Origin: Arcicella rosea
Lineage (GTDB): Bacteria > Bacteroidota > Bacteroidia > Cytophagales > Spirosomataceae
Direction of reading: 5' to 3'
Assembly (NCBI RefSeq): GCF_014204325.1
Contig: NZ_JACHKT010000005.1
Coordinates: 62,001 to 126,000 of the forward strand
DNA: 64,000 bases
A program made the translations under genes and the position numbers. This document shows, piece after piece, positions 1 through 64,000 of this stretch (positions are counted from its first letter, which is position 1; each line of letters starts with the position of its first letter). The notes under the pieces were generated by a model. The model was given only the letters and a program-made list of their open reading frames with translations, was not told where the DNA came from and made no database searches.

Positions 1-1221
1 ACTTAGGTTGAAATACTCTTTAAATAACCAAAAACCAGGGTCGTTTACATGCGAGAACATCAAGCTTCCTACACCAATTGATAAAACCATTAAGTTTGGA
101 TTTACTCCTGATTGAGCAACCAATGGAGCCATGATTCCAGCAGTCGTTAGTCCAGCTACAGTTGCAGAACCTAAACAAACTCTGATAATCGCTGCTACCA
201 ACCAACCTAAAATCAAAGGATCTAATGGTAAAGTTTTTAGGATAACTGCAATTTCATTACTTACTCCGCCATCCATCAGGATTTGTTTTAAAGCACCTGC
301 TCCGCCTATGATTAATACAATCATTGCTACATCTTTAACGGCTTCGGTATAAATTGACATGATGGTTTTCATAGATGTTCCCATCTTAATTCCTAAAGTA
401 AACGTTGCTACAAGTACAGAAATCAACATGACAATCGAAGGGTCAGCTACAAATACCCCAAATGACTTTAGTGATTCATTGTCTTTCCAAAATGTTGCTA
501 AAAGTGTTGTGGATGCTAATAAAATAACTGGTAAAAGTGAAGTTAAAAAGCTATTTAAAGTACTTGGTAATTGTTCTTTAGGAAGTGTTTTACTTTGAAA
601 TGTCTCTAAAGGTTTTGAAGGAATATTTTTGAGTGTCAAAGAAAAAATTGGACCTGCAATAACGATAGTTGGAATGGCGATAATAATACCATAAACCAAG
701 GTAAGTCCCATATCAGCATTGAACTGAGCAACTAAAGCCGCAGGAGAGGGGTGAGGAGGCAAAAATCCGTGAGCAACGGATAAAGAAGCCAACATTGGTA
801 AGCCGATGTAAACCGCAGGTAATTTATATTGATTCACTACGGAAAATATCAGAGGAATCATTAACACAAAACCTACATTATAAAAAAGTGGAATACCGAT
901 GATAAATCCCGTACAAACTAAGCCCCATTGGATGTATTTTTCACCGAAAATTTTCATCATCACCGAAGCGATTTTCTGAGCAGCACCGCTTTCCGCAACA
1001 ATTTTACCAAGCATAGCACCCAAGGCAATAACAATTACTAATGAACCCAACATATCGCCTACACCTTTTTGTAGGGATTTTCCAATACTGCTTAAAGGAA
1101 TACCTGTTGTAATACCAGCAACGATAGAAACGATAAGAAAAGCTATAAAGGGATTGAGTTTTCCCCAAGTAATAAGTAGGACTAAAAGCCCAATACACAA
1201 GAATATAATAAATAAGGTCAT
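1..1221 (-). CDS. gntP: GntP-family gluconate:H+ symporter, 3' end outside window
   Basis: This inner-membrane permease of the GntP family imports gluconate or a related sugar acid with protons. The gene reads leftwards from an ATG at 1219-1221 and stays open for 407 codons to the window edge, so the C-terminus is missing. The translation is almost all hydrophobic helices and includes family-typical stretches such as GFLPPHPSPAAL in the middle and GSATVAGLTTAGIMAP near the visible end. No gluconate kinase or dehydrogenase lies on the visible side, so any operon partner would be to the left. The exact substrate cannot be read from the sequence; a relative specific for another hexonate or a hydroxy acid is possible. 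Confidence 0.88.
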   Translation of the reverse strand, partial: MTLFIIFLCIGLLVLLITWGKLNPFIAFLIVSIVAGITTGIPLSSIGKSLQKGVGDMLGSLVIVIALGAMLGKIVAESGAAQKIASVMMKIFGEKYIQWGLVCTGFIIGIPLFYNVGFVLMIPLIFSVVNQYKLPAVYIGLPMLASLSVAHGFLPPHPSPAALVAQFNADMGLTLVYGIIIAIPTIVIAGPIFSLTLKNIPSKPLETFQSKTLPKEQLPSTLNSFLTSLLPVILLASTTLLATFWKDNESLKSFGVFVADPSIVMLISVLVATFTLGIKMGTSMKTIMSIYTEAVKDVAMIVLIIGGAGALKQILMDGGVSNEIAVILKTLPLDPLILGWLVAAIIRVCLGSATVAGLTTAGIMAPLVAQSGVNPNLMVLSIGVGSLMFSHVNDPGFWLFKEYFNLS

Positions 1222-1513
1222 AGTTTGTATTACTTGGATAAGATAAATAATAAGTTAAACCTAAATATTTGGACTGTATGATTTATCCTTTTTTGGAATA
1301 AATTTTTGAAAAATGTCTTATGCTTAATCAATAAAATCTAATTCAAAGGCATAAGAAGGTTTTGTGAAATCTCTACTTGCTATAAATTGTATTTATTTGA
1401 TGAAAAATAAAAATAAAGAAAGGTGTTGCCCAGATATGTATATTTAAAAGACTAAAAAAGTGTTGAATAAACCTACAACCATTAATCAATCAGGCAATTA
1501 TTGCTTAAATTAC

Positions 1514-1544
1514 TTGACATTTAAAGAAGTAAGTTTTATCTTTG
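1514..1544 (+). promoter_or_regulatory. Bacteroidota-type promoter of rpsU
   Basis: TTG at 1514-1516 is followed after 20 nt by TATCTTTG at 1537-1544, a textbook match to the Bacteroidota primary-sigma consensus (TTG at -33, TAnnTTTG at -7). The predicted transcript starts near 1551, about 35 nt before the rpsU ATG. The rest of the 1222-1513 gap is AT-rich and I see nothing else in it. Confidence 0.8.
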
Positions 1545-1585
1545 CACCTCTATTACAAAAAAAGATTTTAAACAAACAAAATAAT

Positions 1586-1780
1586 ATGCTGATTATCAAT
1601 ATTAAAGAAAACGAGTCAATCGACAAAGCGTTAAAAAGATTCAAGAAAAAATTTGAAAAAACTGGCGTTGTAAAGCAACTTCGTAAACGTGCGGCATTTG
1701 AAAAACCATCAATTGGCCGTCGTACTGAAATCATTCGTGCGTCATACAAACAAAGAATGTACGGTAACGAAGAAGCATAG
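1586..1780 (+). CDS. rpsU: 30S ribosomal protein S21
   Basis: S21 is a small basic protein of the 30S subunit that sits near the anti-Shine-Dalgarno end of 16S rRNA. The 64-aa product is the normal bacterial length and begins MLIINIKENESIDKALKRFK, a recognisable S21 N-terminus, followed by a run of Lys and Arg and the segment RRAAFEKPS-like (here KRAAFEKPS). A longer in-frame reading from 1460 is rejected because the promoter at 1514-1544 lies inside that extension and S21 proteins start at this Met. The gene is monocistronic: it has its own promoter upstream and a strong terminator 84 nt downstream. Confidence 0.97.
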   Translation: MLIINIKENESIDKALKRFKKKFEKTGVVKQLRKRAAFEKPSIGRRTEIIRASYKQRMYGNEEA

Positions 1781-1863
1781 TTCATAGATTGATTTTTTTT
1801 AAATAACAGAAGTATTTTGTTATCAATTTAATCGTGAATTAAGCCGATAACCGTCAGCATCAT

Positions 1864-1909
1864 AAAAAACGTCTGAATAAACATCGTTTGTTCAGACGTT
1901 TTTGTTTTT
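1864..1909 (+). terminator. Intrinsic terminator of rpsU
   Basis: Perfect arms AAAAAACGTCTGAA-like (1864-1877) and its complement (1891-1904) flank a 13-nt loop and run into a T-rich tail ending near 1909. The hairpin lies after rpsU and overlaps the -33 element proposed for the next gene. Confidence 0.85.
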
Positions 1910-1919
1910 AGTAGCTTTG
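1887..1919 (+). promoter_or_regulatory. Promoter of the XerC/D-type recombinase
   Basis: TTTG at 1887-1890 is followed after 21 nt by TAGCTTTG at 1912-1919, matching the Bacteroidota promoter pattern. The -33 element lies in the loop of the rpsU terminator, so the terminator and the promoter of the following gene are physically interlocked. The predicted start of transcription is about 45 nt before the ATG at 1971. Confidence 0.6.
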
Positions 1920-1970
1920 TTGTAAATTATGAGTATTAAGCCTCTCAATTTGTAAAATCTCAAGAATTCA

Positions 1971-2855
1971 ATGCCAGAAATTATCGATTTCTTTATCAAA
2001 TATATTCAATTTGAAAAGCGAAGTAGTGAACATACTGTTACGGCTTATCGTTCTGATATGAAGCAGTTTACAGAGTATTTGGTGAAATCGTATGAATTTG
2101 AACATCCACAATTAGCAGATTTTCAGATGATTCGTTCGTGGATTGTATCCCTAGTTGAAATGGAAGTAGAAAATCGTTCTATTAACCGTAAAATTGCTAC
2201 GCTCAGAACTTTTTATAAGTTTTTACTCAGAAAAAAAATCATAGAAAAAGACCCAATGTTTAAGGTTTCTGCGATGAAAACTCAGAAAACCATTCCTTCT
2301 TTTGTGCGTGAAACGGAATTAGATACGTTGCTGGATGATGTGGAATTTACACAAGATTTTATGGGGGTACGTGATAAATTGGTTTTAGAATTGCTTTATG
2401 GCACAGGAATGCGTCTTTCTGAAATGATTGAATTGAAAGAAAGTGATATTGATTTTTATAGTAGGACGCTTACTGTTTTAGGAAAACGCAATAAACAGAG
2501 AATTATTCCAATCAATCAGCAGTTGGTTAATTTGATTCAAGCTTATCAAGCTTATAAAAATACTGAAAATTTAGGGAATGAATACTTGATTATTACAGAT
2601 AAAGGAGAGAAAAGTTATCCAGTTTTGATCCAAAGAATTACCAAAAAATACTTATCCTTGGTAACCACATTGACTAAAAAATCACCTCATATTTTACGAC
2701 ATTCTTATGCTACGCATTTGTTAAATAATGGAGCAGATTTGAATGCCATTAAGGATTTATTAGGTCATGCGTCGCTTTCAGCAACTCAAGTTTATACGCA
2801 TAATTCTATGGAAAAGATTAAGAAAATTTACGAACAGGCACATCCGAAGGCATAA
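1971..2855 (+). CDS. xerC: Tyrosine recombinase of the XerC/XerD type
   Basis: This 294-aa enzyme is expected to resolve chromosome dimers at dif by tyrosine-mediated strand exchange. It has the usual Xer length: an N-terminal SAM-like core-binding domain (about 1-100) and a catalytic domain (about 105-290). All catalytic residues are visible: Arg148 in GTGMRLSE, Lys172, His240 and Arg243 in HILRHSYATHLL, His266 in LLGHASLS, and nucleophile Tyr275 in QVYTH. There is no integrase-type extension and no attachment-site duplication nearby, so a phage integrase is unlikely. XerC and XerD cannot be told apart with confidence from one sequence; in this phylum the gene beside rpsU is often annotated xerC. 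A terminator shared with the opposite-strand gene follows directly. Confidence 0.9.
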   Translation: MPEIIDFFIKYIQFEKRSSEHTVTAYRSDMKQFTEYLVKSYEFEHPQLADFQMIRSWIVSLVEMEVENRSINRKIATLRTFYKFLLRKKIIEKDPMFKVSAMKTQKTIPSFVRETELDTLLDDVEFTQDFMGVRDKLVLELLYGTGMRLSEMIELKESDIDFYSRTLTVLGKRNKQRIIPINQQLVNLIQAYQAYKNTENLGNEYLIITDKGEKSYPVLIQRITKKYLSLVTTLTKKSPHILRHSYATHLLNNGADLNAIKDLLGHASLSATQVYTHNSMEKIKKIYEQAHPKA

Positions 2856-2859
2856 ATTA

Positions 2860-2900
2860 AAAAGAGCTTGACAATTTTATTTTGTCAAGCTCTTTTTTTA
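2860..2900. terminator. Bidirectional terminator between xerC and the MoxR gene
   Basis: AAAAGAGCTTGACAA (2860-2874) and its complement (from 2882) form a stem of about 15 bp with an A-run before and a T-run after it. It sits between convergent stops at 2855 and 2905 and can serve both strands. Confidence 0.85.
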
Positions 2901-2904
2901 ATAC

Positions 2905-4440
2905 TTACTTATAATCTTCTTCGTCATCATCAAATTTGAATTTATCCAAATCGAAGAGTGAGTCTGTTAAATCTTTAAATTGAAGTCCTTTTTCAAGGTT
3001 CTTTTTAGAAATGATAGAGAATTCTGAAAGCCCGTGCAAGACAAATTCCATCATAAATAATTTTTCTCTTCCTTGAATGGCTGGATATACTTTTTCAATT
3101 AAATCGTCCAAACCTTCAATGGTTCTTAAACGTGCAGAGTACTCGCTGTCGGAACAATCATTTAAAATGTCCATCACATTGCCATCCATAAACCAGTCGA
3201 TAATTGGTTTATAAGGATTTTTACCTGCTTTGTCTTTAGCTACTTTCTTGATTTTTTCTGGGTCTGGGAAAAAATTCAAGAACTGAGCTCTGATGGCTTT
3301 TCCAACCAAATTCTGAGCAACAATTACTGGCCCTTCTACTTCGCCTTCATAAACCAATTCAACTTTGCCGCATACAGCAGGAATTACGCCAATTAAATCG
3401 GCAACACGCACATAAGTTTTGTCTTCACCGTTAATTAATGCACGTCTTTCGGCAGAAGAAATTAGATTTTCATAAGCAGAAATCGTCATACGAGCAGAAA
3501 CCCCAGATTTTGCATCAACAAATTCAGACGAACGAGCTTCAATCGCAATTTGCTCAATCAAATCATCCATGATATGATTAGTCGTTACCATTTCTTCTTG
3601 CTCGCCTTTGAGTTTTGCTTCTTGTAAAGTAATTTTTTTACCGATTTCTAAAGTTTTCGGATAGTGCGTTACAATTTGTGAATCAATACGGTCTTTCAAA
3701 GGCGTTACGATTGAACCACGATTGGTATAATCTTCTGGATTGGCAGTAAAAACAAATTGCAAATCTAAAGGCAAACGAATCTTGAAACCACGAATTTGTA
3801 TGTCTCCTTCTTGCAAAATATTAAACAATGAAACCTGAATACGTGCTTGTAAGTCGGGCAATTCGTTAATCACAAAAATACAACGATGCGAGCGTGGAAT
3901 CAATCCAAAATGTACTACTCTTTCATCTGAATAAGGCAAGCGAAGCGTTGCTGCTTTAATTGGGTCGGCATCGCCAATCAAATCGGCTACTGAAACGTCT
4001 GGCGTTGCTAATTTTTCAGTATAACGGTCGCTGCGGTGCATCCAAGTAACGGGCGTTAAATCGCCATGTTCTTCGATTAAATCTTTCGCAAAACGAGAGA
4101 GTGGTTGCATCGGGTCATCATTCAACTCAGAACCTTTTACTACAGGAATATACTCATCTAATAAATTCACCATCAAACGGGCAATACGAGTTTTCGCTTG
4201 TCCTCGTAAACCCAATAAATTGATATGATGTTGAGAAAGTATTGCTCTTTCAATATCTGGAATTACGGTGTCTTCGTAGCCCCAAATACCTTCAAAAACG
4301 TTCTCTTTATTTTTAATTTTTACAATTAAATTATCTCTTAATTCATCTTTAATGGATTTTGGTTGATAACCTGAGGCTTTTAATTGACCGAGTGTGTGGA
4401 TGTTTAAAAGAGCTGTTGAATCGATTTTTTTGTATGACAT
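2905..4440 (-). CDS. MoxR / magnesium-chelatase-I-like AAA+ ATPase
   Basis: The 511-aa product is an AAA+ ATPase of the MoxR/ChlI class, a group that typically works with a VWA-domain partner as a metal-insertion or protein-remodelling machine. Visible motifs are Walker A GLRGQAKT (77-84), Walker B CIFVINEL (187-194, with Asn-Glu in place of Asp-Glu), sensor-1 FTANPEDY (231-238) and an arginine-finger region PLKDRID (about 248-253). A lid-like helical region and a long C-terminal extension follow. It is the last gene of a reverse-strand set: VWA protein, 101-aa unknown (30 nt upstream), then this ATPase. True chlorophyll or cobalamin chelation is unlikely because no tetrapyrrole genes are near; the client is unknown. 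Confidence 0.85.
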   Translation of the reverse strand: MSYKKIDSTALLNIHTLGQLKASGYQPKSIKDELRDNLIVKIKNKENVFEGIWGYEDTVIPDIERAILSQHHINLLGLRGQAKTRIARLMVNLLDEYIPVVKGSELNDDPMQPLSRFAKDLIEEHGDLTPVTWMHRSDRYTEKLATPDVSVADLIGDADPIKAATLRLPYSDERVVHFGLIPRSHRCIFVINELPDLQARIQVSLFNILQEGDIQIRGFKIRLPLDLQFVFTANPEDYTNRGSIVTPLKDRIDSQIVTHYPKTLEIGKKITLQEAKLKGEQEEMVTTNHIMDDLIEQIAIEARSSEFVDAKSGVSARMTISAYENLISSAERRALINGEDKTYVRVADLIGVIPAVCGKVELVYEGEVEGPVIVAQNLVGKAIRAQFLNFFPDPEKIKKVAKDKAGKNPYKPIIDWFMDGNVMDILNDCSDSEYSARLRTIEGLDDLIEKVYPAIQGREKLFMMEFVLHGLSEFSIISKKNLEKGLQFKDLTDSLFDLDKFKFDDDEEDYK

Positions 4441-4470
4441 TATGCTATTATATCTTATGAAAAATGAGAT

Positions 4471-4776
4471 TTATTTTAAATGTGAAAGATTCTTCTTGTT
4501 CAAACTGGCAGAACCATAACTTCGGTTGGCAATAAAACCCATAACATCTCTATTTTGTATATTTTGCCCTTTCATTTTTAATTTGAGTACTTCTGAATAT
4601 GCTTCTGATGTTTCAGCATAATTTTCGTCATCATAAGATTTGGCTACAAACAAATCTCTTGAAAAAGCCTCGCCTTGTGCTCTGTATGGTGAAATTTTTG
4701 CAATTGCTTCGTGGTCGATACACTGTAAGTAGGCTTCATGCTTGTCAGCAGCTATATAAATCGGTCTTAAATTCAT
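4471..4776 (-). CDS. Uncharacterised 101-aa protein between the VWA and MoxR genes
   Basis: I do not recognise this family. The product is soluble, with no signal peptide or membrane segment, and mixed charge. It contains two Tyr/Asp/Glu-rich stretches (SYDDENYAETSEAYSEV near the middle) and a basic tail ending NKKNLSHLK. The ATG at 4774-4776 is followed by an uninterrupted frame in the same direction as its neighbours, with 30 nt to the MoxR gene and about 160 nt to the VWA gene. The position between two partners of a known ATPase-VWA pair suggests an accessory subunit or a client. That is inference from position only. Confidence 0.6.
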   Translation of the reverse strand: MNLRPIYIAADKHEAYLQCIDHEAIAKISPYRAQGEAFSRDLFVAKSYDDENYAETSEAYSEVLKLKMKGQNIQNRDVMGFIANRSYGSASLNKKNLSHLK

Positions 4777-4799
4777 GATTTCTGAAATTTTTGGGGTTT

Positions 4800-4935
4800 A
4801 AAGATGGTTTGGTAATTTGAAAATTTGAAAATGCTTAATTTTATCAATTATCAAATTTTTGTCTGATTTGCTTTTTACTTGATAGACATATGTCAAGAAA
4901 AAATCTCAAATCTCACAGCTGTCAGCTCACAGCTA
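4800..4935. repeat. Word-repeat intergenic locus 1
   Basis: This gap is made of short repeated words: TTTGAAAATTTGAAAATG (about 4814-4832), which recurs almost exactly at 51163-51180, and the AGCTCACAGCT-type words at 4905-4935 (CTCACAGCTGTCAGCTCACAGCT in pieces). It has no coding potential and lies between the 101-aa gene and the VWA gene on the reverse strand. Confidence 0.55.
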
Positions 4936-4937
4936 AA

Positions 4938-6056
4938 TTACCTCACACCTTTCTTTCTGTTTTTTTCATAATCCTCAAAAATGAACTCACCGAGTCCTTT
5001 TAATGAAGAATAATACGCTCGTCCGTTATTTATCTTGGTGAATTCTTGTACAAATTCTTTCAGATATTGGTCACGAGCAATCATAAAAGTTGTTACTGGA
5101 ATTTTTAAACGACGACATTGTGCCGCCAAGGTTAATGTTTTGTTGAGAATTTTTTTATCTAAACCAAATGAGTTTTTATAATAACGAATACCTTCTTTCA
5201 AGCAAGTTGGTTTGCCGTCGGTGATCATAAAAATCTGTTTGTTTTTGTTTTTTCGTCTTCTTAATAAATCCATTGCCAATTCTAAACCAGCAACAGTGTT
5301 GGTATGATATGGTCCAACTTCTAAGTAGGGCAAATCTCGTACTTGTATTTGCCAAGCATCGTTTCCGAAAACAATTACGTCTAAAGTATCTTTCGGATAC
5401 TTTGTCATGATTAATTCAGCCATTGCCATCGCTACTTTTTTGGCAGGTGTAATTCTATCTTCACCATAAAGAATCATCGAATGTGAAATATCAATCATCA
5501 AAACAGTTGAAGTTTGTGCTTTGTACTCTTTGTCAACGATTTCTAAATCGTTTTCAGTCAGCATAAAGTTTTCAACGCCATTATTGATTTGTGCATTTCT
5601 GATGGATTCTGTCATCGCAATTTGATCCATCGCATCACCAAATTGAAACTCTCTTCTATCGGTATTGTTTTCGTCGCCAGTTCCTTGGTAAGGCGTTCTA
5701 TGATTTCCGTTTGAACCTGTTTTCTTTAATTTACCGAAAATCTCATCCAAAGATTGTTTTCTAATACTTTGCTCGCCTTTAGAAGTAAGTATTTGTTCTT
5801 GTTCGCCTTCTTCGTTTTTTTCTTCTTTGATATAGCCTTTGGCTTTTAAGTCTTCGATGAAGTCAGCGATTCCATAAGATTCGTCTGTAAGATTATATTG
5901 TTTGTCTAAAGAAGTCAACCATGTTAATGCTTCGGAAACATTACCTGCCGTCATGGTTACTAATTGATTAAAAATATCTAAAAGCTGGTCGAATTTGGCT
6001 TTTTTGCCGTCTTCGGTTTCCTGTGGGATATATTCTGAAAAACGATAGCCAAGCAT
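4938..6056 (-). CDS. VWA-domain protein, partner of the MoxR-type ATPase
   Basis: The 372-aa protein has a C-terminal von Willebrand A domain (about 180-365). The metal-binding MIDAS is intact: DISHS at 189-193, a Thr in HTNTV at 251-255 and Asp280 in MITDGKPT. The N-terminal half is charged and linker-like, including an Asn/Gly/Asp-rich segment near 115-135. There is no signal peptide, so it is probably cytoplasmic, as expected for the chelatase-D-like partner of a MoxR ATPase. It is first in a three-gene reverse-strand set with the 101-aa unknown and the ATPase. The function of the complex in this organism is not evident. Confidence 0.85.
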   Translation of the reverse strand: MLGYRFSEYIPQETEDGKKAKFDQLLDIFNQLVTMTAGNVSEALTWLTSLDKQYNLTDESYGIADFIEDLKAKGYIKEEKNEEGEQEQILTSKGEQSIRKQSLDEIFGKLKKTGSNGNHRTPYQGTGDENNTDRREFQFGDAMDQIAMTESIRNAQINNGVENFMLTENDLEIVDKEYKAQTSTVLMIDISHSMILYGEDRITPAKKVAMAMAELIMTKYPKDTLDVIVFGNDAWQIQVRDLPYLEVGPYHTNTVAGLELAMDLLRRRKNKNKQIFMITDGKPTCLKEGIRYYKNSFGLDKKILNKTLTLAAQCRRLKIPVTTFMIARDQYLKEFVQEFTKINNGRAYYSSLKGLGEFIFEDYEKNRKKGVR

Positions 6057-6172
6057 ATTTGATTTTGGATTGATGAGTATTATTTCTGCAATTTTTTTCG
6101 CATAATATAAACATAAAACAAAAAGTTTGTTGAATGGGTTTAAAACTGAACGATAAATAATTAAAACAAAGC

Positions 6173-6213
6173 AAAAAATCCATACAATTAGTCTTCACTA
6201 AAAGTATGGATTT
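6173..6213 (-). terminator. Terminator of the propeller lipoprotein gene
   Basis: On the reverse strand, AAATCCATAC (6204-6213) pairs with GTATGGATTT (6176-6185), followed by a run of T. It lies about 30 nt after the stop at 6242. Confidence 0.75.
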
Positions 6214-6241
6214 CAAGAAAATATTTAGAGACTCAGTGAAT

Positions 6242-7747
6242 TTATAGGGTATTTGGCTTGTAAACCTTGATTACACCATCATTTTCGCTGCTTACAACCA
6301 ACAAACTTTTTTGTGTTGGACTATTTTTCGCAGGAATAAATAAAACGCCTTCTGGTGCATCACCACATTTTAAAATTTGTAAGAAAACAGGATTTGTTGG
6401 GATTGTTACATCATAAACAGCTACTGCATCTACTCTTTCCATTCCTACAAAAGCTACTTTTTTATTGCCTACAGTACCAATTGTGATTCCTTCTGGTTCT
6501 ATAGATTTATCATCACTTCTTGTATCGTCATACAGACTTGCTGCAATTACTTTTGTATCCAATTCATTTTTACTATCAAATACCAAAGCTCCGTCGTTTC
6601 CATTCCAAACACTGAAAGAACGTGCGCCCAATGAATAAAGGAAATCATAATCTCCATCTCCATCAGTATCTCCCAATGTTGTTGTAACATTTAATCTTCC
6701 AGCTTTTTCAGCTTTAATAAAATCTGTAGCATTTGGGAAAGCTGTGGCATCTAATTTCAAAGCACTTACTCTTTTAATTTCTGCAAAAGCATCATATTCT
6801 CTAGCATCACCTTCGTTGGCAGTAAATAAGTAAGGAATTCCTGCGTGTTGTATAAAAGCAATGGCATCAGGTTGATACATTCCTTTTACTCTCCATTTGC
6901 CTAACGCAACTGCGTTATCTCTGTCGCTAATATCAACAGTATTACCATCAACATCATAATCTTTAAAACCAAGTGGTAGGATAGAAGTAATCGTTTTGGT
7001 TTCTAGATTTAATTTTGCAATGGCATTATTTTCTTGCAACGTAACCCAAGCAGTTTTTGAATCGTCAGAAACTGCAATGTACTCTGGTTCAATATCTTTG
7101 GCAAAAGTAGCGTTTAATCCAAAAATTCTTAATCCTTTTGCCATTAAAGCCGTTTGTTGAGTCGCAAAACCAGCGAAATCAATTGTTGTAACAGCATAAT
7201 TATTATTAACTGCAATGATAGAAATTGAACCTACAGGGTCATTTGTGTAAGTTGCATTGGGTTCACCTTCGTTGGCTGTAAGAATTAAATTACCATCTGG
7301 CGAATAAGTAATCATATCTGGCAATGCACCCACTGTAATTACTTTTACTTCTTTATAATCTGAAGTATTGAAAACGGCAACTTTGCCATTTGCTTGTTTA
7401 TCTGAAGCTTCGATAGCTGCGGCAACTTTACCGTTTGAAACGGCAACGCTATTTACAGCTCCACCATAAGGTGTCATGCTAATAGAACCAATCACTTTCA
7501 TGTTGCTTGGGTCAGCGAAATCGATAACATCAATTTTATTCACTGTACTATTGTTTACTACAAATAAACGTTTTGTTTGTGGGTCGTATGCTGAAATCTC
7601 AGCAGCACCAACATCTCCAATATCGATACTTCCGATTTCTGCAAATGTTGCAGCATCTTCATTCACGAAAAACTCTTCTTCGTTTTTATCGCAGCTCAAC
7701 AATAGGGATGATAGTAAGAGGGAAAGGGCTAGTAATGTTTTTTTCAT
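6242..7747 (-). CDS. Choice-of-anchor-I-type beta-propeller lipoprotein
   Basis: This 501-aa exported protein begins with a lipoprotein signal whose lipobox ends at a Cys (LLLSC, about residue 19), so it is probably anchored in the outer membrane. The body reads as repeated beta-propeller blades (for example NSVAVSNGKVAA and PDMITYSPDGNLILTANEGEP). It contains FTANEGDAREYDAF, a signature I associate with the choice-of-anchor-I family, and an EF-like calcium loop DTDGDGDYDF. Relatives are described as cell-surface or alkaline-phosphatase-associated proteins, but the biochemical role is not established. It is transcribed away from the siderophore receptor at 8133 and has its own terminator. Confidence 0.75.
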   Translation of the reverse strand: MKKTLLALSLLLSSLLLSCDKNEEEFFVNEDAATFAEIGSIDIGDVGAAEISAYDPQTKRLFVVNNSTVNKIDVIDFADPSNMKVIGSISMTPYGGAVNSVAVSNGKVAAAIEASDKQANGKVAVFNTSDYKEVKVITVGALPDMITYSPDGNLILTANEGEPNATYTNDPVGSISIIAVNNNYAVTTIDFAGFATQQTALMAKGLRIFGLNATFAKDIEPEYIAVSDDSKTAWVTLQENNAIAKLNLETKTITSILPLGFKDYDVDGNTVDISDRDNAVALGKWRVKGMYQPDAIAFIQHAGIPYLFTANEGDAREYDAFAEIKRVSALKLDATAFPNATDFIKAEKAGRLNVTTTLGDTDGDGDYDFLYSLGARSFSVWNGNDGALVFDSKNELDTKVIAASLYDDTRSDDKSIEPEGITIGTVGNKKVAFVGMERVDAVAVYDVTIPTNPVFLQILKCGDAPEGVLFIPAKNSPTQKSLLVVSSENDGVIKVYKPNTL

Positions 7748-7920
7748 TTCTTTTTTTACTGCAAAACTATGTTAGAGAAAAAAGAAGCTTGTTAACAGAT
7801 GGTTAATTATGGGTTAATTTATCTCATTATTACTCCGTATTTCACATGATTTTAATCAGTTTTGTGCATTCATGTTGGTTTTAAATGATTGATTTTATGA
7901 GAATTATTAAAGGTTGTTTA

Positions 7921-7936
7921 AATTCAGTCTAAATAA
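7921..7936. promoter_or_regulatory. Fur-like operator copy 1
   Basis: AATTCAGTCTAAATAA is the first of three near-identical sites upstream of the siderophore receptor. Read on the reverse strand it contains TTTAGA, 5 nt, TTTAAA. It lies just upstream of the -33 element. Confidence 0.5.
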
Positions 7937-7949
7937 AATTGTCTATTTG

Positions 7950-7981
7950 TTTGTAATTAGTCTAAATAGTCAATAATTTTG
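7950..7981 (+). promoter_or_regulatory. Promoter of the TonB-dependent siderophore receptor
   Basis: TTTG at 7950-7953 and TAATTTTG at 7974-7981 are separated by 20 nt, which matches the Bacteroidota promoter. The predicted leader is about 145 nt. Operator copy 2 occupies most of the spacer. Confidence 0.65.
7955..7969. promoter_or_regulatory. Fur-like operator copy 2, inside the promoter spacer
   Basis: AATTAGTCTAAATAG lies between the -33 and -7 elements, an ideal position for a repressor to block RNA polymerase. On the reverse strand it reads TTTAGA, 5 nt, TACAAA. Confidence 0.55.
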
Positions 7982-8108
7982 TCACGTTAATAAATCATTT
8001 TAAGGATGTACCAAAGCATTAAAGTAAGACTATTTAATCAATGTTTAATATCCTCAAGGTAATTCAAGAATAATCCATTTATCAATATATTTTTAATTAA
8101 GTACTTAG

Positions 8109-8123
8109 AATTAGTCCAAATAA
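8109..8123. promoter_or_regulatory. Fur-like operator copy 3, next to the start codon
   Basis: AATTAGTCCAAATAA ends nine bases before the ATG at 8133. It differs from copy 2 at two positions. On the reverse strand it reads TTTGGA, 5 nt, TCTAAG, a near-palindrome. The rest of the 7748-8132 gap is AT-rich and holds nothing else that I can identify. Confidence 0.45.
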
Positions 8124-8132
8124 AATAATAAA

Positions 8133-10505
8133 ATGAAAAAATCTATTCAAAGTTTCTGCTTAATAATGCTATTTTTAATTACTGGAAGTGCCTTTACTTT
8201 TGCCCAAACTGGGAGTATCAAAGGTAAAGTGACTGATAAAAGTGGTGAACCTATCCAATTTGTAAATATTATTATCAAGGATGCAAAGCAAGGAACAATC
8301 TCAAATGAAGACGGTGAGTTTTTGCTTAAAAATGTTAAAACTGGCGAAGCAACGCTTATTATGCAATTTGTAGGGTTAAAAACCTTAGAAAGTAAAGTAA
8401 ATGTGAAAGCTGGTGCAGTAAGTGAAGTTAATTTTGCTTTAGAACAAGGTTCAAACGAATTATCTGAAGTAACTGTAATGGGAGTACAGTCTGCTAATGA
8501 GAAAACGGTAACAATCGGTAAAATTGCCATTAAACCAATGGATTTGCCACAAGCTGTTGCCACAATTGATAGAACAGTGTTGGAACGCCAACAAGTTTTG
8601 CGTTTAAGTGATGCCTTGATGAATGCAAACGGAGTATATATCATGGGTAGCACAGGAGGTTATCAAGAAGAAATTGCGGGTCGTGGTTTTGCTTTTGGTA
8701 GTTCAAATACTTTCAAGAATGGTGCTAGATATTTTAATGGTACTTTACCAGAAATGTCTTCTATCGAAAAAGTAGAAATCATGAAAGGAAGTACTGCCAT
8801 TTTATTTGGTAACGTAGCCGCTGGTGGTATTTTGAATTTGGTCACTAAAAAGCCAAAATTTGAATCAGGTGGTTCGGTTTCTATGCGTTTAGGTTCTTAT
8901 GATTTTTATAAGCCAACAGTTGATTTATACGGTTCGGTACTTGGTAGTAAAAAAGTTGCGTATCGTATTAATGGTACTTATGAAAAAGGAAATAGCTTCC
9001 GTGAAAATGTAAATTCAGAAAGAGTATATGTCAATCCTTCTTTGTTGTTCAAATTGAGTGATAAAACGGAAATTATTTTGGAAGGTGATTATATGAAAGA
9101 CCGCAGAACGGCTGATTTTGGAATTGGAGCTATCAATTATGTAATTACAAATTTACCTCGTGAGAAATTTATTGGAGTAAAATGGTCTTATTTCGATATT
9201 AAACAACAATCAGCTAATCTAACTATCAATCACCAATTAAGTAATAACTGGAAAATTTCTGGAACAGGTGCTTACAGAGCTTATCAAAGTGAATTATTTG
9301 CTTCAACTCGTCCAACAACGATTGCGGCCGATGGAAGATTAGTGAGAAGTATCCAACGTTCGGAAGTGAATGAAAAATATTTCATGGGTCAGGTTGATTT
9401 AACAGGTCAGTTTAAAACAGGAAAAATCGGACATAATGTATTGATTGGTTCAGATGTGGATAGCTACAACACTAAAACTACTTCATTTACTTCTGCTGTT
9501 TATGATACAATCAATGTTTTCAGCTCAGAAATTATCGACAAACGTAGCGATAGACCAACTTTGGCGGTGAATACAATTACTACAGCCCCAGTAAATCGTG
9601 TAGGAGTTTATGCACAAGACTTGGTAAGTATTTCAGATAAATTCAAATTTTTGGCAGGAGTACGTTACAGTTATCAAGAAACAAAAAGTTCTGTATTAAC
9701 GGTTAGAACAAATGCAACGACTGAGTCGTCAACGTATGATGATGCTTTCTCACCACGTTTAGGTTTGGTGTATCAGCCGAATAAGAAAATGGCATTCTTC
9801 AGTAGTTACTCAAATTCGTTTACTTTGAATACTGGTGTTGATATTTACGGAACAGCCTTGAAACCATCATTGATTGACCAAGTTGAATTAGGAATGAAAA
9901 ATGAATTGTTCAATGGTTTACTTTCTGCAAATGTTACCGTTTACCAAATCAAAAACAGTAATTTGGCTCAAACAGCTTTGGTTGACAAAGATGGAAAAGC
10001 CAACAGTAATGCAAATATCAGAGAGTTAGCAGGTGAAGTAACAAGCCAAGGAGTAGAAGTGGATTTGAAAAGTAAACCTTTCCTAGGGTTTTCATTATTA
10101 GCAGGTTATAGCTATAACGAAACAAAATATACTGCAAGTAATATTTATATTGTTGGAAGTTTGTTGAGATATAATCCAAATCATACAGCAAATGCAAGTA
10201 TCTATTATACTTTCTCAGATACAAAATTAAAAGGCTTGAATCTTGGTTTAACAGCGATGTATTTCGGCGAAAGAGTAGCGGGACGTTCAACTAGATTAAC
10301 CGTTGCCAACGATGCTTTCAAATTGATTCCAGTAAATGCTTACACACAAATTGACGCAAGTATTGGCTACAATTTCAGAAAGTATTCTCTAAGAGGAAAA
10401 GTATCCAACATTTTAAACGAAATGAGCTATAATGTTCATGACGATAACTCAGTAAATCCTATCGCACCAAGAATGGTTTCTTTGACTGTAGCGTATAAAT
10501 GGTAG
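8133..10505 (+). CDS. TonB-dependent ferric-siderophore receptor
   Basis: This 790-aa outer-membrane receptor imports a ferric siderophore using energy from TonB. The order is a signal peptide (1-25, cleaved after AFTFAQ), a CarboxypepD_reg-like beta-sandwich (about 27-115, starting TGSIKGKVTDKSGEP), a plug domain (about 130-240) with the siderophore-receptor motif GSTAILFGNVAAGGILNLVT, and a 22-strand barrel ending in an aromatic residue (VSLTVAYKW), as outer-membrane insertion requires. The length fits the FhuA/FoxA group. No siderophore synthesis gene is near. Repeated Fur-like sites around its promoter suggest repression when iron is plentiful. The actual siderophore is unknown. Confidence 0.88.
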   Translation: MKKSIQSFCLIMLFLITGSAFTFAQTGSIKGKVTDKSGEPIQFVNIIIKDAKQGTISNEDGEFLLKNVKTGEATLIMQFVGLKTLESKVNVKAGAVSEVNFALEQGSNELSEVTVMGVQSANEKTVTIGKIAIKPMDLPQAVATIDRTVLERQQVLRLSDALMNANGVYIMGSTGGYQEEIAGRGFAFGSSNTFKNGARYFNGTLPEMSSIEKVEIMKGSTAILFGNVAAGGILNLVTKKPKFESGGSVSMRLGSYDFYKPTVDLYGSVLGSKKVAYRINGTYEKGNSFRENVNSERVYVNPSLLFKLSDKTEIILEGDYMKDRRTADFGIGAINYVITNLPREKFIGVKWSYFDIKQQSANLTINHQLSNNWKISGTGAYRAYQSELFASTRPTTIAADGRLVRSIQRSEVNEKYFMGQVDLTGQFKTGKIGHNVLIGSDVDSYNTKTTSFTSAVYDTINVFSSEIIDKRSDRPTLAVNTITTAPVNRVGVYAQDLVSISDKFKFLAGVRYSYQETKSSVLTVRTNATTESSTYDDAFSPRLGLVYQPNKKMAFFSSYSNSFTLNTGVDIYGTALKPSLIDQVELGMKNELFNGLLSANVTVYQIKNSNLAQTALVDKDGKANSNANIRELAGEVTSQGVEVDLKSKPFLGFSLLAGYSYNETKYTASNIYIVGSLLRYNPNHTANASIYYTFSDTKLKGLNLGLTAMYFGERVAGRSTRLTVANDAFKLIPVNAYTQIDASIGYNFRKYSLRGKVSNILNEMSYNVHDDNSVNPIAPRMVSLTVAYKW

Positions 10506-10527
10506 TCCGTAAAAGTAAAGGTTTATT

Positions 10528-10562
10528 AGAAAAGCTTCGCATTTGATGTGAAGCTTTTTCTT
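10528..10562 (+). terminator. Terminator of the siderophore receptor gene
   Basis: AAAAGCTTC (10530-10538) pairs with GAAGCTTTT (10550-10558), with further pairing inside and a T-rich tail. Confidence 0.75.
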
Positions 10563-10674
10563 TTATGTAGCATAGAAAACGAGTAAAGTGACTTAGAAAA
10601 CTTGCTTTGTAGGTTAGAATGTGGGGAGTGTTTCAATAAAATTATAATTGTTGAGGAGGATTGTTTGTAGTATT

Positions 10675-10705
10675 TTGGGTTGAGGGGATGAAATTGGTAT
10701 CTTTG
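10675..10705 (+). promoter_or_regulatory. Promoter of the small membrane-anchored protein gene
   Basis: TTG (10675-10677) and TATCTTTG (10698-10705) are separated by 20 nt. The predicted transcript start near 10712 lies downstream of the TTG codon at 10661 that would give the longest reading frame, so translation must begin at the ATG at 10742. Confidence 0.7.
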
Positions 10706-10741
10706 CTTTTGGGAAATTTAATAATTCGAAATAGTTTAATT

Positions 10742-11227
10742 ATGTGGAGATTTCCAAGTGATAGATATTTGAAAGAGAATGGTTTGGATACTCCTTTGGA
10801 GATATTCGTTCAAACACCTCTAAAATGGGTTGTTATTATTTTGGGGCTGATAATGTTTAGTGTATTCTATTTCTACAGTAAAACCCTAAGCACGAATGAT
10901 GATTTTAATACATTTTTCAATAAGTTTTATGTTGATTCAACGCTGCAAATGAATAATGTAAAGTTTCCTTTGAAAAATATTTCAACTAATGGTACTATCA
11001 ATTATATTTCTAAACAAGCTTGGAAAGAGTTAGGAGATTACAACCTGATTGTAGATTCCCAAAATAACGTTAAAGAGTTTTTGAAAGTAGATTATGTAAA
11101 ACAAGATAGCGTGAATGTTATTTTTGAACTCAATCTAAAAAACATCGATGCAAGAGTTTTATATAAATTTAAGAAGATAGATAATAAGTGGTTTTTAATA
11201 GAAGTAGAAGATAAATCAAAAAAATAA
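10742..11227 (+). CDS. Membrane-anchored DUF4348-like protein
   Basis: The 161-aa product has one membrane helix (about 26-46, VVIILGLIMFSVFYFYS) and an approximately 110-aa exported domain. The stretch FNTFFNKFYVDSTLQ followed by VKFPL, and the ending YKFKKIDNKWFLIEVED, resemble DUF4348, an uncharacterised NTF2-like family of Bacteroidota. This match is from memory of the pattern and is moderate. The ATG at 10742 is chosen over an upstream TTG at 10661 because the promoter lies between them. It has no obvious partner; thrA starts 111 nt downstream but has its own leader hairpins. Confidence 0.65.
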   Translation: MWRFPSDRYLKENGLDTPLEIFVQTPLKWVVIILGLIMFSVFYFYSKTLSTNDDFNTFFNKFYVDSTLQMNNVKFPLKNISTNGTINYISKQAWKELGDYNLIVDSQNNVKEFLKVDYVKQDSVNVIFELNLKNIDARVLYKFKKIDNKWFLIEVEDKSKK

Positions 11228-11280
11228 TTTCTCCAGAGGTATATTTAGCGAATAATACAATAAAACATAATAAATAAAAC

Positions 11281-11328
11281 CTGCTGTTGTAAAGCAGATA
11301 ATCTAAGCGAGAATAGGGGAAACCTATT
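11281..11328 (+). promoter_or_regulatory. Two small hairpins in the thrA leader
   Basis: CTGCT/AGCAG (11281-11297) and AATAGG/CCTATT (11312-11317 and 11323-11328) form two short stems directly before thrA. The second ends 10 nt before the ATG and could affect translation initiation. No leader peptide rich in Thr or Ile is seen. Confidence 0.4.
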
Positions 11329-11338
11329 CAGAAACAAA

Positions 11339-13795
11339 ATGAAAGTATTAAAATTTGGAGGAACTTCTTGTGGTACTATTGAAAGTATCAAAGCGGTGTT
11401 AGGTATCATCAAAGGCAAACAAGCTAAAGGTGAACAAGTTGCAGCAGTTTTTTCAGCAATGGGTGGTGTTACCAACCAATTATTGAAAGCGGGAGATTTA
11501 GCGTCGGTAGGAGATACCACTTACTTTGACTTAATTAAAGAGATTGAAGACCGTCATTTCACAGTTGTACGTGCATTAATTGACGTAAAAGCACAGTCGA
11601 AAGTATTTGCCAACATTCGTACCATCATTAATGAATTAGAAGATTTACTGAAAGGTGTTTCTTTGATTCGTGAAATCTCAGCTCGAACATCCGACTTAAT
11701 TGTGAGTTTCGGGGAAAGACTTTCAACGACATTGATTTACGAAATCCTTCATGCACAAGGTGTAGATTGTCAGTTTTTAGATGCCAGAAAAGTAATCAGA
11801 ACTGATGCTCATTTTGGCATGGCAGCCGTGAATTTTGAAGTAACCAATCGTCAGATTCAAGAGCATTTTGCTAAAACAAAATCGCTTCAATTGATTACAG
11901 GCTTTATTGGTTCAACAGAAAAAGGAGAAACAACAACATTAGGTCGTGGAGGTTCTGATTATACAGGTTCGATTTTCGGTGCAGCATTAGATGCCCAAGA
12001 AATTGAAATCTGGACAGACGTAGATGGCATGATGACAGCCGACCCACGTAAAGTGAAAAATGCTTTTACCATTCCGACGATTACTTATGCGGAGGCGATG
12101 GAATTGACGCACTTTGGGGCAAAAGTGATTTATCCACCATCATTACAACCAGCTTTTACCAAAAATATCCCGATTAGGGTTCTCAATACATTCAATACAG
12201 ATTTTGTAGGAACAGTCGTAAACCGAAGTGCCGAAACATCTGAATACATTATCACAGGTATCAGTTCAATTGATAATTTGGCTTTAGTCAACTTACAAGG
12301 TTCGGGGATGATTGGTGTGGCTGGGGTTTCAGCAAAACTATTTACCGTTTTAGCAAAACATAAAATTTCGGTGATTTTGATTTCTCAAGCATCATCCGAA
12401 CACTCTATTTGTTTTGCGATTGAACCATCAGCTTCTGCCTCTGTAAAAGCAATTTTAGAAGAAGAATTCAAAGCAGAAATTGCCGATGGCGATGTAGAAG
12501 GCATTGATATTCAAGAAAATCTTTCAGTAATTGCCGTAGTAGGAGAGGGAATGCGTCGTCATACAGGCGTAAGTGGTAAATTGTTCTCAGTTTTAGGGAA
12601 AAATGGTATCAATATCGTTGCCACAGCACAAGGTTCGTCAGAGCTAAATATTTCTGTGGTAATTGAAAAGAAAGATATTTCAAAAGCACTGAATGTAATT
12701 CACGATTCTTTCTTCTTCTCGCAAGCCAAAACCTTGAACCTTTTCTTAGTAGGAACAGGTTTGATTGGAAAAGCATTATTAGAACAATTACAAGGACAAG
12801 AAAATTATCTTTCAAAGTATAAAGCCTTGAAAATTAATTTAGTAGGCGTGATGAATTCTAAGAAAATGCTGATTGATGCACAAGGAATTCCGATGGAAAA
12901 CTGGGAGGAAGAACGTGATGCAAAAGGAAAACCAGCAGAAATTTGGGCATTTGTAGAAGAAGCAAAACGTTTGAATTTGCCAAATTCTGTTTTTGCAGAT
13001 TGTACAGCGAATAAAGAAATTCATAATTATTACTTAGGACTTTTTGAGGCGAATATTTCGGTAGTAACACCAAACAAAGTAGCCAATTCTGGTCGTTACG
13101 AAGACTACGCTTTACTTCACCGCACAGCTTTGAAAAAAGGAGTGAAGTTCTTGTACGAAACCAACGTGGGAGCAGGTTTGCCAGTTATCAATACTTTACA
13201 AGGCTTGATTGCTTCCGGCGATAGATTTGAGAAAATAGAAGGTGTCCTTTCAGGAACTTTATCTTATATTTTTAATAACTTTAAAGCAGGCGTAAAATTT
13301 GCCGACATCGTTCGTGAAGCCAAAGTAAAAGGTTATACAGAACCAGACCCACGAGAAGATTTAAGTGGGATGGACGTAGCCAGAAAGATTTTGATTTTAG
13401 GACGTGAAATCGGTTTACGTCTTGAACCAGAAGATGTAGAAATCTTAAAATTATTGCCAGAAAATTGCGAAAAAGCCCCAACCGTTGAAGATTTCTTCAA
13501 CGAATTAGAAGTATCAAATAGCTATTTTGAAGCGATGGTCAACGAAGCCGAAGCCAAAGGCGAAGTATTAAGATTTATTGCTACTTTAGAAAATAATAAA
13601 ATTACGATTGGCGTAAGAAGTATCGGAAAAACTCATCCATTCTATATGATGGATGGTGCCGACAACGTGATTTCATTCACGACAAAACGTTATCATGACC
13701 GACCGTTGGTCATCAAAGGCCCAGGAGCAGGAGCAGAAGTAACCGCTTCGGGTGTATTTGCTGATATTGTGGCGATGGGGAGTTATTTGGCGTAA
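11339..13795 (+). CDS. thrA: Bifunctional aspartokinase / homoserine dehydrogenase I
   Basis: This 818-aa enzyme catalyses the first and third steps of threonine and methionine synthesis from aspartate. The N-terminal aspartokinase starts with KFGGTS (5-10) and carries SFGERLS near 125 and GRGGSDYTG near 203. Two ACT regulatory domains (about 310-455) suggest feedback control by threonine. The C-terminal homoserine dehydrogenase starts with the nucleotide-binding loop FLVGTGLIGKALL (about 465) and ends GPGAGAEVTASGVFADIV. The length matches E. coli ThrA. It is followed after 21 nt by a Schlafen-type gene and then thrB, so it is the first gene of a modified threonine operon. thrC is not in the visible part of this operon. 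Confidence 0.95.
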   Translation: MKVLKFGGTSCGTIESIKAVLGIIKGKQAKGEQVAAVFSAMGGVTNQLLKAGDLASVGDTTYFDLIKEIEDRHFTVVRALIDVKAQSKVFANIRTIINELEDLLKGVSLIREISARTSDLIVSFGERLSTTLIYEILHAQGVDCQFLDARKVIRTDAHFGMAAVNFEVTNRQIQEHFAKTKSLQLITGFIGSTEKGETTTLGRGGSDYTGSIFGAALDAQEIEIWTDVDGMMTADPRKVKNAFTIPTITYAEAMELTHFGAKVIYPPSLQPAFTKNIPIRVLNTFNTDFVGTVVNRSAETSEYIITGISSIDNLALVNLQGSGMIGVAGVSAKLFTVLAKHKISVILISQASSEHSICFAIEPSASASVKAILEEEFKAEIADGDVEGIDIQENLSVIAVVGEGMRRHTGVSGKLFSVLGKNGINIVATAQGSSELNISVVIEKKDISKALNVIHDSFFFSQAKTLNLFLVGTGLIGKALLEQLQGQENYLSKYKALKINLVGVMNSKKMLIDAQGIPMENWEEERDAKGKPAEIWAFVEEAKRLNLPNSVFADCTANKEIHNYYLGLFEANISVVTPNKVANSGRYEDYALLHRTALKKGVKFLYETNVGAGLPVINTLQGLIASGDRFEKIEGVLSGTLSYIFNNFKAGVKFADIVREAKVKGYTEPDPREDLSGMDVARKILILGREIGLRLEPEDVEILKLLPENCEKAPTVEDFFNELEVSNSYFEAMVNEAEAKGEVLRFIATLENNKITIGVRSIGKTHPFYMMDGADNVISFTTKRYHDRPLVIKGPGAGAEVTASGVFADIVAMGSYLA

Positions 13796-13816
13796 ATAAT
13801 TATAATCAGATGTCCC

Positions 13817-15721
13817 ATGAGTTCAATAGAGAAAACATTACGAATATTAGAAGACTGTGTTATAAATCAATCGTATGTTGATGTAGAAACGGATAGGTTT
13901 GAATTGAAAAACTTATCTACTAGTCACAATTGGACAGAATTGTATAAGACCGTTTGTGCTTTTTTGAATACGAATGGAGGTATAATTGTTTTAGGGATAA
14001 AAGATAAAGTTAATACAAAAGATAAGTCGAAAAAGCATTATGAATTTAATGGCTTTAATTATGATAATGAGGCTAAGTTAAAAGAGATTTATAAAAAATT
14101 TACTAATGCCAAAGGTGAATCGTTGAATTTAGGGTCATATTTTCCATCACCTGAAATTAGAAGTTTTCATACGGGTAATATTGCCTTAGTTTTTGTGGAA
14201 AAATTATCAGAGGAGGATAAGTACGTGTATTTTGAAGGAAGTGCTTATAAACGTGTACTTACTGGGGATCATGTTGTTAGTCAAGATGACATTATTTTGC
14301 GTGACGAACTAAAGCAAGAATTGATAAATGCCCAAGAGCTTGCAGTCGTTGAGAATGCTTCATTAAAGTTACTTAATATTGATAAGCTTAATCAGTATAT
14401 ATTAAAGTTGAATCGAGGAAAGCAAGTTGAAACTTTAAAGCCAGATTTAGAAAAAGCATTACCTTTTTTAAATAGAAAGTCATTTGTACGAGAAGAAAAA
14501 CCTACATTATTAGGAATGCTTGTATGTGGTGATTACGTTGAGGATTATATTCAAGGTAAATGCGAAATGGATTGTTATGTTGATTCTCCAATAGCGGTTG
14601 CTCAAAATAAACAAGTTCTTCGTGACAATATTATAGCATTAATGGAAGAAAGTATAGGGTTTGTCTATAAAAATATTCAAGTTGGTGTTAGTCGAAAAAA
14701 TGGGGGTACTGCATTGCCAGAATATCCAGAATCATTGATAGAGGAAACCATTAATAATGCACTTGCACATCGAGATTACAAAAGTAGCCGTTTTGGGATT
14801 ATTGAGATTAAACCGAATGAAAGTATCATGATTCAAAATCCTGGAACTTTCCGCCAGAAGCAACTTATTAATATAGATACAGAACATGGGAAAATACGAC
14901 GAATTATTCCTATTCAAGTTGCCCGAAATCCTAAACTGACAGACTTACTGAAAAGCTTTGATCGGTGGGAGGGAAAAGGAAAAGGGCTTGCTTCTTTAAC
15001 AGATGCCTGCTTGGAGAACACGATTGATTTACCATATTACACCTTGATGATTGACGAAATAAAACTATTCATTCCAAAAGGTAAAATATATGATGATACA
15101 ATGGAACTTTGGTTGAATAGTTTTTCTGGTTTTATTTATAAACAGTATAGAAGAAATCTTAGTGATGAGGAGAAAGTGATAATGAGCTATTTCTATAAAT
15201 CAGAAAAACAAAATAGACTTGGACATTACACAGTTTTACTAACAACTGATAATAATCATAAAAATATAATTGCAGACTTAGAGGATAGAGGGCTATTATT
15301 TAAGAATGCTGAAAGTCCTCCACTATATCCTGTTTATCTAGTGCATAGAACCTTAATGAAAAGTGATTTTGAAGAGGATCTCCAAACAGTTTTAGGAAGT
15401 TCTTTTTCTGTACTAGCAGCTGATTATCGAAAAGTTCTTGTTGCAATTTACCGTCATAATATGTATGCACAATTAGAAGAGGTCGTTAGTGCTAATAGTA
15501 TCGGTAATTTCATCTATTTACAAGACTTTAAGATTATTCAAGATGTTGGGCATTTTGAATCCTATAAACGAAAGGTGAGAAATATTTTTAATCAATTGGA
15601 AAATAAAGGGTTTATAATAAGGAAAGACGGGAAAAGAAAAGAAGAAGGAGGGAAGCCTGATTTCAAAATTAATTTTGACTATCAGAATAATCAATCGGAT
15701 AATCCAACATTATTCTTCTAG
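13817..15721 (+). CDS. Schlafen/AlbA_2-domain protein with RecG-C/HATPase_c_4-like region
   Basis: The 634-aa protein begins with an AlbA_2 (Schlafen-type) domain, about 20-160, with RFELKNLS and the hallmark segment FLNTNGGIIVLGIKDK. The middle contains a region like the C-terminal domain of RecG-type regulators (HATPase_c_4), about 290-400, with LIEETINNALAHRDY and a downstream QNPG motif. The C-terminal third is Lys-rich and probably holds winged-helix DNA-binding units (for example DLEDRGLLFKNAESPPLY). Relatives are annotated as transcriptional regulators or ATP-dependent helicases; some AlbA_2 proteins occur in defence contexts. It sits 21 nt after thrA and 27 nt before thrB, so it is probably co-transcribed. 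Threonine synthesis does not need it, so insertion into the operon is likely. Confidence 0.75.
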   Translation: MSSIEKTLRILEDCVINQSYVDVETDRFELKNLSTSHNWTELYKTVCAFLNTNGGIIVLGIKDKVNTKDKSKKHYEFNGFNYDNEAKLKEIYKKFTNAKGESLNLGSYFPSPEIRSFHTGNIALVFVEKLSEEDKYVYFEGSAYKRVLTGDHVVSQDDIILRDELKQELINAQELAVVENASLKLLNIDKLNQYILKLNRGKQVETLKPDLEKALPFLNRKSFVREEKPTLLGMLVCGDYVEDYIQGKCEMDCYVDSPIAVAQNKQVLRDNIIALMEESIGFVYKNIQVGVSRKNGGTALPEYPESLIEETINNALAHRDYKSSRFGIIEIKPNESIMIQNPGTFRQKQLINIDTEHGKIRRIIPIQVARNPKLTDLLKSFDRWEGKGKGLASLTDACLENTIDLPYYTLMIDEIKLFIPKGKIYDDTMELWLNSFSGFIYKQYRRNLSDEEKVIMSYFYKSEKQNRLGHYTVLLTTDNNHKNIIADLEDRGLLFKNAESPPLYPVYLVHRTLMKSDFEEDLQTVLGSSFSVLAADYRKVLVAIYRHNMYAQLEEVVSANSIGNFIYLQDFKIIQDVGHFESYKRKVRNIFNQLENKGFIIRKDGKRKEEGGKPDFKINFDYQNNQSDNPTLFF

Positions 15722-15748
15722 TTTGCTTTAAGAATGTAAGACAAACAA

Positions 15749-16684
15749 ATGACAAATTCAATAAAAGTATTTGCCCCAGCTACGGTAGCAAATGTGGCTT
15801 GTGGTTTTGATATTTTCGGTTTTGCGGTTGATAATCCGGGTGACGAAATTATATTAAGAAAATCAGACACAAAAGGTGTCAAAATTTTAAAAATTGAGGG
15901 TGACGAAGGTCGTTTGCCTTTGGCAGCTGAGAAGAATACGGCTGGTATTGCCATCATTAAGTTTTTGGAAGCTATTGGCGAAACTGGTCAAGGTTTTGAG
16001 ATGGAGCTTAAAAAGTTGATGCCTCTTGGCTCTGGTTTGGGTTCATCGGCGGCTTCGGCGGTGGCTGGTGTTTTCGCAGCTAATGAATTATTGGGAAAAC
16101 CTTTGGCTCAAAAAGATTTATTACCCTTCGCCATGGAAGGTGAATTTATCGCTTGTGGTTCGGCTCATGCGGATAATGTTGGACCAAGTTTGATGGGTGG
16201 TTTTGTGGTAATTCGTTCTTATGACCCGCTGGATGTTATTCAATTGCGTACTCCAAAAGAACTTTATGCGACCATTGTCCATCCACACATAGAAGTAAAT
16301 ACCAAAGACGCTCGTAATATTTTGAAAAGAGAAATTTCTTTGAAAAATACCATTACTCAGATGGGAAATGTTGCAGGTTTGGTCGCTGGATTTATGTTGC
16401 CCGACTATGATTTAATTTCAAGAAGTTTAGTCGATGTTATTATTGAACCAATTCGCTCGATTTTAATTCCGCAGTTTGATGATGTAAAAAATGCTGCATT
16501 AGAAAACGGAGCTTTGGGCTGCTCTATTTCTGGTTCAGGACCTTCGATGTTTGCTTTGTCGAAAGATTTATTTACTGCCAATAGAGTGGGTAAAGCCATG
16601 CAAGATGGTTTTGCAAAAGTTGGTATTGGTTCAGAATGTTATGTTTCTGGTATTAATCAAGCGGGGCCTGTTGTATTAGGTTAG
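15749..16684 (+). CDS. thrB: Homoserine kinase
   Basis: This GHMP-family kinase phosphorylates homoserine with ATP, the step before threonine synthase. The 311-aa length is normal. The ATP-binding loop PLGSGLGSSAAS is at 92-103, and the N-terminus KVFAPATVANVACGFDIFG is typical of ThrB. A C-terminal GHMP segment contains LGCSISGSGPSMFAL. It follows the Schlafen-type gene by 27 nt and is closed by a long-stem terminator 33 nt downstream. Confidence 0.95.
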   Translation: MTNSIKVFAPATVANVACGFDIFGFAVDNPGDEIILRKSDTKGVKILKIEGDEGRLPLAAEKNTAGIAIIKFLEAIGETGQGFEMELKKLMPLGSGLGSSAASAVAGVFAANELLGKPLAQKDLLPFAMEGEFIACGSAHADNVGPSLMGGFVVIRSYDPLDVIQLRTPKELYATIVHPHIEVNTKDARNILKREISLKNTITQMGNVAGLVAGFMLPDYDLISRSLVDVIIEPIRSILIPQFDDVKNAALENGALGCSISGSGPSMFALSKDLFTANRVGKAMQDGFAKVGIGSECYVSGINQAGPVVLG

Positions 16685-16716
16685 ACTTGCTATTTTCAGT
16701 ACAAATCATTAATTTA

Positions 16717-16778
16717 GTTTATGAGTTTAAAGTTTAGAGAATTTTCTCCCATTAACTTTATACTCATAAACTTTTTTG
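16717..16778 (+). terminator. Long-stem terminator after thrB
   Basis: GTTTATGAGTTTAAAGTT (16717-16734) pairs with 16754-16771 over 18 positions with one mismatch, and a T-rich tail (cttttttg) follows. An ATG at 16721 lies inside the left arm and is therefore an unlikely start for the next gene. Confidence 0.75.
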
Positions 16779-16807
16779 TTTTCAAATCATTTTATCTTAA
16801 ATCTACC

Positions 16808-17392
16808 ATGAGCGATTTAGTAGAAGTTTCAGCACGAATATATAGCGTTGAAGAGTATTTCGAAATCGAAAATCACTCAGAAATCCGTCACGAATTTGAA
16901 GATGGAATATTAATTCCTATGCCTGGAGAAACTTTAGATGCCAATGAAATTGCTGGCAATATTTCAGCAACCTTACGCAAAGAATTACGGAAAAAAGGTT
17001 TTCGTATCTTTACTCATGATGTACGGACAATTGTTCATGAAAGAAGGATTTACCGTTATCCCGATTTAGTTATTACTGCATCTAATACAGTGAAAGATAT
17101 TCGTCATGTAACCGAACCTGTACTGATAGTTGAAGTACTTTCTGAAAGTACAGAGGAGGTTGATAGAAATAAGAAGTTCAGACAATATACTGCTTTGTCA
17201 TCGCTTCAATATTATTTAATGGTTCATCAGGACACTGCTTTGGTAGAATTTTATCGTCGTAAAGATGATTCTTCAACCTTTGAATTTAATTTCATAGACC
17301 AACAAAATGATAAAATTGAATTCCCATTATTTGATACTTCTATTACTTTAGAAGATATTTATGAAGGTATTCAGTTTAGTTCAGCAGAGTAA
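16808..17392 (+). CDS. Uma2-family (DUF820) putative PD-(D/E)XK nuclease
   Basis: The 194-aa product has the Uma2 layout: an N-terminal helix (YSVEEYFEIENHSE), the FEDGILIPMPG beta-hairpin, the segment YRYPDLVIT and LIVEVLSEST with the candidate catalytic Asp and Glu-x-Val of the restriction-endonuclease fold, and FRQYTALSSLQYYLMV. Its substrate is unknown; the family is abundant in cyanobacteria and scattered in other phyla, which suggests mobility. I chose the ATG at 16808 because an upstream in-frame ATG at 16721 lies in the thrB terminator stem and would encode a hydrophobic tail not seen in the family. A bidirectional terminator follows. Confidence 0.82.
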   Translation: MSDLVEVSARIYSVEEYFEIENHSEIRHEFEDGILIPMPGETLDANEIAGNISATLRKELRKKGFRIFTHDVRTIVHERRIYRYPDLVITASNTVKDIRHVTEPVLIVEVLSESTEEVDRNKKFRQYTALSSLQYYLMVHQDTALVEFYRRKDDSSTFEFNFIDQQNDKIEFPLFDTSITLEDIYEGIQFSSAE

Positions 17393-17400
17393 TAAAAGAT

Positions 17401-17447
17401 AAACATAAAAAAGCCCTTCTCAATCATTGAAAAGGGCTTTTATGTTT
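17401..17447. terminator. Bidirectional terminator between uma2 and the Ig-like repeat protein gene
   Basis: AAACATAAAAAAGCCCTT (17401-17418) pairs with AAGGGCTTTTATGTTT (17432-17447) with a two-base bulge. It separates convergent genes ending at 17392 and 17461. Confidence 0.85.
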
Positions 17448-17460
17448 ATAAAACTAACAA

Positions 17461-19206
17461 TTATTTACCAGTCATAAAGGTAACTTCTTTGAATGATTGA
17501 TTTCCTAAATAATCTGTTCCTGTAATTTTAACTTGATATTTTGTATTGGCTTTGAATCCATTAATGGTGTTCAGATAGATTTTTGGAGCTTGTCCATTAA
17601 TACTATAAGTAATTGATTTTAAGCCCGCCATTGTATCTGTTCCAGCCAAAGTGAAACCAACACTTGATGGATAGATTTCAACGCCTTGTTTAGTGGTATT
17701 GATACTACCAACAGTAAAGAAGTTGAAAAGTTCTGGTCCTTCAATATCACTTACGAATACAAACGAAGCGACATTTCGGTTATTTACATTATCATAACCA
17801 AAGTATTCAAATTTATGAACACCTTTTTCCGTCATCTTGATTGGTTTTGTATATTCATTTTCAATTAGCTTTCCATCAAAACTATAAGTGATTTTTTGTA
17901 AACCAGATTCTGGGTCGGTCGCTTTCAATTGAATAAAGTTATTTGGGCCAAGTAACATGGTGTCTCTTCTTGTTACGATATCGCCAATGATTTCATGTTG
18001 AAGATTTGGCCCTGTCAAATCGACATATACTTTACTTACATTGTGTTTGAATTCTTCATAACCAACGCCAGCTAAACTGGTAGTTTGGTTGTTTAAATTA
18101 TCTATCGAATAGTATCTGATGTTATGAATTCCTGAAATACTTGGTAAGTAAAACGGATTAGCATAACTCACAAATGGTTGATTGTCTATCGAATATTTTA
18201 CTTCTTTTACACCAACTTTATTGTCGATAGCTGTTAATTTAAGTTTGGTTTTTCCAGAGAAATAAATCGTATTATTAGCGATATATCTGTCGCCAAGAAT
18301 ATCTGTCGCCATCAAAGGTGAACTCTTATCTAAGAAGAAATCAAATCTTTTTTCCTTTTCCTGATTATTTACATTATCTGTCGAATAGTAAAACAAAGTA
18401 TGTTTTCCTTCTGGAAGAAATACAAAAGGAATGCTTTTACCATCATAAGGTTGCAAAGCTCCATCATCAAATTTGTAGAAAGTACCTTTTAATCCTGAAA
18501 TACTATCTTCGGTGTTGAAGTATAATTTACTGGTAAAAGAGATAGCTTTATCGTCGGTAATTCCATTTACATTCAAATTGGTGAAAGGTGGAGTATTATC
18601 AACAGTAAAGCTTTCTTGTTGCATCTGACTAGCGTTTCCTACATTATCTGTAGCATAATACTTCAATACATAGTCACCCTGAGTTGATAATTTCTTTTCA
18701 GATTTATATACTTCAAAAGGACTGTTGTTAATTGTGTAAAATACAGTTTCTACGCCACTAGTTTTATCGCTCGCCAATAAATTGAAATTTACAAAAGGTC
18801 CAAAAAATACTTTTCCAGAAGGATTTACATATTTTTTTGAACCATTGAATAAAGTAATACCAGTTTCGGGAGCTATGCCATCGGCATAAATTTCTAGTTT
18901 TACTTCTTGTGGAGGCTCAACAGTTGCTTTAGTTTCTGGGTCAACGGCATTTTTTGAGCGAATATAATTTACTCCTTCAGTATCTAAGTAAAACGGAACA
19001 GAATACTTTTGATTGGGAGATTTATTCAATAATTCCTCGGCATGGTCGGGCGTGGTTGAAACCCAAATATATACAGGCAATTTTTTGTTCCAATACAATT
19101 TACCAGAAGTAGTGTCGGTATAATGTTTAGGTTTACTAGTTTGTGCTATGCTGGCAAAAGTCAAAATAGCCAAAGTCATCGTTGTGAAAATGTTTTTAAG
19201 CATCAT
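17461..19206 (-). CDS. Exported Ig-like / OmpL47-type repeat protein
   Basis: The 581-aa product has a signal peptide (MLKNIFTTMTLAILTFASIAQ) and then about five tandem beta-rich repeats of the form T-x-V-x-YSIDNQPF-x-Y, for example VFYTINNSPFEVY, TFYKFDDGALQPY, VKYSIDNQPFVSY, ITYSFDGKLIENEY and ITYSINGQAPKIY, each followed by a YYATDNVGN-like motif. This pattern resembles the OmpL47/chitobiase-C-terminal Ig-like repeats. It is probably a periplasmic or surface protein. The ATG (two Met codons in tandem, 19201-19206) overlaps the stop of the sensor kinase gene by 11 nt, so the two proteins are translationally coupled and may act together. No enzyme domain is visible. Confidence 0.72.
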   Translation of the reverse strand: MMLKNIFTTMTLAILTFASIAQTSKPKHYTDTTSGKLYWNKKLPVYIWVSTTPDHAEELLNKSPNQKYSVPFYLDTEGVNYIRSKNAVDPETKATVEPPQEVKLEIYADGIAPETGITLFNGSKKYVNPSGKVFFGPFVNFNLLASDKTSGVETVFYTINNSPFEVYKSEKKLSTQGDYVLKYYATDNVGNASQMQQESFTVDNTPPFTNLNVNGITDDKAISFTSKLYFNTEDSISGLKGTFYKFDDGALQPYDGKSIPFVFLPEGKHTLFYYSTDNVNNQEKEKRFDFFLDKSSPLMATDILGDRYIANNTIYFSGKTKLKLTAIDNKVGVKEVKYSIDNQPFVSYANPFYLPSISGIHNIRYYSIDNLNNQTTSLAGVGYEEFKHNVSKVYVDLTGPNLQHEIIGDIVTRRDTMLLGPNNFIQLKATDPESGLQKITYSFDGKLIENEYTKPIKMTEKGVHKFEYFGYDNVNNRNVASFVFVSDIEGPELFNFFTVGSINTTKQGVEIYPSSVGFTLAGTDTMAGLKSITYSINGQAPKIYLNTINGFKANTKYQVKITGTDYLGNQSFKEVTFMTGK

Positions 19207-20968
19207 GTTTTTTATTCAAGGTTACGGTAATAGTGGTTCCTATATTTAATTCACTGGCTACTTTAAGTTTTCCTCCGCAAATTTTAATGAAATCATTGCA
19301 AAGTACTAAGCCTAATCCAGTCCCTTTTTCGTTGTTAGTGCCATAAGTTGATTTATTACTTTTTAAGTTAAATAAAGTATTTACTTTTTCTTCGCTCATG
19401 CCTACGCCACTGTCTATTACAACTACTTCTACTTTTTCTGTATCAGTATTTGGATTTATTTGAACTTTAATAATTCCCTTTTTCTTGGTGAATTTAATGG
19501 CATTTTGTATTAAGTTTCTGAAAACAATTTTGGTCATTTCGAGGTCAGATGATGCCTTTAAATCTGTCGGAATTTCATTGATGATTGAAATTTCTTTTCC
19601 TTCTGCCAAACGCTGTAATAATTTAATGTTTTCATCAACTAAATCAAAGACATTTACTTCCTGAATCTTAGGTTTTAGCTCAGACATTTGGGTTTTTGCC
19701 CAGTTTAGTAAATTATCTAGAATTGTTGAAATTTGGGCATTTCCACTTTTAAGTTGGCTTAAAATATCTTTTAAATCTTCAGGTATTTCATCATAGTAAT
19801 CTTCTTCAATAATTTCAAAAAAGCTTTGGAGCGAAGCAATTGGTCCACGCAAATCATGAGCAATAATCGAAAATATTTTATTTTTTACATCATTAGAAAT
19901 CGTAAGTTGTTCTTTTTGTGCAGCAATTGCAAGGTTTTGTTGGTGTAATTGTTGGTTCTGGACTTTAATTTTTCTGCTATTCAAATACACGATAGTGGCA
20001 ACAATCAATACAAAAAATGTAATAATTCCAGCAATGATATAAACGTAGCTTTTTTCTTTCTCTAATACTAAATTTTTGGCTTCTGCTACTTCAGCATTAA
20101 CTTTTTCAAGTAGTAAATCACGTTTTTGCAATCCAACTATCATTTCAGCATTGGTTAAATCCTGATAAAGATTGATGTTTTTTTGTTTTTCACTTAGAAG
20201 TGCTTTGCCGTTTTCTTTAAGTTTTATTTCGTTTTTTTCAAGCTCCAATTCTTTCGTTTTGGCGATTGATTCTGCCAACTGTTTTTTCAAACTCTCAGAT
20301 TCTAAATCACTCGCTATTTTTTTTACTTCTTTTTTCTTTAGCTCGTCATAAAATGTTTTGTACAAGGTAAAGTACTTCAGCGATTCATCAACGTTTCCTA
20401 ATTTTTCGTAGGTTTCACTGAGCATCGCATAGGTACTTGCCATTTGTTTAATATCGTTCAGTTCCCGAGCTAGATTTAACGCTTCTTGTAAATCATTGAT
20501 AGAAAGATTGTATTTTTTGATATTATTATAAGCAACCGAGCGGTTAATTAAAGAAGAAATAATACTGTAAGGTTCTTTTTGTGACCTACGTGCAGCTAAA
20601 GTTTGTGTAAAGTGATAAAGTGCTTTTTCATAATCTTCAGTATCAGCGTAGAGCATTCCTAAATTGTTATGAATCATGGCCGTGCCATTTCTATTTTCGA
20701 TGTTTATATTCAGTTTTAAACTTTTTTCGTAGAAAGAAATGGCTCTTTTATATTGATTGTAATTCCAATAAATAAAACCAATTTCGTTCATCATTCTGGA
20801 TGCTTCCTTGTAATTATTAGCACTCAAAAAGTTATCATATTGTGATTGATATTGTAATACTCTTCCTGAATCTGTTCGGGTCAAAGGCAATACTTGTGCT
20901 TTCAACTGAAAGTTTATCAAAAGTGTGATGAGTAATAAAAGGTAATTTTTTTTTTGGATTATGTACAT
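19196..20968 (-). CDS. TPR-containing sensor histidine kinase
   Basis: The 590-aa kinase has a signal peptide or first helix (1-25), a periplasmic sensor of about four or five TPR units (about 38-215), a coiled coil (215-300), one membrane helix (about 308-329), then HisKA with the phospho-acceptor His371 in IIAHDLRGPIASLQ. The ATPase domain has the N-box NLIQNAIKF (Asn489), G1 DSGVGM (519-524) and G2 GTGLGL (549-554). All expected kinase residues are present. No response regulator gene adjoins it; the downstream partner is the overlapping gene for an exported Ig-like repeat protein, which could be a ligand-binding or output component. Confidence 0.85.
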   Translation of the reverse strand: MYIIQKKNYLLLLITLLINFQLKAQVLPLTRTDSGRVLQYQSQYDNFLSANNYKEASRMMNEIGFIYWNYNQYKRAISFYEKSLKLNINIENRNGTAMIHNNLGMLYADTEDYEKALYHFTQTLAARRSQKEPYSIISSLINRSVAYNNIKKYNLSINDLQEALNLARELNDIKQMASTYAMLSETYEKLGNVDESLKYFTLYKTFYDELKKKEVKKIASDLESESLKKQLAESIAKTKELELEKNEIKLKENGKALLSEKQKNINLYQDLTNAEMIVGLQKRDLLLEKVNAEVAEAKNLVLEKEKSYVYIIAGIITFFVLIVATIVYLNSRKIKVQNQQLHQQNLAIAAQKEQLTISNDVKNKIFSIIAHDLRGPIASLQSFFEIIEEDYYDEIPEDLKDILSQLKSGNAQISTILDNLLNWAKTQMSELKPKIQEVNVFDLVDENIKLLQRLAEGKEISIINEIPTDLKASSDLEMTKIVFRNLIQNAIKFTKKKGIIKVQINPNTDTEKVEVVVIDSGVGMSEEKVNTLFNLKSNKSTYGTNNEKGTGLGLVLCNDFIKICGGKLKVASELNIGTTITVTLNKKHDA

Positions 20969-21305
20969 TTGGATAATGTCGAATATAAAAAGGGTAATAA
21001 AAAGTAAAAGTTATCTTGAAATGTATTGACAAATCTATCAAATACTCTACCATTTATTAATTGATTATATATTTTTTTAAAAATAAATTGCCGAGGTGCT
21101 GTAAATCATTTAAAAAGTATTGTGGCTTTACTGCTGAAAGCCAATTCAGTACTTAGTCTTAAACAAAAGAAAGATTACAAAGATAAATGAAAAAATGGCA
21201 AAAGTGCAGAAGTATGTCAATGTGTTTGCCTTGATTTTCAGGGAGAAAAATTTTAGACAATGAATGCGGAATAAGTTGATTGAAGCTCTGAAGATGCTGT
21301 TTGGA

Positions 21306-21353
21306 TAAACTACACTGTTGTTTTTGTCATTGGCTAAACAAGAGTGTAGTTTA
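21306..21353 (-). terminator. Stem-loop after the GH13 gene
   Basis: TAAACTACACT (21306-21316) pairs perfectly with 21343-21353, and TTGTTT/AAACAA pair inside after one mismatch. It lies 12 nt past the stop of the reverse-strand amylase gene. There is no strong T-run, so termination efficiency is uncertain. The remaining gap 20969-21305 shows no gene or repeat that I can identify. Confidence 0.55.
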
Positions 21354-21364
21354 ATAATTATCGT

Positions 21365-23227
21365 TTACTTTTCAGTAATTTCTAAAATAAGTGGATTGTT
21401 GGGAGGAACATTCAAACTACCTTTTACTTCAAATGTTTGGTTACTTAGAATATCTTTGGCGATGAAATTATCTTTCAAAATTTCCTTGAATTTACCCATT
21501 TCTAAGGTTTTAGATTCTTTGTTTTTATTCAAAATAACCATGATTTTTTGCTTGTCGTTATACCTAAACTGAACATAAAATCCATTCGCAGGAGCAAAAT
21601 GTTTTAATTTTCCTGAATGAATTACAGGTGTATTTTTTCGCCATTTCAATAAAGTACTCACAAAATTTTTGGCTTCGATTTCTGCCTTACTCATACCCAT
21701 TTCTGTAAAAACGTTTTTACTATCATCAGCCCAACCGCCAGGCATATCACCTCTAATTTCTCCGTGTTCATCACTTTTTGGATTAGTCATTAAAATTTCT
21801 GTTCCATAATAAATTTGCGGAATACCTCTTGTAGTGAGTAAAAATGCCATTCCATTTTTAAACTTGCTGTAGTCTTCATGAAGTTGAGTAAAGAAACGAC
21901 TCATGTCATGATTATCAGGAAATATCATTAAATCATTCGGATTTGCATACACAAAGTCATTTGCCACGGTTTGATACAATTTGGTAAAACCTTGATTCCA
22001 CACTTTTTCGTCTGTATTCAGCGCTTCAATCAAAGCGGCATTTACGGGGAAATCCATTAATGTTCTTAGATAAGAAACATAACCATTTTTGTTTACTTTT
22101 CCTTTTTGCCAAGCCGCAACAATACTTGGATTTAACGACCATTCTTCGCCAACTATATTGAAATTTGGATACTCTTGTTCCATTCTTTTACTCCAAACAC
22201 TCATGAAATTTTTGTCTGGATATGGCCAAGTATCCATTCTAATGCCACCTAAATCGGCATATTCAACCCACCAAATAGAGTTCTGAATCAGGTAATTTGC
22301 CATAAATGGATTTCGTTGATTCAAATCGGGCATAGTAGAATCAAACCAGCCGTCGCTGTGCGAAGTAATATCATATTCCGCAGCGTAAGGGTCATGAAGG
22401 CTTTCTCGACGGTGAGTAGAGTAAATCGTTTTTGGGCTGACTTGAAAATTTATCCAATCTTTAGTAGGAAAATCTTTCATCCACCAATGTTCTGAACCAC
22501 AATGGTTCAGCACCATGTCCATTACCAGTTTTATTCCATGTTTTTTTGCCTCTTTCGACAATCTTACATAGTCATCATTTGTTCCAAAACGAGCATCAAT
22601 TTTACTGAAATTTGTAATGGCATAACCGTGATAGGATGTTTTGGGTTGATTGTTTTCTACTAAAGGATTTATCCAAAGTGCTGTCATCCCCAGATTTTGG
22701 ATATAATCTAAATGTTGGATTATTCCTTCAATATCACCTCCATGTCTGCCCGTCAAACCTTTTCGGTTAAGAGAGTCTTTGAAATTGGCAACATTGTCAT
22801 TTTGAGGATTTCCATTAGCGAAACGGTCGGGAGTAATCATATACAACACATCGCTGCTGTTAAAACCGATTCTGTCAGCAGATTTATTTTGTCTTTTTAG
22901 TAAAGAATAATGATGAGTAAAAGTTTCTTTTTTATTGTTTTCAAAGATGATTTTCACTTCACCAGCTTGTGTTTCTGGAGCAATCAGAAGGTCGATAAAT
23001 AAGTAATTTGGATTTTCTACTTTATTTACTTTTTTGATAGAAACACCTTTATAATTGATTTTAGGAGAAAAGTCTGCAATATTTTTCCTATGAACTAATA
23101 ATTGTAGATTAGGATTTTTCATACCTACCCACCAATTTAAAGGTTCAATATGTTGAATTTTTTCTTGTGCAAAAACCGAAATTTGCATAAAAAAAAGACA
23201 GCTTAAAAGTTGAAATATCTTTTTCAT
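21365..23227 (-). CDS. susA: GH13 alpha-amylase / neopullulanase-like enzyme (SusA-like)
   Basis: This 620-aa secreted or periplasmic enzyme hydrolyses alpha-1,4-glucans. A signal peptide (1-20) is followed by an N-terminal cyclomaltodextrinase-type beta-domain (about 25-115) and the GH13 barrel. Conserved regions are DMVLNHCG (about 237-244), the nucleophile Asp332 in GGIRMDTWP, the acid/base Glu361 in NIVGEEW, and Asp441 in FPDNHDM. A C-terminal beta-domain with KNKESKTLEMGKF follows. The arrangement is like neopullulanase/cyclomaltodextrinase and B. thetaiotaomicron SusA. It is the last gene of the reverse-strand locus, downstream of the SusE/F-like lipoprotein, and probably degrades imported maltooligosaccharides. 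Confidence 0.88.
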   Translation of the reverse strand: MKKIFQLLSCLFFMQISVFAQEKIQHIEPLNWWVGMKNPNLQLLVHRKNIADFSPKINYKGVSIKKVNKVENPNYLFIDLLIAPETQAGEVKIIFENNKKETFTHHYSLLKRQNKSADRIGFNSSDVLYMITPDRFANGNPQNDNVANFKDSLNRKGLTGRHGGDIEGIIQHLDYIQNLGMTALWINPLVENNQPKTSYHGYAITNFSKIDARFGTNDDYVRLSKEAKKHGIKLVMDMVLNHCGSEHWWMKDFPTKDWINFQVSPKTIYSTHRRESLHDPYAAEYDITSHSDGWFDSTMPDLNQRNPFMANYLIQNSIWWVEYADLGGIRMDTWPYPDKNFMSVWSKRMEQEYPNFNIVGEEWSLNPSIVAAWQKGKVNKNGYVSYLRTLMDFPVNAALIEALNTDEKVWNQGFTKLYQTVANDFVYANPNDLMIFPDNHDMSRFFTQLHEDYSKFKNGMAFLLTTRGIPQIYYGTEILMTNPKSDEHGEIRGDMPGGWADDSKNVFTEMGMSKAEIEAKNFVSTLLKWRKNTPVIHSGKLKHFAPANGFYVQFRYNDKQKIMVILNKNKESKTLEMGKFKEILKDNFIAKDILSNQTFEVKGSLNVPPNNPLILEITEK

Positions 23228-23305
23228 AGAATTTGTCTATTGAATAGTTAAAAAAAATCTGCATGAGCAAAGCTATGCAGATTTAAGAAATAAATTTATT
23301 ATGAA

Positions 23306-24625
23306 TTATTTTACTTTGGTTGCTTTGTAAGTTGGGTTGGCAGCATCTTTTAAATTAATTTCGAAATCATAAGTACCAGCTGTTGCAATAAAGTTTTCGC
23401 CTCCTAATTTCAAAGCACCACTTGTTCCAATTGCTTGTGCCGAAGCGGCTGTAGTGCCATAATTTGTTCCCCAATCATCATTCAAACGGAATTTGAATTG
23501 ATCTGCTTTAAGTACCACACCTTTTAAAACCCAAGTTTCAGTACTTAAATCATAAGTAAACTTTTGGTCTGGCTTGTCGCCCCAACCAGTAGCCGTAGCA
23601 GCACCTACTATTCCTAAAGGAACATATTTTGTGATGGTATAAGTCAGTTTTTTGAAATCTACCGTGACAAGGTATTTACCTTTTTTCACAACAATGTTAT
23701 CTCCACCATCTTTCAAAACACCGCCAGTTCCACCAAAATTTGTACCCCAATCATTGTCTTTACGGATTTTAATTTCTCCGTCAATTAAATCGACAACGCC
23801 TGTCCAAAGGTCAACTGTTGGGTCGTAACTTAAAGGTAAATCTGGCGTTGCTCCCCAATTATTAGCTGCACTTCCTACGATTCCCCAAGCATATTTTTCG
23901 ATTTTATAAGTCAACGCAACAGGATTTAACGTGATTTTGTAAGTACCCGCTTTTACCGCAATATTGTTACCACCAGTGCTTAAAATACCATCAGTTCCAC
24001 CAAGATTTACAGTCCAATCGTTATTTTGGCGGAATTTGATTTCTCCGTCAATCAAAGTAACATAAGCCACCAAAGTATTAACTACATCGGTTTTGTAGAA
24101 AGGCAAATCTGGTGTTGCACCCCAGTTGTTGGCTGCACTTCCTACTACGCCCCAAGTCGTACTTAGGTCTAATTTTGCAGAATATGGCGTTGCTTTTAAA
24201 GTACTCATTGTAGAACTCAACATCGTTGACGCTCCTAATGATGATTGTACTCTAATATCTACATCATTTGCAGTTCCGGGCAGAAAGCCAAAGCCCAATA
24301 AAATAGCATTAAGCTCTGAGGCTTTGAATACTTTTTTGAGTTCAGTTCCAGTAACAACGTTTACCGCTTTTGTAAAGTCTCCACCTTTTTTATCAATTAA
24401 AATGGTATAAGAAGGAGCAGCAGCAAAGCCATAATTTGGTTTTTCCCAAGATACAGTAAGTACTTCTGTATCAGCTTTTTCTTTATCTAAAACAAGGTTG
24501 CTTGAAGATAAATTTACAACAGGAACAGCACTAGCATCTAGCATTGCCATTTCCTCGTCTTTTTTACATCCCAAAGCCAGTACGAAAACAAGGCTTAACA
24601 GGAATATTTTTTGTATTGTTTTCAT
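23306..24625 (-). CDS. SusE/SusF-like surface glycan-binding lipoprotein with three tandem modules
   Basis: The 439-aa protein has a lipoprotein signal ending LALGC (Cys20), so it should be anchored in the outer membrane facing outwards. Residues about 33-150 form a SusE-type N-terminal domain (VLTVSWEKPNYGFAAAPSYTI). Three tandem starch-binding modules of about 90 aa follow, beginning near 158, 247 and 337, each with VGSAANNWGATPD-like and FKFRxNDDWxxNxG motifs. Modules 1 and 2 are almost identical at the start and are alike at DNA level too. The protein probably captures starch or maltooligosaccharides for the SusC/SusD pair. SusE and SusF roles cannot be separated. Confidence 0.85.
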   Translation of the reverse strand: MKTIQKIFLLSLVFVLALGCKKDEEMAMLDASAVPVVNLSSSNLVLDKEKADTEVLTVSWEKPNYGFAAAPSYTILIDKKGGDFTKAVNVVTGTELKKVFKASELNAILLGFGFLPGTANDVDIRVQSSLGASTMLSSTMSTLKATPYSAKLDLSTTWGVVGSAANNWGATPDLPFYKTDVVNTLVAYVTLIDGEIKFRQNNDWTVNLGGTDGILSTGGNNIAVKAGTYKITLNPVALTYKIEKYAWGIVGSAANNWGATPDLPLSYDPTVDLWTGVVDLIDGEIKIRKDNDWGTNFGGTGGVLKDGGDNIVVKKGKYLVTVDFKKLTYTITKYVPLGIVGAATATGWGDKPDQKFTYDLSTETWVLKGVVLKADQFKFRLNDDWGTNYGTTAASAQAIGTSGALKLGGENFIATAGTYDFEINLKDAANPTYKATKVK

Positions 24626-24654
24626 CGTTTGATTAATGTTATTTATCTGATTTT

Positions 24655-24785
24655 TTTGCTTTAGGCTGTAAGCTGTAGGCGATAGGCAATTATTCTAAAA
24701 CCTTCAGCTTTTATCTTACTTATAAGAAATAGACTATTTATTTTATAGCCTAAAGCTTACAGCCTATTGCCTACAGCTTTTAGTA
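24655..24785. repeat. Word-repeat intergenic locus 2
   Basis: The gap between SusE/F and SusD is built from words such as GGCTGTAAGCTGTAGGC (24663-24679) and the reverse-complement words TAGCCTAAAGCTTACAGCC and TTGCCTACAGC near 24746-24778. The arms can form an imperfect long hairpin. The right arm reaches into the SusD stop codon. Confidence 0.6.
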
Positions 24786-26324
24786 TCCAGTATTTTGCTT
24801 CAAAGTTGGGTTAGCGATGATGTCGCCAGATGCCAATGGGAATAAATTACGGAATGATTCTACGTCTTTTCCTTCTTTTATGCCACCTTTCCAAGCCCAA
24901 TTATAACCAGAAGTAAATTTGCCAAAACGAATTAAGTCTGTACGGCGATGTCCTTCCCAGAATAATTCACGACCTCTTTCATTCAGTAAATCATTCAAGG
25001 TAAGATTTGATAAATTGCCAGCACCAGCACGAGTACGAAGCTGATTAACTAAGTTTAAAGCCAAAGTATTATCGCCAGAACCACCACGAGTAACGGCTTC
25101 TGAATAAGTTAAATATGCTTCGGCTAAACGAAATAATGGAAAATCTGTATCTGCAAATTGTGCATTTTTACCTTTTACGCCAGCACTTGTTAAGTTAGAA
25201 AACTTCGTTACAGCATATCCGTTTTCGAAGGTACTGAACTCATCAATTTCTAATTGCTGACCATTTGTATAGAAAAGTGCTCTTTTATCGGCTTTATCGT
25301 CGAAGAGATTGACCAATTGTTTAGTTGTACGGAAACCAGCCCATTTTTGTTCAGTACCATAATCCGCAGGATTCATCGCACCACCAATTGAGCCATTAAT
25401 TGCCAAGGTAGTCACTCCATAAGTTTGCGTTTCATTTCCATCGAAATTGATGCTGAAAATGATTTCTTTAGAAGTATTATTATCCGCCAAGAAATTAGTT
25501 TTATAATTGCTTGCCAAAGTATAACCTGCATCAATTACTTTTTTAGCTGTTGCTGCTGCTTCTGTGTATTTCTTTTGTCCGATATATACTTCTGCATTCA
25601 AATAAAGTTTCGCTAAAGTCATCCAAGCGGCAGCTTTGTCTGCTCTGCCATACTCGTTAGTTTTTGGGGCAGGCAATTCGCTATCTAAAGCCAATAATTC
25701 AGATTCTACGTAGGCAAATAATTCTGCACGAGTAGCCTGTTTTGGCAAAGTAGCACCTACTTGTTCGTTTTCTGTAATCAGTGGTACATTTCCGTATAAA
25801 TCAATCGCATGAGCATAAGCCAATGCACGCAAAAAACGAGCTTCTGCACGATAATTTTTAATGTCCTGAGAATTTGCTACTCCACGACTACTCAATTTCG
25901 CTTCTGTAGTCTCACGTAAAAATTCATTTGAAACGGCTACTTGAAACAAAATACGAGAATAAAAAGCTGCCGTAAATGAATTAGAAGCCGTCCAGTTCAT
26001 AGCATGTAAATCTGGTACGCCTGGGTCATTCCATCTACAAACTAATTCGTCGGTTGTGAATTCTTGCAAGTACCAATAAGCACGCATATAACTTTGCGAA
26101 CCACCGTCGTATCCTTTTAAATCCACATCGTTGTCGCCATTTTTCAAACCAGATGCCGCCAAACCTGCGTACATTTTGGCTAAGATAAGTTTATAATTTG
26201 CAGGATCTTTATAGACTAATTCTGATACTTCGCCAACATAAGGCACGGTATCTAAATCTTTGCATGAATTCAATGAAAAACAAAGAATTGCTGCGGTTAA
26301 TACGTTTTTAAATATATGTTTCAT
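24780..26324 (-). CDS. susD: SusD/RagB-family glycan-binding lipoprotein
   Basis: The 514-aa lipoprotein forms the lid of the SusC transporter and binds the incoming glycan. A lipoprotein signal ends with LNSC, and the mature part has the SusD TPR-like fold with typical segments YRAEARFLRALAYAHAIDLYG, AAWMTLAKLYLNAEVYIG and the C-terminal LLNERGRELFWEGHRRTDLIRFG. I chose the ATG at 26322-26324 rather than an in-frame ATG 27 nt upstream because the upstream one would overlap the susC stop and delay the signal peptide. The stop of susC lies 13 nt before this start, so the pair is tightly coupled. Confidence 0.92.
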   Translation of the reverse strand: MKHIFKNVLTAAILCFSLNSCKDLDTVPYVGEVSELVYKDPANYKLILAKMYAGLAASGLKNGDNDVDLKGYDGGSQSYMRAYWYLQEFTTDELVCRWNDPGVPDLHAMNWTASNSFTAAFYSRILFQVAVSNEFLRETTEAKLSSRGVANSQDIKNYRAEARFLRALAYAHAIDLYGNVPLITENEQVGATLPKQATRAELFAYVESELLALDSELPAPKTNEYGRADKAAAWMTLAKLYLNAEVYIGQKKYTEAAATAKKVIDAGYTLASNYKTNFLADNNTSKEIIFSINFDGNETQTYGVTTLAINGSIGGAMNPADYGTEQKWAGFRTTKQLVNLFDDKADKRALFYTNGQQLEIDEFSTFENGYAVTKFSNLTSAGVKGKNAQFADTDFPLFRLAEAYLTYSEAVTRGGSGDNTLALNLVNQLRTRAGAGNLSNLTLNDLLNERGRELFWEGHRRTDLIRFGKFTSGYNWAWKGGIKEGKDVESFRNLFPLASGDIIANPTLKQNTGY

Positions 26325-26337
26325 GATGATTTCCTGA

Positions 26338-29300
26338 TTAAAAATTAACATTTAAGCCCAAAGAATAAGTACGTGGACGTGGATACACTTGGTTGCCAAT
26401 GCCGTCTCTTAATTCTGGATCTAATCCTTTGTAATTGGTGATTACAAATACATTTTGTACGATAAATGATAATTGTGCTCTTACATTTTTGATTTTGATT
26501 AAATCGCTTAGATTGTAGCCTAAATTGATATTGTCCATTCTCAAGAATGAAGCATTTTGTACATAATAATCTGACATACGAGTTTCTACCGTTCCTGTTT
26601 TGAAACCTGTTTCCAATATATTGGTCGATAAATTACTGTTGAAGCCTGAGTTGAATAAGTTAGAATAAACACCTCTGTTCGAGAAAATGTTGTTGTAAGC
26701 ATAATTGCCAACATTCGAACGCAATACAAAACCGAAGCTTGCTTTTTTGTAAGTCATTTGTGAAGTAAAACCAAATAAATAATCTGGTGCTGCTCCTTTA
26801 TAACGGTAACGGTCTAAATCTGTAATTTTTCCGTCGCCATTCAAATCTTCAAAAACGCCTTCTAATGGTTTTCCGTTGGCATCATAAACTTGCTTATAAA
26901 CAAAAAAAGCATTTGGAACATAGCCTGTTGAATGTACTTGGATACTGTTTCCAGTTCCGCCTTCAATACCACCTACTTGTACACCCACATAAGTCGGATT
27001 GTCAACTTTAGTTAAAGCTGTAATTTTTCTTTGATTATAAGTAAAGTTGGCACTTACATCCCAATTGAAGTTTTCTGTTAAAATAGGAGAGTAGTTTACA
27101 ATTACTTCAACGCCTTTTGTTTCTAATGATCCTACGTTGGTTACTACTTTATTACTAAAGTTTGTTCCAGCAGCCACGTCGATTTCGTTAATTAAATCAG
27201 AAGTAAGTTTTCTGTATAAATCAATACTTCCTGAGATACGAGATTTTTTCAAGCCAAAGTCTAAACCAATATTGGTTGAAGCCGTTTGTTCCCATTTGAT
27301 GTTAGGGTCATAAGCATTCGGACGAAGTAAAGTGTAAAAAGTATTACCAATTTGGTATTTGATTCCTTGGCTTGGCGTATAAGCATTTAAGTACGGATAA
27401 TCACCTGAAGAAATATCTTGCTGACCAGTAATACCCCAACCTAAACGAAGTTTTAAATCAGAAAAAGTCTGACTGTCTTTGAATTCGTTATTGATTTTCC
27501 AAGCTAAAGCCGCAGATGGGAATGTACCCCAACGATTATTTTCTGCAAAACGAGAAGAACCATCACGACGAAGCGTAAATGTTGCTAAATACTTGTCTGC
27601 CAATGAGTAATTCACACGACCGAAGTACGATAACAAAGCATAATCTGTTTTGAAGTATGATTTTGTACTTGGCACTGTTGGATTTCCGAAAGTTGTTCCA
27701 CTTTCTTCGTCTCTAACAAAACCTTGATTCTCAACACCAGCCATTACATTAATGTTTTGGTTTGAAAATTCTTTCACATAATTCAAATAAAACTGATTGG
27801 TAAAGTTGTTTCTGCTTTGTGTATAATAACCATTTGAACCATTATTGGTAAATAAATTGGCAGAAATTAAGTTTGAAGCAGATTCTTTTCCATCAGTACT
27901 CGAACGGTCGATACCCAAATTCCAGTTTGCTTTTAAGGCAGGCAAGAACGGAAATTTGTAATCAAACTGAACGTTGGCGATGATACGGTTCACTGTTGCT
28001 TTATTACTTTTTAAATTCAATAAAGCTAAAGGGTTTGATGGTGCCAGTGACACAATATTGCCATTACTTTCTAACCAATTGAAATAGCCACCATAGGTTT
28101 GATTTTCTACGTAAACAGGCTGTGTTGGGTCAAAGCCGATGGCTGTACCAATTGCACCCTCGTCAGCGAAATTACTTTTTGTCGATGATGCCTTTACATT
28201 CACATCAATTTTCAAACTGTTATTGAACAACATCGGACTGATTCCGAATGAACCAGAAGTTCTTTCTAAACCTGAAGTTAATAAAATACCATTTTGATTA
28301 GTATGCCCAACAGAAACACGATAAGGAATGTCTTTCAACACACCAGTGATGCTTAAATTGTTATCATTACTATAGGCTGTACGGAAAATTTGGTCTTGCC
28401 AATTGGTATTAGCTGTTCCCAGTAACGCTTTTTGCGATTCTGTTCCTCTTGCATTTACGATTTCTCTGAATTGATCGCCAGTTAATACTTCAACATTTTT
28501 AGTTTTTACACCAGCCGAGAACATTGAACTGAAATTCACATTGAATTTATCTTTCTTCGTTCCTTTTTTGGTCGTAATAATAATTACACCGTTTGAAGCA
28601 CGAGAACCATAAATTGCAGTAGCTGACGCATCTTTCAATACGTTAAACGATTCAATATCATTTGGGTTAATAAAACTCAACGGATTGGCCGAACCTTTTA
28701 CTTCTGCATTGTCTAAAGGTACTCCATCAATCACGATAAGTGGGTCGTTACTTGCACTTAATGACGAACCTCCACGAATACGAATCTGACTAGCAGAACC
28801 TGGTGCTCCACCGTTTGAAGTAATTTGTACACCAGCCAGTTTACCCGTAATTAATTGTTCAGGCGTAGCAATATTTCCTTTCACAAAGTCTGCTGAAGTG
28901 ATACTTGTTATTGAGCCCGTTAAATCTTTCTTCTTCTGACTACCATAACCAACAACTACTACTTCTGTCAAGGTTTTTAAATCTTCTGCCAAAGTAATAT
29001 TGATAGAAGTTTTATTGCCAACTGTAATTTCTTGGGGAAGAAAACCAATGAAAGTAACTACCAAAACAGCTTTGTCATCTGCGACATTGATAGAGAATTC
29101 TCCGTTTGTGTTGGTTGTAACACCTCTTGTAGTACCTTTAATGGACACAGAAGCACCTGGAAGTGGACTTCCTTTGTCATCAACTACTTTTCCCGTAACG
29201 GTTTGTTCGGCGGTAGCAGTTGTGTTTACTTCTGAAATCGTATTGTTTTCCTTGAAATCATTTCCTTCTAAACCAGACGGAGTATTTTTTTCATTTGAAG

Positions 29301-29682
29301 TAACTTTTGGCTGCGTACTGCCTTCTAACTTTTTTCCAATAATTAAGTAAGTATTCTTACGAACTTTCTTGAACGATAAGCCATTGGGTGCTAATAATGC
29401 CTCCAGTGATTTTTCTAAATCTTTACTTGTACGAACACTTTCTTGTAAAACAGAAATACCTGTTAATGTTTTTTCTTCAAAAAGAATATCAACATTGAAT
29501 TGATTTTTTAATGAAAGAATGGCATCTCGTAACTTCATGGTTGAAGAAGTTTCGGCACTTCTTTCAACTTTTGGCTTGTTTTGGGCATAAGCCAAAGCTT
29601 GCGCAGATAATGGATGGGGTAGGTAACAAAATGCAGTGACCATTCCTCCGATTACCGTTAATCGAAATAATCGTTTTTTCAT
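26338..29682 (-). CDS. susC: SusC/RagA-family TonB-dependent transporter with STN signalling domain
   Basis: This 1114-aa outer-membrane transporter imports glycan oligomers. After the signal peptide (about 1-32, ending LSAQA) comes an STN domain (about 48-118, MKLRDAILSLKNQFNVDILF), which in FecA-type systems contacts a FecR anti-sigma factor. A CarboxypepD_reg-like domain (about 163-245) and a plug (about 255-375) follow, including TGSITSITSADF and the SusC signature ATAIYGSRASNGVIIITTKKG, then a large barrel ending in an aromatic residue (YSLGLNVNF). The upstream FecR and ECF genes fit the STN domain well: glycan binding can be reported through the membranes to transcription. It lies directly before SusD. 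Confidence 0.93.
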   Translation of the reverse strand: MKKRLFRLTVIGGMVTAFCYLPHPLSAQALAYAQNKPKVERSAETSSTMKLRDAILSLKNQFNVDILFEEKTLTGISVLQESVRTSKDLEKSLEALLAPNGLSFKKVRKNTYLIIGKKLEGSTQPKVTSNEKNTPSGLEGNDFKENNTISEVNTTATAEQTVTGKVVDDKGSPLPGASVSIKGTTRGVTTNTNGEFSINVADDKAVLVVTFIGFLPQEITVGNKTSINITLAEDLKTLTEVVVVGYGSQKKKDLTGSITSITSADFVKGNIATPEQLITGKLAGVQITSNGGAPGSASQIRIRGGSSLSASNDPLIVIDGVPLDNAEVKGSANPLSFINPNDIESFNVLKDASATAIYGSRASNGVIIITTKKGTKKDKFNVNFSSMFSAGVKTKNVEVLTGDQFREIVNARGTESQKALLGTANTNWQDQIFRTAYSNDNNLSITGVLKDIPYRVSVGHTNQNGILLTSGLERTSGSFGISPMLFNNSLKIDVNVKASSTKSNFADEGAIGTAIGFDPTQPVYVENQTYGGYFNWLESNGNIVSLAPSNPLALLNLKSNKATVNRIIANVQFDYKFPFLPALKANWNLGIDRSSTDGKESASNLISANLFTNNGSNGYYTQSRNNFTNQFYLNYVKEFSNQNINVMAGVENQGFVRDEESGTTFGNPTVPSTKSYFKTDYALLSYFGRVNYSLADKYLATFTLRRDGSSRFAENNRWGTFPSAALAWKINNEFKDSQTFSDLKLRLGWGITGQQDISSGDYPYLNAYTPSQGIKYQIGNTFYTLLRPNAYDPNIKWEQTASTNIGLDFGLKKSRISGSIDLYRKLTSDLINEIDVAAGTNFSNKVVTNVGSLETKGVEVIVNYSPILTENFNWDVSANFTYNQRKITALTKVDNPTYVGVQVGGIEGGTGNSIQVHSTGYVPNAFFVYKQVYDANGKPLEGVFEDLNGDGKITDLDRYRYKGAAPDYLFGFTSQMTYKKASFGFVLRSNVGNYAYNNIFSNRGVYSNLFNSGFNSNLSTNILETGFKTGTVETRMSDYYVQNASFLRMDNINLGYNLSDLIKIKNVRAQLSFIVQNVFVITNYKGLDPELRDGIGNQVYPRPRTYSLGLNVNF

Positions 29683-29699
29683 GTGTTTTTAAAAATGTT

Positions 29700-30015
29700 G
29701 GTTAATGGAAATTATATTTGAAAGATTGTTTTTTGTTTAGTTGTGAATTAGTGATTGTTCTGTTTAATTGTGATTTAGTGATTTTAAATTTTCCCAAAAT
29801 CCTTTAGTCTTGTTTCTTTAATCTTGTTTCTTTTGTCTAAAACTCTTCTAGTCTTAAAGTCTTCCAGTTCTCAAATTTAAAATCCTCTAGTCTTATGTTT
29901 CCCATCTTGTTTCTTTTGTCCTAAAGTCCTAAAGTCATCCAGTCTAAAATCCTCTAGTCTTGTGTCTTCCATCTTGCCTCTTTTGTCTTCCAGTCTTAAA
30001 GTCCTCAAGTCTCAA
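29700..30015. repeat. Word-repeat intergenic locus 3
   Basis: The gap between FecR and SusC holds about 270 nt of CT-rich words on the forward strand: CCTCTAGTCTT, AAAGTCCT, TTGTTTCTTTTGTC and CTTCCAGTCTTAAAGTC recur several times each with small changes. Read on the transcribed reverse strand they are purine-rich (AAGACT, GAGGATTTTAGACT). Apart from the first 60 nt near SusC, nothing else is in the gap, and there is no recognisable terminator hairpin. Confidence 0.6.
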
Positions 30016-30020
30016 AAAAA

Positions 30021-31040
30021 CTACTCATAAACTTCAGAAAGAACCACTGTTCCATCTTCATTTTTTTGATATTGTAAACCGAGTAATTCCTGTAAAATAG
30101 CAATCAAATCATCCGCTTTATCGGCACTGAAAGTGCCAGTTACAGTTCTATTGGCTAATTCTTCCGAATTGATTTTAATTTGAACGCCAAAAGTTTCAGC
30201 AATTTGATAAGATATTTCTTCGAGTGAAGTATCATCAAAAACAAAGCGATGTGCCTTCCAAGCAGTATAAGAATTTACATTTTTTACGGTTTTAATTGCT
30301 GTTTTACCAGTTTTATCTAATGAAACCAAATCACCAGGTTTCATCATAACCGAACGTTTTGTAATACCATTCAGGAAATTCACTTTCACTTTTCCTTTAC
30401 TCAAAACTACTTTTGAACCTCGATTTCTGGCAAACACGCTGAACTCTGTTCCTAAAACTTCTACTTCTAGTTTTTGTGAAGTTCTTACGATAAATCGTTG
30501 ATTATTAGTTTTATGCTTTACCGAAAAAGCTGCTTCGCCGTCCAAAAAAACTTCTCTAACGGCTTCGTTTCCAAAATTGAAACGTTTGTACTTGAGTGAA
30601 GAGTTGGCATTTAGTGTTACTTTACTTCCATCAGGTAAGTCAATAGATTGTGTTTCGCCATAGGCTGTATGATAATTTTGATAAATCAATTGGTCTTTTT
30701 GAAAGTACAAGGTAAAGCCAGAAACTAACAAAATCACTGCAGCACTTGTCCACTTAAACCAAGATAATTGCCAAATATTTTTTTCAATAATTATTTTTTC
30801 GTCAATACTTGTTTCAAGGTCGTTGATGGTTTCCGAAGCTATTTTTTGAAAAAAAAACGCTTTAGCACTTTCTTTATCAGCCATTATTTGTGGAAAATCA
30901 TTTTCATAATCTTCTAGCCATCGGTAATATATTTCTTGGTTCTCAGGATTTAGTAGCCAATCTGCAATCATTTTCTTTTGCAAGGGGCTTGTTCTTCCTG
31001 CGAAGTGTTCAAATAAGATATTTTTACTCAGTGTTGTCAT
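30021..31040 (-). CDS. fecR: FecR-family anti-sigma factor
   Basis: This 339-aa inner-membrane protein relays a signal from the STN domain of the SusC protein to the ECF sigma factor. The N-terminal cytoplasmic part (1-95) contains the sigma-binding region. The membrane helix is about 97-117 (WTSAAVILLVSGFTLYF). The FecR domain (about 130-230) includes TQSIDLPDGSKVTLNANSSL, and a DUF4974 domain (about 268-338) is seen at FVFDDTSLEEISYQIAETFG. It starts 36 nt downstream of the sigma factor gene and precedes SusC, the classic order. Confidence 0.9.
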   Translation of the reverse strand: MTTLSKNILFEHFAGRTSPLQKKMIADWLLNPENQEIYYRWLEDYENDFPQIMADKESAKAFFFQKIASETINDLETSIDEKIIIEKNIWQLSWFKWTSAAVILLVSGFTLYFQKDQLIYQNYHTAYGETQSIDLPDGSKVTLNANSSLKYKRFNFGNEAVREVFLDGEAAFSVKHKTNNQRFIVRTSQKLEVEVLGTEFSVFARNRGSKVVLSKGKVKVNFLNGITKRSVMMKPGDLVSLDKTGKTAIKTVKNVNSYTAWKAHRFVFDDTSLEEISYQIAETFGVQIKINSEELANRTVTGTFSADKADDLIAILQELLGLQYQKNEDGTVVLSEVYE

Positions 31041-31076
31041 GTGGATAATAGTTTATAAAATAGCGTTTAGAGGTTG

Positions 31077-31733
31077 TTAAAGAAATAAGGTTAATATCAA
31101 ACTGAATAATGAAGGATTATTCAGCACAACGTCTCTTAGATGTACTAGTGCTTTGTTGATGTGTGCTTCAATGGTTTTTGTGGCTAATTGTAATTCGTCG
31201 GCAATTTCCTTGTACTTTTTCCCTTCAAAACGATTCATCAGGAAAACCTTTTGGCATTGCGGAGGCAATTGAGCAATGGCTTGTTCTATCTGTTTTTGTA
31301 AATCATCATAGAACAACATTTGGTCGGGTGAAACATTTGATTCAGGAAATTGTAAATCAGTATTTTCGAAAGACTGATTATGATTGCCTTGCTCTTGTTG
31401 TAAATACAAAAAGCAACGATTGCGAACAGAAGTAAATAAATACGCTCTGAAAGAAGTAGTGATATTTAAATAAACTTGGTTTTTCCAGATGTTATAGAAA
31501 ATCTCTCCGATAATGTCTTCGGCCACATCTTTGGCATAAACAAACCTTACAGCATGGCTGCAAAGCGGTTTATAATAGCGATTGTAGAGTAATTCAAAAC
31601 CTTTTTTGGGGTCTTCAATGAAGGCCTGCTTGATAAAGAATTCATCATCCATAACTTTTCCAGACTCAGGCGTATGAAAGGCCTGAGTTTTTGGGAAGTT
31701 ATTTGTTGACTCAGATGATATATTTTCTAACAT
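31077..31733 (-). CDS. ECF sigma-70 factor of the glycan locus
   Basis: This small sigma factor directs RNA polymerase to the alpha-glucan genes once released by FecR. The frame gives 218 aa from the ATG at 31731-31733. Region 2 is at LLYNRYYKPLCSHAVRFVY and EDIIGEIFYNIWKNQ, and region 4 is at QAIAQLPPQCQKVFLMNRFEGKKYKEIADELQLATKTIEAHI. The FecI/SigX-type family of Bacteroidota is closest. Another ATG 66 nt upstream would add a hydrophobic N-terminus, and a third Met lies 28 codons into this reading; the start is not proven. FecR follows after 36 nt. Confidence 0.88.
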   Translation of the reverse strand: MLENISSESTNNFPKTQAFHTPESGKVMDDEFFIKQAFIEDPKKGFELLYNRYYKPLCSHAVRFVYAKDVAEDIIGEIFYNIWKNQVYLNITTSFRAYLFTSVRNRCFLYLQQEQGNHNQSFENTDLQFPESNVSPDQMLFYDDLQKQIEQAIAQLPPQCQKVFLMNRFEGKKYKEIADELQLATKTIEAHINKALVHLRDVVLNNPSLFSLILTLFL

Positions 31734-31883
31734 AATTTTAAATGATAAATTCTTGAGATTGTTGATGAAGTGTATTTTAATTGTATAATTATCTATCAAA
31801 ATAATTCAATTAAGAGCATAGACAAAAAAAAGGGTTCACACCCTTAGTTAAGTTCAATAAAAAGTAAATATTTTGCAAAAATT

Positions 31884-32246
31884 TTATTTTTTTGGAATTA
31901 ATTTGCTGAAAATCAACCAAATAAAATATCCGATAATTCCGCCAATTCCGTCTGCTACTGCATCGTACCAATCAAAACTTCTATGGAAATCTTCTGGCAA
32001 AATACCTTGCCAAAACTCTATCGCAATACCATAGAGTATTCCGATTAAAATAATTTTCCAAGCTTTTGAACCGTGGAATAGCCAGAAAAAAGTAAAACCA
32101 GCGAAAGCGATAAAATGGTTCGCTTTGTCGTTCATTTTTTCGCCTTGGGGAATATGTTCGCTGGGAATCGTGCAAAGCACGAAAATCAGGATAGTCCAGA
32201 AAATCGCTGGAAATTTGAAGTTAAGGAGTGTTGTGATAGTTTTCAT
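31884..32246 (-). CDS. VanZ-family membrane protein
   Basis: The 120-aa protein has about four membrane helices and VanZ-like features: the loop IPSEHIPQGEKMNDKANHFIAFAGFTFFWLF and a C-terminal FDWYDAVADGIGGIIGYFIW. VanZ proteins are linked to teicoplanin resistance in Gram-positive bacteria, but in Bacteroidota they are widespread and of unknown role. The start is ATG 32244-32246; a TTG two codons earlier is less likely. No operon partner. Confidence 0.8.
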   Translation of the reverse strand: MKTITTLLNFKFPAIFWTILIFVLCTIPSEHIPQGEKMNDKANHFIAFAGFTFFWLFHGSKAWKIILIGILYGIAIEFWQGILPEDFHRSFDWYDAVADGIGGIIGYFIWLIFSKLIPKK

Positions 32247-32459
32247 ATACAAATTTATAAAAAACTATCATTTGCTTCGTTGTTAAGATAATTACAAAAT
32301 ATTTTCAAAAAACGGCTTTATTTTTACTAAATCGGAAATATGTTACATTTTTCAAAAAATAATTTACATTTTACCCTACAGAAAATTTTAAGATTGACTT
32401 TTTTTACTTTACTTTTGACCCATCTGTAACACTTTACTATTATTTTTAATAAATAAACC

Positions 32460-34070
32460 ATGAAAAAACTATTTATCTGTTTGTCGTTATTGATTGGGTC
32501 ATTGGCAACTTTTGCTCAAAATCAATACAACATTATTCCAATTCCTCAAAAACTTATCCCACAATCGGGTGAATTTGTGATTGGAAAAAGTACTTCAGTC
32601 GTTTCTGCCACTGAATTTAAAGATGTCGCTAACTTTTTGAATGAGCAATTGAATGTTGTAAGTGGCTCAAGTAAAAAAGTAAGTATCAAAGAAAAAGGTT
32701 TAGCGAGTTCTTCTATTCAGTTTGTAAAAAATGAGTCATTGGGCGACGAGGCTTATACTTTAAAAGCAAGCTCAAAACAAGTAGTTATCTCTGCTAAAAC
32801 GGCTAAAGGTGCGTTTTATGGCGTACAAACTTTGTTACAATTATTACCAACACAGGTATTCAGTGAATCTAAAGTAGAAGGCTTGAAATTATCTGTGCCA
32901 AATTGTACGATTGAAGACGCTCCACGTTATGTATATCGTGGTTTACATCTAGACGTTGGTCGTCATTTCTTTCCTGTTTCTTTCGTGAAAAAGTTTATTG
33001 ATTTAATTGCTTTGCACAAATTCAATACTTTTCACTGGCACTTAACTGAAGACCAAGGTTGGAGAATTGAAATTAAAAAATATCCAAAATTGACAGAAAT
33101 TGGTTCGATAAGAAAGGAAACCTTAGTTGGACATTATGGTACTGGTAAATACGATGGAAAGCCTTATGGTGGTTTTTATACACAAGACGAAGTAAAAGAC
33201 GTAGTAGCGTATGCTAAAAAGAAATTTGTGACGATTGTTCCAGAGATTGAAATGCCTGGTCACGCACAAGCGGCTTTGGCGGCTTATCCAGAATTAGGTT
33301 GCAATCCAGATAAAATTTATGAAGTTTATACTACTTGGGGAGTTTCTGAAGATGTTTTTGCTCCGAGAGAAGAAACTTTTACTTTCTTAGAAAATGTATT
33401 GACAGAAGTAATGGAGTTATTTCCGGGTCAATACATTCATATTGGTGGTGACGAATGTCCTAAAACACAATGGAAATCAAGCCGCTTTTGTCAGAATTTA
33501 ATGAAGCGTGAAGGCTTGAAAGACGAGCATGAATTGCAAAGTTATTTCATCCGTAGAATTGATAAATTCATTACTTCAAAAGGTAGAAAAATGATTGGTT
33601 GGGATGAAATCTTGGAAGGTGGTTTATCGCCAAATGCTACGGTAATGTCGTGGAGAGGTGAAGAAGGTGGAATTGCTGCTGCCAAAGAAGGACATGATGT
33701 AATTATGACGCCGGGTTCGCATTTGTATTTAGATCATTATCAAGCTGACCCAAAAACTGAGCCTTTGGCGATTGGTGGATTTTTAACTTTAGAAAAAGTT
33801 TATAGCTACGAGCCTGCTCCAAAAGAATTAACAACTGACCAAAAGAAATTCATTCTTGGACTTCAAGGAAACGTTTGGACAGAGTATATGGAAACAACTG
33901 ATAAAGTTGAATATATGACTTTTCCAAGAGCTTGTGCTGTAGCAGAAGTAGCTTGGTCGCCAGTTTCAACAAGAAATTATACTGATTTTACAAAACGTTT
34001 GAAAGTACATATTGAACGTTTAGGAAACTTGAAAGTAAATTATGCGAAGAGCTTTTTGAGTGCGAAATAG
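32460..34070 (+). CDS. GH20 beta-N-acetylhexosaminidase
   Basis: This 536-aa exported enzyme removes terminal N-acetylglucosamine or N-acetylgalactosamine from glycans such as chitin oligomers or glycoconjugates. A signal peptide (about 1-19, ending ATFAQ) is followed by a small N-terminal GH20b domain (about 22-150) and the catalytic barrel. The catalytic Asp331-Glu332 pair is in HIGGDECPKTQW, and LHLDVGRHFFP and FHWHLTEDQGWR are typical barrel segments. Length and motifs are normal. A TACTTTTG (-7-like) occurs at 32410-32417 but its -33 partner is poor. A strong terminator lies at 34149. Confidence 0.93.
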   Translation: MKKLFICLSLLIGSLATFAQNQYNIIPIPQKLIPQSGEFVIGKSTSVVSATEFKDVANFLNEQLNVVSGSSKKVSIKEKGLASSSIQFVKNESLGDEAYTLKASSKQVVISAKTAKGAFYGVQTLLQLLPTQVFSESKVEGLKLSVPNCTIEDAPRYVYRGLHLDVGRHFFPVSFVKKFIDLIALHKFNTFHWHLTEDQGWRIEIKKYPKLTEIGSIRKETLVGHYGTGKYDGKPYGGFYTQDEVKDVVAYAKKKFVTIVPEIEMPGHAQAALAAYPELGCNPDKIYEVYTTWGVSEDVFAPREETFTFLENVLTEVMELFPGQYIHIGGDECPKTQWKSSRFCQNLMKREGLKDEHELQSYFIRRIDKFITSKGRKMIGWDEILEGGLSPNATVMSWRGEEGGIAAAKEGHDVIMTPGSHLYLDHYQADPKTEPLAIGGFLTLEKVYSYEPAPKELTTDQKKFILGLQGNVWTEYMETTDKVEYMTFPRACAVAEVAWSPVSTRNYTDFTKRLKVHIERLGNLKVNYAKSFLSAK

Positions 34071-34300
34071 CTTTTGGATTTCGGATTTCAGCTTTCGGAC
34101 ATCGGATTTCGGAAGTCAGGTTTTAGACTTTAAGCTTTGATTTTTATTAAAAAACCGACTGCAAATGGCTATGAGCTTTTGGCAGTCGGTTTTTTTGTGT
34201 ATGGATTTATCAAAAATAAATCGGGGAAACTATAAATATATTTCCTGAAATCCGAAACCCGATAGCCGAAGACTGAAATCCAATAGCCAAAATCCGACCT
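34071..34300. repeat. Word-repeat intergenic locus 4
   Basis: Words such as GGATTTCGGATTTCAGC and CATCGGATTTCGG (34076-34122) on the left are mirrored by reverse-complement words CTGAAATCCGAAACCCGATAG and CTGAAATCC (34247-34298, in pieces) on the right. The GH20 terminator lies between the two arms. Confidence 0.65.
34149..34196 (+). terminator. Terminator of the GH20 gene
   Basis: AAAAAACCGACTGC (34149-34162) pairs perfectly with 34182-34195, giving a 14-bp stem, a 19-nt loop and a seven-T tail. Confidence 0.88.
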
Positions 34301-34397
34301 ATTTTTATAACTTTGCGGACTTGTTGGTATTTAATATAAGTTTCAGCAGAGACAATGAAACATCAATGAACGTTTTCGTTCAATCGATACAAATTTT

Positions 34398-36431
34398 ATG
34401 AGCAAACCATTCAAAAGAACCACCGTTACGGCAGCGTTGATTTATGCCAACGGCCCCATTCATATCGGACATATTGCAGGCTGTTATCTGCCAGCAGATA
34501 TTTATGTGCGTTATTTGCGTGCTACTGGACAAGACGTAAAGTTTATTTCTGGAACAGACGAACATGGCGTACCGATTACTATTAAAGCCAAAAAGGAAGG
34601 AGTAACGCCTCAGGAAGTAGTGGATAAGTATTATACGATTATCAAAGATTCTTTTGAAGAATTTGGGATTTCCTTTGATATTTATTCAAGAACCTCCAAC
34701 AAAGTTCACCACGATATGTCGCAAGATATTTTCAAAAATATCTACGATAAAGGTCAATTCATTGAAGAAACTACCGAACAGTATTATGACGAAAAGGCTC
34801 AGACTTTCTTAGCAGACCGTTATATCATTGGTACTTGTCCGAAATGTGGCAATGAAGCAGCGTATGGCGACCAATGCGAGCGTTGTGGCTCAACCCTTTC
34901 ACCAACGGAATTAATCAACCCACGTTCGGCTTTGAGTGGCGAAAAACCTGTGATGAAAGAAACCAAAAACTGGTACTTGCCTTTGGATAAAATGCAACCA
35001 GCTTTGGAAAAATACGTTGAAAGTCACCCAGAATGGAAAACTAACGTGATGGGACAAGTAAAGTCTTGGCTAAACGACGGGCTAAAACCACGTGCGATGA
35101 CTCGTGATTTGGATTGGGGAATCAAAGTTCCTTTGCCAGATACCGAAGGAAAAGTAATGTATGTTTGGTTCGACGCTCCAATTGGTTATATTTCCATGAC
35201 TAAAGAATTGACCGAAGACTGGGAGAAATATTGGAAAGACGAAGACACACGTTTGGTGCATTTTATCGGGAAAGACAATATCGTTTTTCACTGCTTGATT
35301 TTCCCTGCGATGTGTATGGCTGACGGTAGATTCATTTTAGCGGACAATGTGCCTGCGAATGAATTTATGAATTTAGAAGGCGATAAAATCTCTACTTCAA
35401 GAAACTGGGCGGTTTGGCTGCACGAGTACTTGCGAGAATTTGAAGGCAAACAAGATATTTTACGTTATGTTTTGGCGGCTTCTGCTCCAGAAACCAAAGA
35501 TTCAGATTTTACTTGGAGTGATTTTCAAATACGTAACAATTCTGAATTGGTAGGGATTTTCGGGAATTTCGTCAATCGTGCGGTAATTCTTACAGAAAAG
35601 AATTTTGAAAGTAAAGTGCCAAAATTAGGCGAATTGAACGATTACGATAAACAAGTATTAGCTACTTTGGCTGAAATGCCAGCTAAAATTGGCGATTCAA
35701 TTGCAAATTATCGTTTCCGTGAAGCATTGGCTTTGATGATGGATGTAGCTCGTTTGGGGAACAAGTATTTGGCAGAAACAGAGCCTTGGAAAGTAATCAA
35801 AACCGACAGAGAACGTACTTCAACGATTTTGAATATTGGTTTACAGATTGCAGCGAATCTTTCTATTTTGGCTGAACCATTCTTGCCATTTACGGCTGAA
35901 AAAATTCGTCAAATATTAAATGTAGAAGCTTTTCCTTGGAGTGAAGCTGGTCGTGCAGATTTATTGGTAGAAGGACAAACCGTAACCAATATCGGGCTTC
36001 TTTTTGAAAAAGTAGAAGATGCTACCGTGGCGGCTCAAGTACAAAAATTAGAAGATGCCAAACAGCAAAATCTTTTAGCAGGAAAAGAAGTACCAGCTTT
36101 AAAAGAAGAAATTCAATATGATGATTTTGCGAAAATGGATATTCGTATCGGTACAATTATCGAAGCAGAGAAAGTAGCCAAAAGTAAAAAGCTATTGAAA
36201 CTGAAAATTGAAGACGGTATCAAACAAAGAACAATATTGAGCGGTATCGGTGAACATTTCCAACCAGAAAATATTATTGGACAACAAGTAAGTTTCTTAG
36301 CGAATCTTGCTCCAAGAAAAATGATGGGGATGGAATCAGAAGGAATGATTTTGATGGCAGAAGACAAAGACGGTTCATTAGCTTTTGTTCAACCCAGTAA
36401 AAATGTTTGGAACGGCGGAACGGTTGCATAA
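34398..36431 (+). CDS. metG: Methionyl-tRNA synthetase
   Basis: This class I synthetase charges tRNA-Met in the cytoplasm. The 677-aa length matches the MetG form with a C-terminal tRNA-binding domain. HIGH is at 22-25 (PIHIGHIAG), and the zinc knuckle has Cys147, 150, 160 and 163 ([17 protein letters not shown]). The KMSKS loop is the variant KISTS (about 336-340). The C-terminal EMAP/Trbp111-like domain (about 575-677) contains [13 protein letters not shown] and [20 protein letters not shown] element at 34308-34315 may be its -7 box but has no clear -33 partner. A terminator follows. Confidence 0.97.
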
Positions 36432-36452
36432 CAAAAAAATCCAAAATGATAA

Positions 36453-36489
36453 AAATAAAGCCTCGGTTCTTGAATCGGGGCTATTTTTT
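36453..36489 (+). terminator. Terminator of metG
   Basis: AATAAAGCCTCG-like and CGGGGCTATT arms with a small bulge form a stem of about 10 bp ending in seven or more T. Confidence 0.7.
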
Positions 36490-36581
36490 TGAGAAGCCAT
36501 TTTCTGTAGAAAACTGTAGAGAAATATACTCAAAAATTTCACTGAAAATTAAAATCAATTTAAGAAATACTTATAAATGAA

Positions 36582-36701
36582 ATAAGGACAGGAGAAACCC
36601 CCGCCCTTATCTGTTTAACCTCTAAACCTATTTAACTATGAAAATTAATACAAATATAAGCTAAATTCTGGTTATTTAAACATTAAATGTCCCATGAATT
36701 T
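36582..36701 (-). ncRNA. Candidate small RNA, copy 4 of the box-and-hairpin family
   Basis: Read on the reverse strand, a 5' stem (36696-36701 with 36663-36668, extended by GG/CC after a one-base bulge) is followed after 18 nt by the conserved box (36615-36644, core TAGTTAAATAGGTTTAGA) and a terminator-like hairpin (36582-36610). The 11-bp hairpin contains two G.U pairs that exist only on this strand; on the forward strand they would be A-C mismatches. The U-run after it is weak. The rest of the 36490-36819 gap holds nothing else. Confidence 0.55.
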
Positions 36702-36819
36702 TTACTAATTTTTGACGAAATGGCATTTTAAGTGATAAAACTTGAAAATTGATGTATATACAGACATTTTATACATTTAGTAAGCAATTTATTAATGTAT
36801 CAAAATGATAATTTTGTTT

Positions 36820-37575
36820 TCAAGCCTTACGATTGATAACAGTTGCGGAAGCTTGTGCCACTGGAAACAAGGTAATATCTGCCATCACAACATGTGCAGG
36901 ACGACTGACTGCAAAAGCGATAACTTCTGCAATATCTTCTGCTTTCAAGGGTTCAAATCCTTTATAAATAGCATCTGCTTTTTCTTCATCTCCTTTGAAA
37001 CGAACGATTGAAAATTCAGTTTCAACAGCTCCTGGTGCTACGTTAGTTACTTTAATTCCGAAAGGATTTAAGTCCAAACGCATTCCTTCAGAAATTGCTT
37101 CAACTGCTGCTTTTGAAGCGCAATAGACATTTCCATTCGGATAAGTACTTTTACCAGCAATTGAGCTTAGATTAACAATGTGTCCTTGCTGTCTTGCTTT
37201 CATCCAAGGCATTATTACTCTTGAAACATACAGTAAGCCTTTTACATTTCCATCAATCATAGCATCCCAATCGTCGGTTGAGCCATCTTGAATGGGCCCC
37301 ATTCCATGTGCATTTCCTGCATTATTGACTAAAATATCTATATTCTTTTCTGAATCAGAAAGTGAATTCAAGGCATTTTCTACTTGTACCTTATTTCTAA
37401 CATCAAAAGTCAGTATTTGTACTGTTACTTTTGATGAAAGGCTTGATTTTAGTGATTCAAGTTTTTCGATTCGTCTTCCACACAAAATCAAATTGATTCC
37501 TAAATTTGCAAAGGCTTCTGCGGTAGCTTTTCCGATTCCAGAGCTTGCACCAGTAATAAGAGCTAATTTGGGCAT
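36820..37575 (-). CDS. SDR-family oxidoreductase, YdfG-like
   Basis: This 251-aa cytoplasmic enzyme belongs to the classical short-chain dehydrogenases. The nucleotide-binding loop is TGASSGIGKA near the N-terminus, with an Arg-Arg after strand 2 (CGRRIEKL) that favours NADP(H). The catalytic Ser is in IVNLSSIAGKS, and Tyr and Lys are in YCASKAAVE. LVNNAGNAHGM is the NNAG motif. The sequence resembles E. coli YdfG, an NADP-dependent 3-hydroxy acid / serine dehydrogenase. The true substrate cannot be read from sequence. It lies 32 nt downstream of the NIPSNAP gene on the same strand. Confidence 0.85.
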   Translation of the reverse strand: MPKLALITGASSGIGKATAEAFANLGINLILCGRRIEKLESLKSSLSSKVTVQILTFDVRNKVQVENALNSLSDSEKNIDILVNNAGNAHGMGPIQDGSTDDWDAMIDGNVKGLLYVSRVIMPWMKARQQGHIVNLSSIAGKSTYPNGNVYCASKAAVEAISEGMRLDLNPFGIKVTNVAPGAVETEFSIVRFKGDEEKADAIYKGFEPLKAEDIAEVIAFAVSRPAHVVMADITLFPVAQASATVINRKA

Positions 37576-37607
37576 TTTTTTCTATTTTAATGAAGTAAGG
37601 CGTTGAA

Positions 37608-38366
37608 TTATTTCAACGGTGAAAATTCAACAGGAGCCATATATTCTGAAGTAACTTTTACTGTCAATGAACCTCCAGCTTTTTCTTCTGAAGCTTTTCT
37701 TACAGCTTGCCACGCTGGGTCAGCACCAAATGTTTTGAAAGAAGCCAAACCTGCTTCTTTGGTTTTATGTGCTAAGAAATAGATTAAAGTATTCTCAGAG
37801 CCTTGTTCTTTATCAGTTGGTGTCCAATAAATAATATTACTCATGCCATGTGTTTCAAATAATTTCAAAGTATGATTTCTGAAACGGTCTAACAATCCTG
37901 AAAGATTATTTGGCGTAGCAAGATAAGTTCTTAATTCAAAAACTCTGTCACCAACACTTTTTAAATTATTCGGTGAAAAATCAGTTGTTTTCAAGAAAGT
38001 ACTTTCTACTTTAGCAACAATTTCACCATTTGCTGTAGTTTCTTTTACTACTTTAATCCAACCTTTATCTTCCGAAAATGCTTTCCATGATTTTTCACGG
38101 GCTTCACGAGAAGGATATGATAACACATAAACCATTTTATTGTCTTTGTTATCTAAAGGCAACCAAAATCCTTCTAATCGCATTTTATGTTTTTTGAAGA
38201 AATGTAGCGTATGTTCTTTGAAGCGGTTCATCAATACATCAAATTTACCATCACTAGCATAATAAACTCTTAATTCGTACACACGATTGTTGGCATCGTC
38301 TGCTTTAGCCTGCATTGAAAAGCTTGTCAATAAACATAAAAGGAAGGTAATAATTTGGTTTTTCAT
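37608..38366 (-). CDS. Exported NIPSNAP-family protein
   Basis: The 252-aa product has a signal peptide (1-22, ending MQAKA) and two NIPSNAP ferredoxin-like units: about 28-130 (VYELRVYYASDGKFDVLMNRFKEHTLHFF) and 140-250 (VFELRTYLATPNNLSGLLDRFRNHTLKLF). The two units are clearly homologous. NIPSNAP proteins in Bacteroidota are usually periplasmic and of unknown function. It may share a transcript with the SDR gene 32 nt downstream and the OmpA-family gene 61 nt upstream. Confidence 0.88.
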   Translation of the reverse strand: MKNQIITFLLCLLTSFSMQAKADDANNRVYELRVYYASDGKFDVLMNRFKEHTLHFFKKHKMRLEGFWLPLDNKDNKMVYVLSYPSREAREKSWKAFSEDKGWIKVVKETTANGEIVAKVESTFLKTTDFSPNNLKSVGDRVFELRTYLATPNNLSGLLDRFRNHTLKLFETHGMSNIIYWTPTDKEQGSENTLIYFLAHKTKEAGLASFKTFGADPAWQAVRKASEEKAGGSLTVKVTSEYMAPVEFSPLK

Positions 38367-38427
38367 AGTTTTGTTGAAAAATAATCGATTTTAAATCAGT
38401 GAAAATAATTGTTTAATGATACAATAC

Positions 38428-40497
38428 TTATAAAACAGTAAGTTCTACTCTTCTGTTTTTCTTTTTGTTTTCTTCTGAATTATTTGGCAAAAGTGGTTTG
38501 TTGCTTCCGTAGCCTTTATACTTTAATCTATTTTCGTGGATTCCTTTGCTCACGAAATAATTAAAAACAACTCTTGCTCTATTTTCCGAAAGGGCAAAGT
38601 TTAATCTTGTGTCTCCAATATTATCAGTATGCCCACTGATTTCAATTTTGACCTGTGGGGCATTTTTCAGAAGCTCCACCATTTTATCTAGTTCTTGATA
38701 TGAAACCGATTGTAAAATAAAGCTACTTTGTTCAAAATAAACATTATCAAGTGTAATAGATTGTCCACTTTCAATCTGAATAAAATCTTTCACTTTAGAA
38801 CTCTCGATAGTGGCTTTTGTTTTAGGAACACCTAGTGAAGCTACGCTTTTATTAATGTTTACTGAGGGTTTTCTTTTCAATACAACCGTGTAAAAAACAG
38901 TTTTTTTAGAAGACAAATATTGTACTTGTTCTACTTTAAGTTCGTAATCTTTAGCAATGGATTCTATTTGATAATTATCTTTTTCAGTCAAAGCCAAATG
39001 ATATTCAGTCACATCATTTGAAGTATATACAGTAAAATTTTTCTTTGTTTTACTTCCAGTGATGTTAAATGTAGCAGGGATAATTTTACCACTTGTTGAA
39101 TCAATAGCAGACAATACCAACCCTTTTATCTTTTGCTTTGGAGTTAAAAAACAATCTAATTCAACTTGTTTTAGTTTTATAAATTCCTGTTGATACTTTT
39201 CAAAACCATTGGTATTGATTTCAAGATGATATTTGTCTTCAGGAATTAAACTTATCAATACATCACCGTTTTTTAACTTTTCAGTTTTAGGTTGATTGGC
39301 TTTATTACTGAGATTGACTAGCTCGATTTTATCCGCAATGATGTTTTCACCATTAAGTTTATTTTTTGTTTTTATCGTTAAATGATGGAGATTTCTTTCA
39401 AGACGGATAGTGTAAACGTACTTTTTGGTAGGATTAAAATCTGCCATATTAAAAGTACTTTGCTTGGTAATATAATGTTCTGCTGCTGTTTCAACCGTAA
39501 AAATCTCTTGACTGCTTACTCTTACACTAGCTTTTGCTTCATTTTTAAAGATAATGTTTCTTTTCAGATGCTCTAGTTTAATATTGATGAAAGCTTTTAC
39601 AGGTTTTTCTGTTTCAGCATCAATTACTTCAAAATGAACAGGGAGACTATTTTTATAGAGCATAAAATTAACTGAATTGCCTTGAGGTGCTTTCAGTACT
39701 TTTTCTTTGAGCTCTATATAATCTTCGGCATTGATGATGAATTCATATTTACTTGAGAGTTTCAAATTCGCACTGTATTCATCAGAATTCGATTTTTTTG
39801 ACGCATTTTTAATTTCGGAAGCATTCAAATCAACCACTTTTACTTGTGCATTTTTGATGGATTCTTTGGTGTCGGCATCTAATACTTTAATTGATAATGG
39901 ATAGCGTTCAAAAACCAATGGAATTGCAAAATCATGATGATTCGTACTGACGAAATCTTTGATGGAAATCATTGAATTTCCATCTGCAAAACCATCGGCT
40001 TTGACCAATACTTTCAGATTATCTTGTTGTGATAATTGAATGGGAAAAAAAGTATTTTTTGAAGAAGTATTTCCTTTGAAAATCTCTCCAGTCCTTTCTG
40101 ACGTAATGATGAAGTCGGCTAAAACACTTTCATTATTGGCTTTATTTATTGCAGTGAAATTGACAGTTACTGTCTTGTTTTGAACACCAGTTTTTGTCGC
40201 TGAAGCAATTGTATTACTTGTTTTTGTTGAAGTGTTTTTTAATGAATCAAGAATATTTTTTTCTGAAAAAGGTACTGATGCAAAAGACTCGGCACGATTT
40301 TTATAGTTTATTTTAGTAAGTAAATCATTTTTTGAATTGAAATTATTGAACTCTACAGTGCTGAGGTCAGTAAGATTACCCCAATTAAATTGGGCTTCTG
40401 TTGTGCTTTGATTTTTCGAAAAGGCTGATTCCTTCATCAAGCACAACGTTAATGCGAGTAGGGCTGGGCTGATTTTAATAGTAGCTTTGTTTTTCAT
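38428..40497 (-). CDS. OmpA-family outer-membrane protein with N-terminal repeat region
   Basis: The 689-aa protein carries a C-terminal OmpA-like peptidoglycan-binding domain (about 575-689) with ISGHTDNIGDTRLNFALSENRA, which tethers the envelope to the wall. The N-terminal region after the signal peptide consists of about five PEGA-like beta repeats such as YPLSIKVLDADTKESIKNAQ, LPVHFEVIDAETEKPVKAFI and LHHLTIKTKNKLNGENI. I chose the ATG at 40495-40497; an upstream ATG at 40518 would lie upstream of the transcript start predicted from the -7 element at 40516-40523. It shares a divergent promoter region with pth. Confidence 0.83.
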   Translation of the reverse strand: MKNKATIKISPALLALTLCLMKESAFSKNQSTTEAQFNWGNLTDLSTVEFNNFNSKNDLLTKINYKNRAESFASVPFSEKNILDSLKNTSTKTSNTIASATKTGVQNKTVTVNFTAINKANNESVLADFIITSERTGEIFKGNTSSKNTFFPIQLSQQDNLKVLVKADGFADGNSMISIKDFVSTNHHDFAIPLVFERYPLSIKVLDADTKESIKNAQVKVVDLNASEIKNASKKSNSDEYSANLKLSSKYEFIINAEDYIELKEKVLKAPQGNSVNFMLYKNSLPVHFEVIDAETEKPVKAFINIKLEHLKRNIIFKNEAKASVRVSSQEIFTVETAAEHYITKQSTFNMADFNPTKKYVYTIRLERNLHHLTIKTKNKLNGENIIADKIELVNLSNKANQPKTEKLKNGDVLISLIPEDKYHLEINTNGFEKYQQEFIKLKQVELDCFLTPKQKIKGLVLSAIDSTSGKIIPATFNITGSKTKKNFTVYTSNDVTEYHLALTEKDNYQIESIAKDYELKVEQVQYLSSKKTVFYTVVLKRKPSVNINKSVASLGVPKTKATIESSKVKDFIQIESGQSITLDNVYFEQSSFILQSVSYQELDKMVELLKNAPQVKIEISGHTDNIGDTRLNFALSENRARVVFNYFVSKGIHENRLKYKGYGSNKPLLPNNSEENKKKNRRVELTVL

Positions 40498-40515
40498 GGG
40501 TGGATAAATACTATA

Positions 40516-40533
40516 CAAAATTACTTAATTTTG
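40516..40533. promoter_or_regulatory. Palindromic divergent -7 element between ompA-like and pth
   Basis: CAAAATTACTTAATTTTG is a perfect 8-bp inverted repeat around a two-base centre. It contains TAATTTTG on both strands, so one sequence can serve as the -7 box of both the pth gene (+) and the OmpA-family gene (-). No clear -33 box is seen for either side. Confidence 0.5.
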
Positions 40534-40588
40534 ACGACTCATTCATGAAAAAGAAAATACAAAGTTAATTTCAAATATTTATTACAAA

Positions 40589-41149
40589 ATGAAATACCTA
40601 ATTGTTGGTCTTGGAAATATAGGTCCCGAATACTTGCTTACTAGGCATAATGTTGGTTTTATGGTGTTGGATCGTCTGGCGAGTAATTTCGAAGTGAAGT
40701 TTTCGATAGGGCGTTTAGCATATCATGTAGAAATTAAACATAAAGGAAAACAAATTCATTTAATTAAACCAACCACTTACATGAACTTGAGTGGCAAAGC
40801 GGTGAATTATTGGATGAAAGAATTAAAAATCGAAAAAGAGAATACTTTAGTCATTACTGATGATATTGCATTGCCTTTTGGTAAGCTTAGGACAAAGGTA
40901 AAAGGTTCACATGGAGGCCATAATGGTTTACGTAATATTGAAGAAGTATTGGGTTCTCCAGCTTATCCCCGTTTGAGGTTTGGAGTTGGTGATGATTTTG
41001 GTAAAGGAAGACAAATAGAATACGTTTTAGGAAATTTTGAAGGTGTACAATTAGATGAATTACCAGAACATCTTGACCGTGCTATAGACATTATTTTGAG
41101 TTTTTGTTTACAAGGTGTAGATAAGACAATGAATGCTTTTAATCAATAA
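40589..41149 (+). CDS. pth: Peptidyl-tRNA hydrolase
   Basis: This 186-aa enzyme recycles tRNA by cleaving peptidyl-tRNA released from stalled ribosomes. Family motifs are visible: VGLGNIGPEYLLTRHNVGF at the N-terminus with the catalytic His, KPTTYMNLSGKAV, VITDDIALPFGKLR and GSHGGHNGLRNIEE. The length is standard. It begins 56 nt from the divergent palindromic promoter and stands alone. The 868-nt gap downstream holds the small-RNA-like units. Confidence 0.96.
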   Translation: MKYLIVGLGNIGPEYLLTRHNVGFMVLDRLASNFEVKFSIGRLAYHVEIKHKGKQIHLIKPTTYMNLSGKAVNYWMKELKIEKENTLVITDDIALPFGKLRTKVKGSHGGHNGLRNIEEVLGSPAYPRLRFGVGDDFGKGRQIEYVLGNFEGVQLDELPEHLDRAIDIILSFCLQGVDKTMNAFNQ

Positions 41150-41524
41150 TTGGATTATTCAAAGAATTTCAAAGAAATCGAAAATAATTTATAACAAAAC
41201 TTTTGCAATGTTTTTGTTATGCAAGCAGAATAATATTTCGATTGTAATAGTTTTTGTTTCGGAATTAAGTGTTTTTCTGTTGATTTTTAGGTAGTTACTA
41301 CTATAAAATTGGAAAGTCTTAACTCAAATCATTTGCATATTTATATAATATTGCAGAACTTTGCATCGTTAATCAAGTAAATGAATCTTTGTACAAAACC
41401 ACGAATTATTTTTTTATTAATTTTAAAAAATAACTAAAAAAATAAACTTTTTTCAAATAAAAATTGTAGTATTGTTACAGAGAAACGATAAAGCAATTAA
41501 TTGATAGTCGTTTAGTAAAATAGA

Positions 41525-41661
41525 AAATTATACATCGTTTATGAAGTTTGAATAGATTCATCCACCAGCGACGATTTGTTGATATAATTTAAGAATTTTC
41601 ATAGTTAAATAGGTTTAGAGGTAAGATGGAAAGGGCGTTTCTTTTGGAGACGCCACTTTTT
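41525..41661 (+). ncRNA. Candidate small RNA, copy 1
   Basis: AAATTATA (41525-41532) pairs with 41583-41590, and ATCGT/ACGAT pair inside. The conserved box follows at 41596-41626, then hairpin GGCGTTTC/GAGACGCC (about 41634-41654) with a T-run to 41661. A promoter-like TTG (41361) to AATCTTTG (41384-41391) lies further upstream. Confidence 0.55.
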
Positions 41662-41670
41662 GAAAATTAA

Positions 41671-41801
41671 AAGCTAAGTTTTGTGAATTTGGAATTGTGT
41701 TGAAAAAACTTAGTTTCTTAAATTGAATAGTTATTTTTCATAGTTAAATAGGTTTAGAGGTAAGACGGGAAAGGGCGTTTCTTTTAGAGACGCCTCTTTT
41801 T
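41671..41801 (+). ncRNA. Candidate small RNA, copy 2
   Basis: A 12-bp stem (41671-41682 with 41705-41716, including one G.U) is followed after 18 nt by the conserved box (41735-41765), then hairpin GGCGTTTC/GAGACGCC (about 41773-41794) and a T-run. The loop of the first stem contains GGAATTGTGTTGAA, similar to copy 3. Confidence 0.58.
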
Positions 41802-41808
41802 GAAAAAC

Positions 41809-41952
41809 AGTTAGAAGAATCAGGAAATGTGTTAAAGAAAAGAGTTTGTTCTTCTAATTTCTAAAAAATAAAGGTGCAGTTATTTTTCATAGTTAAATAG
41901 GTTTAGAGGTAAGATAATAAAGGACGTAGCCATTGGTTATGTCCTTTTTTTG
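41809..41952 (+). ncRNA. Candidate small RNA, copy 3
   Basis: An 11-bp stem (41809-41819 with 41849-41859) has a different sequence from copy 2 but pairs equally well. The box is at 41884-41914. The terminator hairpin AAAGGACGTA/TATGTCCTTT (about 41920-41946) ends in seven T. The loop of the first stem has GGAAATGTGTTAAA. Confidence 0.6.
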
Positions 41953-41963
41953 TGCTGTAAAAA

Positions 41964-42000
41964 CAGAAAGCCCTTCGTAACAGATACGAAGGGCTTTCTG
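41964..42000 (-). terminator. Terminator of rlmB
   Basis: CAGAAAGCCCTTCGTA (41964-41979) pairs perfectly with 41985-42000, giving 16 bp and a 5-nt loop; on the reverse strand a run of five T follows. Confidence 0.88.
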
Positions 42001-42017
42001 ACAATAATCTCTTCATT

Positions 42018-42803
42018 TTAAACTAATCGTTTACGAACTACTTCATAAAGAATTACGCCAGTTGCTACAGATACGTTTAATGAACCAACACGACCAACTA
42101 AAGGAATTGTCGCTAATTCATCCACTGAACGCATTAAATCATCTGAAATTCCATCTTCTTCCGAACCCATGATGATGGCAGTTGGAATTGAAAAATCTAC
42201 ATCATAAATATTTTTAGAAACTTTTTCAGAACAAGCTACAACTTGAATCCCTGAATTTTGTAAAAATCTTACTGTGTGAAACAAGTTTTCTTCTCTACAA
42301 ACTGGTAAAAAGTTTAAAGCTCCAGAAGAAGTTTTCATGGCATCTGCATTAATTTGAGCTGCCCCTTTGGTAGGAATTACGATGGCATGAACACCAGTAC
42401 ATTCGGCAGTACGAGCGATTGCTCCAAAATTACGTACATCAGTAATTCTATCCAATACCAAAATTAAAGGTACTTCACCTTTTTCATATACATCAGCCAC
42501 AATATTCTCAAGTTTGGCATAATTGATTGCCGAAACGAAAGCAATAACACCTTGGTGATTTTTACGAGTAATTCTATCTAATTTTTCAACAGGTACTTTT
42601 TGAACAGGTACTCCTTTCAAACGAGCAAATTCTAAAATTTCTAAACTACCTAGTTCTCTTTGAACAAGTATTTTATCAATTTCTTTGCCAGAGCGTAGTG
42701 TTTCTAACACTGATTGAATACCAAATACTATATCTTTATTTTCTGGTTTTGCTTGGTTAAAATATTTGAAAGGCTTCTTTGGTCCTTCGGAATGGTTTTC
42801 CAT
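42018..42803 (-). CDS. rlmB: 23S rRNA (guanosine-2'-O)-methyltransferase, SpoU family
   Basis: This 261-aa SPOUT enzyme 2'-O-methylates a guanosine of 23S rRNA (G2251 in E. coli). An N-terminal SpoU-substrate-binding domain begins near VFGIQSVLETLRSGKEIDKI. The SpoU knot has the three motifs NFGAIARTAECTGVHAIV, AIIMGSEEDGIS and LNVSVATGVILYE. The length is normal, and the gene stands alone with a strong terminator. Assignment to RlmB rather than another TrmH-type enzyme rests on the presence of the N-terminal domain. Confidence 0.9.
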   Translation of the reverse strand: MENHSEGPKKPFKYFNQAKPENKDIVFGIQSVLETLRSGKEIDKILVQRELGSLEILEFARLKGVPVQKVPVEKLDRITRKNHQGVIAFVSAINYAKLENIVADVYEKGEVPLILVLDRITDVRNFGAIARTAECTGVHAIVIPTKGAAQINADAMKTSSGALNFLPVCREENLFHTVRFLQNSGIQVVACSEKVSKNIYDVDFSIPTAIIMGSEEDGISDDLMRSVDELATIPLVGRVGSLNVSVATGVILYEVVRKRLV

Positions 42804-43041
42804 TGTTATTGTATTTAATTGATTATATTATTCATCTTCAAGATATTGACAAAGCAATATTTCTGTAAAGTTCGCAAACTTTTTACTCTATTTTTAATTT
42901 TTGATGAAGAAAGGCAATAAGAACGTCTTTTTTACGTAAATAAGAAGGTTTTTATGCTATTTTTTTCAAGCTTTACTATGAAAAAATGGCAGTTTGTAAG
43001 TTGTTTCAGTCGTGAAGTAGCATTGCTTATTTATTAAACGG

Positions 43042-43073
43042 TTGCATTTTACTAAAAAAATGTTTTATCTTTG
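43042..43073 (+). promoter_or_regulatory. Promoter of the 43.3-kb lipoprotein gene
   Basis: TTG (43042-43044) and TATCTTTG (43066-43073) are 21 nt apart. The predicted start, near 43080, is about 260 nt before the ATG at 43340, an unusually long leader. Upstream, 42804-43041 shows no gene. Confidence 0.75.
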
Positions 43074-43079
43074 TATCGT

Positions 43080-43255
43080 ACTCTGTGGAAATGTACAAAT
43101 CGTTCTTTGAATTCACATTAATATAATCCTTTCTTTAAATACTGTTTTTCAGTAGCTTACTTTTTATTATTTCATACTCCTGAACAATCTCAGGAAACAA
43201 ATTCCACAGAATAATCCTAATTACTAAAATTTTCAAACTTTGTTTTTTTTTGTTA
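43080..43255 (+). ncRNA. Candidate structured leader or independent small RNA
   Basis: The predicted transcript begins with TCTGTGGAA (43082-43090), which pairs perfectly with 43202-43210. Inside the closed stem lie two hairpins: TACTG/CAGTA (43140-43154) and TCCTGA/TCAGGA (43178-43195). A run of nine T follows at about 43247-43255, though without a hairpin immediately before it. This could be a regulatory leader or a separate RNA. No riboswitch or 6S class is recognised with certainty. Confidence 0.45.
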
Positions 43256-43299
43256 AGGTTTCGTTTTGCTTATCAAGCGATGCTTTATTTATTGTTCAC

Positions 43300-43319
43300 G
43301 TAAACCAAAAGAGGTTTAC
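43300..43319 (+). promoter_or_regulatory. Hairpin before the 43.3-kb start codon
   Basis: GTAAACC (43300-43306) pairs with GGTTTAC (43313-43319). It ends 20 nt before the ATG at 43340 and could affect translation initiation. Confidence 0.45.
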
Positions 43320-43339
43320 CTAAATCCCAAATCAAGGAT

Positions 43340-43927
43340 ATGAAAAAATTGATTAAATTGACAGCAACCATGCTTATACTTGGTTCTGTAGTTTATGCTT
43401 GTAAGGTTAAGCAACAGCAACCTAGCCTTTCTTATGAGATTAAACAAGCTATACTACCCAACAAAAGAGATGCTTTGATTACTGAAATGTTAGCCAAAAA
43501 TTGGGTGATTAATGTAGTGAATTATCAAGCCGATACTCGTAAAAATGTTTTGTACGAACGTGGCGTAGCCGCCAATTTGCATGATTATTCAAAGGAGTCT
43601 TTTAAACTGACAACTGAGGAGCGTGTTGATTATACTGATGGAGCTGGAAAGATTCATCATGGCACTTGGACTTTAAGAGATGATAATACGAAATTATTAA
43701 TGACTTTTGAGGATGGAGAAGAAATTACTTGGAGTATTGTCAATACTGATAAAAACCACTTGGATTTACATCTAGCTATTGATGCAAATAAAGTAAAATG
43801 GGATATTCATGATTTGAATCAAATTGATATTTCAACGGCTGTAGTGTTGGCTGGCTTTTATGCAGGAATTGTAGATGAAGATACGGAAAAGGTAAATGTG
43901 ACGTATCGAATGATGCCAAGAAGCTAA
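43340..43927 (+). CDS. Lipoprotein of unknown function
   Basis: The 195-aa product has a lipoprotein signal with a Cys near residue 21 (SVVYACKVKQQ). The mature part appears to be one lipocalin-like beta-sandwich (KLTTEERVDYTDGAGKIHHGTWTLRDDNTKLLMTFEDGEEITWSIV), a pattern common in the Bacteroidota lipocalin-like/DUF4923-type proteins. I do not assign a ligand. It has a clean promoter and an unusually long structured leader. Confidence 0.6.
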   Translation: MKKLIKLTATMLILGSVVYACKVKQQQPSLSYEIKQAILPNKRDALITEMLAKNWVINVVNYQADTRKNVLYERGVAANLHDYSKESFKLTTEERVDYTDGAGKIHHGTWTLRDDNTKLLMTFEDGEEITWSIVNTDKNHLDLHLAIDANKVKWDIHDLNQIDISTAVVLAGFYAGIVDEDTEKVNVTYRMMPRS

Positions 43928-44021
43928 ACAGAAGTTTTGAGCGATGAATGATGAGTTGTGAATCGAAATATTGATACAGTTCTTTAATTCATTCAATACC
44001 GTTGTTTATTTTGCATAGTGT

Positions 44022-44074
44022 ATAAAATCAAAAAGCCATTTGTCGTTGAGGCAAATGGCTTTTTGATTTTATAA
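44022..44074 (-). terminator. Terminator of the ATL/DUF3109 operon
   Basis: A perfect 22-bp stem (44022-44043 with 44053-44074) and a 9-nt loop, T-rich on the reverse strand. The stop codon of the ATL gene lies in the upstream arm. Confidence 0.9.
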
Positions 44075-44389
44075 TAATTCTTTTGTTGGTGACCAAAAAA
44101 GCTCTTTAAAGTTCTGAACCTTATCGTTTTTAACAATAATACCTTCGTTTTCAAGTAATTCCTGCATTCTGTTTCCACCAAAAAATGCTTTGCCAGTTAG
44201 TAGTCCATTACGATTCACCACTCTGTGGGCTGGAATCGTATCATCGTTGTGAGAGGCATTCATTGCCCAACCGACCATTCTAGCACCTCCTTTTCCACCT
44301 AAATATTCAGCAATTGCACCATAAGAACTCACTCTTCCATGGGGAATCAATCGAACTACTTCATAAATATCATCAAAGGCATTTTTCAT
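44069..44389 (-). CDS. Alkyltransferase-like (ATL) DNA-repair protein
   Basis: This 106-aa protein resembles the DNA-binding domain of O6-alkylguanine-DNA alkyltransferase. The active-site motif is PAHRV (residues 53-57), so the alkyl-accepting Cys of the PCHRV motif is replaced by Ala54. The Arg finger region GARMVGWAMN (35-44) and a Tyr in VSSYGAIAEYL are present. ATL proteins bind O6-alkylguanine and hand it to nucleotide excision repair instead of repairing it directly. The stop of the upstream DUF3109 gene (44391) is one base from this ATG, so they are translationally coupled. Deletion of the catalytic half is typical for ATLs, so this is not a damaged gene. Confidence 0.85.
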   Translation of the reverse strand: MKNAFDDIYEVVRLIPHGRVSSYGAIAEYLGGKGGARMVGWAMNASHNDDTIPAHRVVNRNGLLTGKAFFGGNRMQELLENEGIIVKNDKVQNFKELFWSPTKELL

Positions 44390-44390
44390 T

Positions 44391-44963
44391 TTATAATTGT
44401 TCTCTGTCTCTGGCTTCGTTCAATAATTCTTGATACCAAGCTTCTCCGTATTTTCTAATCAAAGGTTCTTTTAAGAATTTATAGAGTTCAACACCCAATT
44501 GTTCTCCATGTGTACAGGCATCTGAACAAATATGCCAACGGTCGTAATTAAGGGCTTCATAATGTTCGTACTTGGTAATTCGGATAGGATAGAGGTGACA
44601 AGAAATCGGTTTTCTCCAAGATATTTTACCATCAAAATAAGCTTGTTCAATACCACATTTCAGAATATTTCTATCATCATAAATAGCATAAGCACATTCT
44701 CTGCCTTTGATAACTGGCGTTGAAAAATCGCCTTCCCAATCTTTTACGTAAATTCCTTCTTCTTCGATTGCTTTGATGCCTTCTTGCGAAAGATATGGTT
44801 TTACATCTTGATAGATTTGTTCCATAATAGGAAGCTCATCATCGTTTAATGGAGCACCCAAATCGCCTTCTACACAGCAAGCACCTTTACATTTGATGAG
44901 GTCACAAACGAAGAATTTCTCAATAATATCGTCGCTGATGACGGTGTCTTCTATCAAAATCAT
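44391..44963 (-). CDS. DUF3109-family cysteine-rich protein
   Basis: The 190-aa soluble protein belongs to DUF3109, an uncharacterised family. Conserved cysteines are visible at [11 protein letters not shown] (near residue 24), [23 protein letters not shown] and ICSDACTHG, a pattern suitable for an iron-sulphur or zinc centre. The segment [19 protein letters not shown] is typical. It is co-transcribed with the ATL gene with one base between them. A role in DNA repair is therefore possible but not supported by anything else. Confidence 0.82.
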
Positions 44964-45233
44964 ATTTAATTTTTATGTTTAATGTACATCTTGGCATGCT
45001 TTTTTAGCAAGAAGATGGAACAAAATTACTTAAAATTTTATCTAATCCCTGAAATCATGATAATTTGAATTAGGGCTTTTTAAAATTTAAGGCAAGGTTT
45101 TTGTAATTACGCACACAAGTTGATTAACTATTGATACATTAATAGTACTTTAGGTATTTATTTATGTGTGCTATCAAGTATTTTTTGATGAAGAGATTAT
45201 CTTTTCATGTTAATTCTTAAGAATTTCTAAATT

Positions 45234-47630
45234 ATGGGCAAGTACATTTTGTTATTGATTATTGTATTTTTCTCTTTTATTTCATTACAAGCTCAGTCTT
45301 TACCTCGTAGTATCAAGGTTGGTTCTGTCAATGTAAAATATGATAGCTATGCTCGAAACATCATAGAAAAAGAAATACAAAGCTTAAATAATAATCGTAA
45401 ATATTTAGATGTACTTGTTGACAAAATGGTCATTCACTTTCCTGTGATTGAACGAATTTTAGCTGATGCTGGTGTTCCAGATGAAATAAAGTATTTGTGT
45501 GTACAAGAAAGTGTATTTGACCCAGATGCTATTTCTATCTCAGGAGCGGTTGGTTATTGGCAATTTAAAACTGAAACAGCCAGAGAAGTAGGTTTGAGAG
45601 TGGATGGTTTGGTTGATGAAAGAAAACATTTAGCGGCATCTACCAAAGCGGCAGCCATCTATCTAAACAGAAATAATCAGCTTCTAAATAATTGGATGAC
45701 AACCCTTCTTTCCTATCGTATTGGGCAAGGTGCTATCAAAAATCATCCAGCAACCGATTGGATTGGAAAAAAAGAAATCACCGTTACCAATACTACAGAT
45801 TGGTATTTACTTCGTTTTTTGGCACATCGTTTTTTATTAGAAAGTGAATATAACAAAGTCAAGAATAATCCTGACAATAATTTTTTGTACGAATACACAA
45901 ACGGTAAAGGGAAAAGTGTTACTGAAATTGCCAATGAATTAGCGGTTACACCTGCCTTAGTTGTACAAAATAATGCTTGGTTGAAAGGAACAACTGTTCC
46001 TAAAGATAGAGATTATGTGGTTTATGTACCGATGAGTAATCAAAAGTACAGAAGTCTTAGTCAAAGTGATTTAAGTCAAAAAGCAACAGTTACTCCAACT
46101 AATCCTATTCAAGATATAGGATTTCCAGTACTTGTAAGGCTAACTCAGGGAAATAGCAAAACAGAACCAATCTATTATGAAATAAACGGAAAAAAAGGAA
46201 TACTCTCAATTGATGGCGACACTCCTGCAAGCATTGCCAATCGTGGTGATATTAGTTTGAGTAAATTCTTGAAATTTAATGATTTAGATGTTGATAGCAG
46301 GATTATTCCTAATGAAGTCTATTATTTGAAGAAAAAAGAACATCGTGCAATGGTGGCTTATCATACGGTGGAAGCTAATGAAACGCTTTGGTCAATTTCA
46401 CAAATGTATGGAATCCATTTAGAGGATTTGATGGCTAAAAATAGAATTCCTCAAATGCAACGCTTACAAAAAGGAAGACTTTTATGGTTGATCGAAACAA
46501 GACCTGATACGCCTATTCAGTATGTAGATGGAAAGAAAGAAGTACCAAAAATGAATACCGAAAAGACGGTTATCATTACAAATGTTCCAAAAGAACCAGA
46601 ACCCAAACCAAGTATTATTACTGAAAAACCAGCAGAAGTAATTGCTAAGGAACAGAAGCCAGTAAGTCCTGTTGTGGTAGATACTAAAGAAAAAGTAATC
46701 GCTAAAGAAACTATTCCTACAATAGATAAAGTAAAAACAGTAGCTGTTTCTCCAGAACCTTCTAATGTTCCTAAAGTAGAAGATAAAGTATTAATCAGAG
46801 AAACAAAAGCTCATATAGTTTCTGCTAAAGATACTTATTTTGGAATTGCCCAACTTTATGATATGAAAGTAGGAGAAGTATTGAGTTTGAATAATATTAA
46901 GCTTGATGAGAAACTACAAATTGGACAAGTAATTAAAGTTTATAAACCAACAACTTCACTAGTTACTGGAGCGAGAGAAAGCGAAAAGACACCAGAAGTA
47001 AAGATTGTTGAAAGTAAAACAAAAGATAAAAGTATCATCACTAAACCAGAGCAGGCAGTAAAAGTTGTTCCAGAAGTAAAACCGAATACTAAAACCAATG
47101 TTTCGACAAAAGAAATTGTTGAAAAACCATCTGAAGTAAATCCTAACACGAGTAAAATATTAACGAAAGAGGAAAAAGATATTCCGAAAGTAGCAACTTC
47201 TAAAGTAATTGCGAGAGAGGAAACTGCGAAAGCTAGTGTCAAAAAAATACACACTGTTAAAGCCAAAGAAACACTTTTCAGTATTTCAAGAATGTACGGA
47301 ATTACGGTAGCTGAAATCAAAAAATGGAATAAACTGAATAGCAATGTTGTAGAAATTGATCAAGAATTACTCGTATCGAACACTACAATTATGCCATCCA
47401 CACCTTCAATAAAACTAATAGAAGAATCAGATTCAGAAAAAGTTGCTCCAAGATTGATTCAAGAAGTTGCTCCCAAAAATGATAATAATGTATATCATAC
47501 TATGAAGGCTGGTGAAACTGTTTTTAGAGTATCTAAAATTCATGGCGTTACTGTTGACCAAATTGTGAAGTGGAATAATCTCAAAAACTTTTCAGTAAGT
47601 GTGGGTCAAAAATTGTTGATTAAGAAGTGA
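45234..47630 (+). CDS. mltD: LysM-containing lytic transglycosylase, MltD-like
   Basis: This 798-aa exported enzyme cuts peptidoglycan glycan strands. A signal peptide (1-20, SLQAQ) precedes an SLT domain (about 60-200) with the catalytic Glu92 in CVQESVFDP and SGAVGYWQF at 103-111. Four clear LysM modules follow, near 380-423, 528-573, 677-720 and 754-798 (YHTVEANETLWSISQMYG, AKDTYFGIAQLYD, VKAKETLFSISRMYG, MKAGETVFRVSKIHG), and a weaker one around 220-265. Long Lys/Thr/Glu/Pro-rich linkers separate the last three. Its last stop is followed by a word-repeat locus shared with the convergent O-methyltransferase gene. Confidence 0.9.
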   Translation: MGKYILLLIIVFFSFISLQAQSLPRSIKVGSVNVKYDSYARNIIEKEIQSLNNNRKYLDVLVDKMVIHFPVIERILADAGVPDEIKYLCVQESVFDPDAISISGAVGYWQFKTETAREVGLRVDGLVDERKHLAASTKAAAIYLNRNNQLLNNWMTTLLSYRIGQGAIKNHPATDWIGKKEITVTNTTDWYLLRFLAHRFLLESEYNKVKNNPDNNFLYEYTNGKGKSVTEIANELAVTPALVVQNNAWLKGTTVPKDRDYVVYVPMSNQKYRSLSQSDLSQKATVTPTNPIQDIGFPVLVRLTQGNSKTEPIYYEINGKKGILSIDGDTPASIANRGDISLSKFLKFNDLDVDSRIIPNEVYYLKKKEHRAMVAYHTVEANETLWSISQMYGIHLEDLMAKNRIPQMQRLQKGRLLWLIETRPDTPIQYVDGKKEVPKMNTEKTVIITNVPKEPEPKPSIITEKPAEVIAKEQKPVSPVVVDTKEKVIAKETIPTIDKVKTVAVSPEPSNVPKVEDKVLIRETKAHIVSAKDTYFGIAQLYDMKVGEVLSLNNIKLDEKLQIGQVIKVYKPTTSLVTGARESEKTPEVKIVESKTKDKSIITKPEQAVKVVPEVKPNTKTNVSTKEIVEKPSEVNPNTSKILTKEEKDIPKVATSKVIAREETAKASVKKIHTVKAKETLFSISRMYGITVAEIKKWNKLNSNVVEIDQELLVSNTTIMPSTPSIKLIEESDSEKVAPRLIQEVAPKNDNNVYHTMKAGETVFRVSKIHGVTVDQIVKWNNLKNFSVSVGQKLLIKK

Positions 47631-47634
47631 GAGG

Positions 47635-47813
47635 CAAGATAAAAGATACAAGAAGCAAGATACAAGACTTGAGATTTAAGAGGCAAGATTTGAGACTCAA
47701 GATACAAGACACAAGACTCAAGACTCAAGATTTTAGACTCAAGTTTTAAAAATACTTCTTACATCTTGTGTCTTACGTCTTGCATCTTGCATCTTTTCTC
47801 TTGTTTCTTGCCA
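47635..47813. repeat. Word-repeat intergenic locus 5
   Basis: Left half: ten or so variants of ACAAGACTCAAGA and GAGGCAAGAT. Right half: reverse-complement words CTTGTGTCTTACGTCTTGCATC and CTTGCATCTTTTCTCTTG in pieces. The two halves can fold into a long imperfect hairpin between the convergent LysM and O-methyltransferase genes and may replace a normal terminator. Confidence 0.7.
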
Positions 47814-48461
47814 CTAAAGTTTCCTACTAATCATTAAGCCATCTCTTAAAGGCATCAAAATATTTTCTGTTCTTGGGTCATTGTGACACATCTTGTTGAA
47901 ATCCAGTAAGTTTTGAGTGTCTTTGTCTATTTTTTTCCCTTGCTCAATATTGGCTACTTTTCCACTCCAAAGTACGTTGTCAGAAATAATGTAACCACCT
48001 TTTCTTACTTTATCAAAAACTAAATCATAGTATTTTGTATAACTCATTTTATCTGCATCAATAAAAACGATGTCGAATACTTCCTCCAAAGTCGGAATTA
48101 TTTCGGCAGCATCGCCAATTCTGTAGTCAATCTTATCGGCATATTCAGAATCATCAAAGAATTGTTTAGTAAAACTTTCTAACTCTTCGTTGACATCAAT
48201 TGTGATAATTTTTCCTCCTTCAACCAATCCTTCAGCCAAACATAAAGCCGAGTAACCTGTATAAGTACCAATTTCCAAAACACTTTTGGCTTGCATCATG
48301 TGCGAGAACATCGCCAATACTCTTCCCTGTAAATGCCCTGAAAGCATTCTTGATTGTAAAATCTTAGCATGAGTTTCTCTGTTGAGTTTTGCTAATAATT
48401 CACTTTCTGGAGAAGTATGGTTTTCTGAATAATCGTTGATATTTTGAGGTAAAAATTCCAT
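47814..48461 (-). CDS. SAM-dependent O-methyltransferase, CCoAOMT-like
   Basis: The 215-aa enzyme belongs to the catechol/caffeoyl-CoA-type O-methyltransferases (class I SAM fold). The SAM-binding loop is VLEIGTYTGYSALCLAEGL, the acidic strand TIDVNEELESF, and the metal-site region contains DIVFIDADKMSYTKYYDLV and the downstream IISDNVLWSGKV. Substrate unknown. It lies 25 nt downstream of the GT4 gene on the same strand and may be co-transcribed. Confidence 0.88.
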   Translation of the reverse strand: MEFLPQNINDYSENHTSPESELLAKLNRETHAKILQSRMLSGHLQGRVLAMFSHMMQAKSVLEIGTYTGYSALCLAEGLVEGGKIITIDVNEELESFTKQFFDDSEYADKIDYRIGDAAEIIPTLEEVFDIVFIDADKMSYTKYYDLVFDKVRKGGYIISDNVLWSGKVANIEQGKKIDKDTQNLLDFNKMCHNDPRTENILMPLRDGLMISRKL

Positions 48462-48486
48462 TTTTAAGATTGAGATTTTGATAAAA

Positions 48487-49614
48487 TTATGCTAAAGTAT
48501 TTTGATAAATAATGACTAATTGTTTGGCAATATTTTCGGCTGAGAATTGTGCGATATGTTGTTTTCCATCTAAAACCATTTGTTTTCGCAAAGATTTATT
48601 CGACAAAACTTGTAAGATTTTACTTGATAAATCATTCAAGTCGTAAGGATTGGCATATAATGCGCCTTTTCCTCCAGCTTCTTCTAAACATGAACCAGTA
48701 GCTGCAATAACAGGAATTCCTGAATGCAAAGCTTCTAAAATAGGAATACCAAAACCTTCAAAAAATGAAGGATAAACAAATAAAGAAGAACCTTGATACA
48801 AAGCAGGCAAATCCGTAAAAGGTACTTTATTAAATATTTTTATATTGGTAAGGGAGTGTTCTCGAATATAACTTTCTATTTGATTTTGGTAGTCGGATTT
48901 CCTGCCAACTAATACTAATTCATAATCTGTTAAATGTAATTTATGAAAGGCTTTTATCAACATTAATTGGTTTTTTCGTTTGGCAATGGTGGCTACACAA
49001 AGCAAGTATTTTTTTTGAATATCGTATTTTGTTTTTACAGCTTCTATTTGCTCTTCCTCAAGTTTTGTTTTGAAAATATCATCTGAATCTTGATAAATAA
49101 CTTCAATTTTTTCGGGATTTACTTGATAGAAATTTACAATATCTCTTTTAGTTTGTTCGCTAATAGCTACAATTACATCGGCGTGTTGACAAGCTTTTTT
49201 AAATTTAAGGTGATAAATAAAGCGGTCGAAAGCTGGATACAAATTAGGATAACGCTCAAAAATCAAATCATGAATGGTGACGATTGATTTGATTTTTTTT
49301 CTTTTCAATCCAATGGGCAATTCATTACTTAATCCATGAAAAATTTGAATTTCATCTTTTCTTAAATCTTTACTGATTAAAAAACTTCTCCAAAAAGATT
49401 TTAATTTTTTCGATTTAGGCAGTTTAATCTGGAAGTTGGATAAGGCTTCGTTTGTGTATTTTTCAGTGAAAGCTGCTTTGCTGATTTTTGGCGTGTAAGC
49501 AAAATAATTGTTTTCGGGAGTGTACTTTAAAAGTGCGTCAATGATAAACCGACTATAATTTCCCAAGCCTGTATTGTTATTAAAAGCTCTTTTGGCATCA
49601 AAACCGATTTTCAT
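48487..49614 (-). CDS. Glycosyltransferase family 4
   Basis: This 375-aa cytoplasmic enzyme has the GT-B fold. The N-terminal Rossmann domain begins IGFDAKRAFNNNTGLGNYSRF, and the C-terminal nucleotide-sugar site has the E-x7-E motif in FFEGFGIPILEALHSGIPVIAA, with LVGRKSDY before it. It is probably involved in lipopolysaccharide or exopolysaccharide synthesis. The acceptor is unknown. It is followed by the O-methyltransferase gene after 25 nt. Confidence 0.88.
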   Translation of the reverse strand: MKIGFDAKRAFNNNTGLGNYSRFIIDALLKYTPENNYFAYTPKISKAAFTEKYTNEALSNFQIKLPKSKKLKSFWRSFLISKDLRKDEIQIFHGLSNELPIGLKRKKIKSIVTIHDLIFERYPNLYPAFDRFIYHLKFKKACQHADVIVAISEQTKRDIVNFYQVNPEKIEVIYQDSDDIFKTKLEEEQIEAVKTKYDIQKKYLLCVATIAKRKNQLMLIKAFHKLHLTDYELVLVGRKSDYQNQIESYIREHSLTNIKIFNKVPFTDLPALYQGSSLFVYPSFFEGFGIPILEALHSGIPVIAATGSCLEEAGGKGALYANPYDLNDLSSKILQVLSNKSLRKQMVLDGKQHIAQFSAENIAKQLVIIYQNTLA

Positions 49615-49905
49615 TTTTATTGATTAATGAGTGAAAATAATGGGTAATCTGAGGTATGATAAAATTAATTTCTAATAATACTGCACAAAATTACCCTGAA
49701 TTGGGTTAAATAAAAACGAGTGAGCCTTCTTTCCTGATGATAAATGTTAATTCAGCGAATGATTTACAGTTTTTGCAGGCGATTCAATATGATTACTCCT
49801 TTGTTTTATGGCATACTAGGCTTTAATTAATAACTTTGTATTTAGATTAAATTTTTATAAAGTATTCAATTCATAAATGATCGCATTGAATACGAATTAA
49901 TACGC

Positions 49906-51138
49906 ATGTTAGATATACAAGAATATAGATTGCCGAATGGAATCAGAGTAGTGCATCGTCAAGTAACACATACTGCCATTTCTCATATCGGAATCATGTT
50001 GGATATGGGTAGTCGTGATGAAAAAGTACACCAACAAGGTTTAGCACACTTTTGGGAACACATGGCTTTTAAAGGTACAAAAAAACGTACTTCATTACAG
50101 ATTATCAATCGTTTAGAAATTGTTGGAGGAGAATTAAACGCCTATACTACCAAAGAAAAAATCTGTTTTCATGCTTCTGTTCTTACGCCACATTACGAAC
50201 GTGCTTTGGAACTGCTGGCTGATATTACTTTCAATTCTAATTTTCCAGATAAGCAAGTGGAACGTGAAAGAGGAGTAATTCTGGAAGAAATGGCGATGTA
50301 TTATGATTCTCCTGAAGATGCTATTCAAGATGATTTTGATGAAATCGTTTTTGCGAATCATCAATTAGGAAAAAATACATTGGGTAATCAAGAAAGTGTC
50401 TCTCGATTTAGCAGACAAGATTTATTAGATTTCATTGCTGAAAATTTAGATACTGGAAGAGTGATTTTTTCATCCATTGGTAATATTCCTTTCAAAAAAG
50501 TAATTCATTATGTAGAGAAATTTTTGAAAGATATTCCTGCTAAATCTTCTAATTTGGTGCGTGTTGCACCTGTAGATTACAAGCCACAAAATATCAGCAT
50601 TACCAGAAGTATTACTCAAGCACACGTTGCCATCGGAAGAAATGCTTATGCTTTGGCTGATGACAAGCGTTTGCCTTTTTTTATGTTGGTTAATTTATTA
50701 GGTGGTTTTGGGATGAATTCAAGATTAAATCTTGCAGTGCGTGAACGCAATGGCTTGGTTTATGCCATAGATGCGGGTTATACTCCTTTTATTGATACGG
50801 GTTATTGGGGAATTTATTTTGCTACAGAAGTAAAGCGACTGGATAAAGTAAATATGTTGATTTTAAAAGAACTGAAAAAATTAAGAGATATTTCGCTGAC
50901 AAAAACGCAATTGATTAACACAAAAGAGCAATTGATGGGACAAATGGCGATGTCGGAGGAAGGCAACATGAGCTTTATGTTGATGATGGCGAAAAGTCTT
51001 TTAGATATTGATAGAATTGATACTTTGGATGAATTATTCGAGCAAATCAAAAATGTTTCAGCGACTCAATTACAAGATTTAGCCAACGAAATGTTTCAAG
51101 AAGAAGATTTAAGTTATTTGACTTTCCTACCAGAGTAA
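49906..51138 (+). CDS. M16-family zinc metallopeptidase (processing-peptidase-like)
   Basis: This 410-aa peptidase belongs to the M16B/pitrilysin group. The inverted zinc motif HFWEH is at 48-52, with the third ligand in ERGVILEE (121-128). It has two homologous domains of about 200 aa; the second (from about 210) contains ITQAHVAIGRNAYALADD and RLNLAVRERNGLVYAID. Bacterial members are cytoplasmic or periplasmic; no signal peptide is visible here. A TAACTTTG element at 49831-49838 may be the -7 box. Confidence 0.92.
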   Translation: MLDIQEYRLPNGIRVVHRQVTHTAISHIGIMLDMGSRDEKVHQQGLAHFWEHMAFKGTKKRTSLQIINRLEIVGGELNAYTTKEKICFHASVLTPHYERALELLADITFNSNFPDKQVERERGVILEEMAMYYDSPEDAIQDDFDEIVFANHQLGKNTLGNQESVSRFSRQDLLDFIAENLDTGRVIFSSIGNIPFKKVIHYVEKFLKDIPAKSSNLVRVAPVDYKPQNISITRSITQAHVAIGRNAYALADDKRLPFFMLVNLLGGFGMNSRLNLAVRERNGLVYAIDAGYTPFIDTGYWGIYFATEVKRLDKVNMLILKELKKLRDISLTKTQLINTKEQLMGQMAMSEEGNMSFMLMMAKSLLDIDRIDTLDELFEQIKNVSATQLQDLANEMFQEEDLSYLTFLPE

Positions 51139-51144
51139 TTTTAA

Positions 51145-51245
51145 TTTGAAAATTTAAACCGATTTGAAAATTTGAAAATGAAAGCTTGAGAATAATGAAT
51201 ATCATTTTCAAATTTGCTTATTTTCAAATTTTCAAATTATTTTCA
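51145..51245. repeat. Word-repeat intergenic locus 6
   Basis: AAATTTGAAAATGA (51168-51181) pairs perfectly with 51202-51215, and outer copies of AATTTGAAAATT and AATTTTCAAATT extend the symmetry. The word TTTGAAAATTTGAAAATG also occurs at about 4814-4832. The locus sits between the peptidase gene and hemW, both on the forward strand. Confidence 0.65.
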
Positions 51246-51246
51246 C

Positions 51247-52368
51247 TTGCATTTATACATCCACATTCCCTTTTGCCGTCAGGCTTGTCATTATTGCGAT
51301 TTTCATTTTAGTACTTCTTTGAAGGTAAAAGATGAAATGGTAAATGCTATTTGTCAAGAAATTAAACTGCAAACGGTTTATCTTCAAGATAGAAATCTAA
51401 GTACCATTTACTTTGGTGGAGGAACACCATCTCTATTGGAAGATAAGGATTTAGCACTGATTTTTGAAACAATTCATCAAAATTATCAAGTGCTTGATGG
51501 AGCAGAAATTACTTTAGAAGCTAATCCAGATGATTTGAATGTAGAAAAGTTGCGTTCTTTTAAACGCTTTGGCATCAATCGTTTGAGTATCGGGATTCAG
51601 TCTTTTAACGAGAATCATTTAAAAAAAATCAATAGAATTCATACTGCACAAGAAGCTGAAACTTGTGTAAAACTGTCACAAGATGAAGGAATTCATAATT
51701 TGACGATTGATTTGATTTATGCTATTCCATCAGAAAGTCATGCGATTTTTGAAAATGATTTGGCAAAAGCAACCGATTTAAACTTGAATCATATTTCTGC
51801 CTATTGTTTGACAATTGAGCCCAAAACTGTTTTTGGCAAATGGCTAAAACAAGGTAAAATAGAAGTAATTAATGATGAATTTGCTAGTCAGCAATTTGAA
51901 ATGTTAATTACTCATTTAGCTTCAAATGGTTTTGAACAATATGAAATTTCTAATTTTGCTAGAAATAACCAATATGCTAGGCATAATACCAGTTATTGGA
52001 AACAAGAAGAGTATTTGGGCGTTGGGCCTTCAGCACATAGTTTCAATTATTTAAGTCGTCAGTATAATATTGCCAATAATGCCCAGTATTTAAAAGCTTT
52101 GTCTTCTAATCAAATTCCAGCAACGATAGAAATTCTGACCAAAGAAGATAGTATTAATGAGTATTTATTAACAGGATTAAGAACTAAATGGGGCTGTGAT
52201 CTAAAAAAACTCAATCATTTATCAGAAAATGATTTCCTTGAATTCAACCAAGATATTTTAAAAAATCAGTTCTCAGAAGGTTTTTTACGAATCGAAAATG
52301 ATACTCTATTGATTACCGAAAAAGGAAAATTATTTGTAGATAGAATAGCTTCAGATTTGTTTTCTTAG
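51247..52368 (+). CDS. hemW: Radical SAM haem chaperone HemW, with a TTG start
   Basis: HemW is a radical SAM protein that binds haem and passes it to target enzymes; it is often misannotated as coproporphyrinogen dehydrogenase. From the start chosen here (TTG 51247), the 4Fe-4S motif CxxxCxxC is Cys10, Cys14 and Cys17 in IPFCRQACHYC, exactly where family members have it. The HemW region FGGGTPSLL and the C-terminal HemN_C domain are present. A longer reading from a TTG at 51214 would be in a word-repeat locus and adds residues not seen in the family. The protein lacks the extra Cys-x-Cys of HemN, supporting HemW. Length 373 aa. Confidence 0.88.
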   Translation: MHLYIHIPFCRQACHYCDFHFSTSLKVKDEMVNAICQEIKLQTVYLQDRNLSTIYFGGGTPSLLEDKDLALIFETIHQNYQVLDGAEITLEANPDDLNVEKLRSFKRFGINRLSIGIQSFNENHLKKINRIHTAQEAETCVKLSQDEGIHNLTIDLIYAIPSESHAIFENDLAKATDLNLNHISAYCLTIEPKTVFGKWLKQGKIEVINDEFASQQFEMLITHLASNGFEQYEISNFARNNQYARHNTSYWKQEEYLGVGPSAHSFNYLSRQYNIANNAQYLKALSSNQIPATIEILTKEDSINEYLLTGLRTKWGCDLKKLNHLSENDFLEFNQDILKNQFSEGFLRIENDTLLITEKGKLFVDRIASDLFS

Positions 52369-52563
52369 TCCTAAAACAGGTTCGTGAATTTCAAAAAAGC
52401 TTTTCTTTTCTGTGAATTCTTTGTTTTTTTGCATTTTAGTAATGAATATAATTCAAAAGACTTTTATTTTTTTACAAATGATGGATAATTAGAAGTTTAT
52501 AGTTCTATTCACCAATTACTATTTACTAATCACTACTTATGTTAACCAATAACCATCTTATAC

Positions 52564-53370
52564 ATGGCTAAAAATACATTCAGAACTTCTCCGCCAGAAG
52601 AGAAAACTAACAAGAAGCGTACAGTTCAATCTTCATTGAATGATGATATTGACGTATCCACCAACAATCGTCATCCGATTGTTCAACTTGTTATTTCTTA
52701 TTGTATTAAGTTTTTGATTTACTTTTTTTCAATTTCATTGGTTTGGGTACTCGTGTTGAAGTTTGTTCCGATTTGGGTTACTCCAACCATGATTGACCGT
52801 AAAGTTACAGCCATCTTTGAAGGTAGAGATTCAGAAATTCATTCTGATTGGGAACCTTACGAAAATATTTCAAAAGAAGCGGCTTTGGCAGTTGTAGCTT
52901 CAGAAGACCAACTTTTTCCTCAGCACCTAGGCTTTGATTTTAATGCCATGTGGGGAGCTTTTCGTCACAATTTAAAAGGGAAAAAAATAAAAGGGGCAAG
53001 TACAATTTCTCAACAAGTAGCCAAAAATGTATTTCTTTGGCAAGGGCGAAGTTATGTTAGGAAAGTATTAGAAGTATATTTTACTTTTTTGATTGAAGTA
53101 ATTTGGGGTAAAGAAAGAATCCTAGAAGTATATCTGAATGTGGCTGAAACAGGAAAAATGACCTTTGGAGTAGAAGCTGCCGCTTTGCGTTATTATGGGC
53201 ATAGTGCCAAATTAATCAACAGGGCAGAAGCCGCTAGGATTGCAGCTGTTTTACCAAGTCCCAATAGATTTTCAATCGCTAATCCTTCTAAATATGTTCA
53301 AAAAAGAACAAATTTCATCATGCGACAAATGAGAGGATTAGGTGGAAAAGCTTATATCGCTGATTTGTAA
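52564..53370 (+). CDS. mtgA: Monofunctional biosynthetic peptidoglycan transglycosylase
   Basis: This 268-aa enzyme polymerises lipid II into glycan strands at the outer face of the inner membrane. One membrane helix (about 42-65, CIKFLIYFFSISLVWVLVL) precedes the GT51 domain with the catalytic Glu in VVASEDQLFPQH, then KGASTISQQVAKNVFLWQGR and a second conserved Glu region ERILEVYLNVAETG. No transpeptidase domain follows, so it is MtgA-type. It is convergent with the glucosaminidase gene at 53477. Confidence 0.93.
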   Translation: MAKNTFRTSPPEEKTNKKRTVQSSLNDDIDVSTNNRHPIVQLVISYCIKFLIYFFSISLVWVLVLKFVPIWVTPTMIDRKVTAIFEGRDSEIHSDWEPYENISKEAALAVVASEDQLFPQHLGFDFNAMWGAFRHNLKGKKIKGASTISQQVAKNVFLWQGRSYVRKVLEVYFTFLIEVIWGKERILEVYLNVAETGKMTFGVEAAALRYYGHSAKLINRAEAARIAAVLPSPNRFSIANPSKYVQKRTNFIMRQMRGLGGKAYIADL

Positions 53371-53476
53371 TTTTGAGCTAGTAATTTTTATGATGCTTTG
53401 ATGGAATAAAAAGACGAAACAAAATAATTTTAGGGAACTGATTATCAAAAATTCCACTTTCCATTACTCATTAGAA

Positions 53477-54610
53477 CTAATCGTATTGAGTTAAATTATA
53501 CTTATCTACTAATTTCATAATTCTATCTGCATAATATTTACCGCCTTTGTGTGAGTAGCCTTTTTCTCCAATTGAATATACAAAGGTGTAAGCGGCAGAA
53601 TATTTATCTACTCCTTCTTCAATTTGTCCTTTGTAAAATCTTGCAATGCTACTGTAATCACGTTTCCACAAACCTGTTTTGTGTAAAAATATTTCTTCTA
53701 CCAAAAATGTCATACAATCTGCACGAGAGTTAAAACGCTTGTACCAATTATCAGGACGGTTTTCTTCATCATAAATGTACTGTCCTTCTTCAGTAATTTT
53801 CAGAATTTGGACTTTCCCTTCATGTTCGTCTGGTTGTCCTTTCAATTGATAGGCATTTGAATTATTCCCTTTCCATTGTTTTATACCTAAAAAATTATTG
53901 GCATAAACGGCATTTCTACTAAATCCATAGCCACTTTCTAAGGATGCCATCGCAATAACGATACTTGCCGGAATTTGATATTTTCTGGATAGATATTGAG
54001 CGTCTGGGCTAATGTCAGCAATGAAATTACGAACATCGTCAGTAGTTGGATGACCAATCGCTGTGGCATAAACATTTTGGTTTTTACCGAAAGGGTCTTC
54101 GTTGGGTGTAGGAGGGAATCTGAGGGAGGTATTTACTCTTTTTGGGAGAAAATATTCGTTAGTGACATCTTTCCTAAAGCTTTCATCAATAGAAGCAGAT
54201 ACGTTGTTGTCTGTCTGAGTGTTTTTACGCTCATAGGCAAGTACATCATTCTGGAATACTTTTCCAGTAATAACTATCTCACCATAAGATACATTGACAG
54301 TATCGTCAGCGGATGAAATACCTATAAATTTCAATTGTTTTACACCAGAATAGCTAAATAAAAACGGGAAAATAGCTTTGTTATAAGCTACGAATGCAGT
54401 GCCTAAACTTCTATTATCAGAATAGACTTTTACTCTTTGAACATTATCTCCAACGTGAAATATGAATTTTACCTCATCGCCAACTTGAGCTTTGGCGACA
54501 TATTCTACATTGAAGGTAAAGCGGTTAAGTTTTTGTGATGAAAATGCAAAAAATACTAAACCCAGCAATAAGATACTTATTACTTGGTTACTAAAAACTG
54601 TTTTTATCAT
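53477..54610 (-). CDS. Glucosaminidase-domain (GH73-like) exported protein
   Basis: The 377-aa product has an N-terminal signal or anchor helix (MIKTVFSNQVISILLLGLVFFAFS) and a C-terminal glucosaminidase domain (about 210-370) resembling FlgJ-type peptidoglycan hydrolases: ASIVIAMASLESGYGFSRNAV with the putative catalytic Glu, and NNFLGIKQWKGN. The middle part is beta-rich. A longer frame from a TTG at 54682 would place 24 residues before the hydrophobic helix and is not supported. The gene probably remodels the cell wall, as do the neighbouring mtgA and LysM genes. Confidence 0.8.
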   Translation of the reverse strand: MIKTVFSNQVISILLLGLVFFAFSSQKLNRFTFNVEYVAKAQVGDEVKFIFHVGDNVQRVKVYSDNRSLGTAFVAYNKAIFPFLFSYSGVKQLKFIGISSADDTVNVSYGEIVITGKVFQNDVLAYERKNTQTDNNVSASIDESFRKDVTNEYFLPKRVNTSLRFPPTPNEDPFGKNQNVYATAIGHPTTDDVRNFIADISPDAQYLSRKYQIPASIVIAMASLESGYGFSRNAVYANNFLGIKQWKGNNSNAYQLKGQPDEHEGKVQILKITEEGQYIYDEENRPDNWYKRFNSRADCMTFLVEEIFLHKTGLWKRDYSSIARFYKGQIEEGVDKYSAAYTFVYSIGEKGYSHKGGKYYADRIMKLVDKYNLTQYD

Positions 54611-54744
54611 TAGTAATGTTTTGTTAGATTTTGATTTTAACTCAGCGGCGGATAAGATGAAACCTCTTGTTAATCTTAACAAAAAAGAATGTGCTTAAAT
54701 TTTTAGATTAAGCACATTGCAATATATGATTTTTTTTACAATTA

Positions 54745-55515
54745 TTACTTTGTTGCAATATAAAAAAAATCAAAACATTCTTCGGCATCGTCTGAAAGGA
54801 AATAATCTTCATGAGTAATTCCAGTGACCAATTTGTCATCTGAACGTTGAATTATATTTCTGCTCATTCGGTTTGCAATGTCGTAAGGGATTTGTAACAT
54901 CCATCTTGGCAGGCGATATTGCAAGTTAAAAATGTCAAAACGAGTGATTTTTTCAACCGAACGTTTATTTTTTTCGTAGTAGTTCATTACCTTTTCATTA
55001 CCATGAACTCCTTGGGTTTGAATAGAAGAAAAATGCTTTAAAATAAGATTTTTAAGTTCTGTTGCTAAGTATTCCCTTACGTGCCAAGGATTTCTTGAAA
55101 GCGAATATTTTTTATTTACTGTTGTTAAAATTAATTTTCCTCCTGGTTTTAAAACTCTATGTGCTTCTTTGATAAACTCATTATCATCTTCAATGTGTTC
55201 TATTACTTGAAAAGTCACAATATAGTCAAAAGTATTATCTGCCAAACCTTTTAATGGCGGCAAAAACATATCAATAAATTTGAAAGAAGGATATTGTATG
55301 CTTAGTTGCGTCATCAAAGGCTCATTTTTATCTACACCTGTAAAGTTCGCAACAGAAGGAGCTAAAACGGCTACACCACGCCCAGTTCCGCAGCCAATTT
55401 CAAGTAAGTTTCCAGAAACGATTTTAGCAGCTTCAATGTATGGGAATAATAATCTTTGATGAACAGGATTATCTGAAATGATTTCTGAGGAAGCAATTTC
55501 GGTTGTTTTGTACAT
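54745..55515 (-). CDS. Class I SAM-dependent methyltransferase
   Basis: The 256-aa protein has a Rossmann-type SAM site: LLEIGCGTGRGVAVLAP and VDKNEPLMTQL, then ADNTFDYIVTFQVIEHIEDDNEFIKEAHRVLKPGGKLILTT. The C-terminal third is Arg/Tyr-rich. The order matches small-molecule or lipid methyltransferases of the Methyltransf_11 type; the substrate is unknown. It stands alone, 135 nt from the glucosaminidase gene. Confidence 0.85.
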   Translation of the reverse strand: MYKTTEIASSEIISDNPVHQRLLFPYIEAAKIVSGNLLEIGCGTGRGVAVLAPSVANFTGVDKNEPLMTQLSIQYPSFKFIDMFLPPLKGLADNTFDYIVTFQVIEHIEDDNEFIKEAHRVLKPGGKLILTTVNKKYSLSRNPWHVREYLATELKNLILKHFSSIQTQGVHGNEKVMNYYEKNKRSVEKITRFDIFNLQYRLPRWMLQIPYDIANRMSRNIIQRSDDKLVTGITHEDYFLSDDAEECFDFFYIATK

Positions 55516-55717
55516 GATATCAGGTAAAAAAGGAAATAATTTTTAATTTTATCCCAAATTTAGGGCATTTGCTTGACATCAGGAAAATACTTGTTAAATT
55601 GAATTCGTTATCAACTCAAATTATCTTGTCGAATTTGTAATAATTGACATATTTATATTTGTTAATTTCCTAATATAAACGCTTTGAGCTTGAAGCTTAT
55701 AGCTATTCTTTCAACTG

Positions 55718-56956
55718 ATGAAAAAAATACTTCTATTCATTCCAATCATTTTGTTTTTGGCAAGTTGTAGCCCTACAGCTCCCAAGAAAACCAAAGAACA
55801 AGGCGAAAGTAAAGTCCTTTTACAAAGATTTTTAAGTAAAAGCCGATTTCTGGATAATGGCTCTTCTGTAAGAATTTTTTTAAGTATAGATATTGACAGA
55901 ACTTTTACACTTGCTGAAGCTAGTAAAGATTTTGTGATTTCATATAATCTTTATCCAGATTACAGTGCCAAGCAAAATAGTTTAAGTACTGGAAATGTTG
56001 CTATCAATACTGAGAATGCAACACAGGAAGGAGGATTGTTGACGGTTTGGTTTGATATTCCCAAGCCGAAGGATTTATTAACAGGCTTGGCTCTTGCTGA
56101 AATTAAAGATTTAAGAACTGGGAATAAAATTTTTAATGATTGTTTCTTGAGATTTCAATCGGGTAAAGTAAGCGATTACTTTATGTTTTATGATAAAACA
56201 GGAAAAACGCCACTGGCTAGAAACTATTTTACGGTTCAAGATACTGTTGTTTTGAGAAGTCTTTCTGAGAAAGAGCAAACTTTTAAAGTTTTCAAATATC
56301 GTTATGATTTTGACGCAGCTATTTCACCAATGTCAACTACGCCAAGAGCGGCTTCAAAAAGTTTGTTTGTGGATTCTTCATTTACCATTTCAAGTAATAA
56401 GCCTTTTGTCTTAAAAAGTGATGCACTTTATTATTTCACAAGAGATACTACTGAATCGTACGGAATAGGAATGGTCGTTGGAGATAAGCGATTTCCTAAA
56501 ATGACACGTCCAGAGAAATTAGTAAGACCATTGATTTACGTAAGTACTAATGCTGAAACAAGTGATTTGTATAACTCCAAAGATTCGAAGCGTTCTCTTG
56601 ATAATTATTGGTTGAATATCATGCAAGGAAACCAAGGTACAGCAAAGAGGACGATTAAATCATATTATCAAAGAGTAGAGCAAGCAAATCGATTATTTAC
56701 TACTTACAAAGAAGGTTGGAAAACAGATAAAGGAATGGTTTATATCGTAATGGGCGACCCGACGAGAATTACCAGAACAAAAGACAAAGAAGTTTGGACA
56801 TACACCCGAAATAGCCAGTATTCAGAAGTAAACTTTACTTTTACTCGAAGAGCGAATCAATTTGCAGACGACCATTATGAGTTACAACGTTATGCAGAAT
56901 ATCAATCCATTTGGTTCCCAACAGTAGAACAGTGGCGGAATGGCGATAAGATATAA
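55718..56956 (+). CDS. GWxTD-domain lipoprotein
   Basis: This 412-aa lipoprotein has a signal ending LASC (Cys17) and a C-terminal GWxTD domain (about 285-412) with YKEGWKTDKGMVYIVMGDPTRI and EVWTY. The N-terminal part contains DUF-type beta strands (VRIFLSIDIDRTFTLAEASKDF). GWxTD proteins occur mainly in Bacteroidota and related phyla and have no assigned function. The gene has a terminator and no co-directional partner. Confidence 0.87.
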   Translation: MKKILLFIPIILFLASCSPTAPKKTKEQGESKVLLQRFLSKSRFLDNGSSVRIFLSIDIDRTFTLAEASKDFVISYNLYPDYSAKQNSLSTGNVAINTENATQEGGLLTVWFDIPKPKDLLTGLALAEIKDLRTGNKIFNDCFLRFQSGKVSDYFMFYDKTGKTPLARNYFTVQDTVVLRSLSEKEQTFKVFKYRYDFDAAISPMSTTPRAASKSLFVDSSFTISSNKPFVLKSDALYYFTRDTTESYGIGMVVGDKRFPKMTRPEKLVRPLIYVSTNAETSDLYNSKDSKRSLDNYWLNIMQGNQGTAKRTIKSYYQRVEQANRLFTTYKEGWKTDKGMVYIVMGDPTRITRTKDKEVWTYTRNSQYSEVNFTFTRRANQFADDHYELQRYAEYQSIWFPTVEQWRNGDKI

Positions 56957-56960
56957 TGTG

Positions 56961-57004
56961 AACAGGGATTAGAAAGATAAAGACTTTTTAATCCCTGTTT
57001 TTTT
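56961..57004 (+). terminator. Terminator of the GWxTD gene
   Basis: AACAGGGATTA (56961-56971) pairs perfectly with 56989-56999 and is followed by a T-run. The next 500 nt (57005-57512) are AT-rich with no gene, repeat or structure that I recognise. Confidence 0.88.
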
Positions 57005-57512
57005 GCAACTGATAAGAATCACAATGCTTTCAATCTCCTTTCAACCCAGCTTAACCTTCTTAACCTTTGAATAGTTGCTTAAAACCCGTAAATTTTATGT
57101 TGAATTAAGATGATATTTAATGAAATCTTAACTTTCAATTCTTCATTTAATCCATTATTTCAATAATTTTTGATTTCTTCATAATTCTTTAATAAATACA
57201 ATTTTAAAATAGTCTAGCTTTAGTAATTATTTTTCAAAAGTTAATGTGGATAGGAATAATCGTTAAATCAACCTCCATGATACTTAGAAAAGTTTAATTG
57301 TGCACAGAATTAAAAGAACTGTTTGAGGACTTATGAGTAGTTAAAACTAATGTTTTATGTTCAATGATGGACTATAAATTTTGTTTTATAGTTTAATTGG
57401 CAAATATTATTTTGAATATTGATTTTTGGTCAATTTAAGGATAAAGCAATATTACTATTTTGATAAAGAATAACAAATTTCAGATAAAATATACCGTTTA
57501 ATAATTTTTTTG

Positions 57513-57542
57513 TTTGAAAATCGAAAATTGTTCTTACTTTTG
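57513..57542 (+). promoter_or_regulatory. Promoter of the exported-protein gene at 57601
   Basis: TTTG (57513-57516) and TACTTTTG (57535-57542) are 18 nt apart. The predicted start lies about 50 nt before the ATG at 57601. Confidence 0.65.
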
Positions 57543-57600
57543 ACTTAGAAGAATACAAAAATTCTAAGTTTTATCATAGTACTTGAAATTTTAATTCTTT

Positions 57601-58311
57601 ATGCAGTCTAAACGCTATCTAACTTTCATACTATTTATTACGGCATTTTATTTATGCCCTAATAGTAATGTTTGTGCGATAGCCGACTCAACAAACGTTC
57701 ATAAACATAATGGATCAATCGGTGTCTCTCTAGGAACCAACGGACTAGGATTAGAATTCGCTAAAGCCACTCGTTTTAAAAAAATATATTGGCGTGTTGG
57801 CACTACTTATCTTCAGTACCATAGATTGTTTAATGTCAATCTAAATACTAAGTCAACTATCAATATAGAATCTGATTTAAAATTCAACCAGATTTTTTTA
57901 GCAAGTCAAATTTATCCTTTCCAAAAGTCATCTTTTCATTTAATCGGAGGAGCTAGTTATTTGTATAATTTCAATGTATCAGCATTTATTGATACAAATA
58001 CAGGAATTAGTTATGAAGGCGTTGAAGTTAATGCAGAGGATTTTGGAGAAATTAGTATTAAGGTTGATTGGAATAAAATAGTTCCTTTCGTAGGTTTTGG
58101 ATTTGGTAAAATTATTCCTAGAAAAAGACTTAGTTTTAACGGAGAGATTGGTTGCTATTATATGGGTAGTCCAGTAATAAAAAGTGAATACTTTGGCATT
58201 TTGGACACTACTAACGCAGATGAATTAATACCGATAATAGAAAGAAATATCAAAGATTATTCTTTTTTACCTTTTATTAATTTAAAAATTAGATATAGCA
58301 TTGGAGATTAA
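57601..58311 (+). CDS. Exported protein of unknown function, possibly a small outer-membrane barrel
   Basis: I do not recognise this family. The 236-aa product starts with a hydrophobic signal peptide (about 1-27, FILFITAFYLCPNSNVCA) and is rich in alternating beta-strands (GSIGVSLGTNGLGLEF, VGTTYLQYHRLFNVNL, FHLIGGASYLYNFNVSAF, IVPFVGFGFGKIIP). The end RYSIGD lacks a terminal aromatic residue, so barrel insertion is not certain. A clean promoter precedes it, and a second unknown gene follows 100 nt downstream. Confidence 0.5.
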   Translation: MQSKRYLTFILFITAFYLCPNSNVCAIADSTNVHKHNGSIGVSLGTNGLGLEFAKATRFKKIYWRVGTTYLQYHRLFNVNLNTKSTINIESDLKFNQIFLASQIYPFQKSSFHLIGGASYLYNFNVSAFIDTNTGISYEGVEVNAEDFGEISIKVDWNKIVPFVGFGFGKIIPRKRLSFNGEIGCYYMGSPVIKSEYFGILDTTNADELIPIIERNIKDYSFLPFINLKIRYSIGD

Positions 58312-58339
58312 GTACGGAGTTATTAATTTGATTTATACA

Positions 58340-58395
58340 TGATTCTAATCTCTTGAATCGTTTGTCTGAAATCTTAAAGTCCTTTAGTCCAATGA
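58340..58395. repeat. Word-repeat intergenic locus 7 (short)
   Basis: A short stretch, AAATCTTAAAGTCCTTTAGTC (58369-58389, in pieces), repeats the words of locus 3 and lies directly before the lipoprotein gene at 58412. Confidence 0.4.
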
Positions 58396-58411
58396 CCAAT
58401 AAAACAGAAAA

Positions 58412-59986
58412 ATGAAATACTTTGGTTACTCCATATTATTGATTTTTTTTGTAAGCTTATTTAATGCTTGTAATAATCCATTAGAAAACGTTTCTATTAA
58501 GATAAAGGATGCATTAACTGAGTCAGCGATTAATTTAACGTACAGAAATGCAGTAACAAGCGATACAACACTAAAACCCAAAAATATTAAATTTACTTTT
58601 TTGGGGGAAGATGCAGAAGGCATAGTAAGTTCAGTTGGGAATAATAAGATTAATATTAGCAGAGAAGGATTGTTAGGAATTGCGATTTCTCCAGAGTATT
58701 CAAAAAGACCAGCGAACATTAAGGTTGTCGCTCAATTAGAAGGATACTTAACTGATATTAATCAAGTAACAATACAAGGCAAATCAAATATCAATAGAAC
58801 GATAAGAATTTTCAACATCAACAACTTGCCATCTGGTATGAGTGTTGATTTAAAGGAATTAAATACTAAAGATATTGCGACCCAAACAGTAAGTTTACTT
58901 ACGAATGGTCAGAAAGAAAAAGTTAGTTTAGTTGCGAATAGTGGTACAAATGTAATAGATAAATCAGGTACTGTTTTGTCAGGTAAGTTTGAAATGCTTT
59001 TGAGTCATTTTGAAAATAAAGCCAGAGAATTTGTTCCTTCAAATTACACTGTGTATCAAGCAATCGGGATTGATAACAAAATATTACCTCCCTTTGAATT
59101 TCAATCTTATGGCTTTTTTTCATTTAAAATAATAGATGAGAAATTTGAAGAGGCTAACAACCTTTCTAAACCATGTTCTGTAAGTATTGAAATTAATGAA
59201 GATAGTTACCATACAAATGGAACAAGATTAAAAGAAGGAGATACTATTCCATTTTGGGTTTATGCGAATAATACTTGGAAAATGTTAGATAATCCTATTT
59301 TAAAAAGAAATGCAAACGGTAAATTATCAATTACAACAAGTATTTCATCGCTTAGTTATTATGCTTTAGGAGAGATGTTTCCTGTTTGCGAGAAAGGGCC
59401 AATGCTAGTTGTAAATAGTGCAAATAAAGGATTGGATATTTATCATTACAGTCGATTAATTGAAAAATCATCAGGAAAGAATGTTGGAGATTTATATTTG
59501 AGCTTGAATAATGGGGCAAGGTATTCTTTAACAGGTAGAAGGAAAAATACAGTTTATTTGCAAGTATTTAATTACAATAATCAGTATGGTGGAGATTTAT
59601 CAAAGCCTATTTTCCAAACTGAGCCTTTTGATTTATGTGAGGAGAAAACAATTCCAGTTAATATAGCGACTCCTTCACCACAACCTATTAACGTAGAATT
59701 AATCATAGAATGTGCAAAGGGGCAAGTAGTAAATAATGAGACAGTTCCAGCTAAAGTAGATATACAATTCCAACCCAAAGGAGCTTCTGCTAATGATTGG
59801 AGAGATTTAATGACACTCACAAGAAATCAATTGAAGGGTAGTACTTATAAACTAAAATATGGAAGTACATATTCAATAAGAGCTTCACCTAATCCAGCAC
59901 AGGGTTGGTTGTTTTACAAAAGAGATACATTAATAAATACATATAATTATCGTTTTTATATTGAGAATAAAGATTATTGTAAGTAA
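58412..59986 (+). CDS. Lipoprotein of unknown function
   Basis: I do not recognise this family. The 524-aa protein has a lipoprotein signal ending LFNAC (Cys20), then a beta-rich region with KNIKFTFLGEDAEGIV and a carboxypeptidase-regulatory-like strand pattern. The middle (about 270-330) has SIEINEDSYHTNGTRLKEGDTIPFWVYANNTW and a conserved-looking YYALGEMFPVCEKGP. The C-terminal third contains further beta-sandwich segments and ends in a Tyr-rich motif. It follows the exported-protein gene by 100 nt and may be co-transcribed. Codon use is unusually AT-rich. Likely surface exposed; function unknown. Confidence 0.5.
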   Translation: MKYFGYSILLIFFVSLFNACNNPLENVSIKIKDALTESAINLTYRNAVTSDTTLKPKNIKFTFLGEDAEGIVSSVGNNKINISREGLLGIAISPEYSKRPANIKVVAQLEGYLTDINQVTIQGKSNINRTIRIFNINNLPSGMSVDLKELNTKDIATQTVSLLTNGQKEKVSLVANSGTNVIDKSGTVLSGKFEMLLSHFENKAREFVPSNYTVYQAIGIDNKILPPFEFQSYGFFSFKIIDEKFEEANNLSKPCSVSIEINEDSYHTNGTRLKEGDTIPFWVYANNTWKMLDNPILKRNANGKLSITTSISSLSYYALGEMFPVCEKGPMLVVNSANKGLDIYHYSRLIEKSSGKNVGDLYLSLNNGARYSLTGRRKNTVYLQVFNYNNQYGGDLSKPIFQTEPFDLCEEKTIPVNIATPSPQPINVELIIECAKGQVVNNETVPAKVDIQFQPKGASANDWRDLMTLTRNQLKGSTYKLKYGSTYSIRASPNPAQGWLFYKRDTLINTYNYRFYIENKDYCK

Positions 59987-60169
59987 GAAACTCTTGAGTA
60001 CTTAATCTAAAGTTTTGAGTGAGGAGTTTTGGGAATTACATATGTGGTTTTTGCTAAATAATATTTTAGGTAATGAATTATTATTGAAAAATTGATTTAG
60101 GGTATGTCTAAATTTTAGAGTTATCTATATAATCAAATATTTTATATTATTTAGGCGTCAGCATTTAAT

Positions 60170-60254
60170 GAATTTATACTGTTTGAGCGATAGCGAGTTT
60201 ATAAATTCTTGACTTTCTTTTGTTACTTTTCTTGTGTCAAGACAAGAAAAGTAA
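60170..60254. repeat. Double palindromic element
   Basis: GAATTTATA (60170-60178) pairs with 60200-60208, and TTACTTTTCTTGT (60223-60235) pairs perfectly with 60242-60254 around a 6-nt loop. The element, including GAGCGATAGCGAG between the first arms, resembles dispersed palindromes of Bacteroidota genomes. No second copy is in this window. The rest of 59987-60412 shows nothing else. Confidence 0.55.
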
Positions 60255-60412
60255 GGTCTTGTAAAAGGGAATATTGTTTTTGGTACAAACAAAATACAAA
60301 TATATTCTTTAGAACTTTAATTGTTAAATAACGTCGTTTGTTATACCTAAATTAATTATTTTAATTAGCTTTAAAGCTTAATATTGAAGATTACATTAAA
60401 CAATTCGATTTG

Positions 60413-62092
60413 ATGAGAAAATTTACTAAACTGTTAACCATTTTAATGCTATCATTTTTATACTTACTCGTTTTTCAAGCAAAAGCGCAAGTAGTATATG
60501 AACCTAGCTATAAAACAGTTTATCCTTATCTATCAAGATTAGCCCAAAAAGGAGTGATTGATTTAAATGATGTAGTATTACCCTTATCTAGAAATTATAT
60601 CCTATCCAAATTAGATACACTCAATAATCATCCAGAACGACTTACTTCTCTTGAGAAAGAAGAGCTTGCCTTCTACCTCAAAGAATATACTATTGAGAAA
60701 AATTTAAATAAAGATTTTAGTGCAGAGAAGCCATTTCAAAGTATTCTTCAGGCAAAAACGAATGATAGAATTAGATTTGCCGCCTATCAGGATAAACAAT
60801 TTTCATTTAATCTTCAGCCCATTGTAGGGTATCAAATTGAAAATAATGATAATACAACGATAAACCAACGTTGGATTGGGGCTTGGATTTATGGTTACCT
60901 CGGTAAAAACATAGGTTACAGCGTAGATTTTAGAAACAGTCAGTTGAATAATTTACCTGTAGGTTTTGATTATAAACAAAATTTTAGTTCAGAACCAGGT
61001 AGAATAGGTGATTTATTGCTAGGAGGAAAGCGATTTGATTATAGTCTTATTAATGCCTCTGTTACGGCTCAATGGAAATGGGGTTATGCTACTTTTGGTA
61101 AAACTCCTCTGACAGCAGGCTACGGTACAGGTGGCAAGATTATCTTATCTGATAAAGCTCCTACTTATCCGCAAATACGCCTAGATATTAATCCAGTAAA
61201 GTGGTTATCATTTACTTATGCCCATGCTTGGTTGAATTCTAATATTATTGATTCATCTTCTATTTACAGTACAGCAGTACCAGGCAGAAAACAATTTTCC
61301 TACAGAGAGAAATATCTAGCATTTCACGCCCTGACGATAAAGCCACTCAAAGGATTAAGCCTTTCTGTCGGCGAATCAGTAATCTACAATGATCAATTGA
61401 AAATCGCCTACATGATTCCTATTGCTTTATTTTCAGGCATGAATCATTATTTGGGTGAGGCAAATACCACACAGAATGCAACAAATACTATTGCAAACTC
61501 TCAAATATTTGTACAGTTAAGTTCAAGAAATCATATTCCTAAAACGCATTTGTATGCAGGCTTTTTTATTGATGAAATTGAGTTTTCTTTGACAGGTGGA
61601 AATGCTAGTGAGAGAAATGCCAGAAATCATACTGCTTATCAAGTAGGTGTAAGTGTAGCTGATTTTCCCATCAATAATTTACATTTAACATTAGAATATT
61701 CTAAAGTACAGCCGTTCAACTATGTACATTTTATTCCTGTACAAACTTTTCAAAGTAATAATTTCAACTTAGGTCATTGGATAGGATCAAATGCTGACCA
61801 GTTATTTGCTCAGTTACATTATAGAGTATTAAGAGGGTTGGATGTTAAACTAATTTATAATTATGTCAGGAAAGGAACTGTAGGAACTGGAGTTCAGCAA
61901 GCTGACTTTAGAGATATTTATCCATTTTTATGGGGAGATTTAAAAAAGTATAGCTATTTCCAGACCCTTTTGCAATATGAATTTATTCACGATTTATTTT
62001 TCAAACTGAGCTATCAACACAATGACTTGAATCAGCAAAATGTATCTTCCAATAAAAAGATATTTTCATTTGCTTTAAATTATAGTTTTTAA
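60413..62092 (+). CDS. Wzi-like capsule/exopolysaccharide outer-membrane protein
   Basis: The 559-aa protein starts with a signal peptide (about 1-28, LYLLVFQAKAQ) and an N-terminal helical segment, then an outer-membrane barrel with RFDYSLINASVTAQWKWGYATFGKTPLTAGYG, FSYREKYLAFHALTIKPLKGLSLSVGES and NDQLKIAYMIPIALFSGMNHYLG. The pattern fits the capsule-assembly Wzi family, which helps attach surface polysaccharide. It ends in an aromatic residue (FALNYSF). A TTG one codon earlier is not used as the start. It opens the polysaccharide locus and is followed by the Wza-like gene after 51 nt. Confidence 0.72.
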   Translation: MRKFTKLLTILMLSFLYLLVFQAKAQVVYEPSYKTVYPYLSRLAQKGVIDLNDVVLPLSRNYILSKLDTLNNHPERLTSLEKEELAFYLKEYTIEKNLNKDFSAEKPFQSILQAKTNDRIRFAAYQDKQFSFNLQPIVGYQIENNDNTTINQRWIGAWIYGYLGKNIGYSVDFRNSQLNNLPVGFDYKQNFSSEPGRIGDLLLGGKRFDYSLINASVTAQWKWGYATFGKTPLTAGYGTGGKIILSDKAPTYPQIRLDINPVKWLSFTYAHAWLNSNIIDSSSIYSTAVPGRKQFSYREKYLAFHALTIKPLKGLSLSVGESVIYNDQLKIAYMIPIALFSGMNHYLGEANTTQNATNTIANSQIFVQLSSRNHIPKTHLYAGFFIDEIEFSLTGGNASERNARNHTAYQVGVSVADFPINNLHLTLEYSKVQPFNYVHFIPVQTFQSNNFNLGHWIGSNADQLFAQLHYRVLRGLDVKLIYNYVRKGTVGTGVQQADFRDIYPFLWGDLKKYSYFQTLLQYEFIHDLFFKLSYQHNDLNQQNVSSNKKIFSFALNYSF

Positions 62093-62143
62093 TCACATAC
62101 AATCAATAAGAAAATCTCAAAAATCATCTTCAAATCAAATTTT

Positions 62144-62983
62144 ATGAAGAATTTATTTAGTAAAAAATGTATTTCAAAAGATATAAAGCTATTGCTGATG
62201 ATGGCTTTGTCATTATCTTTTTTCACATCTTGTTTAACTACAAAAAATGTAACTTATTTTCAGGGCTCTGACCCTTTAGATACATTACGCTATTCTACTT
62301 TAAAAACGATAGCACCACTTATACCCAAAATTCAAACAGATGATATTTTAGCGGTTACAGTGAGTTCATTGAGTGCAGAATCAAATGAGGTTTTTAATTT
62401 TCAAAATGTAACGCCATTAATTACTTCAAATTTTCCGGGAGTTACAAGTAATGGAGTAGCAAGAAATCAGCCTTTAGGTTATTTGGTTGATCCTTCAGGA
62501 AATATAGAAATGCCCTTGATTGGTAAAGTTCATGTAGCAGGTTTAGCTTTGGAAGAAGCAGGGATTAAGATTAAAGGAGAGTTAGGCAAGTTTTTAAAAG
62601 AGCCAACAGCTAACGTACGTTATCTTAACCAAAAATTTACGATATTGGGAGAAGTCAATAGACCAGGAATTTATAATTTGTTAGATAATCATACTTCTTT
62701 GCCGGAAGTAATAGGTGTAGCAGGAGACTTAACTATATTTGGAAGAAGAGATAATGTGATGCTAATGAGGACTACCGAGGGGAAAAGAGAGATTATTAAA
62801 CTAAATCTTAACTCAAGAGAAGTTTTAGAAACGCCCTATTATTTTATTAGAAGTGGTGACATAATTTATGTAGAACCAACCAAAGGGAAACTTGCTTCCT
62901 CTGACAGAACTTTGCAGTTAATCCCTATTGCCACAGGTGTTACAACATCTTTAGTATTATTACTAAATCTACTATTCAAGTAA
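62144..62983 (+). CDS. Wza-like polysaccharide export (OPX) lipoprotein
   Basis: This 279-aa outer-membrane lipoprotein forms the export channel for exopolysaccharide. The signal ends SFFTSC (Cys about 30). A Poly_export domain (about 58-150) contains IQTDDILAVTVSSLS and YLVDPSGNIEMPLIGKV, and an SLBB unit (about 160-235) contains NQKFTILGEVNRPGIYNL and IRSGDIIYVEPT. A C-terminal helix (LIPIATGVTTSLVLLLNLLF) probably crosses the outer membrane. It is followed after 40 nt by the Wzc/Wzz-like gene. Confidence 0.88.
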   Translation: MKNLFSKKCISKDIKLLLMMALSLSFFTSCLTTKNVTYFQGSDPLDTLRYSTLKTIAPLIPKIQTDDILAVTVSSLSAESNEVFNFQNVTPLITSNFPGVTSNGVARNQPLGYLVDPSGNIEMPLIGKVHVAGLALEEAGIKIKGELGKFLKEPTANVRYLNQKFTILGEVNRPGIYNLLDNHTSLPEVIGVAGDLTIFGRRDNVMLMRTTEGKREIIKLNLNSREVLETPYYFIRSGDIIYVEPTKGKLASSDRTLQLIPIATGVTTSLVLLLNLLFK

Positions 62984-63023
62984 ATTGTTAGAAATTTTTT
63001 TAATTTAATAATTTTAATTAATC

Positions 63024-64000
63024 ATGGCTGAGAATTCTCTTGATTTTGCTGAAAATAATGAAGACAACTTCGATATTAGAAAAGTCTTTTTGATGTATTT
63101 TAGGTATTGGTATTTGTTTGTTATTTCTATCGGAATTACTATTATTGGGGCTTATTTTTATTTACGTTTTACAACGCCTATATATAACGTTAATGCCGTA
63201 CTTTTAATTAAAGATGAAAAAAAGGGTATAGGTGGAAACGATATGTTGAAGGAGCTAGAAATGTTCTCTGGCAATAAGATTGTAGAAAATGAGATGGAGG
63301 TGTTAAAATCTCGTACTCTAATTACTAAAGTGGTTGATGATTTGAACCTTACCGTTGCCTATTTTCAAAAAGGCAAAATTCGTTCATATGATGAAATTTA
63401 TAAATCTTCACCGATTTGGGTACAACATGGTGAATTAAATGAAATAGCATTTAAAGAACCGTTGTTTATTCATATTATTAATCAGCAAAAGTTTGAGTTA
63501 AGGAATAATAATGGTGAATTAATGGGGACTTTTGGCTATGGGCAAAATATTAAGAGCAAATATGGAGCCTTTAGGGTATTTATCAATGATTCTTTATATC
63601 GTCATGACGATGACCTTATCAAAATAGCATTTTTGGAAAAAAATTCTTTAATAGAAAATCTTCAAACACAAATTAAAGTAGAATTACTTAACCAAAAAAG
63701 TACTGTTCTTAAACTCTCTTTAGAGAACCCTTTACCATTGAAAGGAAGATCAATTTTATCCAAATTAATTGAATCATATACTTTTTCTGCTTTGACAGAT
63801 AAAAATATGGAAGCGACTGCTACTTTACAATTTATTGATAAACGTTTACGCTTAATTACAGGGGAGTTAGGAGATGTAGAAAAAGATGTAGAGAATTATA
63901 AAAGTTCTGAAGGAATTACAGATTTGAGTGTTGAGGGTAATTTATTCTTGGAAAAAGTCAAAGAAAATGACACAAAACTGAATGAAGTAGATATCAATTT
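63024..64000 (+). CDS. Wzc/Wzz-like polysaccharide co-polymerase or tyrosine kinase, 3' end outside window
   Basis: Only the first 325 codons are visible. The protein starts MAENSLDFAENNEDNFDIRK and has an inner-membrane helix (about 30-52, YFRYWYLFVISIGITIIGAY) followed by a Wzz domain with LEMFSGNKIVENEMEVLKSRTLITKVV and a long coiled-coil region (FIDKRLRLITGELGDVEKDVENYKSSEG). In full-length homologues a second helix and a C-terminal BY-kinase domain follow, which would regulate polymer length by tyrosine phosphorylation. Whether the kinase is present cannot be seen here. It follows the OPX gene by 40 nt. Confidence 0.85.
   Translation, partial: MAENSLDFAENNEDNFDIRKVFLMYFRYWYLFVISIGITIIGAYFYLRFTTPIYNVNAVLLIKDEKKGIGGNDMLKELEMFSGNKIVENEMEVLKSRTLITKVVDDLNLTVAYFQKGKIRSYDEIYKSSPIWVQHGELNEIAFKEPLFIHIINQQKFELRNNNGELMGTFGYGQNIKSKYGAFRVFINDSLYRHDDDLIKIAFLEKNSLIENLQTQIKVELLNQKSTVLKLSLENPLPLKGRSILSKLIESYTFSALTDKNMEATATLQFIDKRLRLITGELGDVEKDVENYKSSEGITDLSVEGNLFLEKVKENDTKLNEVDIN

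Follow-up and report, generated by a model that had tools for sequence, protein, structure and literature searches.

We describe a family of putative small RNAs (sRNAs) with a conserved box and a covarying hairpin, which forms tandem arrays in several genera and is related in sequence to the FopS RNAs of gut Bacteroides, which adjust sugar uptake. The array under study lies between pth and an rlmB-type gene of the freshwater bacterium Arcicella rosea, within the window (the whole stretch of 64,000 nucleotides that was analysed). As a small-RNA family with covarying structure, it is well supported at the level of sequence. In the reading that we favour and judge to be probably correct, the units are a divergent, array-forming relative of FopS; they would form the 3′ part of a precursor transcribed from what is probably a single promoter about 180 nt after pth, and would pair with gene starts via UUUUUCAU/AUGAAAAA.

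Three tandem units between pth and an rlmB-type gene

The 5′ neighbour of the array is pth, encoding peptidyl-tRNA hydrolase (40589-41149, + strand; Pfam Pept_tRNA_hydro, 207.9 bits), and the rlmB-type gene downstream matches Pfam SpoU_methylase. Between the two, an earlier note made from the sequence alone had read three tandem copies at intervals of 139 and 149, each with a GC-rich hairpin and a U-run after the box. Both observations were borne out: three direct copies of about 73 nt each (predicted 70-75 nt) stand in register at 41590-41662, 41729-41801 and 41878-41950, with these spacings, and every unit is made up of a 5′ box, then the GC-rich hairpin, then the U-run. The putative sRNA units, all on the + strand, are located at 41588-41661 (unit 1, CATAG at 41600, 86.1 bits), 41727-41801 (unit 2, CATAG at 41739, 97.6 bits) and 41876-41950 (unit 3, CATAG at 41888, 85.7 bits), the scores being those of R1, a covariance model built on 27 distinct units. 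The box is present in all three, as the earlier note had it, although its length was underestimated: the core CATAGTTAAATAGGTTTAGAGGTAAGA is 100% identical in units 1-3 over 27 nt, rather than 18 nt.

Searching the 5.3-Mb genome for this 27-mer with up to three mismatches returned the three array sites and one copy with two mismatches, and the reversed control returned none. This fourth copy (36580-36652, - strand; 71.5 bits with R1) is of a solitary type, in which the box is followed by GGTTAAAC, and it is adjoined by a -7 element, TATATTTG, at 36658-36651 (-). A fifth, more diverged copy is found on a separate contig (L160:1501-1574, -; 46.5 bits), bringing the whole-genome total to five copies with box, hairpin and U-run: three in the array, one and one. 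The fifth copy has a changed 5′ end without UUUUUCAU, and two genes adjoining it have PHROG matches of unknown function; it may be a phage-borne variant or decoy.

Two further features flank the units. A perfect 16-bp inverted repeat (repeat I6, 41964-42000) between the array and the rlmB-type gene probably acts as a two-way terminator. Upstream of the array, the stretch 41417-41436 shows 84-85% complementarity to the 5′ part of the second and third units, which in AT-rich DNA may be chance.

Distribution of the units and covariation of the hairpin

An exact 25-mer scan of the genome collection yielded 15 contigs (two of them from one assembly), each with 2-6 copies and titled Arcicella, Flectobacillus, Pseudarcicella, one Cellulophaga record or Cytophagales bins. 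The earlier note had named a covariance-model search as a way of checking the family, and this search, run with R1, found matches within the family Spirosomataceae in 59 of 200 genomes and in 11 of 36 genera. At E≤0.01, R1 matched 11 of 291 genomes of the order, two of them weak matches from beyond the family; at E≤0.05 it matched 4 of 345 genomes of the phylum, namely the own genome and, weakly, three others. Units follow pth across several genera. The box comprises 27 contiguous invariant columns in 27 distinct units, an invariance that comes partly from sampling since loci were found by exact match to most of the box; it varies in the units of L329-L331. In L327 and L328, weak matches from another family of the order, AATAGGTTTGA and a hairpin are kept and UUUUUCAU is not.

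The hairpin after the box is maintained by covariation. In the homologue alignment, eight of eight pairs show change on both sides. Of 500 shuffles, 39 did as well on this measure, and none did so on any of the four further measures. Hairpin cells are paired in 92.6% of cases compared to 67.9% in shuffles and 40-61% in slid versions, and the covariation score is 0.861 versus 0.345 in shuffles. Because 45 of 200 paired hairpin cells are G-U, the forward-strand assignment is supported: 200 of 216 cells can pair on the forward strand and 155 of 216 on the reverse strand, so that the strand argument previously made from G.U pairs holds in homologues. The 5′ part is predicted to be mostly unpaired in copies 1 and 2, with weak predicted pairing in copy 3 and in the solitary copy. 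Each unit would be a trans-acting, FopS-type RNA, with a mostly single-stranded 5′ stretch, UUUUUCAUAGUUAAAUAGGUUUAGAGGU, ahead of its own Rho-independent terminator.

Hairpins in the spacers

Two hairpins occupy the spacers on the + strand: one between units 1 and 2 (41671-41716; arms 41671-41682 and 41705-41716, 12 bp) and one between units 2 and 3 (41809-41859; arms 41809-41820 and 41848-41859, 12 bp). The helix score of each exceeds all 60 of 60 dinucleotide shuffles. The first stem is as previously described, and the second has 12 bp by our count instead of the 11 claimed. Whole-spacer folding energy gave weaker results, with shuffles as good or better in 2 of 200 cases (41671/41716) and 11 of 200 (41809/41859). 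The stem of 8+5 bp proposed before copy 1 is unsupported, as 25 of 200 shuffles fold as well or better. A loop motif, GGAAnTGTGTTrAA, is indeed found in both spacers of the window, but in 0 of 17 other loci (≤2 mismatches).

Among 27 spacers of at least 45 nt, cut at variant boxes, 11 contain a long helix at p<0.05 against shuffles, and in these 11 the 5′ arm starts 0-9 nt after the preceding U-run. The combined p of 1e-6 presumes independence, which does not apply to these related sequences. When 12 spacers were set in register, at least two standard pair types occurred at 8 of 10 positions; these spacers were hand-picked and registered by eye, include two with p>0.05 (L008 and one of L017) and omit L015 at 3400 (p 0.033). 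Since the spacers were chosen, the count of 112 paired cells among 120 is inflated; what informs is how varied the pair types are. The idea that pairing is kept while the sequence differs is real for part of the arrays, where the stems covary, and does not extend to all spacers. Support for the spacer stems comes from the helix test and covariation; whole-spacer folding energy over all spacers gave none (mean z -0.16). Some spacers, in L008, L015, L017 and L018, hold variant units in which the box is split by an insertion (CATAGTTAAGCGAAACGTCGCCCGATAGCTTTAGAGGTAAGA in L017).

Because the same box and hairpin often occur without a clear spacer stem, we assign the stem to the spacer and not to the unit. 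The unit of 120-145 nt envisaged earlier, comprising stem, box and hairpin, is replaced by one of about 73 nt that comprises the box and the terminator hairpin.

A candidate promoter downstream of pth

A TTTG-N20-TAnnTTTG-like element (-33/-7-like, ≤1 mismatch) lies 178-194 nt past the pth stop in 17 of 20 loci, both with and without an intervening protein gene; it was not found at this distance in the other three, L329 (which has one at 174), L330 and L331. TAnnTTTG is described as the -7 consensus in PMC9723704. The window's version, TTTG ... GAACTTTG at 41332-41363 (+), is one mismatch from TAnnTTTG and is the candidate single promoter of the array.

In eight loci (L011, L013, L105, L141, L102, L147, L331 and L332), a protein of 154-161 aa, judged by eye to be of secreted type, is encoded between pth and the units (for example L011:3344-3808, L141:1021-1494 and L147:1025-1486). 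Six of the eight proteins were compared and are related (L331 and L332 were left out), and the three that were scanned matched no Pfam family over the cut-off. The first unit begins within about 30 nt of the protein-gene stop in L011, L105, L141, L102, L147 and L331, about 70 nt after it in L013 and far off in L332. The window is without this gene, and a decayed copy in its 450-nt gap was considered and rejected (best tblastn E 0.10). As the promoter-like element keeps its distance from pth and the first unit lies near the protein-gene stop, we infer one promoter and a 3′-UTR origin of the array.

Copies fall into two classes, solitary ones with their own -7 element and array units without. 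All 23 solitary copies (box then GGTTA) carry TAnnTTTG at -18 to -11 before CATAG, and none of the 23 has a TTG at the usual 17-23 nt before this element. TAnnTTTG is found within 32 nt before CATAG in none of the 66 array-type units. This distinction bears on an alternative in which each unit is an independent sRNA gene with a non-canonical promoter of its own, the tandem arrangement being local duplication and no common precursor existing. Such a model, which we consider possible but rather unlikely, would account for the full terminator in each unit and for the recurrence of GCAGTTATTTTT before one copy in many arrays, and GibS is described as having a non-canonical promoter (PMC11697453). 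It is hard to combine with the 66 array units lacking TAnnTTTG, with a near-invariant sequence before CATAG that amounts to the directly adjoining TTTT, and with the promoter-like element at a fixed distance from pth.

Under the single-promoter reading that we favour, most transcription of the array (three copies here, 2-6 elsewhere) would start at one promoter some 180 nt past pth, and the array would make up the 3′ portion of a precursor; in related genera this precursor would also encode the small secreted-type protein. Units could then be released by cutting or by partial termination, with the spacer hairpins assisting, although a terminator in every unit is an awkward fit with a through-running precursor. 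Several copies would give a higher sRNA dose, and the solitary copy with its own -7 element would be an independently controlled version.

Sequence relation to FopS

The window has no Rfam match at gathering scores, and the earlier note, made without searches, knew of no described family that fits. Below those scores there is one: the box and layout align with FopS over the full length, and with the 5′ ends of GibS and BTnc231 of Bacteroides. According to PMC11697453, the FopS RNAs are about 65-70 nt long, number 14 paralogues and have an unpaired 5′ seed and a terminator; the paper reports them within Bacteroidaceae and in one phage. The three array copies align end to end with the FopS model (RF04319) at 25.3, 22.7 and 16.0 bits, short of the gathering value of 56, and scores elsewhere are similar (26.5 bits in L141, 27.5 in L148, 27.8 in L105). 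Of the three copies, unit 3 is the one that matches FopS (25.3 bits) and BTnc231 (RF04180) best; the latter model, aligned to copy 3 together with the hairpin at 41964-42000, outscores all other Rfam models here (37 bits, E 8.9e-6; gathering score 80.4). GibS (RF04182) matches at 22.4 bits, below its gathering score of 115. Other Rfam matches (TtnuHACA12, cow-rumen-3, rimP and others) were set aside as chance.

The relation was also examined with an HMM of the units against FopS and FopS-like genes, taking 21 of 30 FopS-model loci, 18 of which had usable sequence and several of which are near-identical. Ten of the 18 genes scored above all 1000 dinucleotide shuffles; 14 had at most 3 of 1000 shuffles as good, and the other four had 12, 37, 133 and 363. 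Conversely, R1 hits four of five FopS genes tested in the correct place, at 17-21 bits (E 0.15-0.61). With the strict-filter search, the FopS model found no match at E≤0.05 in the own genome. Among 395 genomes of the phylum it matched 20, 5 of them over the cut-off and the other 15 weakly; three of these weak matches, L116, L117 and L118, have the same box and hairpin. The weak hits L119, L122-L124, L126 and L130 look like chance and were rejected.

Could the resemblance reflect convergence on AUGAAAAA, a common start of exported proteins, instead of descent? UUUUUCAU simply complements AUGAAAAA, the sequences are AT-rich and the scores are low, all of which fits this explanation. However, the match extends past UUUUUCAU via UAG.UUUA..GGU.AA into the hairpin, for most of the FopS genes examined it scores better than dinucleotide shuffles, and further families of the phylum contain some weak matches that share this layout. 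We therefore regard convergence as unlikely. Descent from a common RNA, as in our preferred reading, suggests that the FopS-like family is older and wider than described. Searches of open-access PMC articles turned up no work on RNAs of this kind in Arcicella, Flectobacillus or the family to which both belong.

Candidate targets

FopS represses SusC-type transporters at the start codon, and the RRM protein RbpB binds FopS (both as reported in PMC11697453). By analogy, mature RNAs would pair via UUUUUCAU and the next A/U-rich box with AUGAAAAA... starts of sugar-uptake or sugar-use genes, blocking initiation as FopS does. SusC starts, although the main FopS target class, were rejected as the main targets here, as they showed no enrichment: the box duplex was -10.8 kcal/mol for 30 SusC starts (those given as loci out of 40 matches over the cut-off, with start codons assigned by a simple signal-peptide criterion, which fails for L055 at least) versus -11.0 for 96 other starts (at least one gene counted twice), with p=0.54. 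Shuffled boxes did as well on SusC starts in 32 of 200 cases. Near-complements of the box in the genome numbered 49, including the four copies themselves, compared to 63 for the reversed control, hence no excess.

Gene starts within three mismatches of the box complement gave a different picture in the own genome, where 7 of 14 belong to sugar genes versus 3 of 25 for a control pattern with its upstream half reversed (p=0.014), the sugar categories having been set after the hits were seen. The seven are an aldose epimerase, two GFO/IDH oxidoreductases, three MFS transporters and a SusC-type receptor (L042). With two relatives pooled, the figures were 13 of 47 versus 3 of 25 and not significant (p=0.11), counting as non-sugar three of 33 starts in relatives that went without a Pfam scan (L251, L294 and one of L232). 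The control L193, which has a NANM match over the cut-off, was classed as sugar like the NANM among the real hits; as non-sugar it would lower the control to 2 of 25, with p=0.005 (own) and 0.045 (pooled). Omission of starts seemingly internal to longer frames (control L215 and L217, own L254, relative L251) changes the two p values to 0.013 and 0.12. Sugar-gene targets are at this point only suggested by the sequences.

The strongest of the 126 starts tested is a candidate target within the window, the start region (31045-31078, -; ATG 31040) of an anti-sigma gene of FecR type that precedes a susC-like gene, with a predicted box duplex of -24.6 kcal/mol versus -17.4 for the next. Its three closest FecR relatives reach -21.6, -16.4 and -13.4 kcal/mol (30 FecR-type loci, longer stretch). 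More distant paralogues reach -21.2 (L185) and -20.1 (L187) kcal/mol, and because they too attain -20 to -21 the conservation of this pairing is suggestive only. As a separate observation, two starts in L232 (G036) at 1508 and 1736 (-), belonging to neighbouring short GG-motif peptides, come close to full complementarity with the box; one of them has a single mismatch.

RRM proteins and phage copies

The own genome encodes one RRM_1 protein (L050:1375-1716; 66 bits). Its best matches among solved structures are eukaryotic RRM proteins, and the matches also include 7JLY, an RNA-binding protein from Porphyromonas (E 2.6e-13). We sampled 61 genomes of the family, 20 with the sRNA and 41 without; RRM_1 was present in 10 of 10 genomes with at least three copies, in 3 of the 10 that have one or two, and in 22 of the 41 that lack the sRNA. 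Counted by genus, the link between copy number and RRM_1 is 6/6 versus 2/5 (p=0.06). As RRM_1 was not found in 7 of the 20 carriers, the protein is not required for the sRNA, and it may go with copy amplification.

These data speak to a further explanation, in which the array is a sponge or binding platform for an RRM-type protein, with the box as the protein site and copy number setting how much protein is held. A conserved box exceeding the need of a short seed (27 invariant columns, at loci found by mostly exact box match), the binding of RbpB to the homologous part of FopS reported in PMC11697453, and the sampled excess of RRM_1 in genomes with at least three copies agree with a sponge. 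We nevertheless consider it improbable, given the carriers lacking RRM_1, the near-equal frequency of RRM_1 in genomes without the sRNA and the p of 0.06 for the per-genus link.

Copies also occur in viral DNA: a 38.8-kb viral contig (portal, terminase, dUTPase) has box and hairpin at L191:4718-4794 (-), followed by tRNA-like genes, and the phage GenBank collection gave matches at chance level only (E 0.3). That the units are a non-functional repeat element, mobile or palindromic, spreading in intergenic DNA is highly improbable, for although they are repeated, AT-rich and hairpin-bearing, and are also present on a viral contig and within phage-like DNA, just five copies occur in 5.3 Mb, units follow pth across genera, covariation favours one strand and the -7 element is kept in 23 of 23 solitary copies.

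A broader hypothesis and comparison with known systems

We tentatively put forward a more far-reaching hypothesis, which as a whole is doubtful. FopS, GibS, BTnc231 and the present units would belong to a phylum-wide ancestral sRNA family that has become polycistronic here: a promoter about 180 nt after pth would drive a gene whose 3′ UTR has turned into a series of identical seeds, released from one another at covarying spacer hairpins, copies would have expanded only where an sRNA-counteracting RRM protein is kept, and phages would carry copies. With a syntenic relative that forms arrays in Cytophagales, the FopS family would date further back in Bacteroidota, and free-living strains would be at hand for testing it. 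Tandem units would represent a way to raise sRNA dose, as opposed to scattered paralogues, and carriers with and without the RRM protein would make the proposed antagonism between sRNA and RRM protein testable by comparison.

Rfp18 of Flavobacterium psychrophilum, described in PMC9723704 as needed for normal levels of two protease mRNAs, is a conserved sRNA of another Bacteroidota group. With GibS (RF04182; PMC7366714), whose second seed is named R2 in PMC11697453, the units share the 5′ end UUUUUCAUAGU..UAG, whereas the middle part aligns poorly. BTnc231 differs in that a 43-position middle part of its 154-nt model is absent here.

The closest comparison is with FopS. The units differ from it in box detail and score below its gathering value, they stand in tandem arrays with spacer hairpins, SusC starts are not enriched, and some carriers are without the RRM protein. 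They share with FopS the 5′ UUUUUCAU box, an unpaired 5′ part followed by a Rho-independent hairpin (predicted here; described for FopS in PMC11697453, section 8), a length of about 65-75 nt (predicted here) and several copies per genome, together with the TAnnTTTG element (here at the solitary copy), 3′-UTR-linked members and phage-borne copies.
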